A stretch of 64,000 nt of DNA from Gramella sp. MT6 (GTDB lineage Bacteria; Bacteroidota; Bacteroidia; Flavobacteriales; Flavobacteriaceae): NCBI RefSeq assembly GCF_019357415.1, contig NZ_CP048410.1, positions 1,302,001 through 1,366,000 of the forward strand, given 5' to 3'. This document shows, in pieces, positions 1 through 64,000 of the stretch. Made by a program: the position numbers and the translations under genes. Numbering within the stretch: position 1 is the stretch's first letter; every line of letters starts with the position of its first letter. The notes beneath the pieces are model-generated. The model worked only from the letters and a program-made list of their open reading frames with translations. It searched no databases and was not told the DNA's origin.

Positions 1-1736
1 TTTAGAATCACATCTGAGAATAATTCTAAACTTCCTTCCAGGCTTGGTTTTAAAGTTCTTAGACTTACGGTAGAAATATCCATATCTGAACTTGTGTAAA
101 GATCTGCTCCCAGTAACTGTAATTTCTCGCTAATTTCCAGGGAGTTTAGATTTTCAGTTCCCTCATCTAGCAGGTCCATAGCTAAAGAAGCAGTTCCCGG
201 GCTTGCCATGTAATCTGTCTTGTAACCGGCATCGAACATAAGGTCCATCACGATCGTTGGAACTCCTTCGCGTTTTGCCAATACGATCTCCATTCCGTTT
301 TTCAGGTTAGAACGCTGAACATCGGGAAATTTAGATGGCTTTGCTTCAGCAACTGCAGGAAGCGAAGATCTGTCTACAGAAGTTTCTGTAATACTATATT
401 CCGGGAATGGCTTTGCGATAAGTGTATGCTTTCCTTTTTTAAGCCATTTTTGTGCGGTGGCCTGAAGATCTTCTATGGTAGCATTTTCTACGAATTGAAG
501 TTTTTTCTTGTAGTAATCTGCGTCACCATGATATGTTTCATTAGAAGCCAGGATATCTGAAATTCCGCCAAATCCACCAATTCGCTCCATACCTTTAATA
601 AAATCTGCGAAATATTCAGCTTTTACTCTTTTCAGTTCAGCTTCGGTTGGACCTTCGGCGATAAATTTATTTATTTCTGAAAGCATTTCAGTTTTCACCT
701 TTTCAATATCCACGCCCGGCTTAACGTTCGCCTGTGCAATAAACCTGCTGGCGATCTCTGAAGAAGCCTGATAAGCTCCTGCGCTGCTGGCGATCTGGTT
801 TTCATAGACCAGGTTCTTGTATAAACGTGAATTTTTACCGCTGCTCAGGATCGCAGAAATAAGGTCAAAATGAAGGTCTTCTTTTGAACCAAACTCTGGG
901 CTGTTCCAGGTGTATACCACGCGAGCTTCCGGAACACGGTCTTCATAAACCTGGTAGGTATCTGTAGGATGCTCAGGGATATTTCTTTCCTGTCTTTCAA
1001 TAGTTGGGCCCGCAGGAATATCTCCGAAGTACTTTAAAACCTTTTTGTGAGCCTCATCTGGAGTAATATCTCCTGCGATAGCAATAACCGCGTTGTTTGG
1101 CCCATAATATGACTCGAACCATTCTTTTACATCTTCCACCGTGGCTGCATTAAGATCTTCCATTTCGCCGATCACGGTCCAGGAATATGGGTGTCCTTTT
1201 GGATACATGGCCTTGGTAAGGTAATTCCACTGCTGCCCGTATGGTTGATTTTCTCCCTGGCGCTTCTCGTTCTGAACCACCCCGCGTTGTTCGTCAAGCA
1301 ATTCCTGACTTATCACTCCTTTGAAATGACCCATTCGGTCTGATTCAAGGAATAAAACCTGGTCCAGGGCTGCTACAGGTACATTTTGAAAATAATTGGT
1401 TCTGTCTGTATTAGTTGTACCGTTCACATCGGTTCCCCCAATTCTTTCAATAGCCTGGAAATAGTCGTCTTTGAAGTTTTCGCTACCGTTGAACATGAGG
1501 TGTTCAAATAAATGTGCAAAACCACTCTTACCGGGTTTCTCATTTTTTGAGCCTACATGATACCAAACATTTACGGCAACAATTGGAGCTTTATGGTCTT
1601 CATGAACTAAAAGTGTCAACCCATTGGGGAGAACAAATTTTTCATAGTCGATATTTATATCGTCTGCTTTAAAAGTTTGAGCCTGTGATGAACCTATAAT
1701 GAATAGGCAGGCCATTAGAAATAGGAATCTTTTCAT
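1..1736 (-). CDS. M16 (pitrilysin/insulinase) family zinc peptidase, 3' end cut by window
   Basis: The reading frame enters from the window edge, so the C-terminus is missing; 578 residues are visible. The start is the ATG at 1736, followed by a signal peptide ending near SSQAQ, so the protein is exported to the periplasm or outer membrane. The inverted zinc motif HLFEH lies at residues 75-79 (His75, Glu78, His79) in the context GFAHLFEHLMFNG, which is diagnostic for M16 peptidases. The visible length covers the catalytic N-terminal domain and much of the second, non-catalytic M16 domain. The likely role is degradation of peptides in the envelope. The symporter gene upstream on the same strand is separated by a hairpin, so it is probably a separate unit. 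Confidence 0.93.
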   Translation of the reverse strand, partial: MKRFLFLMACLFIIGSSQAQTFKADDINIDYEKFVLPNGLTLLVHEDHKAPIVAVNVWYHVGSKNEKPGKSGFAHLFEHLMFNGSENFKDDYFQAIERIGGTDVNGTTNTDRTNYFQNVPVAALDQVLFLESDRMGHFKGVISQELLDEQRGVVQNEKRQGENQPYGQQWNYLTKAMYPKGHPYSWTVIGEMEDLNAATVEDVKEWFESYYGPNNAVIAIAGDITPDEAHKKVLKYFGDIPAGPTIERQERNIPEHPTDTYQVYEDRVPEARVVYTWNSPEFGSKEDLHFDLISAILSSGKNSRLYKNLVYENQIASSAGAYQASSEIASRFIAQANVKPGVDIEKVKTEMLSEINKFIAEGPTEAELKRVKAEYFADFIKGMERIGGFGGISDILASNETYHGDADYYKKKLQFVENATIEDLQATAQKWLKKGKHTLIAKPFPEYSITETSVDRSSLPAVAEAKPSKFPDVQRSNLKNGMEIVLAKREGVPTIVMDLMFDAGYKTDYMASPGTASLAMDLLDEGTENLNSLEISEKLQLLGADLYTSSDMDISTVSLRTLKPSLEGSLELFSDVIL

Positions 1737-1952
1737 AATGAATTAATGATTAAAATTGATTAAATGGTGAGTAGGGCTCCTAAATATAGAAATTAAAATA
1801 TTATCATTCAGCAGGTTGAATTGAAATTGCGTGTTTTTGCAGTAGAAGGCTAGGAAAACGGATGACACTTCCTTGATTTAGGCAACAGGAAATCTAAGAA
1901 AATTATATGCTGAGGAAGAAAAATGAGGTACCTCTATGAGATATTTATAATG

Positions 1953-1975
1953 AGACACCGGAATTTCCGGTGTCT
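1953..1975 (-). terminator. Hairpin downstream of the symporter gene
   Basis: A perfect 10-bp stem (1953-1962 with 1966-1975) with a 3-base loop lies 18 bases beyond the symporter stop codon. The tract after it is T-rich on the plus strand but only AT-rich on the minus strand, so terminator activity for the minus-strand symporter is likely but not certain. The rest of 1737-1992 shows no gene. Confidence 0.5.
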
Positions 1976-1992
1976 TATTTTATATAAAAACT

Positions 1993-3765
1993 TTAGTGAG
2001 TAGAAGCTTTACCAGCCCCGCCTGGAATTCTTATGTTTTCAACTATTTCCTGAACATCCCGGGGTGGAGGAGGGGTTAGTCTTGAAATTGTTAAAGCCAG
2101 AATGAAATTGATCACCATCGCAACGACTCCAAATCCTTCGGGAGAGATCCCAAACCACCATTCAGATGGAGGAAGAGGTTCCATTATTCCCATTAGGCCT
2201 GTTTTAAAGAATATCATATAGATTAGCATGATACTTATCCCGGCTACCATTCCTATTATTGCTCCCTGTCTATTCATTCTTTTATCGAAAATTCCCAGGA
2301 CAATGGCAGGAAAGAAAGATGCTGCGGCAAGTCCAAATGCCAGAGCAACAACTGCGGCTACGAAACCAGGTGGATAGATCCCAAAGATCCCGGCTACAAG
2401 AACTGCAACTACAATACTGATCCTGGCATATAATAATTCACCTTTATCAGAGATATCAGGCTTTAACTGTTTTTTGATAAGATCATGAGATACAGAAGTG
2501 GAAATTACAAGTAATAGACCTGCAGCGGTAGATAGGGCAGCTGCCAATCCTCCAGCGGCTACAAGTGCTATTACCCAATTTGGCAAATTTGCGATCTCTG
2601 GATTAGCCAATACCATAATATCCCTGTCTACATATAATTCATTTTTTTCATCTGATGCATTAGATATTAAACGTTCTCCATGTATGCCTCTGGTATCTGT
2701 ATATTCGGGTTTTCCATTTACTGCATCAGAATTTCTATACTGTATTTTACCATCATCATTTTTATCTGTCCATGAAATAAGCCCGGTATTTTCCCAGTTT
2801 TTAAACCAGACAGGTAGGGTTTCATATGCTTTTTCATTAACCGTTGTAATCAGATTGGTTCTGGCAAATACCGATACCGCTGGTGCAGTGGTATATAAAA
2901 TAGCAATGAGAAGTAAAGCATATCCAGCAGATTTCCTGGCATCCTTTACTTTTGGTACGGTGAAAAATCTAACAATAACATGTGGTAAACCCGAAGTTCC
3001 GGCCATAAGGGCCAGGGTAATTGCAAAAACATCCCAGGTAGATTTAGATCCGTCTGTATATTCTTTAAATCCGAGTTGTGTATGCAGGCTGTCCAGTTTA
3101 TCAAGTAAGTAAGTGCCATCTTCAACTCTTCCCCCCATACCAAATTGTGGTATAGGGTTACCCGTCATTTGAATGGAAATAAAAATGGCAGGAACCATAA
3201 ATGCGAAAATAAGTACGCAATATTGGGCAACCTGGGTATAAGTGATTCCTTTCATGCCTCCAAGAAAAGCAAAAACCAACACCACAGTCATTCCTATAAG
3301 GACTCCAAAAGTTATTTCTACCTGCAGAAATTGAGAGAAAACAATTCCTACTCCCCTCATTTGCCCCGCTACATAAGTGAAAGAAACTATGAGAGCACAG
3401 ATCACCGCAATGGTTCTTGCTGAATTGGAATAATAGCGATCCCCTATAAAATCCGGAACCGTAAATTTACCAAATTTACGAAGGTATGGGGCCAATAACA
3501 GAGCGAGAAGTACATATCCACCCGTCCAACCCATTAGATATACAGAGCCGTCATACCCGCTGAAAGATATAATACCTGCCATTGATATAAAAGAAGCTGC
3601 ACTCATCCAGTCTGCAGCTGTTGCCATTCCATTAGCTAATGGGGAAACCCCGCCACCGGCAACATAAAAATCTTTTGTTGAAGAAGCCCTTGCCCATATT
3701 GCAATTCCAAAATAAAGAGCAAAGCTTAGACCAACCAAAATCCAGGTCCATACTTGAACATTCAT
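1993..3765 (-). CDS. Sodium:solute symporter, VC_2705/acetate-permease-like subfamily, large subunit
   Basis: This 590-residue polytopic inner-membrane protein has the SSS-family pattern of about 13 hydrophobic segments, with N-terminal features such as FYVAGGGVSPLANGMATAADWMSA typical of ActP-like carriers. It probably co-transports a carboxylate with sodium. Its partner is the DUF4212 protein encoded 22 bases upstream, a pairing known for this subfamily. A hydrophilic extramembrane loop at about residues 305-392 contains an EF-hand-like segment, DKNDDGKIQYRN at 334-345, with Asp/Asn at positions 1, 3 and 5, Gly at 6 and Ile at 8. The exact substrate cannot be read from sequence. Confidence 0.9.
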   Translation of the reverse strand: MNVQVWTWILVGLSFALYFGIAIWARASSTKDFYVAGGGVSPLANGMATAADWMSAASFISMAGIISFSGYDGSVYLMGWTGGYVLLALLLAPYLRKFGKFTVPDFIGDRYYSNSARTIAVICALIVSFTYVAGQMRGVGIVFSQFLQVEITFGVLIGMTVVLVFAFLGGMKGITYTQVAQYCVLIFAFMVPAIFISIQMTGNPIPQFGMGGRVEDGTYLLDKLDSLHTQLGFKEYTDGSKSTWDVFAITLALMAGTSGLPHVIVRFFTVPKVKDARKSAGYALLLIAILYTTAPAVSVFARTNLITTVNEKAYETLPVWFKNWENTGLISWTDKNDDGKIQYRNSDAVNGKPEYTDTRGIHGERLISNASDEKNELYVDRDIMVLANPEIANLPNWVIALVAAGGLAAALSTAAGLLLVISTSVSHDLIKKQLKPDISDKGELLYARISIVVAVLVAGIFGIYPPGFVAAVVALAFGLAAASFFPAIVLGIFDKRMNRQGAIIGMVAGISIMLIYMIFFKTGLMGIMEPLPPSEWWFGISPEGFGVVAMVINFILALTISRLTPPPPRDVQEIVENIRIPGGAGKASTH

Positions 3766-3787
3766 AGATTAAAATTTAATGGAGAAA

Positions 3788-4045
3788 TTATTCGTTATAC
3801 CCATGCTTCTTGTCAAGGTTATTCATGAGATGGATATAAACAAAGATCAGAATTACAAATACATAGATAGCTCCCTGTTGGGCAAACCAAAAACCAAGCT
3901 TAAATCCGCCAAGTCGAATTTGATTAAGTTCGTCTTTAAATAGAATCCCGGCTCCAAAGGAGACAATAAACCATATGGATAAAAGGATCGCCAGGTATTT
4001 CAGGTTAGTTTTCCAATAGACCTGTGCATTTGAGCGTTTTTTCAT
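3788..4045 (-). CDS. DUF4212 family symporter small subunit
   Basis: This 85-residue protein has two transmembrane helices (about residues 15-35 and 50-72) and the family signature GFWFAQQGAIYVF between and within them. DUF4212 proteins are encoded directly before VC_2705-type sodium:solute symporters and are thought to be a small subunit of the carrier. Here the two genes are co-directional with a 22-base gap, so co-transcription is nearly certain. The start ATG at 4045 is preceded by AT-rich DNA without a clear Shine-Dalgarno sequence, as is usual in this phylum. Confidence 0.9.
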   Translation of the reverse strand: MKKRSNAQVYWKTNLKYLAILLSIWFIVSFGAGILFKDELNQIRLGGFKLGFWFAQQGAIYVFVILIFVYIHLMNNLDKKHGYNE

Positions 4046-4097
4046 TCGTAAAAAATAAATGTAATATTTACGAATATAACTGCAATAATTTTAAATT

Positions 4098-4131
4098 ATC
4101 AATTTTAATGCATAGTTATATGAAAATTGAT
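4098..4131. terminator. AT-only inverted repeat between deacetylase and symporter genes
   Basis: Arms at 4098-4106 and 4123-4131 are exact 9-base inverted repeats around a 16-base loop, just past the deacetylase stop. The stem has only two GC pairs, so it may be a weak terminator or part of the promoter region of the symporter pair. Confidence 0.3.
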
Positions 4132-4139
4132 ACGATAAA

Positions 4140-5042
4140 CTAAAAATAGATTTCCTGGGCTAGCCTATAGGTATTGGCATGAGCTTCGATAATAAGTTTT
4201 ATATCTTTTGAGTAGCCGCCGCCCATACTACATTCCACCGGGATTCCCAGGTCATGGCAGGTTTGTAGTACAAACCGGTCTCTCTCTTTACATCCTGAAA
4301 TTGAGCAGGAAAGTCTTCCCAGTTTATCCGTTTCAAGAATATCGACTCCGCAGAGATAAAAAATAAAATCAGGTTGTGTCTTTTCAATTAGGTCGGATAG
4401 GGTAGACTTTAATTTTTTGAGATACTCAGCGTCTCCTGTCCCGTCGGTAAGTTCAATGTCAAGATCTGATCGTTCTTTTCTAAAGGGATAATTTCCTTTC
4501 CCGTGCATGGAAAAGGTAAAAACCGAATCATCATTCTGAAAGATCTCTGTAGTACCATTTCCCTGGTGGACATCAAGATCTACGATAAGGATCTTTTTTG
4601 CTAGGCCTTTCTCCTGAAGATATCTCGCTCCAATAGCCTGATCGTTGAGTAAACAGAAAGCTTCTGCGCGGTTGGTATAGGCATGATGTGTTCCGCCGGC
4701 TATATTCATGGAAATGCCATTTTCCAAAGCAAAATGACAGGCTTTTATAGTTCCGTCGGCAATGATCTGCTCGCGGTCCACTAATTCCTGCGATAAAGGA
4801 AACCCGGAAACGCGAATCTCCTTTTTTGTTAATTCGAGGTTCTTTAATCGCTTTACATAATCTGCTTCATGAACTTTCAAAATATGGGATTCCTCCGGAA
4901 AGTCCGGCTCAAAGAAATTGTTCTCGTCACAGGTGCCTTCATGTAAAAGCTGTTTTGGTAGCAGGTCATACTTTTCCATTGGGAAACGATGCCCTTCTGG
5001 TAAAGGATGCTTATAGATAGGATGATTGGCTATTTTTAGCAT
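4140..5042 (-). CDS. Histone deacetylase-like (class II-type) amidohydrolase
   Basis: This 300-residue cytoplasmic enzyme matches the arginase/deacetylase fold of bacterial HDAC-like proteins (AcuC, acetylpolyamine amidohydrolases). The catalytic His pair is GGTHHAY at His119-His120, and the zinc ligands sit in DLDVHQGNGT (Asp155, Asp157, His159). The C-terminal GGGY motif is present in SMGGGYSKD. It removes acetyl groups from lysine or small acylamides; the substrate is unknown. The start ATG at 5042 lies 21 bases past the stop of the upstream co-directional gene, but a TACATTTG box directly before the ATG suggests its own, nearly leaderless, promoter. Confidence 0.9.
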   Translation of the reverse strand: MLKIANHPIYKHPLPEGHRFPMEKYDLLPKQLLHEGTCDENNFFEPDFPEESHILKVHEADYVKRLKNLELTKKEIRVSGFPLSQELVDREQIIADGTIKACHFALENGISMNIAGGTHHAYTNRAEAFCLLNDQAIGARYLQEKGLAKKILIVDLDVHQGNGTTEIFQNDDSVFTFSMHGKGNYPFRKERSDLDIELTDGTGDAEYLKKLKSTLSDLIEKTQPDFIFYLCGVDILETDKLGRLSCSISGCKERDRFVLQTCHDLGIPVECSMGGGYSKDIKLIIEAHANTYRLAQEIYF

Positions 5043-5046
5043 TAGC

Positions 5047-5054
5047 CAAATGTA
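5047..5054 (-). promoter_or_regulatory. Candidate -7 promoter box (TACATTTG) for the deacetylase gene
   Basis: The box matches the Bacteroidota TAnnTTTG consensus and ends four bases before the ATG at 5042, so transcription would begin at or very near the start codon. No clear TTG element is found 19-20 bases upstream, which lowers confidence. Confidence 0.4.
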
Positions 5055-5063
5055 ACAAACCTG

Positions 5064-7493
5064 CTAATTAATTGAAATAGATTTCACATCATAGATCAGA
5101 TCACCACTTGCAGTAAACCCTTCAATGATCATTTTAAAATCAACCTGAGGTTTTTTAAAGCTTATACTTATATCTTCATCCTTTCCAGCAACCAGATCAC
5201 TTTTCCAATCGATGACACCATATTGTTGAAAGAATTCATCTCGCGTATTTGAATATTTTGGAACATAAAATTTTTTGTTCACCGCATAGGAAACTGGAAA
5301 TTCAAATTTTTGAAGCCTGTTCCTTGTAGATTTATTTTCTGCGCCAACGTTAAAGTCAGTATATATTTTGACAGTTCCATTAGATCCCATTAAACCTTCG
5401 CCAAATCCTCGCCTATTGATTACGACGTAGTCTACCATATCCATTGAGTATTGATACAAAATTGTTTTGTCAAATAAGGGCATATCATCCAGGTAATATA
5501 ACATGCCTCTCTGTCTACTTAAATCATTAGTAAGATTATTACTTTTATTTCCCTCTGATCTATTGGAAGGATGAATCGAGAAATTTGTTGGAGATTTGTT
5601 TAAAACAATCCTTTTAGATAATAAATATTGATCCAGGGTTCGGAATAGTGATCTATCTTCCTCACTTAGTACATCAACTTCATTCCAGACTGCAGTCTTA
5701 TTGATAAGTTTTCTTTCCCGGTCTAGCTCTTTATTAACAGTTGTTTCTAATAATACTTCATCAAGTTGTTCTACCGCTTTTCCAAAATCATTGAATTGGA
5801 AAAAAACAGGATCAAGCTTGCCTGCATAAAATAGAGATCTTGGGGCAAGACTTTTCCCTGAATGTTTAAAATCTTCAATGTGATTAGGAAAGAATTGCAC
5901 GGAAAGACCTGCCGGAATAAGCTTGTCATTGTTTTTTACCCTTGAAATAAAAAGATTTTCGCCTTCTACCGGTACAATACCCTCAAAAATAAAAGAATCC
6001 TTGTCTTCAGGAACATCTACAAAGGTTGGCGGATTGGTAGCGGAAGCATGGATCAAAAATTTACGATCCTTGTCTCTGTTATTATTAATTTCTGCCTTTA
6101 GATCTACATAATTTTCGAATCCATAATTGATTTCCCTGGATCCTTTAAAAATGTTTCTCCAGTCATAACTGCTCCATCCCTGGGTTAATAACAAATTATC
6201 CAGAGCTTCTTTTTTTGTTTCATCGATATCTTCAAAATACCAGGAAGCATTTTGGATAGTTCCCCTTAAATGTGGTTGTAACATCAAGTAAGAAATGATA
6301 TTGTGATTTCGCTTATCTGAAATGGTTTTTTCCGGTAAAATGGAGATGCTTAAGAAAGTACTGTCAGCGATCTTACCCGTGGGCAGGCTTAATTGAATTG
6401 AATCTTTTCTATTCTGAATAATAGGTTTGTCCAGATCCACGACTGGCAGGTTTTTATGATTGAAGATCAATCTTTCGGCCACCGGCTTCTTATCTTCATC
6501 GAAAAGCGTAATGATATTAACTCCAGATTTTAATTCTTTATATGGAACCGCAAGTAATACCGAAGTCTCCTGGTCGAAAAGCACCTCGTAGGCAATTAGA
6601 CCTTTAGTATTCTGGATGGTTAATAGTAAGGGACTACTGGAAAATGATTCCTGTGTTTCCAAATTCGTATTTAAAAAGATCTCGACTTCCTTTTCCTTAT
6701 TATTGGTGTTAATGGTCACTCCGCGTCTTTCGATCTTCGTGGATATTGTTTGAGAAAACTCCCGGCCTTTTAAGTTTATAAGTGCCGTGTATTGTTCAGA
6801 AACATCCGGAACAAAGGAAACCTTTCCTATCCCAAATTGATTAAGGCTGGTGTAACCTACCATTTTATTATCCTGATTCAGAATTCTAACGTTGGCATTG
6901 GAAAGTCCGTAGCCAAGACTATCCTTGACCACAATGCCTAGGTTATTGACCACATTGCTCAAAAGATGTCCACTTTCCGGCAGAAATTGCGCGTCAATTT
7001 TTTGAAGCTGATCGGTCTTTTTTTCTTTGAAATCAAGATCAGATTCCAGGATCTGAATTTTCTCTGTAAAGAAATTTTGCTGGTCAAAATTGCGCATCCA
7101 ATTGGTAAAGGCGGTGATCGAGTAGGTTCCTTTGGTAAAGGTGGAATCGATATCGAAGGTGTTGGAAGCAGAACCGTTCTCAACTAGCAACATTTTTTCC
7201 TTGACCACTTTATCATTAGAATCCTTGATCTGTACGTATAGATTGGTTGTTTTCAGGGAAGGCTTGAAGTCCTGCTGAGTCACAACATAAGCCGAAAAGC
7301 CTAACTGTTCCCCCTGTAATAATATGGATTTGTTTAAATGCAGGTAGGCAGTTTCTTTTGGAGTAGATTGAAATTCGATGAGTTTTTCCTGAATTTCCTT
7401 AGAATTGTCCTGTGCGTTGATTGATTGGTGAAATGAGAGACTGAAAATAAATAGAAATGACAGGCCGGTTTTTGCGAGTAGAAGTTTTTTCAA
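5064..7493 (-). CDS. Large secreted protein with MG2-like N-terminus and TonB-plug-like region (paralogue A)
   Basis: The protein is about 809 residues from a proposed TTG start at 7493, which gives a clean signal peptide (MKKLLLAKTG... ending near INAQ). The open frame extends to 7547, but that TTG lies inside a TAATTTTG promoter box. The N-terminal part (YLHLNKSILLQGEQLGFSAY) resembles macroglobulin MG2 domains. Residues roughly 590-710 resemble a TonB-receptor plug (LDEVLLETTV, then YLDDMPLF and GTVKIYTDF), but no beta-barrel follows; a short beta-rich domain ends the protein. It is a paralogue of the gene at 8676-11126. The function is unknown; an envelope role is inferred from the signal peptide. 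Confidence 0.75.
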   Translation of the reverse strand: MKKLLLAKTGLSFLFIFSLSFHQSINAQDNSKEIQEKLIEFQSTPKETAYLHLNKSILLQGEQLGFSAYVVTQQDFKPSLKTTNLYVQIKDSNDKVVKEKMLLVENGSASNTFDIDSTFTKGTYSITAFTNWMRNFDQQNFFTEKIQILESDLDFKEKKTDQLQKIDAQFLPESGHLLSNVVNNLGIVVKDSLGYGLSNANVRILNQDNKMVGYTSLNQFGIGKVSFVPDVSEQYTALINLKGREFSQTISTKIERRGVTINTNNKEKEVEIFLNTNLETQESFSSSPLLLTIQNTKGLIAYEVLFDQETSVLLAVPYKELKSGVNIITLFDEDKKPVAERLIFNHKNLPVVDLDKPIIQNRKDSIQLSLPTGKIADSTFLSISILPEKTISDKRNHNIISYLMLQPHLRGTIQNASWYFEDIDETKKEALDNLLLTQGWSSYDWRNIFKGSREINYGFENYVDLKAEINNNRDKDRKFLIHASATNPPTFVDVPEDKDSFIFEGIVPVEGENLFISRVKNNDKLIPAGLSVQFFPNHIEDFKHSGKSLAPRSLFYAGKLDPVFFQFNDFGKAVEQLDEVLLETTVNKELDRERKLINKTAVWNEVDVLSEEDRSLFRTLDQYLLSKRIVLNKSPTNFSIHPSNRSEGNKSNNLTNDLSRQRGMLYYLDDMPLFDKTILYQYSMDMVDYVVINRRGFGEGLMGSNGTVKIYTDFNVGAENKSTRNRLQKFEFPVSYAVNKKFYVPKYSNTRDEFFQQYGVIDWKSDLVAGKDEDISISFKKPQVDFKMIIEGFTASGDLIYDVKSISIN

Positions 7494-7544
7494 AATGGTT
7501 AGTTTTGGTTGTGTTAGGTTTTTTGATGAACACAAATAACCTGC

Positions 7545-7552
7545 CAAAATTA
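7545..7552 (-). promoter_or_regulatory. Candidate -7 promoter box (TAATTTTG) for paralogue A
   Basis: The TAnnTTTG consensus is matched exactly. Transcription would start near 7538, leaving about 45 bases of leader before the TTG proposed as start at 7493. The remaining intergenic DNA up to 7757 shows no gene or clear signal. Confidence 0.5.
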
Positions 7553-7763
7553 ACGGTTGCCTCTAAAAAATAACATTGATGTAAATCCTGTAAAAGCGAA
7601 AATCTTTTAATATTTATCGCTATTTGTTGTTTTTCAATTATTTAAACGGGATTTTTTCGAGCTAACTTGATCTAAATATTTTATAATAATAGTTTTCATG
7701 ATGCATCGATTTCATTCAAAATGATGGCTGGACTTTCTTCTTTTTCAACATATTGTGAACCTG

Positions 7764-8024
7764 CTAATTAACTGAAATAGATTTCACATCATAGATGAGG
7801 TCGCCACCCGCGGTAAAACCTTCAATGATCAATTTAAAATCAACTTTCGTTTTTTTAAAGCTTATACCTTCATCCTTTGCAGCAACCAAATCACTTTTCC
7901 AGTAGATGACGCCAAATTGCTGAAAGAATTCGTCAAGTGTATTTGAATATTTTGGAACATAAAATTTTTTGTTCACCGCATAGGAAACTGGAAATTCAAA
8001 TTTCTGAAGCTTGTTCCTGGCAGA
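7764..8024 (-). pseudogene. 3' remnant of a third MG2/plug paralogue
   Basis: The stretch encodes about 86 residues homologous to the C-terminus of the two flanking paralogues (LQKFEFPVSYAVNKKFYVPK, then DLIYDVKSISVN) and has no start of its own beyond internal Met codons. It is in frame with, and begins directly after, the TAA stop of the lipoprotein gene at 8025-8636. Homology to paralogue A continues about six bases beyond the stop codon (CCTGCTAATTA shared at 5060-5070 and 7760-7770), so it is a duplicated 3' end rather than a functional gene. A short protein starting at the internal Met (7976) cannot be excluded. Confidence 0.75.
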
Positions 8025-8636
8025 TTAATTTTCAGCTGTGAATGAATTTGTATACCGGCTAAAAGCTAGATCTTTTATCTGACCATCACTTTTCCTAAGT
8101 TTTACATTACATATTTCGTTGTTTGTACTATTTCTGAAGAAAAAGAAATATTCATTATTCTCTAAAGGTTGAACAGATTTCTCCGCACAATTCCATTCCA
8201 ATTCAATTTCAGAATAATCTTTAAAAGGTACCTGGCCTACGAATATCGTGAAGCAATAATCCTCTTCCTGAGGTGAACTAGCCGTCTTTTTCTCATTGAG
8301 TAAAATAAAACAATGGTTCTTATGAAACATTGATTTGGAACCATTCCCATTTAATTTAGCATAACTTATAAGATTCTTGTTTCCATCCAGAAATCCGTAA
8401 TAATGATCTTTATTTAACTTATATATGAGCCCCGTAAAGCTAGAATCAATTTTTTTACTTAAAACTAAGTCAATATCCTTTATTTCATTTGGACTTGTTT
8501 TCTGCGAATGATATTTATAAAGAATAGCTTCATATTTTTCATCGGTGTATTGATCATTTTCATTACAACTCATGAAAGCCATAAAAAATAATATTAAAAT
8601 TCCCCGGAATAGGCTATTTCTGTTTCTGATATTCAT
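8025..8636 (-). CDS. Hypothetical lipoprotein, 203 residues
   Basis: The N-terminus is a lipoprotein signal: hydrophobic stretch then FMSC, giving Cys24 as the lipidated residue. The mature part has no family I recognise; it contains a long polar linker, several aromatic-rich segments (NNEYFFFFRN) and two Cys in the C-terminal half. The gene starts 40 bases after the stop of paralogue B on the same strand, so the two are probably co-transcribed. Its last codon directly precedes, in the same frame, the remnant of a third plug paralogue, so its own 3' end may be a recombination junction. Confidence 0.7.
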   Translation of the reverse strand: MNIRNRNSLFRGILILFFMAFMSCNENDQYTDEKYEAILYKYHSQKTSPNEIKDIDLVLSKKIDSSFTGLIYKLNKDHYYGFLDGNKNLISYAKLNGNGSKSMFHKNHCFILLNEKKTASSPQEEDYCFTIFVGQVPFKDYSEIELEWNCAEKSVQPLENNEYFFFFRNSTNNEICNVKLRKSDGQIKDLAFSRYTNSFTAEN

Positions 8637-8675
8637 AAAATAATTTTTAGTTGGTTTTTATGGAATAAATAGATG

Positions 8676-11126
8676 TCAATTTATTGATACAGATTTCACC
8701 TCATAAATGAGTTCACCTTCAGAGGTAAACCCTTCAATGATCAATTTAAAATCAACTATAGGCTTTTTAAATGCTATACTAATATCCTCGCCCTTACCGG
8801 AAACGAGGTTGCTTTTCCAATCGATGACACCATATTGTTGAAAGAATTCATCTCGCAAATTTGAATATTTTGGAACATAAAATTTTTTGTTCACCGCATA
8901 GGAAACTGGAAATTCAAATTTTTGAAGCCTGTTCCTGGAAGGTCCTTTAGTTGGGCTTACATCAAAATCTGAATATATCTTGACATAGCCGCCACTTCCC
9001 AGGAAGCCAGTACCCATTCCAGATATATTGTATTCTATATAATCGACTTTGTATAAAGGGTATAGGTAGAACATTGCAGTGTCGAACATGGGTATTCCAT
9101 CCAGGTAGATAGTTACATTAGTACCGACTCTACTTGGATCAGAAACCTCACTGAAATCAATGGGATCAACTTCATCCGTTTCACTAAATAACCCAGAGCC
9201 GGTACCCCGAGAGATCGGGCTTTTTACATTTAATTCCTTTGGAGATTCTTCTACTAAAAACCCTTTAGAAATCAGGTACTGACTAAGAAATTGATACATA
9301 TTTATATCATCATCATTTAGAACATCAACCTTCCCATAACTGAATGCTCCTAGTTCTCTCTCTCTTTTAATTTCTTTATCTACCACAGCATCTATCTCAA
9401 CCACTTCCAGTTGTTCTATGCCTTTTCCAAAATCATTGAATTGGGAGAATACCGGATCGGTTTTTTGTGAATATAGATGTGACTTCGGTAACAGACTTTC
9501 CCCGGTGTGCTTAAATTCTTCAATATGATTTGGGAAGAATTGTAATGAAAGTTCAGCAGGGACCAGTTGATCGTTCTTTTTGATCCTGGATATAAATAAA
9601 CTTTCACCTTCTATTGGCTTGATAGCTTCAAAAGTGAAAGAATCCTCACCTTCGGGAACCTCTACAACGGTTGGAGGATTGGTAGGGGATGCATGGATCA
9701 GGAATCTTTGATCTCCATCTTTTTTGTTATTTGAAATTCCTTTAAAATCTACATATTTTTCAAAATCGTGATTGTAACCCTGTGTTCTATTAAACACTTT
9801 CTGCCATTCATAACTGCTCCAACCCTGGGTGAGGAGTAATAGATCGAGAGCAGCCTCTTTTGCACTATCAACTTCTTGGAAATACCAGCTGGCATCTTCA
9901 ATAGTTCCATTTACAAAAGGTTGTAACATCATGTAAGAAATGATATTATGGTTTCTGTGATCTGAAATGGTATTTTCCGGCAAAATAGATACACTCAAGA
10001 AAGTACTATCAGCGAGCTTTTTGGTAGGTATCGTCAATCGAAGAGAATCGTTTTGATCTACAACTATTGGTTTCTCAAGCTCCTCTACTTTTAAGTCATT
10101 ATAATTGAAAAATAATCGTTCGGCTACGGGTCTCTTGTTCTTGTCAAATAAGGTGATAATATTTATTCCAGAATTTAAATCAGTATAAGGGACCGCCAGG
10201 CTCATGGCAGTTTCATCGTTAAAAGTTACCTGATAGGTAATGGCCTTTCCCGGGTTTTGTATGGATAATATAAAAGGGTCTTTTCCGAAGTTCTCTATTG
10301 TTTCTGAATTGGTATTCAGGACAATTTCCATAGCATTTTCTTTATTCTCTGTAGCTATCAGAATGCCCTGGTCTTCGATCTCAGTTTCAATATTTTCAGT
10401 GAAATCGCGGCCTTTGTAATTTATTAGAGCAACATATTCTTCCTCTATTTTTGGGGTAAAGGAAAGACTGCCAATACCAAACCGATTCAATTTCGTTTCT
10501 CCTATAATCCGATTCTTTTTATCCTTTATTTGAACACTGGCATTAGATAAACCGTAGCCTAAACTATCTTTTATTGTAATTCCCAGGTTATTTACTGTAT
10601 TCTTTAATAGATGTCCACTTTCAGGTAAGAATTGCGCATCAATCTTCTGAAGGTTATCAATCTTTTTCTCTTCAAAACCTAAATTGCTTTCAACAATTTG
10701 AATCTTTTCAGTGAAAAAATATTGCTGCTTGAAATTGCGCATCCAATTGGTAAAAGCCACGATGGAGTAAGTTCCATTGGCAAAAGTAGAGTCTATATCA
10801 AAGGTGCCTGCACCAGTACCACGATCTATCAAAAGCATTTTTTCCTTTATAATAACATCGTTGGAGTCTTTAACCTGTACATACAAATTGGTAGTTTCCA
10901 GCGAAGGCTCAAAATCTTTTTGAAGCATCACATAAGCCGAAAACCCCAGCTGTTCACCTTTTAAAAGAATTGACTTGTTAAGATGCAGATAAGCAATTTC
11001 TTTTGGGGTGGAATGGAAATCTAATAGTTTATTTAATACGTCCCCTTGATAATTCTGTCCGGTAGCATTTTGAAAGTTAAAAATTAAAAAGAATAGGAGA
11101 AAAGCGGGGGAGTATTTACGAATCAT
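8676..11126 (-). CDS. Large secreted protein with MG2-like N-terminus and TonB-plug-like region (paralogue B)
   Basis: This 816-residue protein has a signal peptide (MIRKYSPAFLLFFLIF... ATGQ), the same MG2-like opening (YLHLNKSILLKGEQLGFSAY), a middle region of repeated beta-rich domains, and a plug-like segment (TIYLDGIPMF, GGYVKIYSDF) near residues 660-730 without a barrel. It is clearly homologous along its length to the gene at 5064-7493, with the last 125 bases of shared coding sequence almost identical in DNA. A 21-bp palindrome lies directly before the ATG. The biochemical role is unknown; such proteins may handle ligands at the outer membrane, but that is inference. Confidence 0.8.
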   Translation of the reverse strand: MIRKYSPAFLLFFLIFNFQNATGQNYQGDVLNKLLDFHSTPKEIAYLHLNKSILLKGEQLGFSAYVMLQKDFEPSLETTNLYVQVKDSNDVIIKEKMLLIDRGTGAGTFDIDSTFANGTYSIVAFTNWMRNFKQQYFFTEKIQIVESNLGFEEKKIDNLQKIDAQFLPESGHLLKNTVNNLGITIKDSLGYGLSNASVQIKDKKNRIIGETKLNRFGIGSLSFTPKIEEEYVALINYKGRDFTENIETEIEDQGILIATENKENAMEIVLNTNSETIENFGKDPFILSIQNPGKAITYQVTFNDETAMSLAVPYTDLNSGINIITLFDKNKRPVAERLFFNYNDLKVEELEKPIVVDQNDSLRLTIPTKKLADSTFLSVSILPENTISDHRNHNIISYMMLQPFVNGTIEDASWYFQEVDSAKEAALDLLLLTQGWSSYEWQKVFNRTQGYNHDFEKYVDFKGISNNKKDGDQRFLIHASPTNPPTVVEVPEGEDSFTFEAIKPIEGESLFISRIKKNDQLVPAELSLQFFPNHIEEFKHTGESLLPKSHLYSQKTDPVFSQFNDFGKGIEQLEVVEIDAVVDKEIKRERELGAFSYGKVDVLNDDDINMYQFLSQYLISKGFLVEESPKELNVKSPISRGTGSGLFSETDEVDPIDFSEVSDPSRVGTNVTIYLDGIPMFDTAMFYLYPLYKVDYIEYNISGMGTGFLGSGGYVKIYSDFDVSPTKGPSRNRLQKFEFPVSYAVNKKFYVPKYSNLRDEFFQQYGVIDWKSNLVSGKGEDISIAFKKPIVDFKLIIEGFTSEGELIYEVKSVSIN

Positions 11127-11129
11127 AAA

Positions 11130-11150
11130 GTCATTATTATTAATAATGAC
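11130..11150. promoter_or_regulatory. Perfect 21-bp palindrome directly before paralogue B
   Basis: Ten-base arms at 11130-11139 and 11141-11150 are exact inverted repeats around a single T. The palindrome ends three bases before the ATG at 11126, and a near-consensus -7 box (ATATTTTG on the minus strand) abuts it. It could be an operator or an RNA hairpin masking the start. Confidence 0.5.
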
Positions 11151-11195
11151 AAAATATGAAAATATCAGGAATAATTAACGGTTACTTATAAAAAA

Positions 11196-11236
11196 AACCC
11201 TCCGAAGCTTCTATTTTAGTATTGTTTCGGAGGGTT
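11196..11236 (-). terminator. Intrinsic terminator of metG
   Basis: A perfect 11-bp stem (11196-11206 with 11226-11236) is followed on the minus strand by a run of T. It lies 20 bases past the metG stop codon. Confidence 0.85.
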
Positions 11237-11255
11237 ATTAATATATATACTGAAA

Positions 11256-13331
11256 TTAATTTATCGTAGTTCCGTTTTTTACACCGTCTTCATCCGGATT
11301 AACAAATACCAGTTTTCCTTCCGCGTTTTCGGTCATTAAGATCATTCCTTCACTTTCTACTCCGCGTAATTTTCTTGGAGCAAGGTTTACCAGGACGGTT
11401 ACTTTCTTACCGATGATATCTTCGGCCTTAAAGTGCTCGGCAATTCCAGAAACAACGGTTCTTTTATCGATGCCCGTATCAACCTTTAAAACCATTAATT
11501 TTTTGGTTTTTGGCATTTTTTCAGCTTCGATGATGGTTCCTACGCGAAGATCCATTTTGGTGAAATCTTCAAAAGTAGCGATCTCTTTCTGAGGTTCTGC
11601 TTTTTGATCTTCCATAGCATTCGCAGTTTTCGTAGCTTCTAATTTTTCCAGTTGTTTTTCCATTTGTTCATCCTCGATCTTGCTGAATAACAATTCGGCT
11701 TTTCCAATTTGATGCCCTGCAGGGATCAATGCCTCTTTGGTTCCGATAATATCCCAGTCTGGTGTATTATCTGAATTCTCATCCACATGATTCAGCATCT
11801 TTTTCAGTTTCGCTGAGGTGAATGGTAAGAAAGGTTCACTAATGATAGATAGGGCAGAAGCGATCTGAAGTGCTACATACATAATGGTTTTCACCCTTTC
11901 CTCATCGGTCTTGATCAATTTCCAAGGCTCCTCATCAGCAAGATATTTATTACCCAGCCTGGCCAGGTTCATCAATTCTCCCTGGGCTTCTCTAAACCTG
12001 TATCTTTCGATCGAACTTGCGATAACCGAAGGATATGCTTTTAGTTCAGCAACTGTCTTTTCATCAACTTCAGAATAAGTTCCCGGTTCTGGAACAATTC
12101 CGTTGTAATATTTATTGGTTAGAACCACCACCCGGTTAATGAAGTTTCCGAAGATGGCTACCAGTTCATTATTATTTCTTGCCTGGAAATCTTTCCAGGT
12201 AAAGTCATTATCTTTAGTTTCAGGAGCGTTGGCCGTAAGCACATATCTTAATACATCCTGTTGTCCAGGAAAATCTTCAAGATATTCATGAAGCCAAACC
12301 GCCCAGTTCTTAGAAGTTGAAAGTTTCTTCCCTTCAAGATTCAGGAACTCATTAGCAGGAACATTTTCCGGAAGTATAAATTCTCCGTGTGCTTTTAACA
12401 TCACCGGGAAAATGATACAATGGAAAACGATATTATCTTTCCCAATAAAATGTACCAGCTTGGTGTTTTCATCTTTCCAGTATGGTTCCCAGTCCTTGCC
12501 TTCTCTTTCAGCCCATTCTTTGGTAGAAGAAATATAACCTATAGGCGCATCGAACCACACGTAAAGAACTTTACCATCGCCGCCTTCAACAGGCACCGGA
12601 ATTCCCCAATCCAGATCACGGGTTACCGCACGGGCACGTAGTCCATCGTCTATCCATGATTTCACCTGACCATAAACGTTAGATTTCCAGTCGGCTTTAT
12701 GACCTTTAAGGATCCATTCTTTCAGGAAATCCTCATATTGATCTAAAGGAAGAAACCAGTGACGGGTTTCCTTTAAAGTTGGAACTGCACCGGTAATGGC
12801 AGATTTTGGATTTATAAGATCTGTTGCGTTCAGGGAAGTTCCGCAGCTTTCACACTGGTCTCCATAAGCTTCTTCATTGCCACATTTAGGGCAGGTTCCA
12901 GTCACGAATCTATCGGCCAGGAATTGTCCCGCTTCCTCATCATAGAGCTGCTTGGTAGTCTCCTCAATAAATTTACCATCTTCATACATTTTTTTGAAAA
13001 ATGCCGAAGCGGTATCATGGTGGGTTTTGCCTGAAGTACGCGAGTAATTGTCAAAGCTTACCCCAAAATCTTCAAAGGATTTTTTAATGATCCCGTTGTA
13101 TTTATCAACTACATCTTGCGGAGTTACCCCTTCTTTTTTTGCTTTGATGGTAATAGGCACTCCATGCTCATCACTACCACAAACAAAGGCCACATCGTGC
13201 CCCTGCATTCGTAAAAAACGGGAATATATATCTGCCGGAACATAAACACCGGCTAAATGTCCAATATGAATAGGCCCGTTGGTATAAGGTAAGGCCGCTG
13301 TAATCGTAAATCTCTGAGGATTTTTGTTCAT
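11256..13331 (-). CDS. metG: Methionyl-tRNA synthetase
   Basis: The enzyme charges tRNA-Met with methionine. I chose the ATG at 13331 ([10 protein letters not shown]), 691 residues, because the HIGH signature (residues 22-25, [10 protein letters not shown]) then sits at the usual distance from the N-terminus and an AAGGA sequence lies about 10 bases upstream; the frame is open 13 codons further. Four Cys at about 147, 150, 160 and 163 form the knuckle zinc site, and the KMSKS loop reads [13 protein letters not shown]-terminal EMAP/Trbp111-type tRNA-binding domain ([14 protein letters not shown] onward, last 105 residues) mediates dimerisation. The length fits the class with that domain. Confidence 0.97.
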
Positions 13332-13455
13332 TATTCTGTGTCCTTTTTTAAGAGCCGTAAAGTTAAGCAAAGACGTTCGATTACGCGTTAAATTCTTGCA
13401 AAAGGCAAATGAGCTGATTAATAACTTTCTACTTTTACCTTAAATAAAAATTGAA

Positions 13456-14037
13456 ATGCGTAAAATAATCCTGATCGTTGCCGTGATATTTATGGCTGCC
13501 TGTAATTCTGCAAAAAAAGGAACTTCTGTCGGTACGGCAAAGTATACCGTGGAAAATCTTGGTAAGATGAGTGCTGCCGATATTCAGAAGAATTATCCCG
13601 ATGCGAATATTGAACAGGGAACAGATCTATTTGAAGAGGGCACAGATGAGCGGCCTTTCACTATTCTATATCCGGGAACTGAAAATGAATTACATATCAC
13701 CTGGCAGGATAAGAACAGAACCGAAATTCATGACCTTCGATTTTCGAATAACGGAAAATGGAATTCTGAAACCGGAGTAGATATTGGAACCACCTATGAG
13801 GAACTGAACAAAATGAATGGGAAAAAAGTTTCATTTTATGGTTTTGGCTGGGATTACAGCGGTGCTGTAGACTGGAATGGAGGTAAACTTGAAAAAAGCG
13901 GGTTAAGGGTTTTTCTGACTCCTACAAAAGAACCTTCTAATAAATTTTACGGAGATAAGATCATTGAGGCTACACCCGAGGAGATCGAAGAACTTGATCT
14001 AAAGGTTGGATTGATCATGATCAATTACGCGATCTAA
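13456..14037 (+). CDS. Hypothetical lipoprotein, 193 residues
   Basis: The signal peptide ends in the lipobox MAAC, with Cys16 as the lipidation site. The mature protein has a conserved-looking core (ILYPGTENELHITWQDKNRTEIHDLRF, split by polar turns) and a C-terminus rich in acidic residues. I do not recognise a named family. The gene is divergent from metG (start codons about 124 bases apart) and is followed 12 bases later by yraN, with which it is likely co-transcribed. Confidence 0.75.
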   Translation: MRKIILIVAVIFMAACNSAKKGTSVGTAKYTVENLGKMSAADIQKNYPDANIEQGTDLFEEGTDERPFTILYPGTENELHITWQDKNRTEIHDLRFSNNGKWNSETGVDIGTTYEELNKMNGKKVSFYGFGWDYSGAVDWNGGKLEKSGLRVFLTPTKEPSNKFYGDKIIEATPEEIEELDLKVGLIMINYAI

Positions 14038-14049
14038 AATTGAAAAATC

Positions 14050-14409
14050 ATGGCAGATCATAACGAACTTGGAAGAAAAGGGGAGGACCTGGCCGTGGAA
14101 TATCTTCTATTGAAGGAATTCGAGATATTAGAAAGGAACTATAGACACCAGAAGGCTGAAATAGATATTATCGCCAAAAGGGGGAACACGCTTATCGCCG
14201 CTGAGGTGAAGACCAGGAGTACTCCAGAATTCGGGAATCCGCAGGATTTTGTGAAACCAAAACAAATTCAGCAACTGGTAAAGGCCATGAATCATTATGT
14301 TGAAGAATCTGGCCTGGATGTAGATGTTAGATTTGATATCATTGCCATTGTAAAAAATAAGTCAGGTCAGAAAATTGAACATATTCAGGATGCATTCCTA
14401 TATTTCTAA
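14050..14409 (+). CDS. yraN: YraN/UPF0102 family protein, endonuclease-like fold
   Basis: The 119-residue protein has the UPF0102 motif series: GRKGEDLAVEYLL at 8-20, ILERNYRHQKAEIDIIAKRG at about 26-46 and AAEVKTR at about 50-56, which form a restriction-endonuclease-like core (Glu, Asp, Glu-x-Lys). The family is thought to act on nucleic acids, possibly Holliday junctions, but has no firm biochemical role. It follows a lipoprotein gene by 12 bases. Confidence 0.9.
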   Translation: MADHNELGRKGEDLAVEYLLLKEFEILERNYRHQKAEIDIIAKRGNTLIAAEVKTRSTPEFGNPQDFVKPKQIQQLVKAMNHYVEESGLDVDVRFDIIAIVKNKSGQKIEHIQDAFLYF

Positions 14410-14438
14410 GGACTGTATTCTTTAACTCAGAATAAAAC

Positions 14439-14480
14439 GACCAGGATATAACTGCTATTTATTGCAACTATATTCTGGTC
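14439..14480. terminator. Bidirectional terminator between yraN and the S9 peptidase
   Basis: A 12-bp stem (14439-14450 with 14469-14480) with one G-U pair is flanked by A-rich DNA on the left and T-rich DNA on the right, suiting the convergent genes on either side. Confidence 0.7.
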
Positions 14481-14509
14481 ATTTTTAATCTATAGCCGTT
14501 CTGTAAATT

Positions 14510-16666
14510 TTAAAGTTCAATTCCCATTTGATCGAACATAAAGTAGTACTGGTATAATAGCTTATCTGTATTATCTTCTGGAGATAGCGCGCCGCCATGG
14601 CCTGAGCCGGGAGTAACATATAAATGATAAAGGCCAGAAGGATCTGCAAGCTCCTGTAATTTTGCCAGAAATTTATAGGTATGCAGCGGTGGTACCCTAT
14701 CATCTGTATCTCCGGTTATTAAAAGGGTATTTGGATATCTCTCTCCTTTAGTGATATTATGAAGAGGGGAATAAGCTTTCAAATTTTTATAATCTTCCGG
14801 ATTTTCTGGAGACCCAAACTCATTAAGATTGAGACTAACTCCACCTACAGTGAATAAGTTAAAGCGTAGCATATCGTAAGGGCCGGCTTCCGCGATAACG
14901 GCTTTGAACAGATCTGGACGTTGTATTGCTGAGGCTTCCACCAGTAAGGCGCCATGAGATCCGCCTGAAATAACCAGTTTATCTGGACTGGTGTATTTGT
15001 TATTTATTAAATATTCCCCTGCTGCGATAAAATCTTCTATTGCTTTTTGCTTGTTAAGCCTTCTCCCGGCTGCAGCCCAATCGCTTCCATTGGCGCCACC
15101 ACCTCTTATATTAGGTACAGCCATAATACCCCCATGAGCAAGTAAAAGTCCGGTAGTATTTCTGAAGAAAGGCTCTACTGTTTTTCCGTAGCCTCCGTAA
15201 CCATACATCAGTACAGGATTATTACCATCTAGTACCGTATTTTTATCACAGGTGATATACATGTCTATTTCCGTCCCATCTTTTGAGGTATAGGTGACAT
15301 ATCTTGTTTCCAGATTTTCGATATCATATGGAACAGAAAGTGATTCTGTAGGTTTAAATTCGAGTGTATTTAGATTTAATTGATACTGTGTGTTTGGATG
15401 ATAAAAGGAACTAATACTAAAATTGGTGATCTCTGCTTCATCTGATGCTTCATAAAAATGATTCAATTTCTTACCCTTCGGGAAATCTATCTTACGTAGC
15501 AGTTCCCCCTGCATGTTATGAATAAGAGCGATGTTCTGACCATCTTTCCTATATACACAGGCAAGTTTATCTTTTCCCAGCTTATTCACGTAATGCAGGT
15601 TGATGTCGTATTCGGGAATGAATTCACTTAGCTTATTAGGAGTGTTCAAATTGGCCAGAAGGACTTTTCCGTTTGGAGCACCTATGTTGGTCCTTAGGAA
15701 AATAGAATCATTTTTGGTGTGGATAATCTTTAGTTCTGTTTTATCATCTGAAGGATAAACGAGAAATCTTCTAGGTTGAAAATTTTCTTTATTAAGATCG
15801 GCAATTGAAATAGCCCGGTACCAGGTTCCCCGCGATTTAATAGAATGATATAACCTCAACTGTTCGTTCTCGATATCATATCTAAAACCATTAGTCCCGG
15901 TAGTATCCGGATTTTTATAAACGGTTTCCGGTGTTGCCTGGTTTTCCTTTAAAGAGAGCTTATATAAAACCTGACCTTTCGCTTTATCCAGAAGTTCTCT
16001 GCCTTTTTCCGGTTTATTATATGCCGGATAATAAAGATCCCTGCCATTCCATTCAAAGTTTGCTCCAGTCCTAATATTTTCCAGAACATAGGGAAATTGA
16101 GTTCCGGTAGTTAGATCATAAATATATCCTTTTGCCCAGTCACTTCCATTTAATGAAACCGCGATAGCCAAGAGATTCTCACTTTCATTAATGCTCGTGC
16201 TACCGTAAAGAATATGATCCGAATTATTTTCGGCTAATTCTTTCCCGTTAATGAGCTTTTTCCAGTTCTTTTTATCTTTAAATTTATATAGGAAATCCAT
16301 CGATCCGGTATAGGGATTCCAATCCGTTTTAGTGTCGAATTTAGCTTCAAATTTTGAATCAAGTTCTACATAATCATCCGTCTTTTCCCTTCTTACATTA
16401 TGGTACATTGATGCAATTTGAGATCTAAGATCCCATACCCTGGTTTGTTTACTGGATTGAGCTTTAGTAAGCTTTTCCTGTTCTTCCAGCCAGTTCTGTA
16501 GATCTGGATGGTCTGGATCTTCCATCCATTGATAAGGATCCTCAATGGTTTCCTGAAAATAGGTGTTGGCAGTTGTATCTTTTGGAGCGTCGGGATAATC
16601 ATAGGTTTTCTGGCAATAGATATTCATTCCCGATAAAATGAATAACACGGAGGCAAAATATTTCAT
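14510..16666 (-). CDS. Prolyl oligopeptidase family serine peptidase (S9A)
   Basis: The 718-residue protein carries a signal peptide (to about residue 19, NIYCQ), an N-terminal beta-propeller domain and a C-terminal alpha/beta-hydrolase domain. The catalytic triad is visible: Ser570 in SGGSHGALL, Asp655 in GDTDDRVP and His690 in GSGHGG. The propeller start (YPDAPKD... DPYQWMEDPDHP) is typical of S9A prolyl oligopeptidases, which cleave short peptides after proline. The export signal places it in the periplasm. The gene stands alone on its strand, ended by a bidirectional terminator. Confidence 0.95.
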   Translation of the reverse strand: MKYFASVLFILSGMNIYCQKTYDYPDAPKDTTANTYFQETIEDPYQWMEDPDHPDLQNWLEEQEKLTKAQSSKQTRVWDLRSQIASMYHNVRREKTDDYVELDSKFEAKFDTKTDWNPYTGSMDFLYKFKDKKNWKKLINGKELAENNSDHILYGSTSINESENLLAIAVSLNGSDWAKGYIYDLTTGTQFPYVLENIRTGANFEWNGRDLYYPAYNKPEKGRELLDKAKGQVLYKLSLKENQATPETVYKNPDTTGTNGFRYDIENEQLRLYHSIKSRGTWYRAISIADLNKENFQPRRFLVYPSDDKTELKIIHTKNDSIFLRTNIGAPNGKVLLANLNTPNKLSEFIPEYDINLHYVNKLGKDKLACVYRKDGQNIALIHNMQGELLRKIDFPKGKKLNHFYEASDEAEITNFSISSFYHPNTQYQLNLNTLEFKPTESLSVPYDIENLETRYVTYTSKDGTEIDMYITCDKNTVLDGNNPVLMYGYGGYGKTVEPFFRNTTGLLLAHGGIMAVPNIRGGGANGSDWAAAGRRLNKQKAIEDFIAAGEYLINNKYTSPDKLVISGGSHGALLVEASAIQRPDLFKAVIAEAGPYDMLRFNLFTVGGVSLNLNEFGSPENPEDYKNLKAYSPLHNITKGERYPNTLLITGDTDDRVPPLHTYKFLAKLQELADPSGLYHLYVTPGSGHGGALSPEDNTDKLLYQYYFMFDQMGIEL

Positions 16667-16841
16667 TATGGTACTATAAGTTTGTATTCAAGGGAATACC
16701 TGCGCTTGGCTTAGGTTTATAAAATTCCCGGTAAAACTAAAAAAATAAGGTAAGGAAGGAAGGTTTTGATGTAAAAAATAACTGTTAGGATTGTTAACGA
16801 TAGGTCAGAAACTTATCCAAATGGAGATATTTAAAAACTAA

Positions 16842-16867
16842 AAAAGGCCGGTTTTAGCCGGCCTTTT
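16842..16867 (-). terminator. Terminator of the M13 peptidase gene
   Basis: A 10-bp stem (16842-16851 with 16858-16867) rich in GC in its core, with T-rich flanks on both strands, lies 20 bases beyond the M13 stop. The 16668-16840 interval otherwise shows no gene. Confidence 0.8.
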
Positions 16868-16887
16868 AAATATATCTATACTGGCAA

Positions 16888-18954
16888 TTACCAGATCCTA
16901 ACTCTTTCTTCAGGCTTCACATACATAGGGTCACCTTCTTTAATTACGAAAGCGTCATACCACGCATCTATATTCTGAAGTGGCACATAAGCTCTGTACA
17001 TTCCCGGAGAATGTGAGTCTGTTTTGATCCTGTTTCTCAAGGCTTCTTCTCTCATTTTTGTTCTCCAAACTGTTGCCCATGAAAGGAAGAAACGTTGCTC
17101 TGGAGTAAATCCATCGATCTCTCCAGGATTACCGTTTTCATTTAAGTGGATCTGCAGACCATCATAAGCTGCATTCACACCACCAAGATCTCCAATATTT
17201 TCACCTAAGGTGAATTTACCGTTGATGTAAACACTGTCCAGTACTTCTATTGCGCTGTACTGCTCGGCAAGTTCACTACCAAGTCCTTCAAACTGCTCAA
17301 GATCTTTCTCTGTCCACCAGTTGTTCAGGTTTCCTTCAGCGTCGAAACGAGCACCGCTATCATCAAATCCGTGAGAGATCTCATGACCAATTACAGCTCC
17401 AATTCCACCATAGTTTACGGCAGCATCGGCTTTATAATCGTAGAAAGGCGGCTGTAGGATAGCTGCCGGGAATACGATCTCGTTGTAACGTGGATTGTAA
17501 TACGCGTTCACAGTTTGCGGAGACATAAACCACTCGGTCTTATCTACCGGCTCACCAAGATCTGCCATGTTTTCAGCTACTCTCCATTTCTGTGCGTTCA
17601 GCATGTTCTGGAAATAAGAACCACCTTCTTCAGGGCTCTGGATCTCAAGTTCGCTATAATCTTTCCACGTGTCAGGATAACCTATTTTCACATTGAAAGT
17701 ACCAAGTTTTTCAAGAGCTTTTTTCTTAGTGTCTTCGCTCATCCAGCTTAGGTTATTGATCCTGTTCTCGTAAGCTTTTAGAATATTGTCCACCATTTCC
17801 TTTGCCGTTTCCTTAGCTTGTGGAGGGAAGTGCTTTTCTACATAAAGCTTACCAAGAGCTTCACCAAGAACACCATTAATAGTGCTTAAAGCTCTTTCAT
17901 TACGAGGTCTTTGTTCTTTAGCTCCACGAAGGGTCTTGCTATAGAATTCCCATGATTCTTTTTCAAGATCTGTAGATAGTGAGGAAGCCGCACTGTTGAA
18001 AAGGTCCCATTTAAGGTATGTTTTCCAGTCTTCAACAGAATTTTCAGCAAGAAGGTCCTGCAGAGCTTTCATATATTCTGGCTGTGAAACGATGATCGTA
18101 TCAAGATCTTTCGCTCCAATTCCTTCAAAGTATGAATTCCATTGCATGGCCGGAGTGATCTTTTGTAATTCTGCAACCGTCATTGGGTTGTAGGTTTTAC
18201 GCGCATCACGGCGCTCTACCTTGTCTAAACGAGGCTCTGCAAGTCTAGTTTCAAATGCAAGAATGGTCTCAGCAGCTTTTTTTGCATCCTCTTCGGTATA
18301 GTCTATATACTGAAGCATGTCTGAAATATATTCCTTATATTTTTTTCTGGTATCCTTCGAATCTGAATCGTCCAGCAGGTAATAATCTCTTTCTGGAAGG
18401 CCTAATCCAGATGGATTAAGGTAAGCAGCATTCATATCTGAATTCTTGCTATCTGCACCAACTCCAAAAGAGAAAAATCCTGCACTACCATATTCGCTCA
18501 TTTCAACAAGAAAAGCCTGAAGATCTTCTTTAGACTGGATCTTATCTATTTTTGCCAGGTAAGGTTTCACAGGTTCAACTCCCTGCTCATTTCGTGTCAC
18601 GGTATCCATTATACTTTTGTAAAGAAAGACCGCTTTTCCCTGATCTGTAGACGCATCAAGACTATCGCTTTCAGCGGTTTTTTCTAAAAGGGCAAGGGCA
18701 TCTTCATCTGTTCTCTGGCGTAATTCGTCAAAACTTCCCCATCTGGTACGATCATTAGGAATCTCTGTACTGTCCAACCAGGCTCCATTCACATAACGGA
18801 AAAAGTCTTCCTGAGGAGTAGTGGTAGTATCCATATAGGCAAGGTTAATCCCATGGATCTCTTCTTTCTCTTCAACTTTCTTGTCATCGTTACAAGCCGT
18901 AAAAAGGCCTGCTCCAAGAACAGATACAAAAAGAATTCTGTTTATTTTTTTCAT
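16888..18954 (-). CDS. M13 family (neprilysin/PepO-like) zinc metallopeptidase, lipoprotein
   Basis: The 688-residue protein has a lipobox (FTAC, Cys21) and is therefore membrane-anchored. The zinc site is VIGHEISHGFD with His524, Glu525 and His528; the third ligand is the Glu of GENIGDLGG near residue 585. NAYYNPRYNEIVFPAAILQPPF upstream of the active site is the M13 substrate-binding signature (shown here as NAYYNP... then AAILQPPF). It ends in RVRIW, close to the usual C-terminal Trp. The enzyme degrades peptides outside the cytoplasm. It probably forms a single-gene unit. Confidence 0.96.
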   Translation of the reverse strand: MKKINRILFVSVLGAGLFTACNDDKKVEEKEEIHGINLAYMDTTTTPQEDFFRYVNGAWLDSTEIPNDRTRWGSFDELRQRTDEDALALLEKTAESDSLDASTDQGKAVFLYKSIMDTVTRNEQGVEPVKPYLAKIDKIQSKEDLQAFLVEMSEYGSAGFFSFGVGADSKNSDMNAAYLNPSGLGLPERDYYLLDDSDSKDTRKKYKEYISDMLQYIDYTEEDAKKAAETILAFETRLAEPRLDKVERRDARKTYNPMTVAELQKITPAMQWNSYFEGIGAKDLDTIIVSQPEYMKALQDLLAENSVEDWKTYLKWDLFNSAASSLSTDLEKESWEFYSKTLRGAKEQRPRNERALSTINGVLGEALGKLYVEKHFPPQAKETAKEMVDNILKAYENRINNLSWMSEDTKKKALEKLGTFNVKIGYPDTWKDYSELEIQSPEEGGSYFQNMLNAQKWRVAENMADLGEPVDKTEWFMSPQTVNAYYNPRYNEIVFPAAILQPPFYDYKADAAVNYGGIGAVIGHEISHGFDDSGARFDAEGNLNNWWTEKDLEQFEGLGSELAEQYSAIEVLDSVYINGKFTLGENIGDLGGVNAAYDGLQIHLNENGNPGEIDGFTPEQRFFLSWATVWRTKMREEALRNRIKTDSHSPGMYRAYVPLQNIDAWYDAFVIKEGDPMYVKPEERVRIW

Positions 18955-19140
18955 TGTTTTATATAATTGTTAGAAAATAAAGTCGCTAAAGTAAAAAAAT
19001 GGCCAAAAAATCAAAGCTATTTTTGTTTGAATTTAGCTTGTAAGGAGCTGTTTCTCAAAAATTGAGCAGAAACTGTTATACATGAAAAACAGGGCTTCAG
19101 AAGAAAAACTGAACGGCTGAAGAATAAGAAAGAATATAGT

Positions 19141-19671
19141 TTAGTTGTTCTTTAATTTTTGAATGAGATCCTTATCAAACGCAGCTTTAATTTCAGTGAT
19201 CTCATCTACATTGTCATTAGGAATAGCAATTGAAAGTACATAGTGACTGATTTTCCATTTACTATTTTCTTTGGTGAGTACGCCAGATCCTCTGCATATG
19301 CCCATGTGCGTGTCCAGCAATTCATCGAACCAGGCGACCCTTAGGTTTTCATGAACATAGATATTTCGTTCTACAGGAGTAAAGCTCCATGCTTTACCAG
19401 CGTCAAAATAAGGTTTCGAGAATTTTTTGAATTCCGGCAGGTTCCAGTTCTCGGTAGCATCGGTGCCAATAAAAATGGCATCATTGGTCATTAGATCAAA
19501 GTAATCTTCAAAATCAACTTTTGCTGCGGCTTCATGCCATTTATCGACAGTTTTGGTAACTTTTTTTTTAACCGCATTGATGTTTTGCTCAGTATTTTTA
19601 ACCTGTGCATGCATTCCTGAAAGGGAAAAAAGTAGTAAAGCGAAAACGCTTAAAATTGTCGATCTATTCAT
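19141..19671 (-). CDS. Secreted SnoaL/NTF2-like domain protein
   Basis: The 176-residue protein has a signal peptide ending near GMHAQ and a single NTF2-like cone fold of the DUF4440/YybH type (VDKWHEAAAKVDFEDYF, then DAIFIGTDATENW and WKISHYVLSI). These domains bind small molecules or act as non-enzymatic modules; the ligand is unknown. It begins 15 bases after the stop of the coiled-coil lipoprotein gene, so the two are an operon. Confidence 0.8.
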   Translation of the reverse strand: MNRSTILSVFALLLFSLSGMHAQVKNTEQNINAVKKKVTKTVDKWHEAAAKVDFEDYFDLMTNDAIFIGTDATENWNLPEFKKFSKPYFDAGKAWSFTPVERNIYVHENLRVAWFDELLDTHMGICRGSGVLTKENSKWKISHYVLSIAIPNDNVDEITEIKAAFDKDLIQKLKNN

Positions 19672-19686
19672 TGGTTGAAATTTATA

Positions 19687-20265
19687 TTAAGATACCGTTT
19701 TCTCATCATTTCCTGATGTTTCCAAACTATCCATTTGTTTTTCCATTTCTTCAAAATCATCCAGTTCTTTTTCAAATTCCTCCAGGGTTTTCAGGAAGAT
19801 CTCGTTCATTTGAAGTTTAAGGTTATTGAATTCCAGGTGCAATTCTTTTGAAGTCTGTGCGATATCTTCTGCATCTGGATCCTTTCTTCCGGAATATTGT
19901 TTTAGAAGCTGAGCCTTTGTGTTCACTACATTAAGTCGCGCTTCAACCGCTACCGATTTTAAACTGTCTGGCACTGAATTTTTAAGGGTTTCCATGATCT
20001 GGGCGATAGTCCCGGCGTTATTCTTAACTTCATTTATTGTGGCATCTTCCAGTTTATTAACCTCGTTTTGCGCAGTGATAAACTCAACCCAGTTCAAAGC
20101 AAATTTTTTTGCTTCGGGCTCTAATGCGTAATTTTGATCTTTAATGCTCAATTTTTTCTGAAATGCCGTAGTGTCTTCTAGATCTCTGGCAGAATTATCG
20201 GTATCCTGGTCGGTTTTACAGGATATTATTGTGAGTATAAATAACAGGTAAATAAACTTGTTCAT
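19687..20265 (-). CDS. Hypothetical lipoprotein with predicted coiled coil, 192 residues
   Basis: The lipobox IISC places the lipidated Cys at residue 16. The mature part is strongly charged and helical, with a C-terminal heptad-like stretch (residues about 140-185) ending in repeated Glu/Asp/Met/Lys. I recognise no family. A TAACTTTG promoter box at 20286-20293 precedes it, and the NTF2-like gene follows in the same unit. Confidence 0.7.
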   Translation of the reverse strand: MNKFIYLLFILTIISCKTDQDTDNSARDLEDTTAFQKKLSIKDQNYALEPEAKKFALNWVEFITAQNEVNKLEDATINEVKNNAGTIAQIMETLKNSVPDSLKSVAVEARLNVVNTKAQLLKQYSGRKDPDAEDIAQTSKELHLEFNNLKLQMNEIFLKTLEEFEKELDDFEEMEKQMDSLETSGNDEKTVS

Positions 20266-20285
20266 ATGGAAGATTCAATGTCCTA

Positions 20286-20293
20286 CAAAGTTA
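20286..20293 (-). promoter_or_regulatory. Candidate -7 promoter box (TAACTTTG)
   Basis: Exact TAnnTTTG match 20 bases before the lipoprotein start at 20265. No clear TTG was found at the expected upstream distance. Confidence 0.4.
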
Positions 20294-20395
20294 TTCATTA
20301 TTTGCTGATCTCTTCAGAATAAAAATGCATTGAAGAATTCATAACAGATAACGTCAAGAAAATACTAAGATTACGATTTCCTCTTTATAATTAAA

Positions 20396-20403
20396 TATAT
20401 TTG
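20396..20403 (+). promoter_or_regulatory. Candidate -7 promoter box (TATATTTG) for threonine dehydrogenase
   Basis: Exact TAnnTTTG match ending 15 bases before the ATG at 20419, giving a leader of only about 8-10 bases. Confidence 0.5.
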
Positions 20404-20418
20404 CAAAAAATTTAATTT

Positions 20419-21378
20419 ATGGCCGGAAGGATTTTGATAATCGGTGCCTGCGGACAAATTGGTACTGAACTTACGCTGAAGTTAAGAGAAATACACGGGA
20501 ATGACCAGGTGGTCGCCAGTGATATTAGAGAAGGAGCAGAAGAATTGATGCAATCGGGTCCATTCGAAATATTAAATGCTACAGATGAAGCTCATATAAA
20601 GGAGATCGTAGAAAAGTATGAAGTGAAGGAGGTTTACCTGATGGCTGCCATGCTTAGCGCTACTGCTGAAAAAGCTCCAATGAAGGCCTGGGATCTTAAT
20701 ATGGATTCACTTTTTCATATCCTGAATCTGGCCAAAGATGGAAAGATCGATAAAATATTCTGGCCTTCTAGTATAGCGGTTTTTGGTCCCAGTACTCCTA
20801 AAGATCAGACTCCTCAAACCACGGTTATGGAACCTACGACCGTTTATGGAATAAGTAAACAAACCGGGGAAAGATGGTGTGAGTATTATTTCAGAAAATT
20901 TGGTGTAGATGTAAGAAGTATAAGGTATCCCGGAATTATTAGTTATAAAACACTGCCAGGTGGAGGAACAACAGATTACGCAATCGAGATCTTTCACGAA
21001 GCTATAAAGAATTCAAAATATACCAGTTTCCTGGCTAAAGACGCTGCGTTGCCTATGATGTATATGGACGATGCAATAAAGGCGACCGTAGATATTATGG
21101 AGGCGCCTGCGGAAAAGGTTAAAGTTAGATCTTCCTATAACCTGGCCGCGATAAGTTTTACTCCTGAAATCCTTGCGGACGAGATCAAAAAACATATCAA
21201 TGATTTTGAAATCACTTATGAACCTGATTTCAGACAGAATATCGCTGAATCCTGGCCTTCTAGTATAGATGATAGCTCTGCCAGAGAAGATTGGGGATGG
21301 ACGCATGATTTTGATCTTGATAAAATGACCACGACCATGCTGGAAGGGGTTGGAAAGACTCTTAAAGAAAAAGCATAA
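20419..21378 (+). CDS. L-threonine 3-dehydrogenase, SDR (GalE-like) type
   Basis: The 319-residue NAD-dependent enzyme has the Rossmann motif GACGQIG (9-15), a catalytic Ser near 117 and the Tyr143-x3-Lys147 pair in YGISK. The sequence WPSSIAVFG and the C-terminal EDWGWTHDFDLD are typical of the short-chain threonine dehydrogenases known from Flavobacterium, which oxidise threonine to 2-amino-3-ketobutyrate. A general NAD-dependent epimerase is the alternative, but length and motifs favour threonine dehydrogenase. It stands alone between its promoter and a strong terminator. Confidence 0.88.
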   Translation: MAGRILIIGACGQIGTELTLKLREIHGNDQVVASDIREGAEELMQSGPFEILNATDEAHIKEIVEKYEVKEVYLMAAMLSATAEKAPMKAWDLNMDSLFHILNLAKDGKIDKIFWPSSIAVFGPSTPKDQTPQTTVMEPTTVYGISKQTGERWCEYYFRKFGVDVRSIRYPGIISYKTLPGGGTTDYAIEIFHEAIKNSKYTSFLAKDAALPMMYMDDAIKATVDIMEAPAEKVKVRSSYNLAAISFTPEILADEIKKHINDFEITYEPDFRQNIAESWPSSIDDSSAREDWGWTHDFDLDKMTTTMLEGVGKTLKEKA

Positions 21379-21384
21379 CATAAA

Positions 21385-21410
21385 AAAAAGCCGCTTTTCA
21401 GCGGCTTTTT
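21385..21410. terminator. Bidirectional terminator
   Basis: A perfect 10-bp stem with a 6-base loop, flanked by A and T runs, lies between the convergent threonine dehydrogenase and cold-shock genes. Confidence 0.9.
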
Positions 21411-21431
21411 AATTTTCTCAGAAAAAATATA

Positions 21432-21626
21432 TTATTCGATCACGCGTACTTCCGTAGCATTCACTCCTTTTCTTCCTTCTGTTTCCTCGTACTCAACGCG
21501 GTCACCTTCCTGGATGGTTTCTCCATTTAAACCGGTGATGTGTACGAAAATGTCTCTTTTAGTGTCGTCGTTGGTAATGAATCCATAACCTTTAGATTCA
21601 TTGAAAAATTTTACTGTGCCTTGCAT
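21432..21626 (-). CDS. Cold-shock (CspA family) RNA-binding protein
   Basis: The 64-residue protein is a single OB-fold cold-shock domain with both RNA-binding motifs: GYGFI (RNP1-like, KGYGFITND) and DIFVH (RNP2). It binds single-stranded nucleic acid and melts RNA structure. A TATGTTTG promoter box lies 23 bases upstream of the ATG, so the leader is very short, unlike the long leader of the E. coli cspA mRNA. Confidence 0.96.
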   Translation of the reverse strand: MQGTVKFFNESKGYGFITNDDTKRDIFVHITGLNGETIQEGDRVEYEETEGRKGVNATEVRVIE

Positions 21627-21648
21627 AAAAATAATAATTAATAAAGCA

Positions 21649-21656
21649 CAAACATA
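21649..21656 (-). promoter_or_regulatory. Candidate -7 promoter box (TATGTTTG) for the cold-shock gene
   Basis: Exact TAnnTTTG match on the minus strand upstream of the ATG at 21626; transcription would begin near 21642. Confidence 0.5.
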
Positions 21657-21717
21657 ATAGATAAAATTTTAGAATCCGCTGAAAATCAGAATTTTTTATG
21701 ATTTTTTTTGTCAGAGT

Positions 21718-21957
21718 TTAGTCAATTCCTTTATCTCTCATTTTTTTCATATTCTCCTCAGACAGAGTGTAATCCTTTAATTTTTTTCCTCTCCAGCGCA
21801 CTATTAAAAAGATTGGCATTAGGATAAATGCACTCACCAGAACCGAAATTCCAATAATTCTATCGCCGGTCAAAACATCATCATTTAACCTAAAATAAAA
21901 TCCTACAGCGATGGCTATTAAAATTGCTATTCCTAATATTTTCATAAAAATTTTCAT
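21718..21957 (-). CDS. Small membrane protein, 79 residues
   Basis: Two hydrophobic helices (about residues 5-22 and 34-54) are followed by a basic, Lys-rich C-terminal tail (RWRGKKLKDYTLSEENMKKM). It resembles uncharacterised two-helix flavobacterial inner-membrane proteins; no function can be given. It lies 67 bases downstream of the ClC channel gene on the same strand and may share its transcript. Confidence 0.65.
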   Translation of the reverse strand: MKIFMKILGIAILIAIAVGFYFRLNDDVLTGDRIIGISVLVSAFILMPIFLIVRWRGKKLKDYTLSEENMKKMRDKGID

Positions 21958-22024
21958 CGATAATAAATATTTTGAGTTTGTGTTACTTCCGGAAGTGAAG
22001 TATGCAAATAATAGATTTTAACCT

Positions 22025-23815
22025 CTATACTGTTACCTCTATTAATTTCTGCCTGTAGGCTGTAAGCATTTTAGATTTGGAAATAAATCCAACATATTTT
22101 CCTTCTTTAACTACCGGAAGGTTCCAGGCATTACTTTCCTGGAATTTCTTCATGATCATTTTCATTCTGTCGGTTTCAATATCTATAATTTCAGGTGCCT
22201 GCTGCATGATATCCTGCACTTTTACCTCGTCATAAAGCTTTTCGTTGAACATGATAGAACGTATATCGTCCAATAGGATGATACCCATGAAATTACGATT
22301 TTCATCGATCACAGGAAAAATATTACGGGAGGATTTTACCACACCTTTGTGGATAACGTCTCCAAGATTCATATCTATCTCCAATGGAATAAAATTCTTT
22401 TCTATGACCCTGCTTATATTCATTAAGGTAAGAACAGTTTGATCTTTATCGTGGGTAAGGAGATCGCCTCTTTGGGCCAGTTCCATCGTATAAACAGAAT
22501 GCGGCTGGAATTTACTGGTGATCATATACGAAATGGCAGCGGTGATCATAAGCGGTATAAAAAGTTCATAACCATGTGTCAATTCTGCGATAAGGAAAAT
22601 TGCCGTTAATGGAGCATGCAACACCCCAGCCATAAGTCCGGCCATTCCTACCAGGGTAAAATTACTAACTGAAATTTGATGTTTGAATATTCCAATGTTA
22701 TTGATGAACAGCGCAAAGCAATGTCCCATAGCGCTTCCCATAAACATTACCGGAGCAAAAATACCACCCACTCCGCCGGCACTTATGGTAAGGGTTGTAG
22801 CAAAAATCTTAAAAATTACAAGACCCATTAACAAAATGATCACTACCCAGATATTTTCTAGGTAGGCATTAAATAGATTTGTGCCCAGTGCCTCCAGGTA
22901 ATTTTCCTGAAGCAGGTTGTTTACAACGCTATATCCCTCCCCGTATAAAGGCGGAATAAAATAGATGATCAGGCCTAAAAGAAGTCCGCAGGAAATGAGT
23001 CTTATAATGCCAGACCTAATGTGTGCCATTAGTTTCATGAGCCAGAAGTGTACCCTTGTAAAATATATAGAACAAGCTGCTGCAAGAATACCAAGTAGGA
23101 TATAATAGGGGACTTCAGAAATTGTAAAGGCATCTTCTAATTGGAAAGGCAGGATAATTTCACTTCCGTAGAAAAAATAGGAAGTAAGAACCGCCGAAAC
23201 CGAAGCGATTAATAAAGGTAATAGTGAGGTCAAAGTAAGGTCTAGACTAAACACCTCGATAGCAAAGATGATCGCCGCAATGGGAGCATTAAATATAGAT
23301 GACATTGCCCCGGCCGCGGCACAACCAATAAGCAGGGTGCGGCTGGTTTGGTTCAATAAGAATAACCGGGAAAGGTTGGAACCTATAGATGCTCCAGTGG
23401 CTACTGTGGGAGCCTCGAGTCCTACCGAGCCACCAAAACCTACGGTAATTGGTGCAGTTAGCAAGGATGCATACATCTGGAACCTCTTCATGATTCCTCG
23501 TTGCCTGGAAATGGCATATAAAGTGGCAGGAATTCCCTGTCGAACTTTTTTTCGAATAACAAATTTGAAGATAAGATATACCAATAACAGCCCGATCACC
23601 GGGAATACAAAATAAAAGGCATTATGATAGGTGATAAAGGTGTCTCCCTTTAATAGGATCTGTATAAAATGAGTAAGGTTTTTGATGGTAACAGCGCAAA
23701 TCCCGGCGATGAAACCAATAAGCGCACTAATGATCATAAGGAATTGCCTATGAGATAAGTTCCTGGATTTCCAGGTCAAAAACTTATGTAGCCACGACCT
23801 CCTTAATTTCGCCAC
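22025..23815 (-). CDS. ClC-family chloride channel/transporter with tandem CBS domains
   Basis: The 596-residue protein starts with GTG at 23815. The ClC core (about residues 20-440) shows the selectivity motif GSVGLEAPT, which includes the gating glutamate, and the GGVGGIFAPVMFMG motif. The glutamate argues for proton-coupled antiport, although the second coupling residue was not assigned. Two CBS domains (about 460-590, ending ESNAWNLPVVKEGKYVGFIS in spirit) probably sense nucleotides. It acts in the inner membrane. It is separated from aspS by the aspS terminator. Confidence 0.93.
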   Translation of the reverse strand: MAKLRRSWLHKFLTWKSRNLSHRQFLMIISALIGFIAGICAVTIKNLTHFIQILLKGDTFITYHNAFYFVFPVIGLLLVYLIFKFVIRKKVRQGIPATLYAISRQRGIMKRFQMYASLLTAPITVGFGGSVGLEAPTVATGASIGSNLSRLFLLNQTSRTLLIGCAAAGAMSSIFNAPIAAIIFAIEVFSLDLTLTSLLPLLIASVSAVLTSYFFYGSEIILPFQLEDAFTISEVPYYILLGILAAACSIYFTRVHFWLMKLMAHIRSGIIRLISCGLLLGLIIYFIPPLYGEGYSVVNNLLQENYLEALGTNLFNAYLENIWVVIILLMGLVIFKIFATTLTISAGGVGGIFAPVMFMGSAMGHCFALFINNIGIFKHQISVSNFTLVGMAGLMAGVLHAPLTAIFLIAELTHGYELFIPLMITAAISYMITSKFQPHSVYTMELAQRGDLLTHDKDQTVLTLMNISRVIEKNFIPLEIDMNLGDVIHKGVVKSSRNIFPVIDENRNFMGIILLDDIRSIMFNEKLYDEVKVQDIMQQAPEIIDIETDRMKMIMKKFQESNAWNLPVVKEGKYVGFISKSKMLTAYRQKLIEVTV

Positions 23816-23844
23816 TGTCTTTTAATTAGCTTATGAATATAAAA

Positions 23845-23865
23845 AATCCCGCAATACGCGGGATT
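23845..23865 (-). terminator. Terminator of aspS
   Basis: An 8-bp stem (23845-23852 with 23858-23865) with a 5-base loop and T-rich minus-strand tail lies directly before the aspS stop at 23872. Confidence 0.8.
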
Positions 23866-23871
23866 ATATTT

Positions 23872-25620
23872 TTATAATTTCAGTTGAAGATGTAATTCGT
23901 CAAGTTGATCATTGTCTAATTTCGCAGGAGCATCGATCATCACATCACGGCCCGCGTTATTTTTCGGGAAGGCGATGAAATCTCTAATACTTTCCTGGCC
24001 TCCAAGGATAGCTACCAGCCTGTCAAAACCAAAGGCGATTCCGCCATGAGGTGGTGCACCATACTGGAATGCATCCATCAAAAATCCAAATTGTTCCCTG
24101 GCTTCTTCAGGAGTGAATCCAAGATATTTGAACATTTGAGACTGGGTTTCCTTATCATGAATTCTAATAGATCCACCTCCAATTTCGTTACCGTTCAGCA
24201 CAAGGTCATATGCGTTTGCTCGCACTTTTCCTGGTTCTGTTTCCAGAAGCGCGAAATCTTCTTTCTTTGGAGAAGTAAACGGGTGGTGCATTGCGTGGAA
24301 TCTTTTGGTCTCTTCATCCCATTCCAGAAGTGGGAAATCCACGACCCATAATGGCGCAAATTCATCAGATTTTCTTAATCCAAGCTCATTTCCTAAATGC
24401 ATCCTTAAGGCGCTAAGTTGCGTTCTTGTCTTTGCCGCATCTCCTGCCATAACCAGAATAAGGTCTCCCGATTTTGCGCCGGTAGCTTCTGCCCAGGCAG
24501 TAAGATCTTCCTGAGAATAGAACTTATCTACAGAAGATTTTAAAGTTCCGTCCTCATTATATTTCGCCCAAACCAGTCCGTTTGCACCGATCTGAGGTCT
24601 TTTAACCCATGAAATAAGATTATCGATCTCTTTTCTGGTGAAAGAAGCAGCTCCTGGAACGGCAATTCCAACCACTAATTCCTGCTGATCGAATACATTG
24701 AAGCCTTTATTCTTTGCCAGTTCATCAAGTTCAGCGAATTCCATCCCAAAACGAATATCTGGTTTGTCATTCCCATACTTTTTCATGGCCTCATCATAAG
24801 TCATTCTTGGGAATTCGGCTACGTCTACACCTTTGATCTCTTTAAGCAAATGCCTGGTGAGACCTTCGAAAATATTCAGGATATCTTCCTGTTCCACAAA
24901 GGCCATTTCGCAGTCTATCTGAGTAAATTCCGGCTGGCGATCTGCCCTAAGGTCTTCATCCCTGAAACACTTAACGATCTGGAAATATTTATCCATTCCA
25001 CCAACCATCAATAACTGTTTGAAAGTTTGAGGTGATTGAGGCAGGGCATAGAACTGACCCTCATTCATTCTACTAGGTACTACAAAGTCACGGGCACCTT
25101 CAGGAGTGGATTTTATCAGGTAAGGAGTTTCAATTTCGATAAAGCCTTCGTTAGATAGATAATTCCTCACCTTCATTCCAACCTGGTGGCGGAACATCAA
25201 CTTGTTCTTAACCGGATTACGTCGAATGTCCAGGTATCTGTATTTCATTCTAAGATCTTCGCCACCATCAGTTTCATCTTCGATGGTAAAAGGAGGGGTT
25301 TTAGAAGAATTGAGGATCTTGAAGTCTTCTACCAGGACTTCTATCTCGCCGGTGGCCATATTCGGGTTTTTAGCCTCTCTCTCGATCACGCTTCCTTCAA
25401 CCTGGATAACGAACTCACGAGCCAGGTTTCCGGCCTTTTCCATAAGCTCTTTAGACGAGCGTTCCTCATCAAATATCAACTGAGTTAAACCGTAGCGATC
25501 ACGAAGATCCACCCAGATCATAAAACCTTTATTTCTAACTTTTTGAACCCATCCAGAGAGAGTTACTTTGTTACCGATCTGTTGTGCGTTTAGTTCACCG
25601 CAGTTATGACTTCTGTACAT
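23872..25620 (-). CDS. aspS: Aspartyl-tRNA synthetase, bacterial type
   Basis: The class II synthetase is 582 residues from the ATG at 25620 ([10 protein letters not shown]), chosen over an upstream in-frame ATG because a GAAGGA ribosome site lies eight bases before it. An N-terminal OB-fold anticodon-binding domain ([22 protein letters not shown]) precedes the catalytic core with [16 protein letters not shown] (motif 2) and [11 protein letters not shown] (motif 3), and a bacterial GAD insertion lies between. It charges tRNA-Asp. The gene stands divergent from the signal-peptide protein at 25851. Confidence 0.97.
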
Positions 25621-25792
25621 TTTATCCTTCAAATTTAGAATGCGCACAAAAGTAAGAAGTTAAACACTTTTACTGAACCTTTCCTGCTTAAAAATTATTC
25701 GATTTTATTTCAATGTTACGCAATGTTAATTGTGTAATAGGTTGAAAATAAGTTAAAAACATCTCCAATGTTAACTTAATGTTACCTAAATA

Positions 25793-25822
25793 TTGATTGT
25801 TTGTAAACTTTTGGTATATTTG
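25793..25822 (+). promoter_or_regulatory. Promoter (TTG, 19 bases, TATATTTG)
   Basis: TTG at 25793-25795 and TATATTTG at 25815-25822 are separated by exactly 19 bases, the Bacteroidota promoter architecture. It drives the gene at 25851. Confidence 0.7.
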
Positions 25823-25850
25823 TGAACTAAACGTTAATGGAAAAAGAGCT

Positions 25851-26216
25851 ATGAAGACTATAAAGAACATATTTTTGGCAGCAGTATTCCTGGTAGGAGG
25901 TACGGCTTTAGCCCAGGATAAATCTCCTGAACCTACTTTTGAGAAAGAGGGAGATCTAATTAAAGGAACGTTTTATTATGAAGATGGAAGTGTTAGACAG
26001 GAAGGTACGTACAAGGACGGCAGACTCCACGGAAAATGGATTTCTTACGACCAAAATGGTGAGAAGGCAGCCATCGCGCATTACGAAAATGGTAAAAAAG
26101 ACGGGAAATGGTTTTTCTGGTCTGAAGATAAACTTACTGAAGTGGACTATCAAAATAGCGTAATTGCAAACGTGAACAGCTGGAAAAATGAAAGTTCATT
26201 GGTTAGCAATCAATAA
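25851..26216 (+). CDS. Secreted MORN/YwqK-type repeat protein, 121 residues
   Basis: I start the gene at the ATG at 25851 because it gives a signal peptide ending GTALAQ and lies downstream of a good promoter; the longer open frame starts inside that promoter. The mature part carries two to three MORN-like repeats (YEDGSVRQEGTYKDGRLHGKW, broken here at YKDG; then YENGKKDGKWFFW). Such repeats form beta-hairpin ladders. Its role is unknown. A bidirectional terminator follows. Confidence 0.8.
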   Translation: MKTIKNIFLAAVFLVGGTALAQDKSPEPTFEKEGDLIKGTFYYEDGSVRQEGTYKDGRLHGKWISYDQNGEKAAIAHYENGKKDGKWFFWSEDKLTEVDYQNSVIANVNSWKNESSLVSNQ

Positions 26217-26236
26217 AGAGAAATTAATATTTCAAT

Positions 26237-26267
26237 AAAAAACCCGAAGCATCGCTTCGGGTTTTTT
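26237..26267. terminator. Bidirectional terminator
   Basis: A perfect 14-bp stem with a 3-base loop and A/T runs on both sides lies between the convergent MORN-protein and RND genes. Confidence 0.9.
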
Positions 26268-26271
26268 GTTA

Positions 26272-29200
26272 TCAGGCCTTTTTTAATTGCCGTTCTTTTC
26301 GTTTGTCTGCAAATCTCACCTTGGCCCTGTTCACCAGGTAGAACATAACCGGTACAACTACCAAGGTAAGGAAGGTGGCGAATACAAGTCCGAAGATTAC
26401 TGTCCAGGCAAGTGGTCCCCAGAAGATCACGTTGTCACCTCCAATATATATTCCGGGATCATAATCTGTAATTAATCCGAAGAAATCTATATTCAGACCT
26501 ACCGCTAACGGGATCAAACCAAGAACCGTGGTGATGGCGGTAAGCAATACTGGTCTTAACCTTGATTTACCCCCTCTAACAATAACATCGAAGTATTGAA
26601 CCCTTGTTAGTAATTCATCTTCATCAAGATCGAGTTCCTTTTTCTTACGGTCTATTAATATCTGGGTATAATCTATTAGAACGATCGCATTGTTAACTAC
26701 AATACCTGCAAGCGAAATAATTCCCATCATCGTCATAATAATGATGAAATCCATCTGGAAGATTATTAATCCAAGGAATACGCCCACCAAACTCAGAACT
26801 ACCGCCATTAAAATAATAATAGGCTTGGAGATAGAGTTGAACTGAGCCACCAGGATCAATAGAATTCCACCAAGTGCAATGAGAAGTGCCTTTAAAAGGA
26901 AATTCATGTTTTCTGCCTGCTCTTCCTGCTCTCCGGTGAACTCCAGGCTAATATCTTCTGGCATTTCATAATTCTTAAGAGCGGTTTTCAATTGATCTAC
27001 TATCTGGTTACCGTTGTAACCTTGTAGCACGTTAGAGTAGACAGTAATTACCCTTTTAAGATCCTTTCGTTTTATGGAGCTAAAAGAAGAAGCAACCTCG
27101 GTCTCTACTAAAGAGGAGATCGGGATCTGCCTTGTTTGCCCAGAGTTTTGATCTTTAAAGGTGATTGGCTGATTGAAAAGCGCATTTTCATTATATCTGA
27201 ATTCTTCATTAAAACGAACATTTACTTCGTAATCATCATCACCTTCTTTATAAGTTGAAACTTCTTCACCGTAGATAGCTCGTCTCAAAGTTTGTCCAAC
27301 CTGAGAGGTTGAAACTCCAAGCTGTCCGGCTTTTCTTCGGTCTACCCTTACATCCAGTTCAGGTTTAGATTTATTTACGTCAATTTTAAGTTCCTCGATC
27401 CCAGGAATGCTTAAATCCTGGATATAAGACCTAAGGTTTTCAGCTTCGGCGAGCATGGTCTCATAATCTTCACCTTTCAATTCAATATTAATAGGATAAC
27501 CTGCCGGAGGTCCCGCGGCATCTTTTTCTACCTGGATCGAAGCGCCTGGGAATTCATTAACAGCATCGCGAACTTCAGCAAGAACCTGTGAACTTTCTAC
27601 TCCACGACGTTCCTTAAATTCACGCATCACAATAGTAACTTTACCTTTGTGAGGCATTTCATTTTGCTGCCCACCATCTGTCTGAGGGTTTCCGGCACCT
27701 TCACCTACCTGGGAAATAACAGATTCCACCATAAAGTTATAGCCATCCTCATCTTCATACTTTTCAACTACGTCAAAGATCTGTTCCTCTACTTTTTTGG
27801 TAAGTTCATTGGTCTTCTCGATATCGGTACCTTCAGGATATTCAATATAAGTTATAACCTGCTTGGGTTGGTTTTCCGGAAAGAATAAAACGTCTGGTTG
27901 CACAAGTCCAATCAGAACAAAAGAAAGAAATAGTAAAAGCAGGGTTCCAAAGAAGAAACCATAGGCTTTTCTTCCTCTTAAGGCGAACTTTAAAAATCTT
28001 TCATAATTGCTTTCCAGTTTTTTAAGCGATTTAAACTGAAAATATTTGACCGCCCCAGAAAGAACATATTTATAGAACCACATTAATATTGCCCCCAAAA
28101 GGAATAAATTACCTACTGCTCTTAAAGCTCCAACGTTTACCAGGTAACCAGACACCAGTAATACGACGCCGATTATAGCCATTACGATACTAATCCTGAT
28201 CAACCTCTTTTTGGAAATTCTTCCTTCTTCAGTTTTCATGAACTGTGAGGTTAGCATAGAGTTAATGATCAATGCTACAAACAATGAAGAACCGAGGACT
28301 ATGGATAGTGTAATAGGGAAGATCACCATGAATTTACCAATGGTTCCTGGCCATAATCCTAGTGGGAAAAATGCCATTAAAGTGGTCGCAGTAGAGGCAA
28401 TGATAGGCCATGCGATCTCTCCGAGCCCCTGCTTTGCTGCCTTTTTTCTTGGCCAACCTTCATCCATTAGCGTGTAAACATTCTCCACAACCACGATCCC
28501 ATTATCTACAAGCATTCCCAGACCCATAACCAGAGCGAAAAGCACCATGGTGTTCAGAGTATAACCCAGGCTGGAAAGGATGATATAGGAAAGGAACATG
28601 GATAACGGTATTGCCAATCCTACGAATAATGAGTTTCTAAAGCCCAGGAAGAACATTAATACCAGTACCACCAGGATCACACCAAAAATGATGTTGTTTA
28701 CCAGGTCATTTACCTGGTTGCGGGTGTCGGTAGAAAGGTCATTGGTAAGACTTATTTCTAAAGACTCCGGAAGATATTCTTCCTGCTCGGTCTTGATGAT
28801 CTCCTTGATCTCATCTACCGCCTCGATCATATTCTTTCCACTTCGCTTCTTAACATCGAGCATTACTACCGGCTCACCATATTCTCTCGCGTAAGTGGTA
28901 GCATCTTTTTCCTGAAAATTGACTTCCGCGATATCTTTGAGAAAGATATTCCCACCGTCACTTTTCACTACGACATTTCTTAACTCGGCCGGATCCTCGA
29001 TCTCTCCAATGATCCTGATATTCTTCTGAACTCCGCTGGTGATAATATTTCCTCCGGAAATGGTCCTGTTTTCGGCACTTACCGCACTTATAATATCCTG
29101 AAAACTGACTTCTGAAGCGCTCATCTTATAAATATCAACGGCAATCTCCACCTCCATATCTTCGGCTCCACGAATACTGGCTTCCTTGATCTGCGGAAGT

Positions 29201-29733
29201 AATTCGATCTTCTCCTGAAGATATTCGGCATAATCCTTCAACTGCTGTACGGTATAATCTCCCGTAAGGTTGATATTCAGGATAGGTTGTTCTTCTGAAA
29301 GGTTGAGGTCAAAAACATTAGGTTCAACCTTAGCGCCATTATCCAGGGTAGGCCAGGTGGTTTCTGCTTTTACCAGGTCAACCTTATCCTTTATCTTTTG
29401 TTTTGCGACATCTACATTTACCTCTTCTTCAAATTCCACGATCACCAAGGAGTAATCCTGCAGGGTAGTGGAGCTGATTTCCTTTACACCCCCAACGTCG
29501 TTAAATTCTTCTTCCAGGGGTTCTGTAATAAATTTCTCCACATCTTCTGCCGAGTTACCAGGGTTGATGGAGCTTACATAAATCTTGGTCTCTATGATCT
29601 CTGGAAAAGATTCCCGGGGCATACTATAATAGGAGAGTAGACCGCCTATCATAATTATGGCGATGATGACATAAACCGTCATCTTGTTGTCTATCGCCCA
29701 GGAGGAGAGTTTGAATTCTTTATCTAATTTCAT
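26272..29733 (-). CDS. RND-family multidrug efflux permease
   Basis: The 1153-residue inner-membrane protein has the AcrB-like layout: an N-terminal helix, two large periplasmic porter regions and two sets of transmembrane helices. The proton-relay segment of helix 4 reads GMLVDNGIVVVEN, with the first Asp kept and the second (usually Asp) being Asn, common in this branch. An extra pair of hydrophobic segments lies near residues 500-560. It exports drugs, dyes or metabolites through its partner adaptor and TolC-type duct, encoded immediately upstream. The exact substrate is unknown. Confidence 0.95.
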   Translation of the reverse strand: MKLDKEFKLSSWAIDNKMTVYVIIAIIMIGGLLSYYSMPRESFPEIIETKIYVSSINPGNSAEDVEKFITEPLEEEFNDVGGVKEISSTTLQDYSLVIVEFEEEVNVDVAKQKIKDKVDLVKAETTWPTLDNGAKVEPNVFDLNLSEEQPILNINLTGDYTVQQLKDYAEYLQEKIELLPQIKEASIRGAEDMEVEIAVDIYKMSASEVSFQDIISAVSAENRTISGGNIITSGVQKNIRIIGEIEDPAELRNVVVKSDGGNIFLKDIAEVNFQEKDATTYAREYGEPVVMLDVKKRSGKNMIEAVDEIKEIIKTEQEEYLPESLEISLTNDLSTDTRNQVNDLVNNIIFGVILVVLVLMFFLGFRNSLFVGLAIPLSMFLSYIILSSLGYTLNTMVLFALVMGLGMLVDNGIVVVENVYTLMDEGWPRKKAAKQGLGEIAWPIIASTATTLMAFFPLGLWPGTIGKFMVIFPITLSIVLGSSLFVALIINSMLTSQFMKTEEGRISKKRLIRISIVMAIIGVVLLVSGYLVNVGALRAVGNLFLLGAILMWFYKYVLSGAVKYFQFKSLKKLESNYERFLKFALRGRKAYGFFFGTLLLLFLSFVLIGLVQPDVLFFPENQPKQVITYIEYPEGTDIEKTNELTKKVEEQIFDVVEKYEDEDGYNFMVESVISQVGEGAGNPQTDGGQQNEMPHKGKVTIVMREFKERRGVESSQVLAEVRDAVNEFPGASIQVEKDAAGPPAGYPINIELKGEDYETMLAEAENLRSYIQDLSIPGIEELKIDVNKSKPELDVRVDRRKAGQLGVSTSQVGQTLRRAIYGEEVSTYKEGDDDYEVNVRFNEEFRYNENALFNQPITFKDQNSGQTRQIPISSLVETEVASSFSSIKRKDLKRVITVYSNVLQGYNGNQIVDQLKTALKNYEMPEDISLEFTGEQEEQAENMNFLLKALLIALGGILLILVAQFNSISKPIIILMAVVLSLVGVFLGLIIFQMDFIIIMTMMGIISLAGIVVNNAIVLIDYTQILIDRKKKELDLDEDELLTRVQYFDVIVRGGKSRLRPVLLTAITTVLGLIPLAVGLNIDFFGLITDYDPGIYIGGDNVIFWGPLAWTVIFGLVFATFLTLVVVPVMFYLVNRAKVRFADKRKERQLKKA

Positions 29734-29738
29734 TCTGC

Positions 29739-30908
29739 TTATTTTCTGAATTTAACTTCCTGACCGTCGCGTATGTTTTTCGCTCCGTCGGTAATTAAGA
29801 TTTGTCCGCTTTCCAGACCTTGTTTGATCTCAATGGAATCGTTATAAACCAGCCCGGTTTCTACGATCACTTTTTTTGCGGTACCAAAGTTCTTTTCGTT
29901 CTCTTGCTCCAGTACGTATACTATGCTTTCACCCTGGGCATTCTTCTGAATACTGCTTTCCGGGATCACAATAGCGTTTTCTGAAGTGTAATCGTTTAAT
30001 TTGATCGTAGCGATCTGGTTTGGTTTAATAAGGTCGTTCTCGTTTGGCACGGCAACTTCGATCTTAAAAGTCCTGTTATTAGGATTGATATTATTCCCAA
30101 CCTGGCTGATCTTTCCTTCAAATTCACGACCTACAGAACCAATATTTACTTTTACCTCAGTTCCTTTAGAAATCTTACTTAGATAATTCTCCGGCACATC
30201 GGCCTCAACATACATTTTATCAAGGCTTATAAGTCTGAAAAGTTGATTCTGGCCGGGGCTTACTACTTCACCCTGCTCGCTTATCACTTCATCTACCACT
30301 CCGCTGAAGGGAGCTCTAACTACCGTTTTGTCCAGTTGTGACTTTAATCTGTTAACTGAACTCTGTAAAGCCTCATAATTAGTCTTCGCTTCCAAGTATT
30401 GCATTTCTGAACCAATATTTTGTTCCCAAAGTCTTTCCTGTCTTTCGTAGGTAGTTTTGGCGAGTCTTTCCTGAGCTTCCAATTGTGCAAGTTCATTCTG
30501 AAGTCCTCCATCGTCGATACGTGCGAGCACCTGTCCTTTGGAAACTCTGTCTCCCTCATTTACACGAACATCGGTTAGAATTCCCGAAAACTCAGGGTAG
30601 ATTATGATATTCTCATCTGTAGCGACATTACCCTGCACTTCAGCATAATGCTTGAAAAGAGTATCGGTAATGGTCTGTATGCTTACAAGATCCATCCTTC
30701 TATTCTTGTCGAGTCTTTTAATGGCTTCGTCAAGGCGATCTATCTGTTCGGCGATCTGAGCCTGTTCATTGCTGAGTTCAGACTTTTTGGCCCTTATCTG
30801 GCTAAGGTCTTCACTTTCCAGTACCTGGTCTATAGATTTGTTTTCTGCTTCTCCACCGCAGGAAATAAGGACCAGGGATAATCCAAATAGTATTATTAAT
30901 TTTTTCAT
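29739..30908 (-). CDS. RND efflux membrane-fusion (adaptor) lipoprotein
   Basis: The protein is 389 residues from the ATG at 30908, which gives a lipobox (LVLISC); an upstream in-frame ATG at 30941 would overlap the TolC gene. It has the HlyD/AcrA order: coiled-coil hairpin (about 30-60 and 140-190), lipoyl half-motifs (GILTDVRVNEGDRVSKGQVLA and VVRAPFSGVVDEV, shown as GDRVSKGQVLARID and APFSGVVDE), and beta-barrel domains. It joins the RND pump to the outer-membrane channel. Five bases separate it from the permease gene. Confidence 0.94.
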   Translation of the reverse strand: MKKLIILFGLSLVLISCGGEAENKSIDQVLESEDLSQIRAKKSELSNEQAQIAEQIDRLDEAIKRLDKNRRMDLVSIQTITDTLFKHYAEVQGNVATDENIIIYPEFSGILTDVRVNEGDRVSKGQVLARIDDGGLQNELAQLEAQERLAKTTYERQERLWEQNIGSEMQYLEAKTNYEALQSSVNRLKSQLDKTVVRAPFSGVVDEVISEQGEVVSPGQNQLFRLISLDKMYVEADVPENYLSKISKGTEVKVNIGSVGREFEGKISQVGNNINPNNRTFKIEVAVPNENDLIKPNQIATIKLNDYTSENAIVIPESSIQKNAQGESIVYVLEQENEKNFGTAKKVIVETGLVYNDSIEIKQGLESGQILITDGAKNIRDGQEVKFRK

Positions 30909-30930
30909 ATTCTTCTGTATAAATGGGAGA

Positions 30931-32370
30931 TTAGTTTTCATCGTTGTAACTTCTTGTATCCAGTAAATTTTCTAGTTCTGCTTTGGCGGTGATCACGTCT
31001 AGCATAGATTGTAGATATTCCTGCTGGGCGTTGTATAGCTGTCTTTGAGCTTCGGTAAGTTCAAAACTGCTGGCAATTCCTTCAAAGAACTTTATCTGGT
31101 TCTTATTTTCGATCCTTTCAGCCAGTTCAAGATTTCTTACCGCATTCTGATAATTTTCTATACTGAACTCATATTCGCTTTTAGCCATATTTATCTGGCG
31201 TTTCACATCATTTTCGGTTTGTTCAAGATCCAGTAAAGCCTGTTCATATTCGAGTTCTCTTTGCTGGGTTCTTGAACTTCTCATTCCGGAGCTGAAGATC
31301 GGGATGTTAAGACTCACTCCTAAAATGGACTGGCCGTAATATTCCTGGCTGCTATTTAGAAAAGTGAATCTATCTGCAAATCCCTGGTAACCATAATTCA
31401 CGAAACCACTAAGGGTTGGCAGCGCCTTTGCTTTTTGAAGTTTTACCTGTATCTCTGCAGACTCTGCGGAATTCTTAGCAATTCGGTAATCGATATTTTC
31501 TTCTATAGGGATAGTTCTGTCAAGGATTGCCGGCTCATAATATTTCATGGCGAGACCATCAAGATCGTCGGTAAGGATTACCTGATCTTCAACCGGTATA
31601 CCAAGGCTGAGGTTTAATAGCTCATAAGCAATAGCACGCATTCTTTCGCTTCTGCTAAGGTTATTTTTTAGCCTCAATAGAGTTATTTCCAGTTGCTCTA
31701 CATCCTCCTGCTCTGCAAGACCATTTTCATAGATCTTCTGGGTATCGTCATAGTTCTTTTGAACCGTTGCTACGTTCTTCTCAAGTATATCAACGCTTTC
31801 TTCCGCCAGCAGCACGTTTCCATAAGCGCTTATGATAGATTTTTTAATTTCAAGGTCGGTCTTGGTTTTGGCATTCTTGGAGATCTGTAATAATGTTTTT
31901 ACAGACTGGATTCCTACAATATAAGATCCGTCGAAGATCAACTGTCTCCAGGTCGCGGTAGCATTTACGCTTTGCTTAGTTCCAAATCTCACCGGGATAA
32001 AACCTTCCGGAGCATCTACCGGAGTGTCATTCCTTTCAGCATTATCAAAATAAGTTTCCACGATGTCTATAGTGCTTTCTGTATTATCAAAAGCAGCAGC
32101 AGGCAATAAAGTGACTGGTTGCTTCAGGAAATTCTGATAATCTACAGCACCGTCTATTTGAGGAAGTCCCTGCGCAATGATCTCCCATTTTTGTTTTAAG
32201 GCGATCTGTACATCCTTTTCTGCGATCTGAGATTGGTAATTGTTTTCGATTCCAAATTCTATAGCTTCCTCAATAGAGAAGCGGTAACTTTTTGAGCTTT
32301 CTTCCTGGGCAAACAATCCGGTGGATAGCAGAATGAAAAAGCTAAAAATCTTTAGGGATCTATTTCTCAT
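30931..32370 (-). CDS. TolC-family outer-membrane efflux protein
   Basis: The 479-residue protein has a signal peptide (ending TGLFAQ) and long, heptad-rich helical segments duplicated in two halves, as in TolC/OprM trimers; the conserved LxLGxP motif appears as LLNLSLGIP. It forms the outer-membrane exit duct of the efflux complex. Its start overlaps the end of the tetR gene by 11 bases, showing translational coupling in the four-gene unit tetR-tolC-mfp-rnd. Confidence 0.93.
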   Translation of the reverse strand: MRNRSLKIFSFFILLSTGLFAQEESSKSYRFSIEEAIEFGIENNYQSQIAEKDVQIALKQKWEIIAQGLPQIDGAVDYQNFLKQPVTLLPAAAFDNTESTIDIVETYFDNAERNDTPVDAPEGFIPVRFGTKQSVNATATWRQLIFDGSYIVGIQSVKTLLQISKNAKTKTDLEIKKSIISAYGNVLLAEESVDILEKNVATVQKNYDDTQKIYENGLAEQEDVEQLEITLLRLKNNLSRSERMRAIAYELLNLSLGIPVEDQVILTDDLDGLAMKYYEPAILDRTIPIEENIDYRIAKNSAESAEIQVKLQKAKALPTLSGFVNYGYQGFADRFTFLNSSQEYYGQSILGVSLNIPIFSSGMRSSRTQQRELEYEQALLDLEQTENDVKRQINMAKSEYEFSIENYQNAVRNLELAERIENKNQIKFFEGIASSFELTEAQRQLYNAQQEYLQSMLDVITAKAELENLLDTRSYNDEN

Positions 32371-32962
32371 TATTAATATATTCTTCTAGAGTTTTTATTC
32401 CTTTAGGGGTACAGATCGCACGAAGGTGATAATTCAAAAATTCTCCGGTTAGATCTTCTTCTGTAAACTGTTCTGTTGGGAACATTTCCTTGTCTTTCAC
32501 ACCCATCATTCCCACAAAATGGATACGGCATACAAAAGGCACATTAATCTGTTTGCGATAATATCCCTGTTGGATTCCGCGGGAAATATTATCTCCCACG
32601 CAATTTTCCAGTACCTGAAATTGTTCTTCAATAAGTTTGTCAAAAACTTTTGGGTAGTATTTCTTTAACTGAAAATGAGGGGAGGTTTTCTCACCTTTTA
32701 AATGCTGGTTCACGAATTGCTTGATCTCGAAATTCTCTATAACGGGGTTAAGGTTTCTTGATCTTATTTCGTCTATTCCTTCTGAAATAGTCTTAAGCAA
32801 ATGCGAACCACTGGCCTGTACCAATTTATTCTTAGTAGAATAATGCGCGTAGATGGTCTTTTTAGATATCCCCATATTATCGGCGATATCGTCCATGGTT
32901 ACACTTTTGAAACCATAATTGAGAAACATCTCGGTTGCGATATGCAATATTTTCTCCTGCAC
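32360..32962 (-). CDS. TetR/AcrR-family transcriptional regulator of the efflux operon
   Basis: The protein has the TetR helix-turn-helix MDDIADNMGISKKTIYAHY near its N-terminus and a variable ligand-binding C-terminal domain. I propose the GTG at 32962 (200 residues): the ATG at 33034 lies upstream of a near-perfect promoter (TTG at 33008-33010, 19 bases, TACTTTTG at 32981-32988), so codons before about 32974 would not be transcribed from it. Alignment also favours the shorter form, as TetR proteins usually begin just before the first helix. It is the first gene of the efflux operon and most likely represses it. Confidence 0.85.
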   Translation of the reverse strand: MQEKILHIATEMFLNYGFKSVTMDDIADNMGISKKTIYAHYSTKNKLVQASGSHLLKTISEGIDEIRSRNLNPVIENFEIKQFVNQHLKGEKTSPHFQLKKYYPKVFDKLIEEQFQVLENCVGDNISRGIQQGYYRKQINVPFVCRIHFVGMMGVKDKEMFPTEQFTEEDLTGEFLNYHLRAICTPKGIKTLEEYINNEK

Positions 32963-32980
32963 TTTAATATAAAATTTCGG

Positions 32981-33010
32981 CAAAAGTACATACGGAAACT
33001 TTAAAAACAA
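32981..33010 (-). promoter_or_regulatory. Promoter of the efflux operon (TTG, 19 bases, TACTTTTG)
   Basis: TTG at 33008-33010 and TACTTTTG at 32981-32988 on the minus strand are spaced by 19 bases. It lies inside the longest open frame of the tetR gene and so fixes the likely start downstream. Confidence 0.75.
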
Positions 33011-33101
33011 TAAAAGTTTCCTAAGTTTTACCATTATTTAACATCTGCTTAAAATTTGAATTACTAGCATTTATGGTATTTTAGCGGAAAATTTTTTTTT
33101 C

Positions 33102-34076
33102 ATGCTTGCCATTTCCCAGTATAGAGAAGCCGTAATAGACTATCTGCACGAAAAGATCAAAGTAAAAGAACCTGCTAATTTGTATGAACCTATGGTTTAT
33201 ATCCTTGAACAAGGAGGGAAACGTTTGCGTCCTGTTCTGGTTCTTATGGCGACAGAGATCTTCGACTGTAATTACAAAAAAGCTCTAGATGCGGCATTGG
33301 CAATTGAAGTTTTTCATAATTTTTCTCTAGTGCATGATGATATTATGGACGATGCTCCTATTAGAAGAGGGAAGGAGACCGTTCATGAAAAATGGGATGT
33401 CAATACCGGTATTCTGTCTGGCGATGCTATGCTCATTAATGCATATCAGCTTTTTGAAAATTACGAGGGAGAAACATTCAAGGAATTATCTTCATTATTT
33501 ACAAAAACTGCCATTCAGGTATGTGAAGGTCAGCAATATGATATAGATTTTGAGACCAGGGATAATGTTAGTATCGATGATTATCTAAAGATGATCGAAT
33601 ATAAAACTGCTGTTCTGGTTGGTGCTTCCCTGCAAATGGGAGCGATCGTGGCAAAGACTTCGAAAGAGTGCAAGGAAGCTATCTATCAATATGGGCGATT
33701 GTTAGGAATTGCATTTCAGCTGCAGGATGATTACCTGGATGCTTTTGGAGATCCTGAAACTTTTGGAAAGCAACCCGGTGGAGATATTATTGAAAACAAA
33801 AAAACCTTCCTTTATCTAAAGACCCTGGAACTGGCAAATACAAGCGAAGCCTTACAACTGGAGCATTTATACACTATTTCTCCTGCAGAGAATTCTGGAA
33901 AAATAGAGGCGGTTAAAGCTCTTTTTGAAAGTAGTGGCGCTGCAGAACTTACCCGAAGGGAAATTGAAAATTATACCGATAAAGCCTTTAAGATCCTCGA
34001 TAAAATTGAATTGCCAGAAGAGAAAAAAATTCCATTACGAAGCTTTGGCAAAATGTTAATGGAGCGTCAGGTTTAG
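33102..34076 (+). CDS. Polyprenyl (trans-isoprenyl) diphosphate synthase
   Basis: The 324-residue enzyme has both Asp-rich motifs, DDIMD at 79-83 and DDYLD at 209-213, with GGKRLRP at 38-44 near the N-terminus, so it condenses isopentenyl diphosphate onto allylic diphosphates. The residues before the first motif (HNFSLVH) suggest a C20 or shorter-to-medium chain product; it could supply geranylgeranyl diphosphate for the GGGP synthase at 48914. It is divergent from the efflux operon and followed by sucA after its promoter. Confidence 0.93.
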   Translation: MLAISQYREAVIDYLHEKIKVKEPANLYEPMVYILEQGGKRLRPVLVLMATEIFDCNYKKALDAALAIEVFHNFSLVHDDIMDDAPIRRGKETVHEKWDVNTGILSGDAMLINAYQLFENYEGETFKELSSLFTKTAIQVCEGQQYDIDFETRDNVSIDDYLKMIEYKTAVLVGASLQMGAIVAKTSKECKEAIYQYGRLLGIAFQLQDDYLDAFGDPETFGKQPGGDIIENKKTFLYLKTLELANTSEALQLEHLYTISPAENSGKIEAVKALFESSGAAELTRREIENYTDKAFKILDKIELPEEKKIPLRSFGKMLMERQV

Positions 34077-34196
34077 TCTCTATCCTTACATACTAATTAT
34101 CAGTTAACAATACCTTCATTTACAGATATTGTTAAAATTCCTATAATCCTATAGAGAATTATCATGATGCCTACAAGCTGTTTTTTTTAAAAATTG

Positions 34197-34204
34197 TATT
34201 TTTG
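34197..34204 (+). promoter_or_regulatory. Candidate -7 promoter box (TATTTTTG) of sucAB
   Basis: Exact TAnnTTTG match ending 39 bases before the ATG at 34244. It overlaps the in-frame TTG at 34202, which therefore is not a start codon. Confidence 0.55.
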
Positions 34205-34243
34205 CTATGTTTTCAAAACAAAAGAAACATTTGTTTCAATTCT

Positions 34244-37024
34244 ATGGATAGATTTTCATTTCTAAATGCTGCTCATACTGCATATTTCGCAGAACTTTAC
34301 GATCAATACTTAAAATATCCTGATAGTGTAGAGCCCAGTTGGAGGGCTTTTTTCCAGGGATTTGACTTTGGAATGCAACAAGATGGGGTTTCAGAAGAGG
34401 TATTAAGTGAAGCTCCTGTAGATTTTGCGGAAGGAGATATACCAGCACACGTAATAAAAGAATTTCAGGTAATACGCTTAATTGACGGTTATCGAACAAG
34501 AGGACATTTATTTACCAAAACCAACCCGGTAAGGGATCGTAGAAAATACACTCCTACGCTAGATATTTCCAATTTTGGTCTTGAAGAGAGTGATCTTGAT
34601 ACCAAATTTAATGCAGGAGATATTTTGGGGATTGGGCCTACATCTCTAAAGGAGATCATCAGGCATCTTGAAAAGATCTACTGTGAGTCTATCGGGATCG
34701 AGTATATGTATATTCGAAAACCTGAAGAGATAGAGTGGATTCAGAGTAAATTAAATGTCAATGAGAATCATCCTAAATTTGATGAAGCTCAAAAGAAACA
34801 GATCCTGAAGAAGCTTAATGAAGCAGTTTCCTTTGAATCTTTTCTTCATACTAAATATGTAGGTCAAAAACGATTCTCGCTGGAAGGTGGGGAAAGTTTG
34901 ATTCCGGCTCTGGATGCACTTATAGAAAAAGCTGCTGAAATAGGAGTTGAAGAATTTGTAATGGGAATGGCCCACCGTGGACGATTAAATACCCTAACCA
35001 ATATCTTCGGAAAGAATGCTAAAGATATCTTTAGTGAATTTGACGGGAAAGATTATGAACAGGATATCTTTGACGGGGATGTGAAGTATCACCTTGGATG
35101 GACTTCCTGCCGCACAACAGATACCGGAAAGGAAATAAACATCAATATCGCTCCTAACCCTTCCCACCTGGAAACTGTGGGAGCTGTGGTAGAAGGTATT
35201 GCGCGAGCCAAACAGGATAGACGATACGAAAGAGATAACTCTAAAGTATTACCTATTCTTGTTCACGGGGATGCCGCAATTGCCGGCCAGGGACTTGTTT
35301 ATGAATTAGTACAAATGGCCCAGCTGGAAGGTTATGAAACCGGCGGGACTATACATATAGTGGTGAACAACCAGATTGGTTTCACTACAAATTATCTGGA
35401 TGCAAGAAGTTCTACTTATTGCACAGATGTAGGAAAAGTAACTCTTTCTCCTGTACTTCACGTGAATGCAGATGATGCTGAAGCGGTAGTACACGCGATA
35501 CTCTTCGCTCTTGATTTCAGAATGAAATTTAAAAGAGATGTTTTCATTGACCTTCTTGGTTATAGGAAGTATGGACATAATGAAGGAGATGAGCCTAGGT
35601 TTACCCAACCTAAATTATATAAAGCGATCTCAAAGCATGAAAATGCCCGCGATATTTATTTTGAGAAGCTAAAGAAAGAGGGTATAGCAGATGATGAATA
35701 TCTGAAAAAACTTGAGGATACCTACAAGGCAGCATTAGAAGAAAAGCTGGAAGATTCCAGAAAGGAAGAAACCACGAGGATCACCCCTTTTATGCAAGAT
35801 GAATGGGATGGCTTCCAGAACGTGCAGGAAGATGAGATGATGAAAGATGTGGATACCACATTCGATCTGGAAAAACTTGATAAAGTAGCTGAAGCGATTT
35901 CTCAATTACCGGAAGGTAAAAAGTTCATGAGAAAGATCCAGAAGATAATCGACGGCCGAAAGAAAATGTATTTCGAAGATAATAAGCTGGATTGGTCTAT
36001 GGCCGAACATCTTGCTTATGGATCCTTGATGACTGAAGGATATAATGTAAGAATTAGTGGTCAGGATAGTGAGCGTGGTACGTTCTCTCACAGACATGCT
36101 GTTGTGAAAGTTGAAGACAGCGAAGAAGAGATCATTCTTCATAACAATATAAAAGACAGAGACGGAGATTTCTTTATATATAATTCCCTGCTTTCAGAAT
36201 ATGGGGTGGTAGGTTTTGACTATGGTTATGCTATGGCGAGCCCAACGACACTGGCAATTTGGGAAGCTCAGTTCGGAGATTTTGTGAACGGTGCCCAGAT
36301 CATGATAGATCAGTATATCTCAGCTGCAGAGGATAAATGGAAATTACAAAATGGACTAGTGATGCTGCTACCTCATGGATATGAAGGTCAGGGAGCAGAA
36401 CACTCTTCAGGTAGAATGGAGCGTTTCCTTCAGCTTTGTGCTAAGGATAATATGTATGTGGCAGATATTTCAACTCCAGCCAACATGTTCCATATCTTAA
36501 GAAGACAGATGAAGGCTGAATTCAGAAAACCTCTGATAATTTTCACGCCGAAGAGTCTTCTTCGTCACCCAAAAGTGATATCTACTAAAGAGGAGTTTGC
36601 CAATGGAAGTTTCCAACCTCTTTTAGATGACGCTGAAGCAGATGTGGAGAAGATAAAAACTCTTGTTTTCTGTACAGGTAAATTCTATTACGATCTGTTA
36701 AAGCATAGAGAAGATAATGAAAGAAATGATGTTGCTCTGGTAAGAATAGAACAATTATTCCCATTACCTAGCTCAAGCATGAGAGAGATAATGGATAAAT
36801 ATAAGAATGCTGATGATGTAGTATGGGCGCAGGAAGAACCTAGAAACATGGGGGCTTACAGTCACTTATTACTACATTTTGAAGAGTCGCGTAAATTTAG
36901 AGTATGCAGCCGTAAATTCTACGGATCCCCTGCTGCCGGTAGTTCAGTGCGTTTCAAGAAACGTCATGAGCGCGTGATCAACAGTGTTTTCGATAAGAAT
37001 TTAAAAGAAGAAGAAAATAATTAA
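34244..37024 (+). CDS. sucA: 2-oxoglutarate dehydrogenase E1 component
   Basis: The 926-residue thiamine-diphosphate enzyme begins MDRFSFLNAAH, with the N-terminal E2-binding segment AYFAELYDQYLKYPDSV typical of SucA. The TPP-binding and active-site motifs include GMAHRGRLN, HGDAAIAGQG and GHNEGDEPRFTQP. It decarboxylates 2-oxoglutarate in the TCA cycle and passes the succinyl group to the lipoyl arm of SucB, encoded 44 bases downstream. An open frame reaches back to 34202, but that part overlaps the promoter. Confidence 0.97.
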   Translation: MDRFSFLNAAHTAYFAELYDQYLKYPDSVEPSWRAFFQGFDFGMQQDGVSEEVLSEAPVDFAEGDIPAHVIKEFQVIRLIDGYRTRGHLFTKTNPVRDRRKYTPTLDISNFGLEESDLDTKFNAGDILGIGPTSLKEIIRHLEKIYCESIGIEYMYIRKPEEIEWIQSKLNVNENHPKFDEAQKKQILKKLNEAVSFESFLHTKYVGQKRFSLEGGESLIPALDALIEKAAEIGVEEFVMGMAHRGRLNTLTNIFGKNAKDIFSEFDGKDYEQDIFDGDVKYHLGWTSCRTTDTGKEININIAPNPSHLETVGAVVEGIARAKQDRRYERDNSKVLPILVHGDAAIAGQGLVYELVQMAQLEGYETGGTIHIVVNNQIGFTTNYLDARSSTYCTDVGKVTLSPVLHVNADDAEAVVHAILFALDFRMKFKRDVFIDLLGYRKYGHNEGDEPRFTQPKLYKAISKHENARDIYFEKLKKEGIADDEYLKKLEDTYKAALEEKLEDSRKEETTRITPFMQDEWDGFQNVQEDEMMKDVDTTFDLEKLDKVAEAISQLPEGKKFMRKIQKIIDGRKKMYFEDNKLDWSMAEHLAYGSLMTEGYNVRISGQDSERGTFSHRHAVVKVEDSEEEIILHNNIKDRDGDFFIYNSLLSEYGVVGFDYGYAMASPTTLAIWEAQFGDFVNGAQIMIDQYISAAEDKWKLQNGLVMLLPHGYEGQGAEHSSGRMERFLQLCAKDNMYVADISTPANMFHILRRQMKAEFRKPLIIFTPKSLLRHPKVISTKEEFANGSFQPLLDDAEADVEKIKTLVFCTGKFYYDLLKHREDNERNDVALVRIEQLFPLPSSSMREIMDKYKNADDVVWAQEEPRNMGAYSHLLLHFEESRKFRVCSRKFYGSPAAGSSVRFKKRHERVINSVFDKNLKEEENN

Positions 37025-37068
37025 GAATCATTTTCCTGAGAATTCAGGAGACTAAATAGATAACAATC

Positions 37069-38343
37069 ATGGCCTTAGAAATGAAAGTTCCTTCACCCGG
37101 GGAATCCATCACTGAAGTTGAAATAGCCCAGTGGCTGGTAGAAGACGGGGATTACGTTGAAAAAGATCAGGCAGTTGCCGAAGTAGACAGTGATAAAGCT
37201 ACGTTGGAGCTTCCGGCAGAAGCCAGTGGTATTATCACACTTAAGGCTGAAGAAGGCGATGTGGTTGAGGTAGGTGAGGTAGTTTGTCTTATAGACACCG
37301 AAGCTGAAAAGCCGGGTGGCGGAGATAGCTCAGATGACAAGCCTGCAGAAGAGGAAGAAAAAGAACGTCAGGAAAAGACGGAAGATAAAAAGGACAGTGA
37401 TAAAGCAGATGCTAAGACAGAAGAGCCTTCTAAATCCAGCACTCCTAAGCAGAAGCAGGATACCTATGCTACTGGAAGTCCTTCACCAGCAGCTAAAAAG
37501 ATCCTTGATGAAAAAGGTATTTCTTCTAAAGATGTTAAGGGAACCGGCAGAGATGGTCGTGTGACTAAAGAGGATGCTGTAGAAGCTAAAGCTTCCATGG
37601 GAACTCCAGGAACAGGAACCAGAGGAGAAGAAAAGAAAAAAATGTCTATGTTCCGCCGTAAACTGGCAGAGCGTTTGGTTAGTGCTAAGAATGATACGGC
37701 GATGCTAACTACTTTTAACGAAGTAGATATGTCTCCTATCTTCGAACTAAGAAAGAAATATAAAGAAGAGTTTAAAGATAAACATGGTGTAAGCCTTGGG
37801 TTTATGTCTTTCTTCACTTTAGCCGTTATTCGTGCTTTAGACGAATATCCTGCAGTGAATTCAATGATAGACGGAGATTACCAGGTGAGCTATGACTATA
37901 AAGATATCAGTATTGCCGTTTCCGGGCCTAAAGGTCTAACTGTTCCGGTAATTAGAAATGCTGAAAATTTAAGCTTCCGGGGAGTTGAAGCAGAAGTGAA
38001 GCGTCTTGCGCTTAGAGCTCGTGATGGAAAGATCACCGTAGATGAAATGACTGGAGGTACCTTTACTATCACTAATGGTGGAGTATTTGGATCTATGCTT
38101 TCAACACCGATCATTAATCCTCCTCAAAGTGCGATCCTTGGAATGCATAATATTGTGGAAAGACCGGTAGCGATCGATGGTCACGTGGAAATAAGACCAA
38201 TCATGTATGTGGCTTTATCATATGATCACAGAATTATTGATGGGAAAGAATCTGTTGGATTCCTTGTAGCCGTTAAAGAAGCACTGGAAAATCCTGAAGA
38301 GTTATTGATGGATAATGATGTGAAAAGAGCTCTGGAATTATAG
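37069..38343 (+). CDS. sucB: Dihydrolipoamide succinyltransferase, E2 of 2-oxoglutarate dehydrogenase
   Basis: The 424-residue protein has an N-terminal lipoyl domain with the modified lysine in [11 protein letters not shown] (Lys43), a flexible, charged linker rich in Glu, Lys and Asp (about 85-130), a peripheral subunit-binding domain ([14 protein letters not shown]... [17 protein letters not shown]) and the catalytic acyltransferase domain with SYDHRIIDG near residue 383. It receives the succinyl group from SucA and transfers it to CoA. It forms an operon with sucA and ends at a strong terminator. Confidence 0.97.
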
Positions 38344-38364
38344 ATTTTTCCAGCAGGTATAAAT

Positions 38365-38398
38365 AAAAAAAGGGGTTCACATTGCGAACCCCTTTTTT
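38365..38398. terminator. Bidirectional terminator after sucB
   Basis: A stem of about 13 bp (38366-38378 with 38386-38398) with a 7-base loop, flanked by A and T runs, ends sucB and also lies just downstream of the small minus-strand open frame at 38412-38540. Confidence 0.9.
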
Positions 38399-38411
38399 AT
38401 TCTAACGAAAA

Positions 38412-38540
38412 TTAAAACAAAACTAACAAACGAATTATGTTCAAAGCTAAAGTGCTTACTACTAGAATGGCTAGGATTACAAATAGGATCTGAGAGTAAG
38501 CTTTAGTTTTGATGATATTTCCTTTTATTATTAATAACAC
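38412..38540 (-). CDS. Possible small single-pass membrane peptide (33-42 residues)
   Basis: An open frame on the minus strand encodes a peptide reading KTKAYSQILFVILAILVV, then STLALNIIRLLVLF and a stop, that is, a short basic head and one transmembrane helix. It lies between a very good promoter (TTTG, 20 bases, TAGATTTG, 38542-38573) and a shared terminator. The GTG at 38540 gives 42 residues but starts only two bases after the promoter box, so it may not be transcribed. A ribosome site (AAAAGGA at 38520-38526) points instead to an ATC codon at 38513, giving 33 residues. The product is unassigned. Confidence 0.45.
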   Translation of the reverse strand: MLLIIKGNIIKTKAYSQILFVILAILVVSTLALNIIRLLVLF

Positions 38541-38541
38541 T

Positions 38542-38573
38542 CAAATCTAGGTTTAATAAGATCGTGAGTCAAA
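38542..38573 (-). promoter_or_regulatory. Promoter (TTTG, 20 bases, TAGATTTG)
   Basis: TTTG at 38570-38573 and TAGATTTG at 38542-38549 on the minus strand, spaced by 20 bases, closely match the Bacteroidota consensus. It lies just past the end of the protease gene at 38587. Confidence 0.65.
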
Positions 38574-38586
38574 GGGGATTTTTCCC

Positions 38587-39021
38587 TTATTTCAAAAATA
38601 AAGCTTTGTTCTTGTAGTCAATTACGGCTTTCCCTTTTTTGAGGATATCGGCACCAATAATACCGTGTACTTTTTCGGCCTTATGATTGGTAAGCGCTTC
38701 GTTCACATGTTTAAGATCAAAAACCACAAGGTCCACCTTTTTCTTTTTCCAGTTATCTATTTGCAGACTATTTTTCTGGGAGACCTGTGTAAGCATATTT
38801 GTAGCTCCGGCTCCGGCAGCTTTAATGTCGCTGTCTTCTGAAAGCAGTTCGAAATGCTCAATAGATTCAATGCCTACACAGGTACTGGAAGCACCTGTGT
38901 CCAGAATAAAATTGCCTTCGATATTGTTGATCTTAGCAACCACTTCAAGATGATTCGTTTTGGTGTATTTCATCTTGATGCGATGATATCCTTTTTCTTT
39001 TAATAGCTTCTTTAAAGACAT
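38587..39021 (-). CDS. Retropepsin-like aspartyl protease (clan AA)
   Basis: The 144-residue protein is one retropepsin-like domain with the active-site motif FILDTGASSTCVG at about residues 39-51 (Asp-Thr-Gly) and a second hydrophobic strand ending HGIIGADIL, the usual hydrophobic-Gly partner. Proteins of this size act as dimers. No signal peptide is seen, so it is probably cytoplasmic. The natural substrate is unknown. It is divergent from the FAD-dependent dehydrogenase. Confidence 0.88.
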   Translation of the reverse strand: MSLKKLLKEKGYHRIKMKYTKTNHLEVVAKINNIEGNFILDTGASSTCVGIESIEHFELLSEDSDIKAAGAGATNMLTQVSQKNSLQIDNWKKKKVDLVVFDLKHVNEALTNHKAEKVHGIIGADILKKGKAVIDYKNKALFLK

Positions 39022-39116
39022 TCTTTTTTTTACAAATATAGGATTCTAAGGAATAGTTAATGAAGATTGGACTTTTCTGAAATTAGGTAATTTTAAATTT
39101 TAGGAAAAATCCGTCT

Positions 39117-39124
39117 TATCTTTG
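39117..39124 (+). promoter_or_regulatory. Candidate -7 promoter box (TATCTTTG)
   Basis: Exact TAnnTTTG match ending six bases before the ATG at 39131, so the transcript would be leaderless or nearly so. No good upstream TTG was found. Confidence 0.45.
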
Positions 39125-39130
39125 GAGCCT

Positions 39131-40693
39131 ATGAGCACATTAGTACAAATTACGGCATTGCCACATGAACTTGAGGATAATCATCTCTTGCTGAACAGAG
39201 TAGTTCAGAAATCCAATATCAGGAAAGACGATATTGGAGACTGGCGAATTAGAAAGCGTTCTATAGATGCCCGAAATAAACCGGTAAGATTCAATCTTCA
39301 GGTAGAAATATGGAAATATGGAGAAAAAAAGGTGATCCCGCCTTTTATACCTCAGGATGTAGCAGATGCTAGGGAAATTGCCATTATTGGTGCTGGTCCT
39401 GCTGGTTTATATGCCGCGTTACGTGCAGTTGAAGCAGGACTTAAGCCTGTTGTTTTTGAACGCGGAAAGGATGTCAGGGCCAGGCGGCATGATCTCGCCA
39501 GGATCAATAAGGAACAAACGGTAAATCCTGAATCTAATTATTGCTTTGGTGAAGGAGGTGCAGGAACTTACTCAGATGGAAAATTGTATACGCGATCCAA
39601 GAAACGCGGAAATGTGCTTAAGGCGCTGGAGTGGTTCGTAGAATTTGGTGCCGATCCCGATATCCTGGTAGATGCGCATCCTCATATTGGAACTAATAAA
39701 TTACCTAAGATCATTACCGCAATGCGGGAAGCTGTCATCGAAGCTGGTGGACAGGTACATTTCAATTCCAAACTTACCGATCTTAGATTAAAGGACAATC
39801 GCATAGAAAGTATAGAGATCAATGTTGAAAAGTGGTATACTTTTGATGAAGTGATCCTGGCAACAGGGCACTCGGCCCGGGATATTTTTTATTTGCTGCA
39901 TGATAAGAATATCAAGATAGAAGCTAAACCTTTTGCTTTGGGTGTACGTATAGAACACCAGCAAAAACTGATAGATAAGATCCAGTATCATGGTGACGAC
40001 AATAATCCTTATTTACCGCCGGCATCCTATAGTCTGGTGGAGCAGGTAGAAGGGATGGGAGTTTATTCATTCTGTATGTGTCCCGGGGGAATTATCGCGC
40101 CTTGCGCTACAGAGCAGGAGGAAGTGGTTACCAATGGATGGAGCCCAAGCAAGCGTAATAATCCTTATTCAAATTCAGGTATCGTGGTGAGTATAGAACC
40201 ATCAGATCTTCCCAATTACAAGCCAGATGATCCTTTTGTATGTCTCGATTTCCAGAAATTAGTTGAAAAGAATTGCTGGGAGGCTGCCGGGAAAACTCAG
40301 CGGGTTCCGGCACAGCGTATGAAAGATTTTGTGGAAGGTAAGGTCTCAGGAGATTTTCCTAAAACTTCTTATCAGCCGGGAATCGTAAGTGTAGACCTGA
40401 ATAAGGTTTTACCAGACCTTATCGCCCGTAGATTACGAAAAGCTTTCGTGCAATTCGGTAAAAAACTGAAGGGTTATTACACGAATGAAGCGGTATTACA
40501 TGCGCCGGAAAGCAGGACTTCTTCTCCGGTTCTAATACCTCGTAATCCTGAAACTCTTGAGCATGTTGAGGTAAAAGGTCTTTATCCTTGTGGGGAAGGT
40601 GCTGGTTATGCCGGTGGGATCATATCTGCGGCGATAGATGGTATCAACTGTGTAGATGCTATCGCGAAGAAATATGAGTCTGATAAATTTTAG
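39131..40693 (+). CDS. FAD-dependent dehydrogenase/oxidoreductase (COG2509-like)
   Basis: The 520-residue flavoprotein has an N-terminal extension of about 80 residues with a basic patch (RKRSIDARNKP), then the dinucleotide-binding motif IIGAGPAGLYAA and the GG motif FGEGGAGTYSDGKLYTR. The C-terminal FAD-contact sequence is CGEGAGYAGGI. Members are called uncharacterised FAD-dependent dehydrogenases; the substrate is unknown. The ATG at 39131 is chosen over an in-frame TTG at 39122 that lies within a promoter box. Confidence 0.9.
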   Translation: MSTLVQITALPHELEDNHLLLNRVVQKSNIRKDDIGDWRIRKRSIDARNKPVRFNLQVEIWKYGEKKVIPPFIPQDVADAREIAIIGAGPAGLYAALRAVEAGLKPVVFERGKDVRARRHDLARINKEQTVNPESNYCFGEGGAGTYSDGKLYTRSKKRGNVLKALEWFVEFGADPDILVDAHPHIGTNKLPKIITAMREAVIEAGGQVHFNSKLTDLRLKDNRIESIEINVEKWYTFDEVILATGHSARDIFYLLHDKNIKIEAKPFALGVRIEHQQKLIDKIQYHGDDNNPYLPPASYSLVEQVEGMGVYSFCMCPGGIIAPCATEQEEVVTNGWSPSKRNNPYSNSGIVVSIEPSDLPNYKPDDPFVCLDFQKLVEKNCWEAAGKTQRVPAQRMKDFVEGKVSGDFPKTSYQPGIVSVDLNKVLPDLIARRLRKAFVQFGKKLKGYYTNEAVLHAPESRTSSPVLIPRNPETLEHVEVKGLYPCGEGAGYAGGIISAAIDGINCVDAIAKKYESDKF

Positions 40694-40723
40694 GTCACAC
40701 TGATCGCAGTCGATGTGTTTATC

Positions 40724-43702
40724 TTAATTCCCAACTTTAAAAACGGTTTCCACCAACCTCGGATCGGTTTGGGTAGCCTGCCTGGATATCCATTTTACAT
40801 CTAATGAAATATAGCCAAGGTCATACATCACTTTTCCGAAACATTTATAGATACCCCGGCTCCTGAGCGGATATTTTTCAGCGACTTTAGGAAAAAGAAC
40901 CACGTCATAAATATCCCCGTCTACATCATAGAAAGTTCCAAAATACATGTATTTACCATTAGATGTGCCCGTCTTTCTCGAGTTTATAAGATTCCCATAG
41001 ATCTCAACGTCCTGGCCAATATGATCTTTAAGATCTTTTGCTTTGATAGTGCTACTAACAGGTTCTCGCAAGAGTTCAAAATGATTACAGAGAGGAAATC
41101 CCAGTAATTCCATCTGGTCATAGGCTTCTATAAGCTTTGAATATTCAAATTCCGGAAGCTCAAAATCTCTGTGCTGGGGTTTGAATAGTAAAGCCTGGCT
41201 ACTTTTGGGTTTGCTATTATGAAGTTTAAAATATGCTTTCCATAAAAGTTCATGCTTGTCTATTCCCGTAAACCTAAAGGCATTGATCTTTAGTAAGAGG
41301 CTAAGCTGTTCAATAGAAATATAGATGCGATCTATAAAATCATCCAGTGATTGGAAAGGTCCTAAGAACTGCCTGTTCTCCAGGATCTGTTGAATGGTTT
41401 TAGCTTCCAGTTCTTTAATGTAGCCAAATCCCAGGTAGATGTCCTTACCATAGATCGTATTGGGATGATCACTTTTGTGGATACACGGAGCATGGATCTT
41501 ACCTCCACATTTTCTGATCTCCTGGATATACGTCTGCAGATCATAAAAACCGCCTCCGTTGTTAATAGCTGCGACCATAAATTCCAGCGGAAAATATTTT
41601 TTGAGATATAAACTCTGGTAACTCTCCACGGCGTAGGAGGCTGAATGCCCTTTAGGGAAGGCGTAACCGGCGAAAGAAGATATTTGTTCCCAGACCTCGC
41701 TTGTTAGTTCTTTACTGTAGCCTCTGTCTTTACAATTCTTTCTGAAGGTCTTTTCGATCTTCTCCATCTGTCCTTTGGAGGTTTTCTTTCCGCTCATTCC
41801 GCGGCGCAGCACATCGGCATCATCCAGGTCCAGTCCGGCGAATATGTGGGCTACTTTCATCACATCTTCCTGATAGACCATAACACCATAAGTATCCTTC
41901 ATGATCTTATACATGACAGGGTGCGCCTGTTTTCTGAGTTCAGGATCACGGTGCCTTCTGATAAACTCTTCTTTCATTCCCGCGCTGGAAACACCAGGCC
42001 GTATTACCGAGCTGGCCGCCACCAGGTTCATGTAATTGTTGGTTTGCAACCTGGTGAGTAGTCCGCGCATTGCCGGTGATTCTACATAGAAAACCCCCAT
42101 GCAGTCGCCAACCTTTAAAAGATCATTGATGGCAGGATCTTCCTTGAAAGCTTTGATGTTTTCAATATCTTCTATTTCTGCATCGGGCTGATTCTGTTTT
42201 ATGATCTCAATGGCATCAGTGATCTTGGAGAGTCCACGCTGGGCGAGGATATCAAACTTATGGATGCCCACATCTTCAGCAATGTTCATGTCTATCTGGA
42301 TAGTTTGAAAACCCTTCGGAGGCAAAAATGTTCCGGCATAATTAAATACGGAATCATTCAGGATAAGAATTCCGCCGGAATGAACACTCAGGTAATTAGG
42401 AAAGCCTTCTATAAGCCTGCTGTACTTGATCACCAGTTTTTCAAGGTGATCCAGTTGTTTATATTCAAAAAAACCTGAAGAAAGCTTGTCGATATTTTCT
42501 TTAGGCAGACCGAAGACTTTCCCCAGTTCCCGGGCAACGGCCCTGCTTTTAAAGGTCACGTAAGTACCCATCAAAGCAGTATTCTCATAAGTTCGGAAAA
42601 TATAATCGGTCACATCATTCCGGTCTTTCCAGGAAAAGTCGATATCAAAATCAGGAGGAGAACTCCGGTTGGGATTTATGAAACGTTCAAAATACAGGTC
42701 CAGTTCAATAGGATCTACATTGGTAATGCCCAGAATATAGGCGACGATGGAATTTGCCCCGCTACCCCGGCCTACAAAAGGATAATTCTGGGAGCGGGCG
42801 TAATTTACGATGTCGAGATTAATCAAAAAGTATGAAACGAACCCAAGTTTTATAATGGTATCAAGCTCTTTCTTCAGCCTTGTGCGGACTTCTTCACTGG
42901 CATCGGGATATTTTTCAGGTAATTTCTGATAACACAGGCTTTGGATCTTTTCTATGTCTTCTTCAGTACTTTTCCCGGCCACCAGTAAATTGCGATTCTG
43001 CCCGCGGCCAAATTCGAAATCTACATTACAGGAATCGATGAGGTTTTGAGTATTTTCAAGAATGTGGGGGAAATCTTCAAATTCTTTTCTGAGTTCAGTT
43101 TCCGGGATCATTTGATGAGAAAAGGAACCTTGCTCAGTTTCGGGAAGTTTACTTAGTAAAGTATTATTGTCTATAGCCCGCAACAGGCGATGCGCGTTAT
43201 AATCTTTTTTGTCCCGGAAACTCACCGTTTGAAGAACTACCAGTTTATCTTCCAGTTTTCTGTATACCGAAAATTTTAATTTTCTAAGGTTATCTATAGA
43301 AACGCCTATGAACTCATTGCTTCTGAAATCTTTCTTTTTCAGGGCCGCTATTTTTTCAAACGGATAAATAACAAAACAGTCGGGGAGGAGCGGAGCTTCG
43401 GTTTCAAATTCTTTTTTTTTATGTAGGTGGCTAGAGAGATGTTCATTCAACTGCCGGAAACCTTCATTATTCTTTGCAATCCCTATATATTTCTGGTCTA
43501 CTCCGTTTCTAAAATCGATCCCGATGATGGCTTTAACCTCTGTTTCTTTGTTTAATTTGATAAATTCAAGACAGGCTGAAGTGTTGTTGATATCGGTCAC
43601 CGCGAGTTGTTTTACTCCATTCTTTCGTGCCAGAGCACAGAGTTCCTGAACCGGAAATGTCCCGTAGCGTAAGGAGTAATATGTATGACAGTTTAAGTAC
43701 AT
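40724..43702 (-). CDS. DNA polymerase III alpha subunit-like (short DnaE2/error-prone type)
   Basis: The 992-residue C-family polymerase is shorter than replicative DnaE. The N-terminal PHP domain (CHTYYSLRYGTFP) has lost key metal ligands, for example TDH is TDI in LAVTDINN, so it should not proofread. The catalytic aspartates are intact in PDFDIDFSWKDR, and GRGSGANSIVAYILGIT is the polymerase palm signature. A helix-hairpin-helix and OB domain close the protein. The pairing with the dinB gene 151 bases upstream on the same strand matches error-prone translesion cassettes of bacteria. Confidence 0.9.
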   Translation of the reverse strand: MYLNCHTYYSLRYGTFPVQELCALARKNGVKQLAVTDINNTSACLEFIKLNKETEVKAIIGIDFRNGVDQKYIGIAKNNEGFRQLNEHLSSHLHKKKEFETEAPLLPDCFVIYPFEKIAALKKKDFRSNEFIGVSIDNLRKLKFSVYRKLEDKLVVLQTVSFRDKKDYNAHRLLRAIDNNTLLSKLPETEQGSFSHQMIPETELRKEFEDFPHILENTQNLIDSCNVDFEFGRGQNRNLLVAGKSTEEDIEKIQSLCYQKLPEKYPDASEEVRTRLKKELDTIIKLGFVSYFLINLDIVNYARSQNYPFVGRGSGANSIVAYILGITNVDPIELDLYFERFINPNRSSPPDFDIDFSWKDRNDVTDYIFRTYENTALMGTYVTFKSRAVARELGKVFGLPKENIDKLSSGFFEYKQLDHLEKLVIKYSRLIEGFPNYLSVHSGGILILNDSVFNYAGTFLPPKGFQTIQIDMNIAEDVGIHKFDILAQRGLSKITDAIEIIKQNQPDAEIEDIENIKAFKEDPAINDLLKVGDCMGVFYVESPAMRGLLTRLQTNNYMNLVAASSVIRPGVSSAGMKEEFIRRHRDPELRKQAHPVMYKIMKDTYGVMVYQEDVMKVAHIFAGLDLDDADVLRRGMSGKKTSKGQMEKIEKTFRKNCKDRGYSKELTSEVWEQISSFAGYAFPKGHSASYAVESYQSLYLKKYFPLEFMVAAINNGGGFYDLQTYIQEIRKCGGKIHAPCIHKSDHPNTIYGKDIYLGFGYIKELEAKTIQQILENRQFLGPFQSLDDFIDRIYISIEQLSLLLKINAFRFTGIDKHELLWKAYFKLHNSKPKSSQALLFKPQHRDFELPEFEYSKLIEAYDQMELLGFPLCNHFELLREPVSSTIKAKDLKDHIGQDVEIYGNLINSRKTGTSNGKYMYFGTFYDVDGDIYDVVLFPKVAEKYPLRSRGIYKCFGKVMYDLGYISLDVKWISRQATQTDPRLVETVFKVGN

Positions 43703-43742
43703 TTTTCAGTTCTCAGTTCTCGGTTGGCAATCTCAGTATTTT

Positions 43743-43852
43743 GTCATTCTGAACGCAGTCGAAGCATCTCATTACCCATTTTCAATTCTTCATTTTCAAT
43801 TCAGCTCGCCCTTCCTAAATCTGTTTATTGTTCATTGACCATTGTTCATTGA
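43743..43852. repeat. Dispersed-repeat core and two 14-base-period duplications
   Basis: GTCATTCTGAAC at 43743-43754 starts a sequence of the type GTCATTCTGAACGCAGTCGA seen between genes in Bacteroidota. Two separate duplications follow, each with a period of 14 bases: an 11-base word at 43778 and 43792, and a 12-base word at 43827 and 43841. No gene is present between dinB and the DnaE gene. Confidence 0.6.
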
Positions 43853-43853
43853 T

Positions 43854-45074
43854 TCATTGTTTCCTGTGCGCCAGCACCACCGGAGGTTCTCCGTTAAACG
43901 GATTCCCCATTCTGCCGATCGTCTTTGCATCCATCGAAATCGCCCGCATCACACTGTGTTCCCCAAACCGGTTCTTGATCCTGTCCAGTGAATCATAAAG
44001 ATTCAGCATCTCTTCAGAATCATCAAAAAGGTTGATCTGATAATGTCCGCCTACAAGCCCGCTGAAACGAACCCCAATAAGTCTTATAAGCAACCGGCGG
44101 GTATAAAGCTGGCGGAACAATTCTTCCACTTTTGGAATGAGGATATGATCTGCACTGGTGTAGGGGATCTTCACCTGCTTGCTGTAGGTTTGAAAATCTG
44201 AATACCTGATCTTGACACTTACATTCGAGGTGAGCTTGTTGCCTCGTCTTAACTGGTAAGCCAGGCTTTCGGCCATGGCAACGAGGGTGCCGTGCAGTCG
44301 TATCATGTCTATAGTATCCCGGTTAAAAGTACGCTCAGTAGAAATAGACTTGCGCTCATGGAAAGGGATGATGGGCGGATTATCAGTTCCGTGGGCTCTT
44401 TTCCAGATGGTTCGCCCATTCTTACCCAGAACGCTTTCAAGCACTTCTACGGGCATCTTCTGGATAGTTTCAATTCTTCGTACTCCCAGATTGAGTAATT
44501 TCTGAAAGGTTTTGTTCCCGATCATCGGGATCTTGTTAACGGCAAGCGGCGCCAGAAATCCTTTTTCGGTACCTGCTTCTATGATCTTCTGCGCATAGGG
44601 TTTTCCTTCTCCGGTCGCGATCTTTGAAACGACTTTGTTCTGTGAGAGTCCGAAAGAAATAGGCAAATGTGTTTCTTTCAGAATAGTTTCCTGAAGTTCT
44701 TTCGCGAACTGGGTAATTCCAAAAAACCGGTCCATTCCGGTGAGATCTGCATAAAACTCGTCTACACTGGCCTTTTCAAATGAGGGTACTTTACTGCGAA
44801 TGATCTCGGTGACTTCATGGGAGAATCTGGTATAGGTGGAAGCATTCCCTTTGATAACAACAGCCTGCGGACAAAGCTGCCTCGCGACTTTCATGGACAT
44901 GCCCGAGTGTACGCCGAATTTACGGGTTTCATAACTGCAGGCTGCTACCACACCACGGTCTCCCAGCCCGCCTACGATAAGCGGTTTGTTATTTAATTTT
45001 GAATCCAAACGCCTTTCTGCCGAAACAAAAAAGGTGTCCAAATCCAGGTGAATAATAGACTTTACATTTTTCAT
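43854..45074 (-). CDS. dinB: Y-family DNA polymerase IV
   Basis: The 406-residue translesion polymerase has the catalytic motifs HLDLDTFFVSAERR (N-terminal Asp-x-Asp) and ASVDEFYADLTG (Asp-Glu), the helix-hairpin-helix thumb region and the little-finger domain. QINLF near residue 345 fits the beta-clamp-binding motif. It copies damaged DNA with low fidelity. The upstream region carries three operator-like repeats over its promoter, implying damage- or repressor-controlled expression. It is the first gene of a pair with the short DnaE gene. Confidence 0.95.
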   Translation of the reverse strand: MKNVKSIIHLDLDTFFVSAERRLDSKLNNKPLIVGGLGDRGVVAACSYETRKFGVHSGMSMKVARQLCPQAVVIKGNASTYTRFSHEVTEIIRSKVPSFEKASVDEFYADLTGMDRFFGITQFAKELQETILKETHLPISFGLSQNKVVSKIATGEGKPYAQKIIEAGTEKGFLAPLAVNKIPMIGNKTFQKLLNLGVRRIETIQKMPVEVLESVLGKNGRTIWKRAHGTDNPPIIPFHERKSISTERTFNRDTIDMIRLHGTLVAMAESLAYQLRRGNKLTSNVSVKIRYSDFQTYSKQVKIPYTSADHILIPKVEELFRQLYTRRLLIRLIGVRFSGLVGGHYQINLFDDSEEMLNLYDSLDRIKNRFGEHSVMRAISMDAKTIGRMGNPFNGEPPVVLAHRKQ

Positions 45075-45079
45075 AAATA

Positions 45080-45128
45080 GGAATAATTCCTTTTAATTGG
45101 AAATATTCCAAAATTATGAAATTATTCC
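45080..45128. promoter_or_regulatory. Triple operator-like array (GGAAWWATTCC) before dinB
   Basis: Three 11-bp near-palindromes at 45080-45090, 45099-45109 and 45118-45128 have their centres exactly 19 bp apart. They surround and overlap the dinB promoter box (45109-45116), the arrangement expected for a repressor that binds cooperatively on DNA helical faces. Confidence 0.6.
45109..45116 (-). promoter_or_regulatory. Candidate -7 promoter box (TAATTTTG) of dinB
   Basis: Exact TAnnTTTG match between the second and third operator-like repeats; transcription would start near 45102, 28 bases before the ATG. Confidence 0.5.
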
Positions 45129-45236
45129 GGATGAAGATGTAGAAGGAGCGTTAAAAAATAGGAGGTAGAAATAATTGAAATAATACGATAGGTTTTTTTT
45201 CGTACCTTAATAGTTCTAACCAAAAACCAAAATATT

Positions 45237-45470
45237 ATGAAAGGTTCTTCAGGTAAACGCAGGTTGGTAAAGAAATACGTATCAGAATTTATATTTTCAG
45301 AAAAGACGAGGTTCGTGCTGGACGGCACTAATTATCAGTTTTCTACTGATGAACCCGGAGGAAAATTTATAAAATTCCGCTTCGAAAGAGGTCCGCGCAA
45401 GAAAAAAAGAAAATTAGTTTTTAAATGCATTTATAAGATGATGAAGAATTTTCAGACTTCACTTAATTAA
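45237..45470 (+). CDS. Small basic hypothetical protein, 77 residues
   Basis: The product is strongly basic (GKRRLVKKY at the start and RGPRKKKRKLVFK in the middle), with a short beta-rich centre, and could bind nucleic acid; this is inference from charge alone. It is supported as a gene by a good downstream terminator at 45478-45503 and a clean non-overlapping position between dinB and the NTF2-like gene. I know no named family for it. Confidence 0.6.
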   Translation: MKGSSGKRRLVKKYVSEFIFSEKTRFVLDGTNYQFSTDEPGGKFIKFRFERGPRKKKRKLVFKCIYKMMKNFQTSLN

Positions 45471-45477
45471 AATACAG

Positions 45478-45508
45478 AAGCTCCTTCAGAATAGAAGGAG
45501 CTTTTTTG
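45478..45508. terminator. Bidirectional terminator
   Basis: A 10-bp stem with a 6-base loop is followed by a T run on the plus strand. It serves the small basic-protein gene and perhaps the convergent lipoprotein gene. Confidence 0.85.
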
Positions 45509-45513
45509 ATATT

Positions 45514-46014
45514 TTACTGAGGGTCTTTAACGTCTTCCATATTGGTGTTAGTGGTATCCCCTTCATTTCCCGCAATATTCATTACCGCTAGTTTCCAGTC
45601 ATTCTTCTTTTTCTTCCAGATAAAAGTATAGGTGCCCTCATAGACGATGTTCAAACTGTCATTTTTAACTCCGTGGCTGTAGGTTCCGGCCTCGTAGGCC
45701 ACATCACTGTTAACATATTCAACTTCCGGATTGGTTTTCAGATCTTTCATCATAGGCGCGGCATTTTTATACCAGCTACGTATACTATCTCCATTAAAAG
45801 CCTGGCCTTCCATGTAAAGTACTGCATCTGTGGCAGTAAGCGTGTCCAGTTCTCCAGGATTATTCCTGTTCCACGCATCTATCCATTGTTTATTTGCTTC
45901 TGCGGGATCGCGGACTTCAGCCTGTTCAGCCATGTTTTCCGGTTCTTTCTTTCCGTCATTGCAGCTACTAATTAAAAGCAGTACGAATACTGTTAAGAAT
46001 GTTAATGGTTTCAT
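45514..46014 (-). CDS. Lipoprotein with SnoaL/NTF2-like fold
   Basis: The 166-residue protein has a lipobox (LISSC, Cys17) and an NTF2-like domain of the YybH type (ANKQWIDAWNRNNPGELDTLTATDAV, broken by turns; then GTYTFIWKKKKNDWKL). It belongs to the same broad fold as the protein at 19141 but is not a close paralogue. The ligand is unknown. It stands alone on its strand. Confidence 0.8.
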   Translation of the reverse strand: MKPLTFLTVFVLLLISSCNDGKKEPENMAEQAEVRDPAEANKQWIDAWNRNNPGELDTLTATDAVLYMEGQAFNGDSIRSWYKNAAPMMKDLKTNPEVEYVNSDVAYEAGTYSHGVKNDSLNIVYEGTYTFIWKKKKNDWKLAVMNIAGNEGDTTNTNMEDVKDPQ

Positions 46015-46201
46015 ATTGGTCGGTTTTAGTTTAGTTTATAATTTACTTAAAATCAGTAAAATGTGGTAAGAAGATATGAGTTATTGGATTAAATGATATT
46101 TTTCACCGGTCAATTTGAGTAGTTTCATACTAATGTCTCCTTTGTTTTTCTAATTGACTGATAATCAAACTTTAACTACTTTTAGAGGAAACAGTTATAA
46201 A

Positions 46202-46825
46202 ATGGATCTTCGCCTGGTAATTTTCTGTTTTCTCTTTTTGCTAAATTCCTGTGCCAGATCACAGGAGAATAAAAACTATACATTAGTTGGTGGGTTCTGC
46301 GAGGGTTGTGAGGCCGTCCTTGAATATGGAACTCAGGATCTAAATGCTGTAGATACTCTTCCGGAATTTAATTCCGCAGAAAATAAACTCAAAGTAACCG
46401 GAACTATTTATAAGGAGGATGGCAGGACACCGGCAGAAAATGTTATTCTCTATATTCATCATACCAACGCAAATGGGATCTATCCTACCAGGGGGGATGA
46501 GGAGGATTGGGCTAAAAGGCACGGCTATCTTCGGGGCTGGATAAAAACTGCAGGGGATGGAAGTTATACTTTTTATACTCAGGTTCCGGGAAGTTATCCA
46601 GATGGTAGTAATCCGGCTCACATTCATCCTATAATCCTGGAGCCCGATGGTAAATATTATTATGCATCTGCCTATTTCTTTGAAGATGATCCTTTGCTTA
46701 CCAGTGATCACATGGAAGATCCACCACGAGGGAGTAATGGTATTGTAAAGCTTCAGCAGACCAACGGAATGACTCTAATTGAAAGGGACTTTATTCTGGG
46801 AAAAGGAATTCCGAAATATGAATAA
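46202..46825 (+). CDS. Intradiol dioxygenase-like secreted lipoprotein
   Basis: The protein is 207 residues from the ATG at 46202 (MDLRLVIFCFLFLL, lipobox NSC); the longer frame from 46154 lacks a proper signal. The core resembles the beta-sandwich of intradiol ring-cleavage dioxygenases (GTIYKEDGRTPAENVILYIHHTNANGIY, with turns; then GRGWIKT-like RGWIKTAGDGSYTFYTQVPG and PAHIHPIIL). The Tyr/His metal ligands are partly visible (IHHTNANGIYP, AHIHPI), so it may bind iron, but an active dioxygenase is not certain. Exported relatives of this kind are common in Bacteroidota and have no firm role. Confidence 0.75.
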   Translation: MDLRLVIFCFLFLLNSCARSQENKNYTLVGGFCEGCEAVLEYGTQDLNAVDTLPEFNSAENKLKVTGTIYKEDGRTPAENVILYIHHTNANGIYPTRGDEEDWAKRHGYLRGWIKTAGDGSYTFYTQVPGSYPDGSNPAHIHPIILEPDGKYYYASAYFFEDDPLLTSDHMEDPPRGSNGIVKLQQTNGMTLIERDFILGKGIPKYE

Positions 46826-46856
46826 AAAAAGCCCCGCTAATTGCGGAGCTTTTTTT
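46824..46856. terminator. Bidirectional terminator
   Basis: An interrupted stem with an A run on the left and T run on the right lies between the convergent dioxygenase-like and ahcY genes. Confidence 0.8.
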
Positions 46857-46885
46857 AATATTTAATTTATCAGATCAAAATCTGA

Positions 46886-48202
46886 CTAGTATCTGTAGTA
46901 TTCAGGTTTGAATGGTCCTTCCACTTCAACTCCGATATATTCAGCCTGGTCTGGTTTAAGTTCTGTAAGCTCCACACCAATTCTTTCCAGGTGAAGTTTA
47001 GCAACCTTTTCATCTAAATGCTTAGGCAGCATATACACTTCGTTCTTGTATTTATCTGTATTGTTCCAAAGCTCCATTTGTGCAAGGGTCTGGTTTGTGA
47101 ATGAGTTACTCATCACAAAACTTGGGTGACCTGTGGCACATCCAAGGTTTACTAAACGACCTTCAGCAAGAAGGATAATATCTTTTCCGTTGATAGTATA
47201 CTTGTCTACCTGTGGCTTGATCTCTACTTTAGAATCTCCGTGGTTCTGGTTCAACCAGGCAACCGCGATCTCATTATCAAAGTGACCAATGTTGGCAACA
47301 ATCGTTTTGTCTTTCATCGCTTCAAAATGCTCTCCGCGAACAATGTCTTTATTTCCTGTTGTAGTGATCACGATATCAGCTTTAGGAAGTACAGTTTCAA
47401 GTTTCTTCACTTCAAAACCGTCCATTGCAGCCTGTAGCGCACAGATAGGATCAATTTCAGTAACTGTTACAATAGAACCTGCACCTTTAAAAGACTGAGC
47501 AGTTCCTTTTCCAACATCACCATATCCACAAACAACAACTCTTTTTCCAGCAAGCATTACATCGGTTGCACGACGAATCGCATCTACCGCGCTCTCACGA
47601 CATCCATATTTGTTATCGAATTTCGACTTGGTCACAGAGTCATTCACGTTGATCGCAGGCATAGGAAGAGTTCCTTTTTTCATACGCTCATAAAGTCTGT
47701 GAACACCTGTAGTGGTTTCTTCAGAAAGTCCTTTGATGCCTTCAGCAAGCTCAGGATATTCATCAAGAACCATATTGGTAAGATCTCCACCGTCATCAAG
47801 GATCATATTTAAAGGCTTACGCTCTTCTCCAAAGAAAAGAGTTTGCTCGATACACCAGTTGAATTCCTCTTCGGTCATTCCCTTCCAGGCGTAAACCGGG
47901 ATTCCGGCAGCAGCAATTGCAGCAGCAGCGTGATCCTGAGTAGAGAAAATATTACAAGAACTCCAGGTTACATCTGCACCAAGAGCAACAAGAGTTTCAA
48001 TAAGAACAGCAGTCTGAATGGTCATATGCAAACAACCCGCAATTCTCGCTCCTTTAAGTGGCTTGGATTCTCCATACTCCTCACGAAGTGCCATTAAACC
48101 TGGCATTTCAGCTTCAGCAAGTTCTATTTCACGGCGTCCATATTCTGCAAGCTCAATATCTTTTACTTTATAGGCGGTATACGGTACTGTTTTAGTTGAC
48201 AT
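46886..48202 (-). CDS. ahcY: S-adenosylhomocysteine hydrolase
   Basis: The enzyme is 438 residues from the ATG at 48202 (MSTKTVPY), which follows a promoter box at 48239-48246; the open frame from 48241 would start in that box. Motifs include the substrate-binding [13 protein letters not shown] near the N-terminus, the NAD-binding GYGDVGKG and the C-terminal [13 protein letters not shown] and YRY. It splits S-adenosylhomocysteine into adenosine and homocysteine in the methyl cycle. No SAH riboswitch is present in the 65-base divergent intergenic region. Confidence 0.97.
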
Positions 48203-48238
48203 ATTATTATATTTGAATATTAGCAATTTTTGTGCTTG

Positions 48239-48246
48239 CAAAAATA
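48239..48246 (-). promoter_or_regulatory. Candidate -7 promoter box (TATTTTTG) of ahcY
   Basis: Exact TAnnTTTG match on the minus strand; transcription would start near 48232, about 30 bases before the ATG at 48202. Confidence 0.45.
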
Positions 48247-48266
48247 AGGAAAAGCTTAGAAATTTT

Positions 48267-48914
48267 ATGCCTCTTTATAAAACAATAACAGTTGATGAAC
48301 TTACTAAAGTCTTCATTTGGAAGGTGGAAGAATCCCTTGAATGGTTATCTAACGGTATCGAATTAACCGATCATTGCCAGAGAAGGGTTGACGGTATGAA
48401 GTCTGAAATTCATCGCCGTGGTTTTATGAGCATCAGGCATTTAATGGCTGAAGCCGGCTATAAGGATCATGATCTTTACTATGACGATCACGGGAAACCG
48501 CATCTTAAGGATGATAGATATATCTCTATCACACATTCCTTCAATTTCACGGCGATCATCATCAGCGATAAAGATGTGGGGATAGACATTGAAAAACAGC
48601 GTGAAAAGATCCTGAAAATCGCTAATAAGTTCACTCCGCTGGATGAGTATCATACCCTGGCAAACGAAGAGGCTCTTATTCGAAAACTAACCATCGTTTG
48701 GGGTGCTAAAGAATCGGTGTATAAGATTCTGGCAGAACCCGGTTGCGGATTCCTTCAGCACATCAATGTGATCGATTTCGATTTCGATGATTATAAAACG
48801 ACCACTCACGTGAGGTATAATGGGATCGATAGGTGGTTCGATGTAAAATTCCTGGAATTTGAGAATTTCACTTGCGTGTATGCCATGCCTTCCAATTGTA
48901 AACCGAAAGCCTGA
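48267..48914 (+). CDS. 4'-phosphopantetheinyl transferase superfamily protein
   Basis: The protein is 215 residues from the ATG at 48267. The family motifs are [12 protein letters not shown] (Asp-x-Glu metal site) and WGAKESVYK (catalytic Lys). Such enzymes attach phosphopantetheine from CoA to acyl or peptidyl carrier proteins; no carrier substrate is in the window. Its stop overlaps the ATG of the GGGP synthase gene by one base (TGATG), so the two are translationally coupled. It is divergent from ahcY. Confidence 0.9.
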
Positions 48915-49627
48915 TGGTAGAGATCCAAAGTTATCTGGAAGAAATTGAAGAGGCGGCTTATGAAAAACGAAAACTGCTGGCAGTTCTTATAGACCCGGAT
49001 AAGTTTGAAGAAAAGAATGCTTTCCAGTTCATTCAGAAATTACCAAAATTCACTACACATATTTTTGTGGGTGGAAGTATGGTGGAAGAAGGCAGGACTT
49101 GCGAAGTTGTAAAAGCGATCAAAAATTTATCTGGATTACCAGTTATACTTTTTCCGGGAGACCACAGCCAGATCTCCCTTCATGCCGATGCCTTGCTTTT
49201 TTTAAGTCTTATCTCTGGAAGAAATCCAGAGTTTCTGATCGAACAACAAGTGCGTTCTGTAGAAAAGATAAGAAATACGAATCTCGAGATCATTCCTACC
49301 GGTTATATTCTGATAGATGGTGGAAGGGAAACTTCAGTTCAAAGAGTTAGCAATACCATTCCCCTGGCGCAAAGCGATATTCAGCAAATTGTGAATACGG
49401 CACTTGCCGGGCAATATTCAGGAAAGAAACTCATCTATCTGGAAGCTGGAAGTGGAGCAAAGAAGCCGGTTTCTTCTGAAATAATCAATGCGGTAAAAAA
49501 ATCTTTAAGTATTCCTGTAATCGTAGGAGGAGGCATCCGCAGCACACAACAACTTCAGTTATCGTATGAGGCCGGAGCTGATCTTGTGGTGGTTGGGACT
49601 GCTTTTGAGGATGGTACTTTCGATTAA
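48914..49627 (+). CDS. Geranylgeranylglyceryl/heptaprenylglyceryl phosphate synthase (PcrB/GGGPS family)
   Basis: The 237-residue TIM-barrel prenyltransferase has LIDPDKF at 24-30, HIFVGGSM at about 49-56 and the C-terminal phosphate-binding GGGIRSTQQ. It forms an ether bond between a prenyl diphosphate and glycerol-1-phosphate, the first committed step of archaeal-type lipids, and GGGPS homologues are known in Flavobacteria. Chain length cannot be fixed by eye. A polyprenyl synthetase at 33102 could supply its substrate. The gene overlaps the phosphopantetheinyl transferase gene. Confidence 0.92.
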   Translation: MVEIQSYLEEIEEAAYEKRKLLAVLIDPDKFEEKNAFQFIQKLPKFTTHIFVGGSMVEEGRTCEVVKAIKNLSGLPVILFPGDHSQISLHADALLFLSLISGRNPEFLIEQQVRSVEKIRNTNLEIIPTGYILIDGGRETSVQRVSNTIPLAQSDIQQIVNTALAGQYSGKKLIYLEAGSGAKKPVSSEIINAVKKSLSIPVIVGGGIRSTQQLQLSYEAGADLVVVGTAFEDGTFD

Positions 49628-49682
49628 TATCATTTAGATAGGCTCAGAACAGTTTTCTTATTTCATTAAAAATTTTTTTCCC

Positions 49683-49786
49683 GTCACCCTGAACTTGTTT
49701 TAGGGTCTCCAGAAATGCTCAGAGTTCAGAATGACCTTACTTTTTAAATATCATCCTGAGCGCAGGACAAAACTGTCCTACATGAC
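49683..49786. repeat. Pair of palindromic dispersed-repeat units
   Basis: The first unit, 49683-49735, is bounded by inverted copies of the 12-base core GTCAYYCTGAAC. The second, 49751-49786, has the related start TCATCCTGAGCGCAGGAC and a short inverted end. The core is also found at 43743. This and AT-rich DNA are all that 49628-49866 holds. Confidence 0.65.
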
Positions 49787-49866
49787 AAAAAACTAGCAAA
49801 AACTCTACTATTAAAACCAATTCAAAATTTTAAATTTAGGTATATCTAACACTTAATCAGTAAATT

Positions 49867-50253
49867 ATGAAAACTGAAAATCCGGTGGTTTGGTTTGAAA
49901 TATATGTGGACGACCTGGACCGAGCAAAGAGCTTTTATGAAAAAGTATTTAAGACAGAACTTTCCCCATTGGGAGATCCTACAGAAGAAAATTTTCAAAT
50001 GCTTGCATTTCCAGGCGATATGGATTCTAAAGGGAAAACTTCAGGAGCCCTGGTTCATGTTAAAGACGTGAAAGCTGGAGGGAATAGTACGATCGTATAT
50101 TTTGGAAGTGAGGATTGTAGTGTTGAGGAAGCAAGAGTTAAAGAGGCTGGCGGTGAGCTGGTAAGGTCAAAAATGTCTATTGGGGAATATGGTTTTATCA
50201 GTTTGGCTAAGGATACCGAAGGTAACATGATAGGGATTCACTCCATGAGATAA
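49867..50253 (+). CDS. VOC (glyoxalase/bleomycin-resistance superfamily) protein
   Basis: The 128-residue protein has the paired beta-alpha-beta modules of the vicinal-oxygen-chelate fold: VWFEIYVDDLDRAKSFYEKVF at the start and LAKDTEGNMIGIHS at the end. Proteins of this size (YdeM/3-demethylubiquinone-like) often lack a known substrate. It stands alone, preceded by the dispersed-repeat pair. Confidence 0.88.
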   Translation: MKTENPVVWFEIYVDDLDRAKSFYEKVFKTELSPLGDPTEENFQMLAFPGDMDSKGKTSGALVHVKDVKAGGNSTIVYFGSEDCSVEEARVKEAGGELVRSKMSIGEYGFISLAKDTEGNMIGIHSMR

Positions 50254-50259
50254 ATCTTT

Positions 50260-50589
50260 CTATTCTCTTTTAGCTTCCAGGATCACTTTAAGAGGATAAC
50301 TCATTCCTAAGGAGGTACATGGAAAGCTTTCTTCTTTTTTCGGATCTCTGATCCTCAGATTTAATTCCAGGCCTTCTGTTTTATATTCTGAAGGAAGGCC
50401 TATTTCCTGAAATCTGTCAAACCCATCATTTGAAACCGGATCCTCATATTCTATAATCCAATTCTCCCTGCAGTCAACTGCTTCACCTATCACAGTAACA
50501 TCTACCCATTCTGACTCTATTTCATCATTTTCACAGGATGTCAATAAAATAAAGCTAGAGAAAATGATCCAAAGCGATCGAAATTTCAT
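50260..50589 (-). CDS. Hypothetical lipoprotein, 109 residues
   Basis: The signal peptide ends in LTSC (Cys19). The mature protein is a short acidic domain with two further Cys (VDCRENW and FPCTSLG) that could form a disulphide. No family is recognised. It is convergent with the VOC gene, six bases apart. Confidence 0.75.
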   Translation of the reverse strand: MKFRSLWIIFSSFILLTSCENDEIESEWVDVTVIGEAVDCRENWIIEYEDPVSNDGFDRFQEIGLPSEYKTEGLELNLRIRDPKKEESFPCTSLGMSYPLKVILEAKRE

Positions 50590-50660
50590 AGAAAGCGTTT
50601 TGATTAAGATGCAAAAAAGCAGGAATGGTTGCGTGATTCAGAATTTCAAAAGAAAATGGC

Positions 50661-50668
50661 TAGATTTG
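50661..50668 (+). promoter_or_regulatory. Candidate -7 promoter box (TAGATTTG)
   Basis: Exact TAnnTTTG match ending 19 bases before the ATG at 50688. There is no room for, and no trace of, a THI-box here. Confidence 0.5.
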
Positions 50669-50687
50669 GTGGGCAAAATATAATGCT

Positions 50688-50948
50688 ATGAACATTTCAG
50701 TAGAACTTACGCTTACTCCTATTCAGGATGATTATGAACCAGCGATCATAAATTTCATTAAGAAGATGAGAGAATCCGGTCTCACGGTAAAGGAAAATCC
50801 TTTAAGCACCCAAGTTTATGGAGATTATGATGAGGTGATGGGCTTATTAAATAAAGAGATCAAAAATGCCTTTGAAGCGATAGATCGTGGATTGATGTAT
50901 GTAAAAATCGTAAAATCTGATCGTAGCGATTATGCAGCCGATTTTTGA
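50688..50948 (+). CDS. Thiamine-binding protein (YkoF/MTH1187 family)
   Basis: The 86-residue protein is a single ferredoxin-like domain of the PF01910 kind (VELTLTPIQDDYEPAIINFIK then LSTQVYGDYDEVM). Family members bind thiamine or its breakdown pyrimidine (YkoF) or are uncharacterised (MTH1187). It overlaps the pnuC-like gene by 17 bases, which ties it to vitamin uptake. Confidence 0.8.
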   Translation: MNISVELTLTPIQDDYEPAIINFIKKMRESGLTVKENPLSTQVYGDYDEVMGLLNKEIKNAFEAIDRGLMYVKIVKSDRSDYAADF

Positions 50949-51564
50949 TTTTTTCTTTGATCAGTATTCTGGATATCCTACTTTATTTATAATTCTTGAG
51001 ATCATCGCGGTGATCTTTGGTTTTCTTTCGGTATGGTATTCCAAACAGAACAATATTCTTGTCTATCCCACCGGGATCGTAAGTACGATGATCTTTGTAT
51101 ATCTGCTTTGGCAATGGCAACTGTTAGGGGATATGATGATCAACGCTTATTATTTTTCAATGAGCATATACGGCTGGTATATCTGGACCAGAAAAGTGGA
51201 TCCTGAACATTATACTCCTATCACAAGCACCACCAGGGGGGAACAAATTCAATCGGTATTCATTTTTATAGCCACGCTCATTTTTGTTTTCGCGGTTTAT
51301 GAATATTTTGATAAATGGAATAACTGGACGGCTTATGTAGATACCATTACAACAGCCATCTTTTTTGTAGGAATGTGGTTAATGGCTAAGCGGAAGATCG
51401 AAAACTGGATCTACTGGATCATTGGGGATATTATTTCGGTTCCGCTCTATTTTTATAAAGGCCTTACCTTTACCAGTCTGCAATATCTGGTATTTACCAT
51501 AATTGCTATTTATGGCTATAAAGCATGGAAGAAAAACTTGCGCAACGACCTGCGACCTGCATAA
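50932..51564 (+). CDS. PnuC-family vitamin (nicotinamide riboside or thiamine) transporter
   Basis: The 210-residue membrane protein has seven predicted helices and PnuC signatures (WYSKQNNILVYPTGIVSTMIF and NAYYFSMSIYGWYIW). PnuC relatives move nicotinamide riboside (PnuC) or thiamine (PnuT); specificity cannot be read with certainty. The upstream thiamine-binding gene and the TPP-controlled receptor at 59290 favour thiamine. It overlaps its neighbours by 17 and 40 bases. Confidence 0.85.
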   Translation: MQPIFDFFFDQYSGYPTLFIILEIIAVIFGFLSVWYSKQNNILVYPTGIVSTMIFVYLLWQWQLLGDMMINAYYFSMSIYGWYIWTRKVDPEHYTPITSTTRGEQIQSVFIFIATLIFVFAVYEYFDKWNNWTAYVDTITTAIFFVGMWLMAKRKIENWIYWIIGDIISVPLYFYKGLTFTSLQYLVFTIIAIYGYKAWKKNLRNDLRPA

Positions 51565-52097
51565 AAATTGTCCTTTTCGGGCCGGAATCCACGGGTAAGA
51601 CCACCTTATCTGAAGACCTGGCAGAATATTTCAATGCCCCTATGGTAAAGGAATATATGCGGGAGTATCTTCAGAAGGTATGGGATTCTGAAAAACGTAT
51701 TTGTGAACCCCGCGATATTATTCCAATTGCAAAGGGCCAGATGCAGGCAGAAAACTTACAGGCCAGAAAAGCCGAAGAACTTCTTATTTGCGATACAGAC
51801 TTACTTGAACTTAAAGTTTATTCTGAAGCTTATTACGAGGGCTATTGTGACCCTCAACTTCTTAAACATGCGTTAAACAACCACTACCATCTCTACTTTT
51901 TAACGTATATTGATGTTCCCTGGACTCCAGATGATCTAAGGGATAAACCTCACGATCGTGAGGGAATGTTTCAAAGATTTCAAAAAGCTCTAGATCAACA
52001 TCAAAAACCCTATTTGATTTTGAAAGGAGACCGGGAAACGCGATTAAAGATCGCAGTGAATAAAATAAACCAACTATTAAAAAGTAGAGAGACGTGA
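51525..52097 (+). CDS. NadR-like P-loop ATPase/kinase
   Basis: The 190-residue protein has a Walker A motif FGPESTGKTT near the N-terminus and a hydrophobic Walker B (LLICDTDLLE). It resembles the ribosylnicotinamide-kinase half of NadR, without the adenylyltransferase half. Downstream of a PnuC-like carrier, it probably traps the imported vitamin by phosphorylation; in this context the substrate may be nicotinamide riboside or thiamine. The start at 51525 lies 40 bases inside the pnuC gene, an unusually long overlap with no better start downstream. Confidence 0.8.
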   Translation: MEEKLAQRPATCIKIVLFGPESTGKTTLSEDLAEYFNAPMVKEYMREYLQKVWDSEKRICEPRDIIPIAKGQMQAENLQARKAEELLICDTDLLELKVYSEAYYEGYCDPQLLKHALNNHYHLYFLTYIDVPWTPDDLRDKPHDREGMFQRFQKALDQHQKPYLILKGDRETRLKIAVNKINQLLKSRET

Positions 52098-53632
52098 ATT
52101 TCAGTGAGAAGGATATTCTTCAGATTGAAGAAAAAGGATTAACCACAAAGGAAGTAGAAGAACAGATTGCCATTTTCAAGCGGGGTAATATTAAAGTAAA
52201 TATTACTGAGGCCGCAACGGTAGGAAAAGGTATAAGCAGAATAGATTCCACAGAAAAGCATCAGTTAATAGAATTTTACGATTCTGAAAAAGAGAACCAT
52301 AGCATTTTAAAATTTGTGCCAGCTTCTGGTGCCGCGACCAGGATGTTCAAAGCCTTGCATAATTTCGCAGATGAATTTGATCCTGAAAATGATAATTTAC
52401 GAGGATATCTAGATGAAAAGGAAGATGCAGATCTGCAAAGGTTTTTCAACCACTCAGATAATCTTCCATTTTATGATAGGGCTTTAAAGCTAGCAAAAGA
52501 GAATCATCCCGGTTACGAAGATCTTTCGCATGATCATCAACATAAAATTCTAGTACAAACCATTCTGGATTCAGATGGGCTGTATCTTAGTAATTTACCT
52601 AAAGGACTGGTCCCGTTCCATAAATATGGTACCCATACCGCCACAGCTTTTGAAGAGCATCTTTTTGAAGCGGCAAAATATATAGATGTAGATGGTGTAG
52701 CAAAACTTCATTTCACGGTAGCTGAAGGAGATAAGGAAAAATTTCAGGGAGAATGGAAAGAGATCCAGGAAAGGGTAGAGGAGAAGACCGGAGTGAAATT
52801 CGAGATCGAGTATTCCTATCAGGATCCAAAAACCGACACCATTGCCGTAGATGATAATTTTGAGCCCTTCAGGACAAAAGATGGGGATCTTTTCTTCAGA
52901 CCCGGAGGTCATGGAGCTCTTATTGAAAATATGAATCAACTAGATGAAGAGATCGTATTTGTTAAGAATATCGATAATGTGGTAACTGAAGATAACGTTC
53001 AGAGTGTTGTAGATCATAAAAAAATGCTGGGAGGCAAACTTTTACAGGTTCAGAAGAAAGTTTTTGAATATTTAAAGACCCTGGAAGAAGGCAATGTTTC
53101 TTCAGAAAAATTAGACGAAATACAGGATTTCCTAAATTCAGAACTTTATATAAAGGGAACATCTTCAAAAGACCTTTTTATAGAATACTTAAAGGAAAAA
53201 CTTCATCGTCCGCTTAGAGTTTGTGGAATGGTGAAAAATGAAGGAGAGCCCGGAGGTGGTCCATTCCTGGTAAAAGATAAGAATGGCGAAATATCCCTTC
53301 AGATCATTGAAGGCGCGCAGATAGATAACGATAACCCTGAGCAGGCTAAAACTGCCAGAGAAGCAACCCACTTTAATCCTGTAGATATTGTTTGCGGATT
53401 AAAGGATTATAAAGGTGAATCTTACGATCTCAATGAATATGTTGATGAAGACATGAGCTTTATCGCCGATAAAACAAAGGACGGAAAACCGTTGAAGGCT
53501 CTTGAAAGACCTGGTTTGTGGAATGGTGGTATGGCAAAATGGAATACCATTTTTGTTGAAGTTCCTGTAGAAACTTTTAATCCAGTAAAAACTGTCTCAG
53601 ACTTGTTAAAAGAATCGCATCAGCCTCGATAG
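52094..53632 (+). CDS. DUF4301 family protein
   Basis: The 512-residue protein starts with GTG at 52094, overlapping the previous stop by four bases. It has features of the DUF4301 family, such as PASGAATRMFKAL at about 75-87 and DLFFRPGGHGALIENMNQL; glycine-rich turns like these occur in nucleotidyltransferase folds. No reaction is known to me. It is encoded in the vitamin operon but its link to it is not evident. Confidence 0.85.
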   Translation: MNFSEKDILQIEEKGLTTKEVEEQIAIFKRGNIKVNITEAATVGKGISRIDSTEKHQLIEFYDSEKENHSILKFVPASGAATRMFKALHNFADEFDPENDNLRGYLDEKEDADLQRFFNHSDNLPFYDRALKLAKENHPGYEDLSHDHQHKILVQTILDSDGLYLSNLPKGLVPFHKYGTHTATAFEEHLFEAAKYIDVDGVAKLHFTVAEGDKEKFQGEWKEIQERVEEKTGVKFEIEYSYQDPKTDTIAVDDNFEPFRTKDGDLFFRPGGHGALIENMNQLDEEIVFVKNIDNVVTEDNVQSVVDHKKMLGGKLLQVQKKVFEYLKTLEEGNVSSEKLDEIQDFLNSELYIKGTSSKDLFIEYLKEKLHRPLRVCGMVKNEGEPGGGPFLVKDKNGEISLQIIEGAQIDNDNPEQAKTAREATHFNPVDIVCGLKDYKGESYDLNEYVDEDMSFIADKTKDGKPLKALERPGLWNGGMAKWNTIFVEVPVETFNPVKTVSDLLKESHQPR

Positions 53633-53633
53633 T

Positions 53634-54035
53634 ATGGATAAGGAGCTTATTCTAAATGAGCTGGACTACAAAGCAGTTAGAAGCTCTGGCCCGGGTGGGC
53701 AACATGCGAATAAAACAGCCACCAAAGTAGAAATTGCTTTTAATGTGTCTGGTTCTGAAGGCCTATCGGAGTATGAAAAGAAACGAATTTCAAAGAAGCT
53801 TTCAGGTCGTATCAATAAAGATGGTGTCCTGAAAATGGCGAGTGAAGATTCCAGAAGTCAGCACACAAATAAGGAGATCGTGACTCAGAACTTTCTTTTT
53901 GAGTTGGGTGAAGCACTAAAGAAGAAGAAGCCAAGAAAAAAGACCAAACCAACTAAAGCTTCAAAACTTAAAAGATTGAAAGCCAAAAAGAAAAAATCTG
54001 AGATAAAGGCGAATCGTAAAGATCCGTTGAAATAA
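53634..54035 (+). CDS. arfB: Alternative ribosome-rescue factor B (peptidyl-tRNA hydrolase)
   Basis: The 133-residue protein has the catalytic GGQ motif in SGPGGQHANKTATKVE and a strongly basic C-terminal tail (RKKTKPTKASKLKRLKAKKKKS), the part that enters the empty mRNA channel. This is the architecture of ArfB/YaeJ, which releases stalled ribosomes. It starts one base after the DUF4301 stop and ends the operon. Confidence 0.93.
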   Translation: MDKELILNELDYKAVRSSGPGGQHANKTATKVEIAFNVSGSEGLSEYEKKRISKKLSGRINKDGVLKMASEDSRSQHTNKEIVTQNFLFELGEALKKKKPRKKTKPTKASKLKRLKAKKKKSEIKANRKDPLK

Positions 54036-54540
54036 AAATCTGTGGAATTTTTACTCAATTGTGATGTTAAGTCTACAACTTTTGTGTGGAAATTTTCTCT
54101 GGCTAAAATCTTTCAAATTTTATTAAAGCCTTGTTTTTCAGTATTTCCACGTAATAAGATGGGCATAATTGCAAGTGGTATGATTTTTACAATGTAATAA
54201 GTAGGTTAGTATTGGGAATGGAATAAATTATCAACTAACTAATTTATTCTGTTTTATAATTTAGATTTTCGGATTGAAAAGGCTCCATCTTGGAGCCTTT
54301 TCTATTTTACGCTATTTAGGGCCAGGAAATCAAGGGAGTCATTAGGTGAAAATTCCCCAGTTTGTGTTGATTTTCGTACAGGTTTCTACATAAAATTTTG
54401 TGAAATTTTCTCTATAGATTTTAAACAAGTATATGTTTTACAGGTGTTTGCGTTAATTTGATGAGAATGGCACAATTATTCTATTGTATATATCATAATT
54501 AATTAAAGATCAAACCAATTAGATCAAAAAACCACAGATT
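54036..54540. other. Intergenic region with candidate sigma-54-like promoters, repeats and small RNA
   Basis: No open frame of note exists. The region holds three related words (TGTGGAATTTTTACTC at 54041, TGTGGAAATTTTCTCT at 54085, TGTGAAATTTTCTCT at 54399) and two sub-consensus sigma-54-type elements (TGGTATGATTTTTACA at 54176, TGGCACAATTATTCTA at 54469). Between the elements lies a 9-bp hairpin (54221-54229 with 54241-54249) and a strong terminator at 54277-54301, so a short RNA of roughly 100 bases may be made. All of these assignments are inferred. Confidence 0.4.
54277..54303 (+). terminator. Intrinsic terminator in the arfB to PepSY-like interval
   Basis: A perfect 10-bp stem (54277-54286 with 54292-54301) with a 5-base loop and T-rich tail. 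It lies 242 bases past arfB, too far for a simple operon end and so may end a separate short RNA. Confidence 0.7.
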
Positions 54541-54876
54541 ATGAAAAAGATTGCATTAAGTATTATGACAGTAGGAGCGTTGTTTTTTGCCACACAAAAT
54601 ACATATGCTCAGGAAGAAGAGATTGAAGAAGTTGAAGCTGTAGAAATGGAAGTGAAGCAGGAGGCATTTGCCAGCGTAGATGTTGCCGAGTTGCCTCAAG
54701 CTGTAAAAGATGCGGTAGCTACAGATTATAATGGAGCAACAACTTCTGAAGCATGGGTGAAAACTAAGGATGAGAAAAAAGTCTATAAGTTGAAACTTGA
54801 TGTAAATGGAGAAACCAAAAAGGTCTATGTAGACCAGGATGGTAAGTGGCTGGAAAAAGAAGATCAGGACAGCTAA
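54541..54876 (+). CDS. Secreted PepSY-like domain protein, 111 residues
   Basis: The signal peptide ends near NTYAQ. An acidic linker follows (EEEIEEVEAVEMEV), then a domain resembling PepSY-like/DUF2874 modules (ELPQAVKDAVATDYNGA, then KKVYKLKLDVNGETKKVYVDQDGKW split at GETKK). It is exported to the periplasm. Location next to a signalling pair suggests it may be a target gene of that system, but this is inference from place alone. Confidence 0.75.
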   Translation: MKKIALSIMTVGALFFATQNTYAQEEEIEEVEAVEMEVKQEAFASVDVAELPQAVKDAVATDYNGATTSEAWVKTKDEKKVYKLKLDVNGETKKVYVDQDGKWLEKEDQDS

Positions 54877-54884
54877 ATAAAAAT

Positions 54885-55044
54885 TGCCGGTACAGGAGAA
54901 ACCAACTCCGCGGCGACAGATCAATGAAAAAGCTAAGTAGAAAGTAATTCTACCCCGGCAGACTTGCAAAAAAGTGACTCTTTTTTATCGGAGTATAACC
55001 TGATGAAACAACCAAAAAACTAACACTATAGGTCACTTTTTTGC
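54885..55044 (+). ncRNA. Candidate structured RNA after the PepSY-like gene
   Basis: Nested pairings: a 6-bp closing stem (54885-54890 with 54955-54960) encloses hairpins 54895-54898/54906-54909 and 54937-54942/54948-54953, forming a three-way junction. It is followed by an exact 13-bp inverted repeat (54966-54978 with 55032-55044). It matches no class I recognise. It could be a 3' UTR element or leader. Confidence 0.4.
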
Positions 55045-55094
55045 TTGTTTATGGAAGTGTAATCGGAAAATCTGTTAAATGGGAATTAGTTAAA

Positions 55095-55156
55095 GGCAAT
55101 TATATAACCACAAATTGCCAGAAAAGAGAGGTTGTACAGCAACCTCTCTTTTTTTA
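55095..55156 (+). terminator. Hairpin and strong terminator before the sigma-54 regulator
   Basis: A 7-bp hairpin (55095-55101 with 55113-55119) precedes a perfect 10-bp terminator stem (55125-55134 with 55140-55149) with a T run to 55156. It ends whatever transcript covers the structured region upstream. Confidence 0.75.
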
Positions 55157-55191
55157 TGTTTTCTTTTAAAAACTAATGATTTAAAGATTGT

Positions 55192-55199
55192 TACCTTTG
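55192..55199 (+). promoter_or_regulatory. Candidate -7 promoter box (TACCTTTG)
   Basis: Exact TAnnTTTG match ending 22 bases before the ATG at 55222. No good TTG upstream. Confidence 0.45.
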
Positions 55200-55221
55200 T
55201 TAATCTTTTTAAAATTAATCT

Positions 55222-56574
55222 ATGTCTAAAGTTTTGGTCGTTGAGGATGATGTGGCATTTGGAACCATGTTAAAAACCTTTCTGGAAAAAAGGGATTACA
55301 AGGTAGCACTGGTTTATTCAGCATCTGAGGCCTTTAAGAAAATTTCTTCAGATAAATATGACCTGGTACTTACCGATGTAAGATTACCAGACAATGATGG
55401 CCTCGAGATTCTTAAAAATGTTAAAACTGAAAACCCTTCTACACAGGTGATAGTAATGACCAGTTATGCTGAAATAAGTATGGCTGTGAATGCGATGAAA
55501 GAAGGAGCTTTTGATTATGTTTCTAAACCTTTCAGGCCAGAATCAATCTTACAGACCATAGAGAACGCGCTTCATACTAATGAAGTGGCTCCAGTTGTAG
55601 AAAAGCCTAAACCTGCTAAAAAAAGTGAAGGCCCCCTAACCGAGAATAAGGATCTCGTAAGAGGGGTAAGTGAGCCTTCCCGCAGATTAAGCGATTATGT
55701 AGAACTTGTTGCACCCACAAATATGTCGGTTCTCATAACCGGAGAGAGCGGTACCGGAAAAGAACAGATCGCAAAAAGTATACATCTACAAAGCAAAAGA
55801 CACGCGGCTCCATTTATCGCTGTAGACTGCGGGGCTATCCCTAAAGAAATTGCCTCCAGTGAATTCTTTGGTCACCTCAAGGGATCATTTACCGGAGCTA
55901 TAAACGATAAGACAGGACATTTTGCTGCTGCGAATGGCGGAACTCTTTTTCTTGATGAAATTGGAAACCTTACCTATGAACTTCAGGTACAGTTATTAAG
56001 GGCCTTACAGGAACGCAGGATCAAGCCTGTTGGGAGTAATAATGAGATCGAAGTAGATATTAGGGTGGTTACCGCAACTAATGAGGACCTGTCTGAAGCT
56101 GTCAGGGAAGGAGAGTTTAGAGAAGATCTGTATCACAGGCTGAATGAATTTTCAATAAAAGTGCCTGCTTTAAGGGAAAGAAAAGAAGATCTTATGCTAT
56201 TTGCCAACCAGTTCCTGGATGAGGCGAATGCAGATCTTGAAAAAAATATTGTTGGTTTTACAGATGAGGCCATACACGCCTTCAAAAACTATAACTGGCC
56301 GGGGAACCTTAGAGAGCTAAAGAATATGGTCAAAAGAGCTGTGTTGCTTACCAAGGATGATCTCATTCCGCTTAAGGTACTTCCTCACGAGATCGCGACT
56401 TCCAGTCGTACCAATGAGAATGACTACGGATTATTCAAAAATAAGAATGAGGAGCAGTTGATCCTTGATGCTTTAGAAAAGACCGGAGGAAATAAAAGTA
56501 AGGCGGCTAGAATGCTGTCTATAGATCGTAAGACCCTTTACAATAAACTGAAGCAATACGGGATTAAACTGTAA
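55222..56574 (+). CDS. Sigma-54-dependent response regulator (NtrC family)
   Basis: The 450-residue protein has an N-terminal receiver domain (phospho-acceptor Asp52 in LTDVRLPDNDG), a central AAA+ domain with Walker A GESGTGKE (174-181) and the sigma-54 contact loop GSFTGA (221-226), and a C-terminal Fis-type helix-turn-helix (NKSKAARMLSIDRKTLYNKL). The loop has Ser where most family members have Ala (GAFTGA). It should activate RpoN-dependent promoters after phosphorylation. Its 3' end overlaps the convergent kinase gene by 11 bases. Confidence 0.95.
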   Translation: MSKVLVVEDDVAFGTMLKTFLEKRDYKVALVYSASEAFKKISSDKYDLVLTDVRLPDNDGLEILKNVKTENPSTQVIVMTSYAEISMAVNAMKEGAFDYVSKPFRPESILQTIENALHTNEVAPVVEKPKPAKKSEGPLTENKDLVRGVSEPSRRLSDYVELVAPTNMSVLITGESGTGKEQIAKSIHLQSKRHAAPFIAVDCGAIPKEIASSEFFGHLKGSFTGAINDKTGHFAAANGGTLFLDEIGNLTYELQVQLLRALQERRIKPVGSNNEIEVDIRVVTATNEDLSEAVREGEFREDLYHRLNEFSIKVPALRERKEDLMLFANQFLDEANADLEKNIVGFTDEAIHAFKNYNWPGNLRELKNMVKRAVLLTKDDLIPLKVLPHEIATSSRTNENDYGLFKNKNEEQLILDALEKTGGNKSKAARMLSIDRKTLYNKLKQYGIKL

Positions 56575-59005
56575 TTTTAGTATCCAGACCGGCCATTAAT
56601 TCCTTGAATTTTTTCTCGAAATGATCAAATTCCGGTTTGCTGACTTCATCCCAGGATTCCAGTTTCATGAGAATGGCTATAACTTCATTCGCCTTCATTT
56701 GTCGTAACATGGGCAGCATGCGGTGAGCAAGTTTCCCCATTTTATCGGTATCTTTTTCCTTATAAGCCGTCTTTAAATCCTGCATACTTTGCTGGGCTCC
56801 ATCAAGAAAAGCCTGTATGATGGTTTGCATGGCGTCTTCATCCCTTCCTGAAAATTCATAAATATCGGTTAGATCGTAATTGTCTGACCTTAGCCTGTCA
56901 TTATCGATAGCTGCAGTAATCTCTTCTTCTTTATAATTTAATTGTAAGAGTTCGGCGATATTCTGCTTTAATTCTGTTGGCTTATATGGCTTAAGGAGTT
57001 TATTGTTGAAACCAACTTCGGTATAAACTTCTTTTTCGATATCGGTTCTGCCTGAAAGCGCGATGACTGGCAGGTCTTTAAATTTTTCGTTTGAACGTAT
57101 AGTGGTGATGAGGTCAAAACCATCAAGAATTGGCATCTGGATATCAGTAAGAACAATATCGTAATCGCCGGCATGAAGTTTTTCCAGGCCTATCTTTCCG
57201 TTTTCAGCAGTGTCTATTTCAAATCCCATAGACTGGGCCAATTCAACCGTTAATGATAACTGTCCGGGCTCATCGTCTATTACCAGGGCTTTCATTCCAG
57301 ATGCGTCAATATTCGCGGTTTCGGCATCTTCCAGCTCGGTTTTAGCTCTTTCCGGCTCCTCTCTGGTTTCTGAAAGTTTTATTACAGGGATCAAAATCGT
57401 AAATTCACTACCCTTGCCCTGAACACTTTCAAGTTTGATCTCTCCATCCAGTAATTGGGTAAGCCTTTTCGTAATGGCCAGTCCAAGGCCTGAGCCTCCA
57501 AATCTTTTTTCAATGCTGCTATTTTCCTGGGAGAATTCTTCAAATATATTCTCCTGCATCTCTTTCGAGATCCCAATCCCAGAATCCTTAACCCTGATCT
57601 CCAGAATATGATTTTCACCTGTTGATTTTTTGAGCTCAGCAGCAATAACGATTTTACCTTTTTCAGTGAATTTCCAGGCGTTGGAGATGAGATTTGCGAG
57701 GATCTGTTTTATTCTGAAAGGGTCGCTCTGGATCTGTACGTTAGTGCCTTCTGAAACTTCTATCACGATCTCTACATCCTTTTTCTTTTCAGCCGGAATA
57801 ATATTGTTTACTGTATCGTGAATTAATTTCTTGGGGTTGAAAGACAGGTTCTCTATCAGCATTTTTCCAGCTTCCAGTTTTGAAAGATCCAGCAAGTCAT
57901 TCACCAGTCTTAAAATGAATTCTGAAGATTTCTTTATCTGGGTCAAATAATGCTTTTGCTTCTCGCTGAGATCTGTTTTCTGAATAAGATCTGTATACCC
58001 CATTACCGTGGTGAGCGGACTTCTCAGGTCGTGCGTAATGGCAGCCATAAATTGTTCACGGCTGGCCAGAAGGGATTCAGCAAAGTCTTTAGCTTCTTCT
58101 AATTGCACCCGGTATCGCTGGCTCCGTGTTATATCCCCAATAATGTTGATGATGAAATAAAGAATGGTTAACAAGATGATACAACTCCCAATAATGATAA
58201 TATTGGAAGTTTTATTAAGCATGTTCTGGAAGGTTTCAGCCCTTTGCACTGTATTCTCCCGTTCTTTCTGTTCCAGGCCGGCCAGCAAACTTTGCAGTTG
58301 CTGGTTTAGGATCATATCGTTGTTAAGCAGTTCATTTTCTTTCTGGTTTACCTCATTCCTGAACTGGCGGTTGGCCATTTCGAGTTCCGATAATACTTTT
58401 TTCACAGAACTTACCAGGGAGTCCAGTCTTTGATTCGTTAATTCCTGGGCATTATCTTCTTTGGCATATTCTAGCAATCTAATAAGCACCCTCCGTTGAT
58501 GAGGTTCCAGATTGGCGAAGCGTTGTTCATAATCGTCATCAGCAAAGGATTCATCGATCTTTTTTAGTTCATTTAAAACCCTGGAATAGTAATTCGTATT
58601 TCTATCTGAATCCCGCAAGGCCACCAGTTCTTTAAGGTTCTGGGTTTTTTGATCCAAAAGTTTTGAAATGGAATCCACTTCATTTTCCAGATCTATCTCC
58701 TCGTAGGTTTGCTCAAGCTCCCTCAATTTAAATTCGATGCTGTCTATTTGGGAATTATAAAGGTCCAGATCTTCCTCTTTTCCAGTCTGGATAAGTCGCC
58801 TGCTGGTATTCTCAGATTCATTCAGGTCTGTAGTGATCTCACTAACCAGAATAAGCTGACGGTTGTTTTCTGTATTGGATTGAGCGATCTCAGAATAGGA
58901 GATCACCTGGTTATATACATACCAAACTGCGAGAGCGGCCAGGATGGCCACGATGACATATCCGGTTACAACTTTTGCAGTGATGGAACGTTTAGCACTA
59001 AACAT
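56564..59005 (-). CDS. Hybrid sensor histidine kinase with receiver and HPt domains
   Basis: The protein is 813 residues from the ATG at 59005. A transmembrane helix (about 11-31), a long helical extracytoplasmic sensor domain of the CHASE3-like type and a second helix (about 267-288) precede the HisKA H-box (AAITHDLRSPLTT, His325), an HATPase, a receiver domain (LTDIQMPILDGF) and a C-terminal HPt domain (KLAHRMLPMLRQM). This is a full phosphorelay chain in one protein. It is convergent with the sigma-54 regulator, its probable partner. An upstream in-frame ATG at 59053 is the alternative start. Confidence 0.93.
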   Translation of the reverse strand: MFSAKRSITAKVVTGYVIVAILAALAVWYVYNQVISYSEIAQSNTENNRQLILVSEITTDLNESENTSRRLIQTGKEEDLDLYNSQIDSIEFKLRELEQTYEEIDLENEVDSISKLLDQKTQNLKELVALRDSDRNTNYYSRVLNELKKIDESFADDDYEQRFANLEPHQRRVLIRLLEYAKEDNAQELTNQRLDSLVSSVKKVLSELEMANRQFRNEVNQKENELLNNDMILNQQLQSLLAGLEQKERENTVQRAETFQNMLNKTSNIIIIGSCIILLTILYFIINIIGDITRSQRYRVQLEEAKDFAESLLASREQFMAAITHDLRSPLTTVMGYTDLIQKTDLSEKQKHYLTQIKKSSEFILRLVNDLLDLSKLEAGKMLIENLSFNPKKLIHDTVNNIIPAEKKKDVEIVIEVSEGTNVQIQSDPFRIKQILANLISNAWKFTEKGKIVIAAELKKSTGENHILEIRVKDSGIGISKEMQENIFEEFSQENSSIEKRFGGSGLGLAITKRLTQLLDGEIKLESVQGKGSEFTILIPVIKLSETREEPERAKTELEDAETANIDASGMKALVIDDEPGQLSLTVELAQSMGFEIDTAENGKIGLEKLHAGDYDIVLTDIQMPILDGFDLITTIRSNEKFKDLPVIALSGRTDIEKEVYTEVGFNNKLLKPYKPTELKQNIAELLQLNYKEEEITAAIDNDRLRSDNYDLTDIYEFSGRDEDAMQTIIQAFLDGAQQSMQDLKTAYKEKDTDKMGKLAHRMLPMLRQMKANEVIAILMKLESWDEVSKPEFDHFEKKFKELMAGLDTKITV

Positions 59006-59058
59006 TACTGAGGTTTTATCTAAAATTAAGCCAATTATGTGAAATCTCCTCAAAAGTA

Positions 59059-59088
59059 TTGTATTTCTAAAAAAGCGTATTACTTTTG
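59059..59088 (+). promoter_or_regulatory. Promoter of the TPP-riboswitch transcript (TTG, 19 bases, TACTTTTG)
   Basis: TTG at 59059-59061 and TACTTTTG at 59081-59088 are spaced by 19 bases. Transcription would begin near 59095, right at the start of the riboswitch. Confidence 0.75.
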
Positions 59089-59091
59089 CGC

Positions 59092-59236
59092 CACAATCTC
59101 AAAGGGGTGCCATTTAAATATGGCTGAGATCATACCCAATGAACCTGGGCAGGTAATGCTGCCAAGGGAATTGTGCGAAAGCACAGTGTATGTACTCCTG
59201 TTATTGCCATAAGGCAGTTTCAGGATTTTTTATTTT
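59092..59236 (+). promoter_or_regulatory. TPP (THI-box) riboswitch with terminator platform
   Basis: The aptamer has the conserved core GGGGTGCC, TGGCTGAGAT, ACCC, GAACCTGG and GGTAATGCTGCC-AAGGGAA in the right order. P1 pairs 59092-59097 with 59170-59175. Behind it, a GTGC-GAAA-GCAC hairpin (59173-59184) shares bases with the 3' side of P1, and a terminator hairpin (59197-59224) with a T-rich tail follows. Binding of thiamine pyrophosphate should stop transcription of the receptor. Confidence 0.95.
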
Positions 59237-59289
59237 TAAACCAAATCAAAAAGAATAATCGCCCCTTTTATTCGTAAAAATTATTACGA

Positions 59290-61671
59290 ATGAAAAATGT
59301 ATTATTTTTTGCCGGTCTGTTTCTCTTTTCACTACAGACCTACGCGCAGAAATTCACTGTATCAGGAACCATTACAGAAAACGGAGACCCGCTGGAAGAG
59401 GCTACCGTCTATGTGAAAAGTACCGGAGTAGGGACGGTGGCAGACGAAAATGGTAATTATAGCCTTACCCTTGAAAAAGGAAACTATACCCTCGTTTTCG
59501 CATTCGGAAATCAGAAAAGTAAAAAGCTTCTTTTAGATTCAGATACCCAATTGAATGTAGATCTGGCAGGAGCTGAAGAAACTCTGGATGAGGTTTTTCT
59601 TTCTGCGGTAAGGGTCAATGACAAGTCTCCAATTACCTACAGTAATCTTAGCAACGAGGAGATCGAAGACCGTAATCTTGGTCAGGATATCCCGGTTCTT
59701 ATGAGTTATATGCCTAATGTGGTAACCACTACCGATGCCGGAAACGGAATTGGATATACCGGAATTCGTGTAAGAGGAAGTGACGCTACCAGGGTGAATG
59801 TGACTATTAACGGAATTCCTTATAATGATGCCGAAAGTCAGGGGACTTTCTGGGTAAACCTGGGGGATTTTGCCTCATCTGTAGAAAACTTGCAACTACA
59901 ACGTGGGGTGGGAACCTCTACAAATGGAGCAGGGGCTTTTGGTGCCAGTCTTAATATACTTACAGATTCCTATAAAGAGAAGGCCCAGGCAGAAGTTTCA
60001 AACAGCGTTGGATCTTATAATACTTTTAAGCACACGGTGAAATTCAGTACCGGACTTATAAATGATCATTTCTCTTTTGGTGGTCGGGCCTCGAAGATCC
60101 GCAGTGACGGATATATTGACAGGGCTTCAACAGATCTGAAATCCTATTTTCTACAAGGTGCTTATGTAGACGAGAATACCCTTATCAAAGCCATAACTTT
60201 TGGCGGAAATGAAAGAACTTACCAGGCCTGGTATGGTATAGATAAGGAAACGCTTGAGAACGACCGTACCTTTAATCCTGCTGGTATTTATACAGATGAG
60301 GATGGGAACACAAAATTTTATGAGGACCAGACAGATAATTACGCTCAGGACCATTATCAATTGTTGTGGAACCAGGATTATAACAGTAACTGGTCTTCTA
60401 ATATCGCCTTGCATTATACCTATGGAAGAGGTTACTATGAGGAATATGAAGAAGATGCAGAGCTGGTAGAATTTGGTTTAAGTCCTTTTACCTCCGATGG
60501 AGAAGAGGTTACCTCTTCAGATCTCGTAGGCACCAAATGGCTGGATAATCATTTCTACGGAACGGTTTTCAGCCTGAATTATGAGAATACTAACTGGGAC
60601 GTTACTCTTGGTGGTGGCTGGAACAAATATGAAGGCGATCATTTTGGTGAGGTTATTTATACCAGATTTGCCAGGAATAATGATCCTTACGAACCTTATT
60701 ATTTCAATCAGGCAGATAAGACCGATTTTAATATTTACGCTAAGGCGAATTTTAAAATTACCGAAAAGCTTTCAGGATATACAGATCTTCAGTTAAGAAC
60801 AGTAAATTATGAAACCGACGGACTACTGGACAATCAAACCAGATTTCTTAATGATGATAACTTCAGCTTTTTTAATCCGAAAGCAGGTCTTACCTATGAG
60901 TTGAACCCATCAGACCAGTTCTATCTTTCCTACGCCCGCGCACACAGAGAGCCTAGCAGGAATGACTATGAAAATGGTGATCCAGAACCTGAAGAGCTTA
61001 ATGATTTTGAATTGGGATGGAGGCATGCCGCCCGAAATTTTCAGATGAACGCCAATCTTTATTATATGGATTATCAGAACCAGCTGGTTTTGACGGGAGG
61101 TATAGATGATGTTGGTGCATTTATCCGCCAGAATAGCGGAAATAGCTACAGGTTAGGTCTTGAGTTAGATGCAACAGTTAGATTGCTGGAGAAATTGAGT
61201 ATACAGTCTAACCTGTCTATTAGCCGGAATAAAAATGTTGACTTTGTTTCAACCTTTAATGGCGAACTCGTAGAATATGGTGATACTGATATTTCTTTTT
61301 CACCAGAAGTGGTTGCTGGTGGATTTATCAATTATGAACCGGTAAATGGTCTAGAGTTGAAATTGCTTTCAAAATATGTTGGTGAGCAGTTCATGAGTAA
61401 TGTCGAGGCTGAGAATTCCAGGTTGGATAGTTATTTTGTTAGTGACTTTAATGTTCAGTACAGCTGGAATAAACCATGGGTTTTCAGAGAGATTGTTTTA
61501 ACCGGATTAGTGAATAATATCTTTAATGAGAAATATGTCTCCAACGGATATTATTATACCTATAATATTCCTAATGAGGACTTGCCATCTGGCGAAGAAA
61601 CCTTTGATGGAGCAGGATATTACCCACAAGCCACTACTAACTTTTTGCTAGGACTCACGCTTAAGTTCTAA
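59290..61671 (+). CDS. TonB-dependent outer-membrane receptor under TPP control
   Basis: The 793-residue protein has a signal peptide (ending QTYAQ), a carboxypeptidase-regulatory-like beta-sandwich at 22-95, a plug domain (NLGQDIPVLMSYMPNVVTT then GIRVRGSDATRVNVTINGIPYNDAES, broken at GIPYN) and a 22-strand beta-barrel ending in the terminal Phe (LTLKF). It takes up thiamine or a thiamine derivative with energy from TonB; the ligand is inferred from the TPP riboswitch before it. A terminator follows. Confidence 0.95.
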   Translation: MKNVLFFAGLFLFSLQTYAQKFTVSGTITENGDPLEEATVYVKSTGVGTVADENGNYSLTLEKGNYTLVFAFGNQKSKKLLLDSDTQLNVDLAGAEETLDEVFLSAVRVNDKSPITYSNLSNEEIEDRNLGQDIPVLMSYMPNVVTTTDAGNGIGYTGIRVRGSDATRVNVTINGIPYNDAESQGTFWVNLGDFASSVENLQLQRGVGTSTNGAGAFGASLNILTDSYKEKAQAEVSNSVGSYNTFKHTVKFSTGLINDHFSFGGRASKIRSDGYIDRASTDLKSYFLQGAYVDENTLIKAITFGGNERTYQAWYGIDKETLENDRTFNPAGIYTDEDGNTKFYEDQTDNYAQDHYQLLWNQDYNSNWSSNIALHYTYGRGYYEEYEEDAELVEFGLSPFTSDGEEVTSSDLVGTKWLDNHFYGTVFSLNYENTNWDVTLGGGWNKYEGDHFGEVIYTRFARNNDPYEPYYFNQADKTDFNIYAKANFKITEKLSGYTDLQLRTVNYETDGLLDNQTRFLNDDNFSFFNPKAGLTYELNPSDQFYLSYARAHREPSRNDYENGDPEPEELNDFELGWRHAARNFQMNANLYYMDYQNQLVLTGGIDDVGAFIRQNSGNSYRLGLELDATVRLLEKLSIQSNLSISRNKNVDFVSTFNGELVEYGDTDISFSPEVVAGGFINYEPVNGLELKLLSKYVGEQFMSNVEAENSRLDSYFVSDFNVQYSWNKPWVFREIVLTGLVNNIFNEKYVSNGYYYTYNIPNEDLPSGEETFDGAGYYPQATTNFLLGLTLKF

Positions 61672-61688
61672 ACGAATTTTGTGGTTTT

Positions 61689-61739
61689 AGCCGCCTCCTT
61701 TCCGTATTGTAGGGTAATGCTCGGAAAGGGGGCTTTTTT
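61689..61739. terminator. Terminator between the receptor and the Rieske-like gene
   Basis: A GC-rich, slightly bulged stem of about 12 bp with a T run on the right lies just before the stop of the minus-strand gene at 61738. It ends the plus-strand receptor gene. Confidence 0.75.
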
Positions 61740-62166
61740 AATTAAAGACCTCGAGAACGTTGCCAGATCGTTGGACGCGGTAAGGTTTCATGGTATACTG
61801 GCCTTCACCTTCTGCCAGTTCACCGGTGATCACATTATATTTATTATCATCACATCCGCAACTGGCGATAACCCCATTAACAGTCATACCGGAACAATTA
61901 CTTGGCGGATGGTTGGGATCACTTAATTCGAAGGCTACGTATTGGGAATTATTAATATTATATATCACTACTCCTTTAACTCCGTGATTATATGTTGCAA
62001 ACGAATTACCCGGGTAATCTAGATCGTTGTATTCAGGAAAACTTAAGTTAAGCTGAAACCTGAAATTCACATCGGGTAAATTAGGGTTATTTTGATAATT
62101 ATCATCAGAACTTGAACACGCGAGAATTAGTAAAAATAAAGGGAAAAAGAAGAGTATTTTTTTCAT
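61738..62166 (-). CDS. Lipoprotein with Rieske-like fold lacking usual iron-sulphur ligands
   Basis: The 142-residue protein has a lipobox (ILAC, Cys17). The C-terminal half resembles the Rieske-type domain of envelope proteins in this phylum (DPNHPPSNCSGM, then SCGCDDNKYNVITGE and MKPYRVQ), but the standard Cys-x-His and Cys-x2-His ligand pairs are not both present. It may bind no cluster. The role is unknown. Confidence 0.7.
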   Translation of the reverse strand: MKKILFFFPLFLLILACSSSDDNYQNNPNLPDVNFRFQLNLSFPEYNDLDYPGNSFATYNHGVKGVVIYNINNSQYVAFELSDPNHPPSNCSGMTVNGVIASCGCDDNKYNVITGELAEGEGQYTMKPYRVQRSGNVLEVFN

Positions 62167-62197
62167 AAAAAATTGAGTTACAACGAAAATAATATAA

Positions 62198-62228
62198 TTG
62201 TATCGAAAGATTAAATTTCTTACATTTG
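62198..62228 (+). promoter_or_regulatory. Promoter (TTG, 20 bases, TACATTTG) of greA
   Basis: TTG at 62198-62200 and TACATTTG at 62221-62228 are spaced by 20 bases. A transcript would start near 62235 and carry a leader of about 185 bases before greA. Confidence 0.6.
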
Positions 62229-62235
62229 TTTAAAG

Positions 62236-62336
62236 AAATCCCGCTAAAAATGGGATTTTTTCTATTAATGATACAATAGTTTGAACCCGGAAAGCTAAAA
62301 CCTTTTAGATCCGGGCAATTCCGCACCCAGGGATTT
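62236..62336 (+). promoter_or_regulatory. Structured greA leader with possible attenuator
   Basis: AAATCCC at 62236-62242 can pair with GGGATTT at 62252-62258, forming a terminator-like hairpin with T run, or with a second GGGATTT at 62330-62336. Between them a stable hairpin stands (62286-62291 with 62310-62315, plus 62295-62300 with 62303-62308). The two pairings exclude each other. Confidence 0.4.
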
Positions 62337-62419
62337 GTTTTATTACTAAAATCATTATAAGGTATGTTTTCCGGTTTCGGGAGTAATTTCCTGTCCGCGA
62401 TTAATTAAACGATAAAGTT

Positions 62420-62896
62420 ATGAGCAAAGTATCTTATTATACCCCAGAAGGGTTAAAAAAGCTAAGGGATGAGCTTAATCAACTCAAAGACGTAGAAAGA
62501 CCAAAGGCTTCTCAGGCAATTGCCGAAGCCAGAGATAAAGGAGATCTAAGTGAGAATGCTGAATATGATGCAGCCAAGGAAGCTCAGGGGTTATTGGAAA
62601 TGAAGATCTCGAAATTAGAGGAGGTAGTGGCTAATGCCAGAGTGATAGATGAGTCTCAATTGGATACTTCAAAAGTATTGGTACATTCTCATGTGAAGAT
62701 CAAGAATAAAACCAACGGGGCCGAAATGAAATATAAACTGGTGGCCCAGAGTGAAGCCGATCTTAAATCGGGTAAGATATCTGTAGATTCCCCAATTGGA
62801 AAAGGCCTATTGGGCAAGAAAGTAGGAGATACCGCAGAAATTGAGGTGCCTAATGGAACCGTTAAGTTCGAAGTTATAGAGATCTGGAGAGAATAA
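62420..62896 (+). CDS. greA: Transcription elongation factor GreA
   Basis: The 158-residue protein has the N-terminal coiled-coil (EGLKKLRDELNQLKDVERPK then EARDKGDLSENAEYDAAKE with the two acidic tip residues) and the C-terminal FKBP-like globular domain (GKGLLGKKVGDTAEIEVPNG). It rescues backtracked RNA polymerase by RNA cleavage. The leader is unusually long and structured. Confidence 0.97.
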   Translation: MSKVSYYTPEGLKKLRDELNQLKDVERPKASQAIAEARDKGDLSENAEYDAAKEAQGLLEMKISKLEEVVANARVIDESQLDTSKVLVHSHVKIKNKTNGAEMKYKLVAQSEADLKSGKISVDSPIGKGLLGKKVGDTAEIEVPNGTVKFEVIEIWRE

Positions 62897-62973
62897 TCCT
62901 TTCCATTTCAGTTAAAATTAAATCCTTTTCTTTCATCTGTAATTTCGGATTTGAGGAAAGGATTCTTTATTTT
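62895..62973 (+). terminator. Long-loop terminator-like structure after greA
   Basis: Ten-base arms (62895-62904 with 62955-62964) enclose a 50-base loop and are followed by a T-rich stretch. It lies at the greA stop codon; the HIT gene begins 21 bases further on. Confidence 0.5.
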
Positions 62974-62993
62974 TATTAAAAACCAACTTAATC

Positions 62994-63389
62994 ATGTCAA
63001 CACTATTTACCAAGATCGTAAAAGGAGAAGTGCCTGCCTATAAAGTAGCTGAAAACAGTCAGTTTCTGGCTTTTTTAGATATCAGGCCGAATGCGAAAGG
63101 GCACGTTCTATGTATCCCTAAAAAAGAGATCGATAAGATCTGGGACCTAGAAGAGGAAATGTTTCAGGAGTTGATGCGATTTACCAGAAGGGTCTCTATT
63201 GCATTAGAAAAAACAGTTCCTTGTAAAAGGGTAGGTATGGCCGTTGTTGGTCTTGAAGTGCCTCATACCCACGTTCATCTTATTCCGTTGAATAGTATGA
63301 AGGATATGGACTTTTCTAATAATGTGGAAATGAGCGAGCAGGAATTTAAAGATCTGGCTGCCGCAATCGAATCGAACATTGAACTGTGA
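62994..63389 (+). CDS. HIT-family protein (nucleotide hydrolase/transferase)
   Basis: The 131-residue protein has the histidine-triad motif HTHVHLIPL near residue 88-96, with a phosphate-binding start (FLDIRPNAKGHVLCIPK). Such proteins hydrolyse nucleoside phosphoramidates or similar; the true substrate is unknown. It overlaps the following thioesterase by four bases. Confidence 0.93.
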   Translation: MSTLFTKIVKGEVPAYKVAENSQFLAFLDIRPNAKGHVLCIPKKEIDKIWDLEEEMFQELMRFTRRVSIALEKTVPCKRVGMAVVGLEVPHTHVHLIPLNSMKDMDFSNNVEMSEQEFKDLAAAIESNIEL

Positions 63390-63799
63390 CAGATTTTTCA
63401 GATTACAAGTTAAGTCTTGAGTTGCGTATAGACTGGGGCGATCTGGACATGTATGAGCATGTGAACAACGTTTCATATATGCAATATTTGCAAAGCGGAA
63501 GGGTGAATTTCTGGGAAGCTTCTGGTATCCATGAATATTATCGCAATTCGAGCCAGGGGACGATGCTAGTCTCTACGAAATGTGATTTCCGGAAATCACT
63601 TCATTACCCCGGAAAAGCGATCATTAAAACTAAACTGGATTTTATAGGAAATAAAAGTTTCGGTCTGAAACATGTGATCCTGAATGAAAAAGGAGAATTA
63701 TGTGCTGAAGGCACAGATGTGGTGGTTTGTTTCGATTTTCAAAAGAATAAGACCATCCCGGTTCCAGACTGGATGCGAGATAAGATCTCTGAACTTTAA
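63386..63799 (+). CDS. 4-hydroxybenzoyl-CoA-thioesterase-like (hotdog) acyl-CoA thioesterase
   Basis: The 137-residue hotdog-fold protein starts with GTG at 63386. The active-site region is RIDWGDLDMYEHVNNVSYMQY, with Asp and the Asp-x-x-x-His-x-x-N motif, typical of YbgC/4HBT enzymes that split acyl-CoA. It overlaps the HIT gene (upstream) and the histidine kinase gene (downstream, opposite strand) by four bases each. Confidence 0.92.
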   Translation: MTDFSDYKLSLELRIDWGDLDMYEHVNNVSYMQYLQSGRVNFWEASGIHEYYRNSSQGTMLVSTKCDFRKSLHYPGKAIIKTKLDFIGNKSFGLKHVILNEKGELCAEGTDVVVCFDFQKNKTIPVPDWMRDKISEL

Positions 63800-64000
63800 A
63801 CTTTTTTAAGACTAATCTGGAAAGTAGTTCCTTTATTTATTTCACTTTGCGCCACCTTGATCTTGCCGCGGTGATATTCTTCAATGATCCTTTTGGCTAA
63901 AGAAAGTCCCAGACCCCAGCCACGCTTTTTTGTGGTTTGTCCTGGTTCAAAAATCAGTCTGAATTTATTTTTGTCTATTCCTTTTCCGGTATCGGTGATA
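63796..64000 (-). CDS. Sensor histidine kinase, C-terminal fragment (cut by window)
   Basis: The visible 67 residues are the end of a HATPase domain: ITDTGKGIDKNKFRLIFEPG (G1 box) and the G2 box GWGLGLSLAKRIIEEYHRG. The stop codon overlaps the thioesterase stop from the other strand. The N-terminal part lies beyond the window. Confidence 0.9.
   Translation of the reverse strand, partial: ITDTGKGIDKNKFRLIFEPGQTTKKRGWGLGLSLAKRIIEEYHRGKIKVAQSEINKGTTFQISLKKV

Follow-up and report, generated by a model that had tools for sequence, protein, structure and literature searches.

The window, by which is meant the whole stretch of 64,000 nucleotides of Gramella sp. MT6 DNA that was analysed, carries dinB and a dnaE-type gene on the same strand (table 1). 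The dnaE-type gene is predicted to be, probably, the second gene of a dinB operon; in the 151-bp gap between the two (43703-43853) there is low-complexity AATGAACAAT-like DNA along with other repeat-like sequence. Against the NCBIfam error-prone-polymerase model the dnaE-type protein scores below the cut-off, and the name 'DnaE2' is therefore tentative. Among relatives, several loci of Mesonia and Zunongwangia had dinB-dnaE gaps of ~2-46 bp, and several of Christiangramia had gaps of ~142-979 bp; these values are approximate, being taken with a rough regular expression for the dnaE start that gave no value for many loci, and cover the remainder only. A small basic open reading frame of ~77 aa (45237-45470, + strand, translated by hand) is divergent from dinB, and no family match was found for it.

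Upstream of dinB, TAATTTTG is presumably a Bacteroidota-type -7 promoter box (consensus TAnnTTTG). As claimed in the first-pass annotation, three repeats in 19-bp steps are present there and flank and overlap this box. On the dinB strand (45116-45109) the final G of the box is also where site 2 begins, and the box lies in the gap between sites 2 and 3. The count of three operators held in part: sites 1 and 2 are exact; in site 3 one half is broken, and the site is poorly kept in relatives. At the position of site 3, an exact GGA-N5-TCC was present in 0 of the 7 closest Christiangramia dinB promoters (L027-L031, L034 and L089), and the form seen in the window in 2 of the 7. Its dyad is altered, the same kind of change having abolished binding in published EMSA (PMC8565304), and the function of site 3 is doubtful.

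Table 1. Coordinates of the genes, sites and paired-site promoters. Positions without a prefix are those of the window.
Feature	Location	Strand	Remark
dnaE-type gene	40724..43702	-	DNA polymerase III alpha, 992 aa
dinB	43854..45074	-	DNA polymerase IV, 406 aa
Operator 1, GGAATAATTCC	45080-45090		exact GGA-N5-TCC palindrome, 5 bases ahead of dinB start codon
Operator 2, GGAAATATTCC	45099-45109		exact GGA-N5-TCC palindrome, one base common with promoter box
Box TAATTTTG	45109..45116	-	putative -7 box of dinB, Bacteroidota-type
Weak copy 3, GAAATTATTCC	45118-45128		one half-site damaged (GGAATAATTTC on dinB strand)
Repressor gene	G000:C1:359074-359838 (L010:1575-2339)	-	255-aa HTH_3 + S24 protein
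Paired sites (i)	window		before dinB; centres 19 bp apart
Paired sites (ii)	L008		before umuD-umuC; centres 19 bp apart
Paired sites (iii)	L009		before PA0069-family radical SAM protein gene; centres 19 bp apart
Paired sites (iv)	L154		rSAM-link-UDG protein gene, then DUF4130 protein; centres 18 bp apart
Paired sites (v)	L153		exonuclease gene with RNase_T + GIY-YIG domains; centres 19 bp apart
Paired sites (vi)	L010		255-aa HTH_3 + S24 repressor gene; centres 31 bp apart

PMC8565304 (Nucleic Acids Res. 2021) describes non-canonical LexA repressors of Bacteroidetes with CI-like HTH_3 and S24 peptidase domains, one group of which, mainly in Flavobacteriaceae, binds GGA-N5-TCC. The predicted targets given there are dinB (often with dnaE), splB, a COG1573-COG4277 pair, umuDC, a GIY-YIG exonuclease and the repressor's own gene, with recA as a target in some species. 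In Salegentibacter agarivorans, EMSA with mutated sites established that GGA-N5-TCC is bound specifically, and mitomycin C induced error-prone polymerase genes and not recA, as measured by RT-qPCR. The first-pass annotation had called the dinB operator unrecognised; it is not, because the repeats match this non-canonical LexA operator, and motif and repressor were published in 2021. No further study of the GGA-N5-TCC operator was found in the open-licence literature searched.

Conservation and register of the dinB operators

Conservation upstream of dinB in related species, which the first-pass annotation had set in advance as a test, was found for sites 1 and 2 and not for site 3. The comparison covered the best 80 of 276 dinB loci found, all from named genomes (81 with the window). 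At least one exact GGA-N5-TCC lay within 250 bp upstream of dinB in 49 of the 80. With the window included, an exact pair 19 bp apart was present in 47 of 81 promoters, a site fused to the box in 48 of 81, and the position of operator 1, 19 bp downstream of the box-fused operator, was kept in 38 of 81. Two loci with exact GGA-N5-TCC upstream of dinB and without a box-fused site or 19-bp pair (L081 and L082) were treated as chance, and one locus (L062), whose single exact site has a partner with one mismatch 19 bp away, was left out of the pair count. In the remaining 700 kb of the dinB loci there were eight pairs 11-60 bp apart, one of them at 19 bp, and four of the eight (19, 23, 42 and 43 bp) match the spacings seen among the operators of a Nonlabens locus. 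In that locus (L088:1815-5209) the repressor gene is divergent from an apparent operon of SRAP, a small ORF and dinB, and four exact operators (2610-2705) lie between the repressor gene and the SRAP-led row.

Measured from the start of the TAnnTTTG box, exact sites were found at +7 and +26 in 38 dinB promoters, at -31 and -12 in four, at -12 and +7 in three, at -54, -31 and -12 in two, and at +7 alone in one. Every position but -54 falls on one 19-bp lattice, of which lineages occupy different positions; in the window +7 and +26 are filled, with a weak copy at -12. This constant 19-bp register locked to the box is the less described part of the system. No such register was found in the passages of PMC8565304 compared here, which do not mention cooperativity and whose sole passage on spacing concerns half-site spacers.

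Distances were also taken from site pairs in 23 relatives. Among 75 of the 98 forward pairs (those listed, from 16 of the 23 genomes, G111 in part), 42 were at 19 bp, 9 at 18 bp, 13 at 20-23 bp, 1 at 26 bp, 7 at 31 bp and 3 at 42 bp. The stricter GGAAWWWTTCC occurred as a pair in 13 of 100 family genomes (own genome included), with 21 forward pairs against 1 reversed; by hand count, 10 of the 21 were at 19 bp and 20 at 18-23 bp, within an allowed range of 13-41 bp. In repressor-gene promoters, spacings of 18-19, 22-23, 30-31 and 41-43 bp were seen. Because many pairs in relatives sit at other distances, the 19-bp spacing is preferred rather than obligatory. It fits repressor dimers lying side by side and suggests cooperative binding.

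The 19-bp register could instead be inherited promoter sequence, or simple packing without cooperative contact between dimers, a reading that touches the spacing alone, is compatible with a non-canonical LexA repressor and has, in our estimate, slightly less than an even chance of being correct. The dinB promoters share descent, 33 of the 75 listed relative pairs are off 19 bp and the repressor-gene promoters vary too, all of which speaks for it; the filling of different positions of one lattice by different lineages speaks against it, as does the use of 19 bp by 4 of 6 unrelated promoters in the Gramella sp. MT6 genome (binomial 7e-5 under a uniform-spacing model). Since the dinB promoters are kin, these unrelated promoters of one genome are the more independent evidence.

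The likely regulon and its repressor

A genome-wide scan gave paired GGAWWWWWTCC sites at six places, each of which precedes an SOS-type gene (table 1). This gene list fits the GGA-N5-TCC regulon published in PMC8565304, with the PA0069-family radical SAM protein taken here to be what earlier work calls the SplB-type protein (COG1533). The upstream region of recA has one single site. SRAP, although a published member of the regulon (PMC8565304), was rejected as a member in this genome, where its gene has no site within 260 bp.

The repressor gene carries two operator sites in its own promoter, and its product shares 82% identity with the sole match in the genome of S. agarivorans DSM 23515, the strain used in PMC8565304, with the HTH region nearly unchanged; the dinB promoter of that strain likewise has an operator pair at 19 bp. 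The S. agarivorans homologue (L129) is presumably the purified published protein, its identity being taken from the strain and not from an accession. The Gramella protein keeps AAAGYP, GDSM and VLVKK (alignment with the homologue, read by eye), which are the expected Ala-Gly cleavage site and Ser/Lys dyad, and self-cleavage is predicted. No PDB relatives were found for it by sequence at E 0.01. Canonical LexA was rejected as the regulator, its DNA-binding domain (PF01726) being without a match in this genome in a search that was positive in 10 of 14 control genomes.

S24 matches in the genome number three only, namely UmuD, the 255-aa repressor and a further protein (L011:1691-2458) that likewise has HTH and S24 domains. 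That this further protein is the dinB repressor is very improbable: GGA-N5-TCC is nowhere in its 4.5-kb locus, TNNL takes the place of the catalytic serine motif GDSM, no Ala-Gly cleavage site was seen (both by eye), and across relatives the operators track the orthologue of the 255-aa protein.

The 255-aa repressor was followed in 38 genomes picked from the 80 dinB loci. An orthologue (61-100% identity) was present in 22 of 22 genomes with box-linked dinB operators, and 15 of the 16 genomes without them have just 28-36% homologues, the remaining one, Nonlabens, having a 53% orthologue. At least one GGA-W5-TCC lies within ~155 bp upstream of each of the 23 orthologue genes retrieved; among the seven loci of distant homologues (L146-L152), one (L149) has such a site beside the gene and the other six have none.

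Some individual loci deserve record. In Gillisia sp. LH_M83 (L066:3121-4001) dinB and the repressor orthologue are divergently oriented, with four sites between them that they share, three exact and one weak. The Gillisia marina orthologue lies in two pieces and two frames of a draft assembly (G109:C19:187977-188739, the first piece being L144), from either a sequencing error or a broken gene, and one Cellulophaga repressor match contains a TAA; both are counted among the 22 genomes with an orthologue. GCTAC-N5-like sites were found by regular expression in 24 of the 80 dinB loci, at Polaribacter- and Winogradskyella-type promoters (e.g. L060, L063 and L065), and in a crude screen many of these loci had a divergent S24-type gene, one of which (L067:3169-3942) was confirmed as HTH_3 + S24. 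Such promoters possibly belong to the other non-canonical LexA group, with a diverged operator.

Single motifs are common. Allowing at most one mismatch, 16 matches lie in the window where 10.7 are expected, and 10 of 100 shuffles also reach 16; the looser GGA-N5-TCC has 24 occurrences in the window in all; and across the genome GGAAWWWTTCC occurs 34 times and its reversed pattern 39 times, so that enrichment of the single motif was dropped as evidence. The earlier statement that the motif is absent elsewhere in the window was nearly right, GGAWWWWWTCC recurring once, at 4486. A chance origin of the palindromes in AT-rich promoter DNA is nevertheless extremely improbable: pairs (4-24 bp between sites) were found at 6 places in the 3.77-Mb genome against 0 reversed and total 98 against 2 over the 23 relatives, and the 19-bp spacing is kept while the 8-mer separating the paired sites takes 25 different forms; conservation rules out a chance origin for sites 1 and 2, not for site 3.

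A probable non-canonical LexA at the dinB promoter

The dinB repeats are predicted, with high confidence, to be operators of the Flavobacteriaceae non-canonical LexA, with the 255-aa protein as its repressor. The damage-response operator that the first-pass annotation had placed at dinB is well supported. Computed here were the sites, their conservation, the regulon, the co-occurrence of the repressor and the presence of its cleavage and catalytic residues. Binding to GGA-N5-TCC and induction by mitomycin C are carried over by analogy from the close relative S. agarivorans (PMC8565304).

The system resembles the GGA-N5-TCC group of PMC8565304 in operator sequence, in its HTH_3 + S24 repressor with cleavage and catalytic residues, in target genes, in its Flavobacteriaceae host and in having several promoters with more than one site. 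With canonical LexA (PMC8565304) it shares an S24 repressor of error-prone polymerase genes and autoregulation, with RecA-triggered self-cleavage presumed here. It differs from canonical LexA in that HTH_3 replaces the winged LexA domain, and in its operator. Phage lambda CI also has HTH_3-type and S24 domains and several adjoining operators over one promoter. The likeness to lambda CI lies in these domains and in the multiple operators side by side at a promoter; unlike those of CI, the operator core is shorter and the spacing closer at dinB, and any cooperative contact here is putative.

One repressor dimer, on operator 2, would abut the -7 box and probably cover the transcription start, and a second would sit on operator 1, 19 bp downstream; together the two would hold dinB, and probably dnaE too, off. 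DNA damage would lead, through RecA filaments, to self-cleavage of the repressor and so to expression of the genes. Of this scheme we infer binding at this promoter, the transcription start, cooperativity, co-transcription of dnaE and the RecA-triggered cleavage of the 255-aa protein. The array at dinB is genuine and conserved, and very probably serves an SOS repressor that had been described before.

More tentatively, and at a confidence falling a little short of even, the SOS repressor of Flavobacteriaceae may assemble on a box-registered 19-bp lattice (-31, -12, +7 and +26), with neighbouring dimers touching and the box forming a gap; lineages would gain or lose sites in register, and the number and position of sites would set the strength and timing of induction.

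The likely regulon of the repressor consists of the six paired-site genes or operons and recA, which would place the translesion polymerases of this marine bacterium under a known, little-studied SOS repressor. The constant spacing and the common promoter register across genera suggest a rule, open to direct test, for the placing of a CI-like SOS repressor on Bacteroidota promoters.
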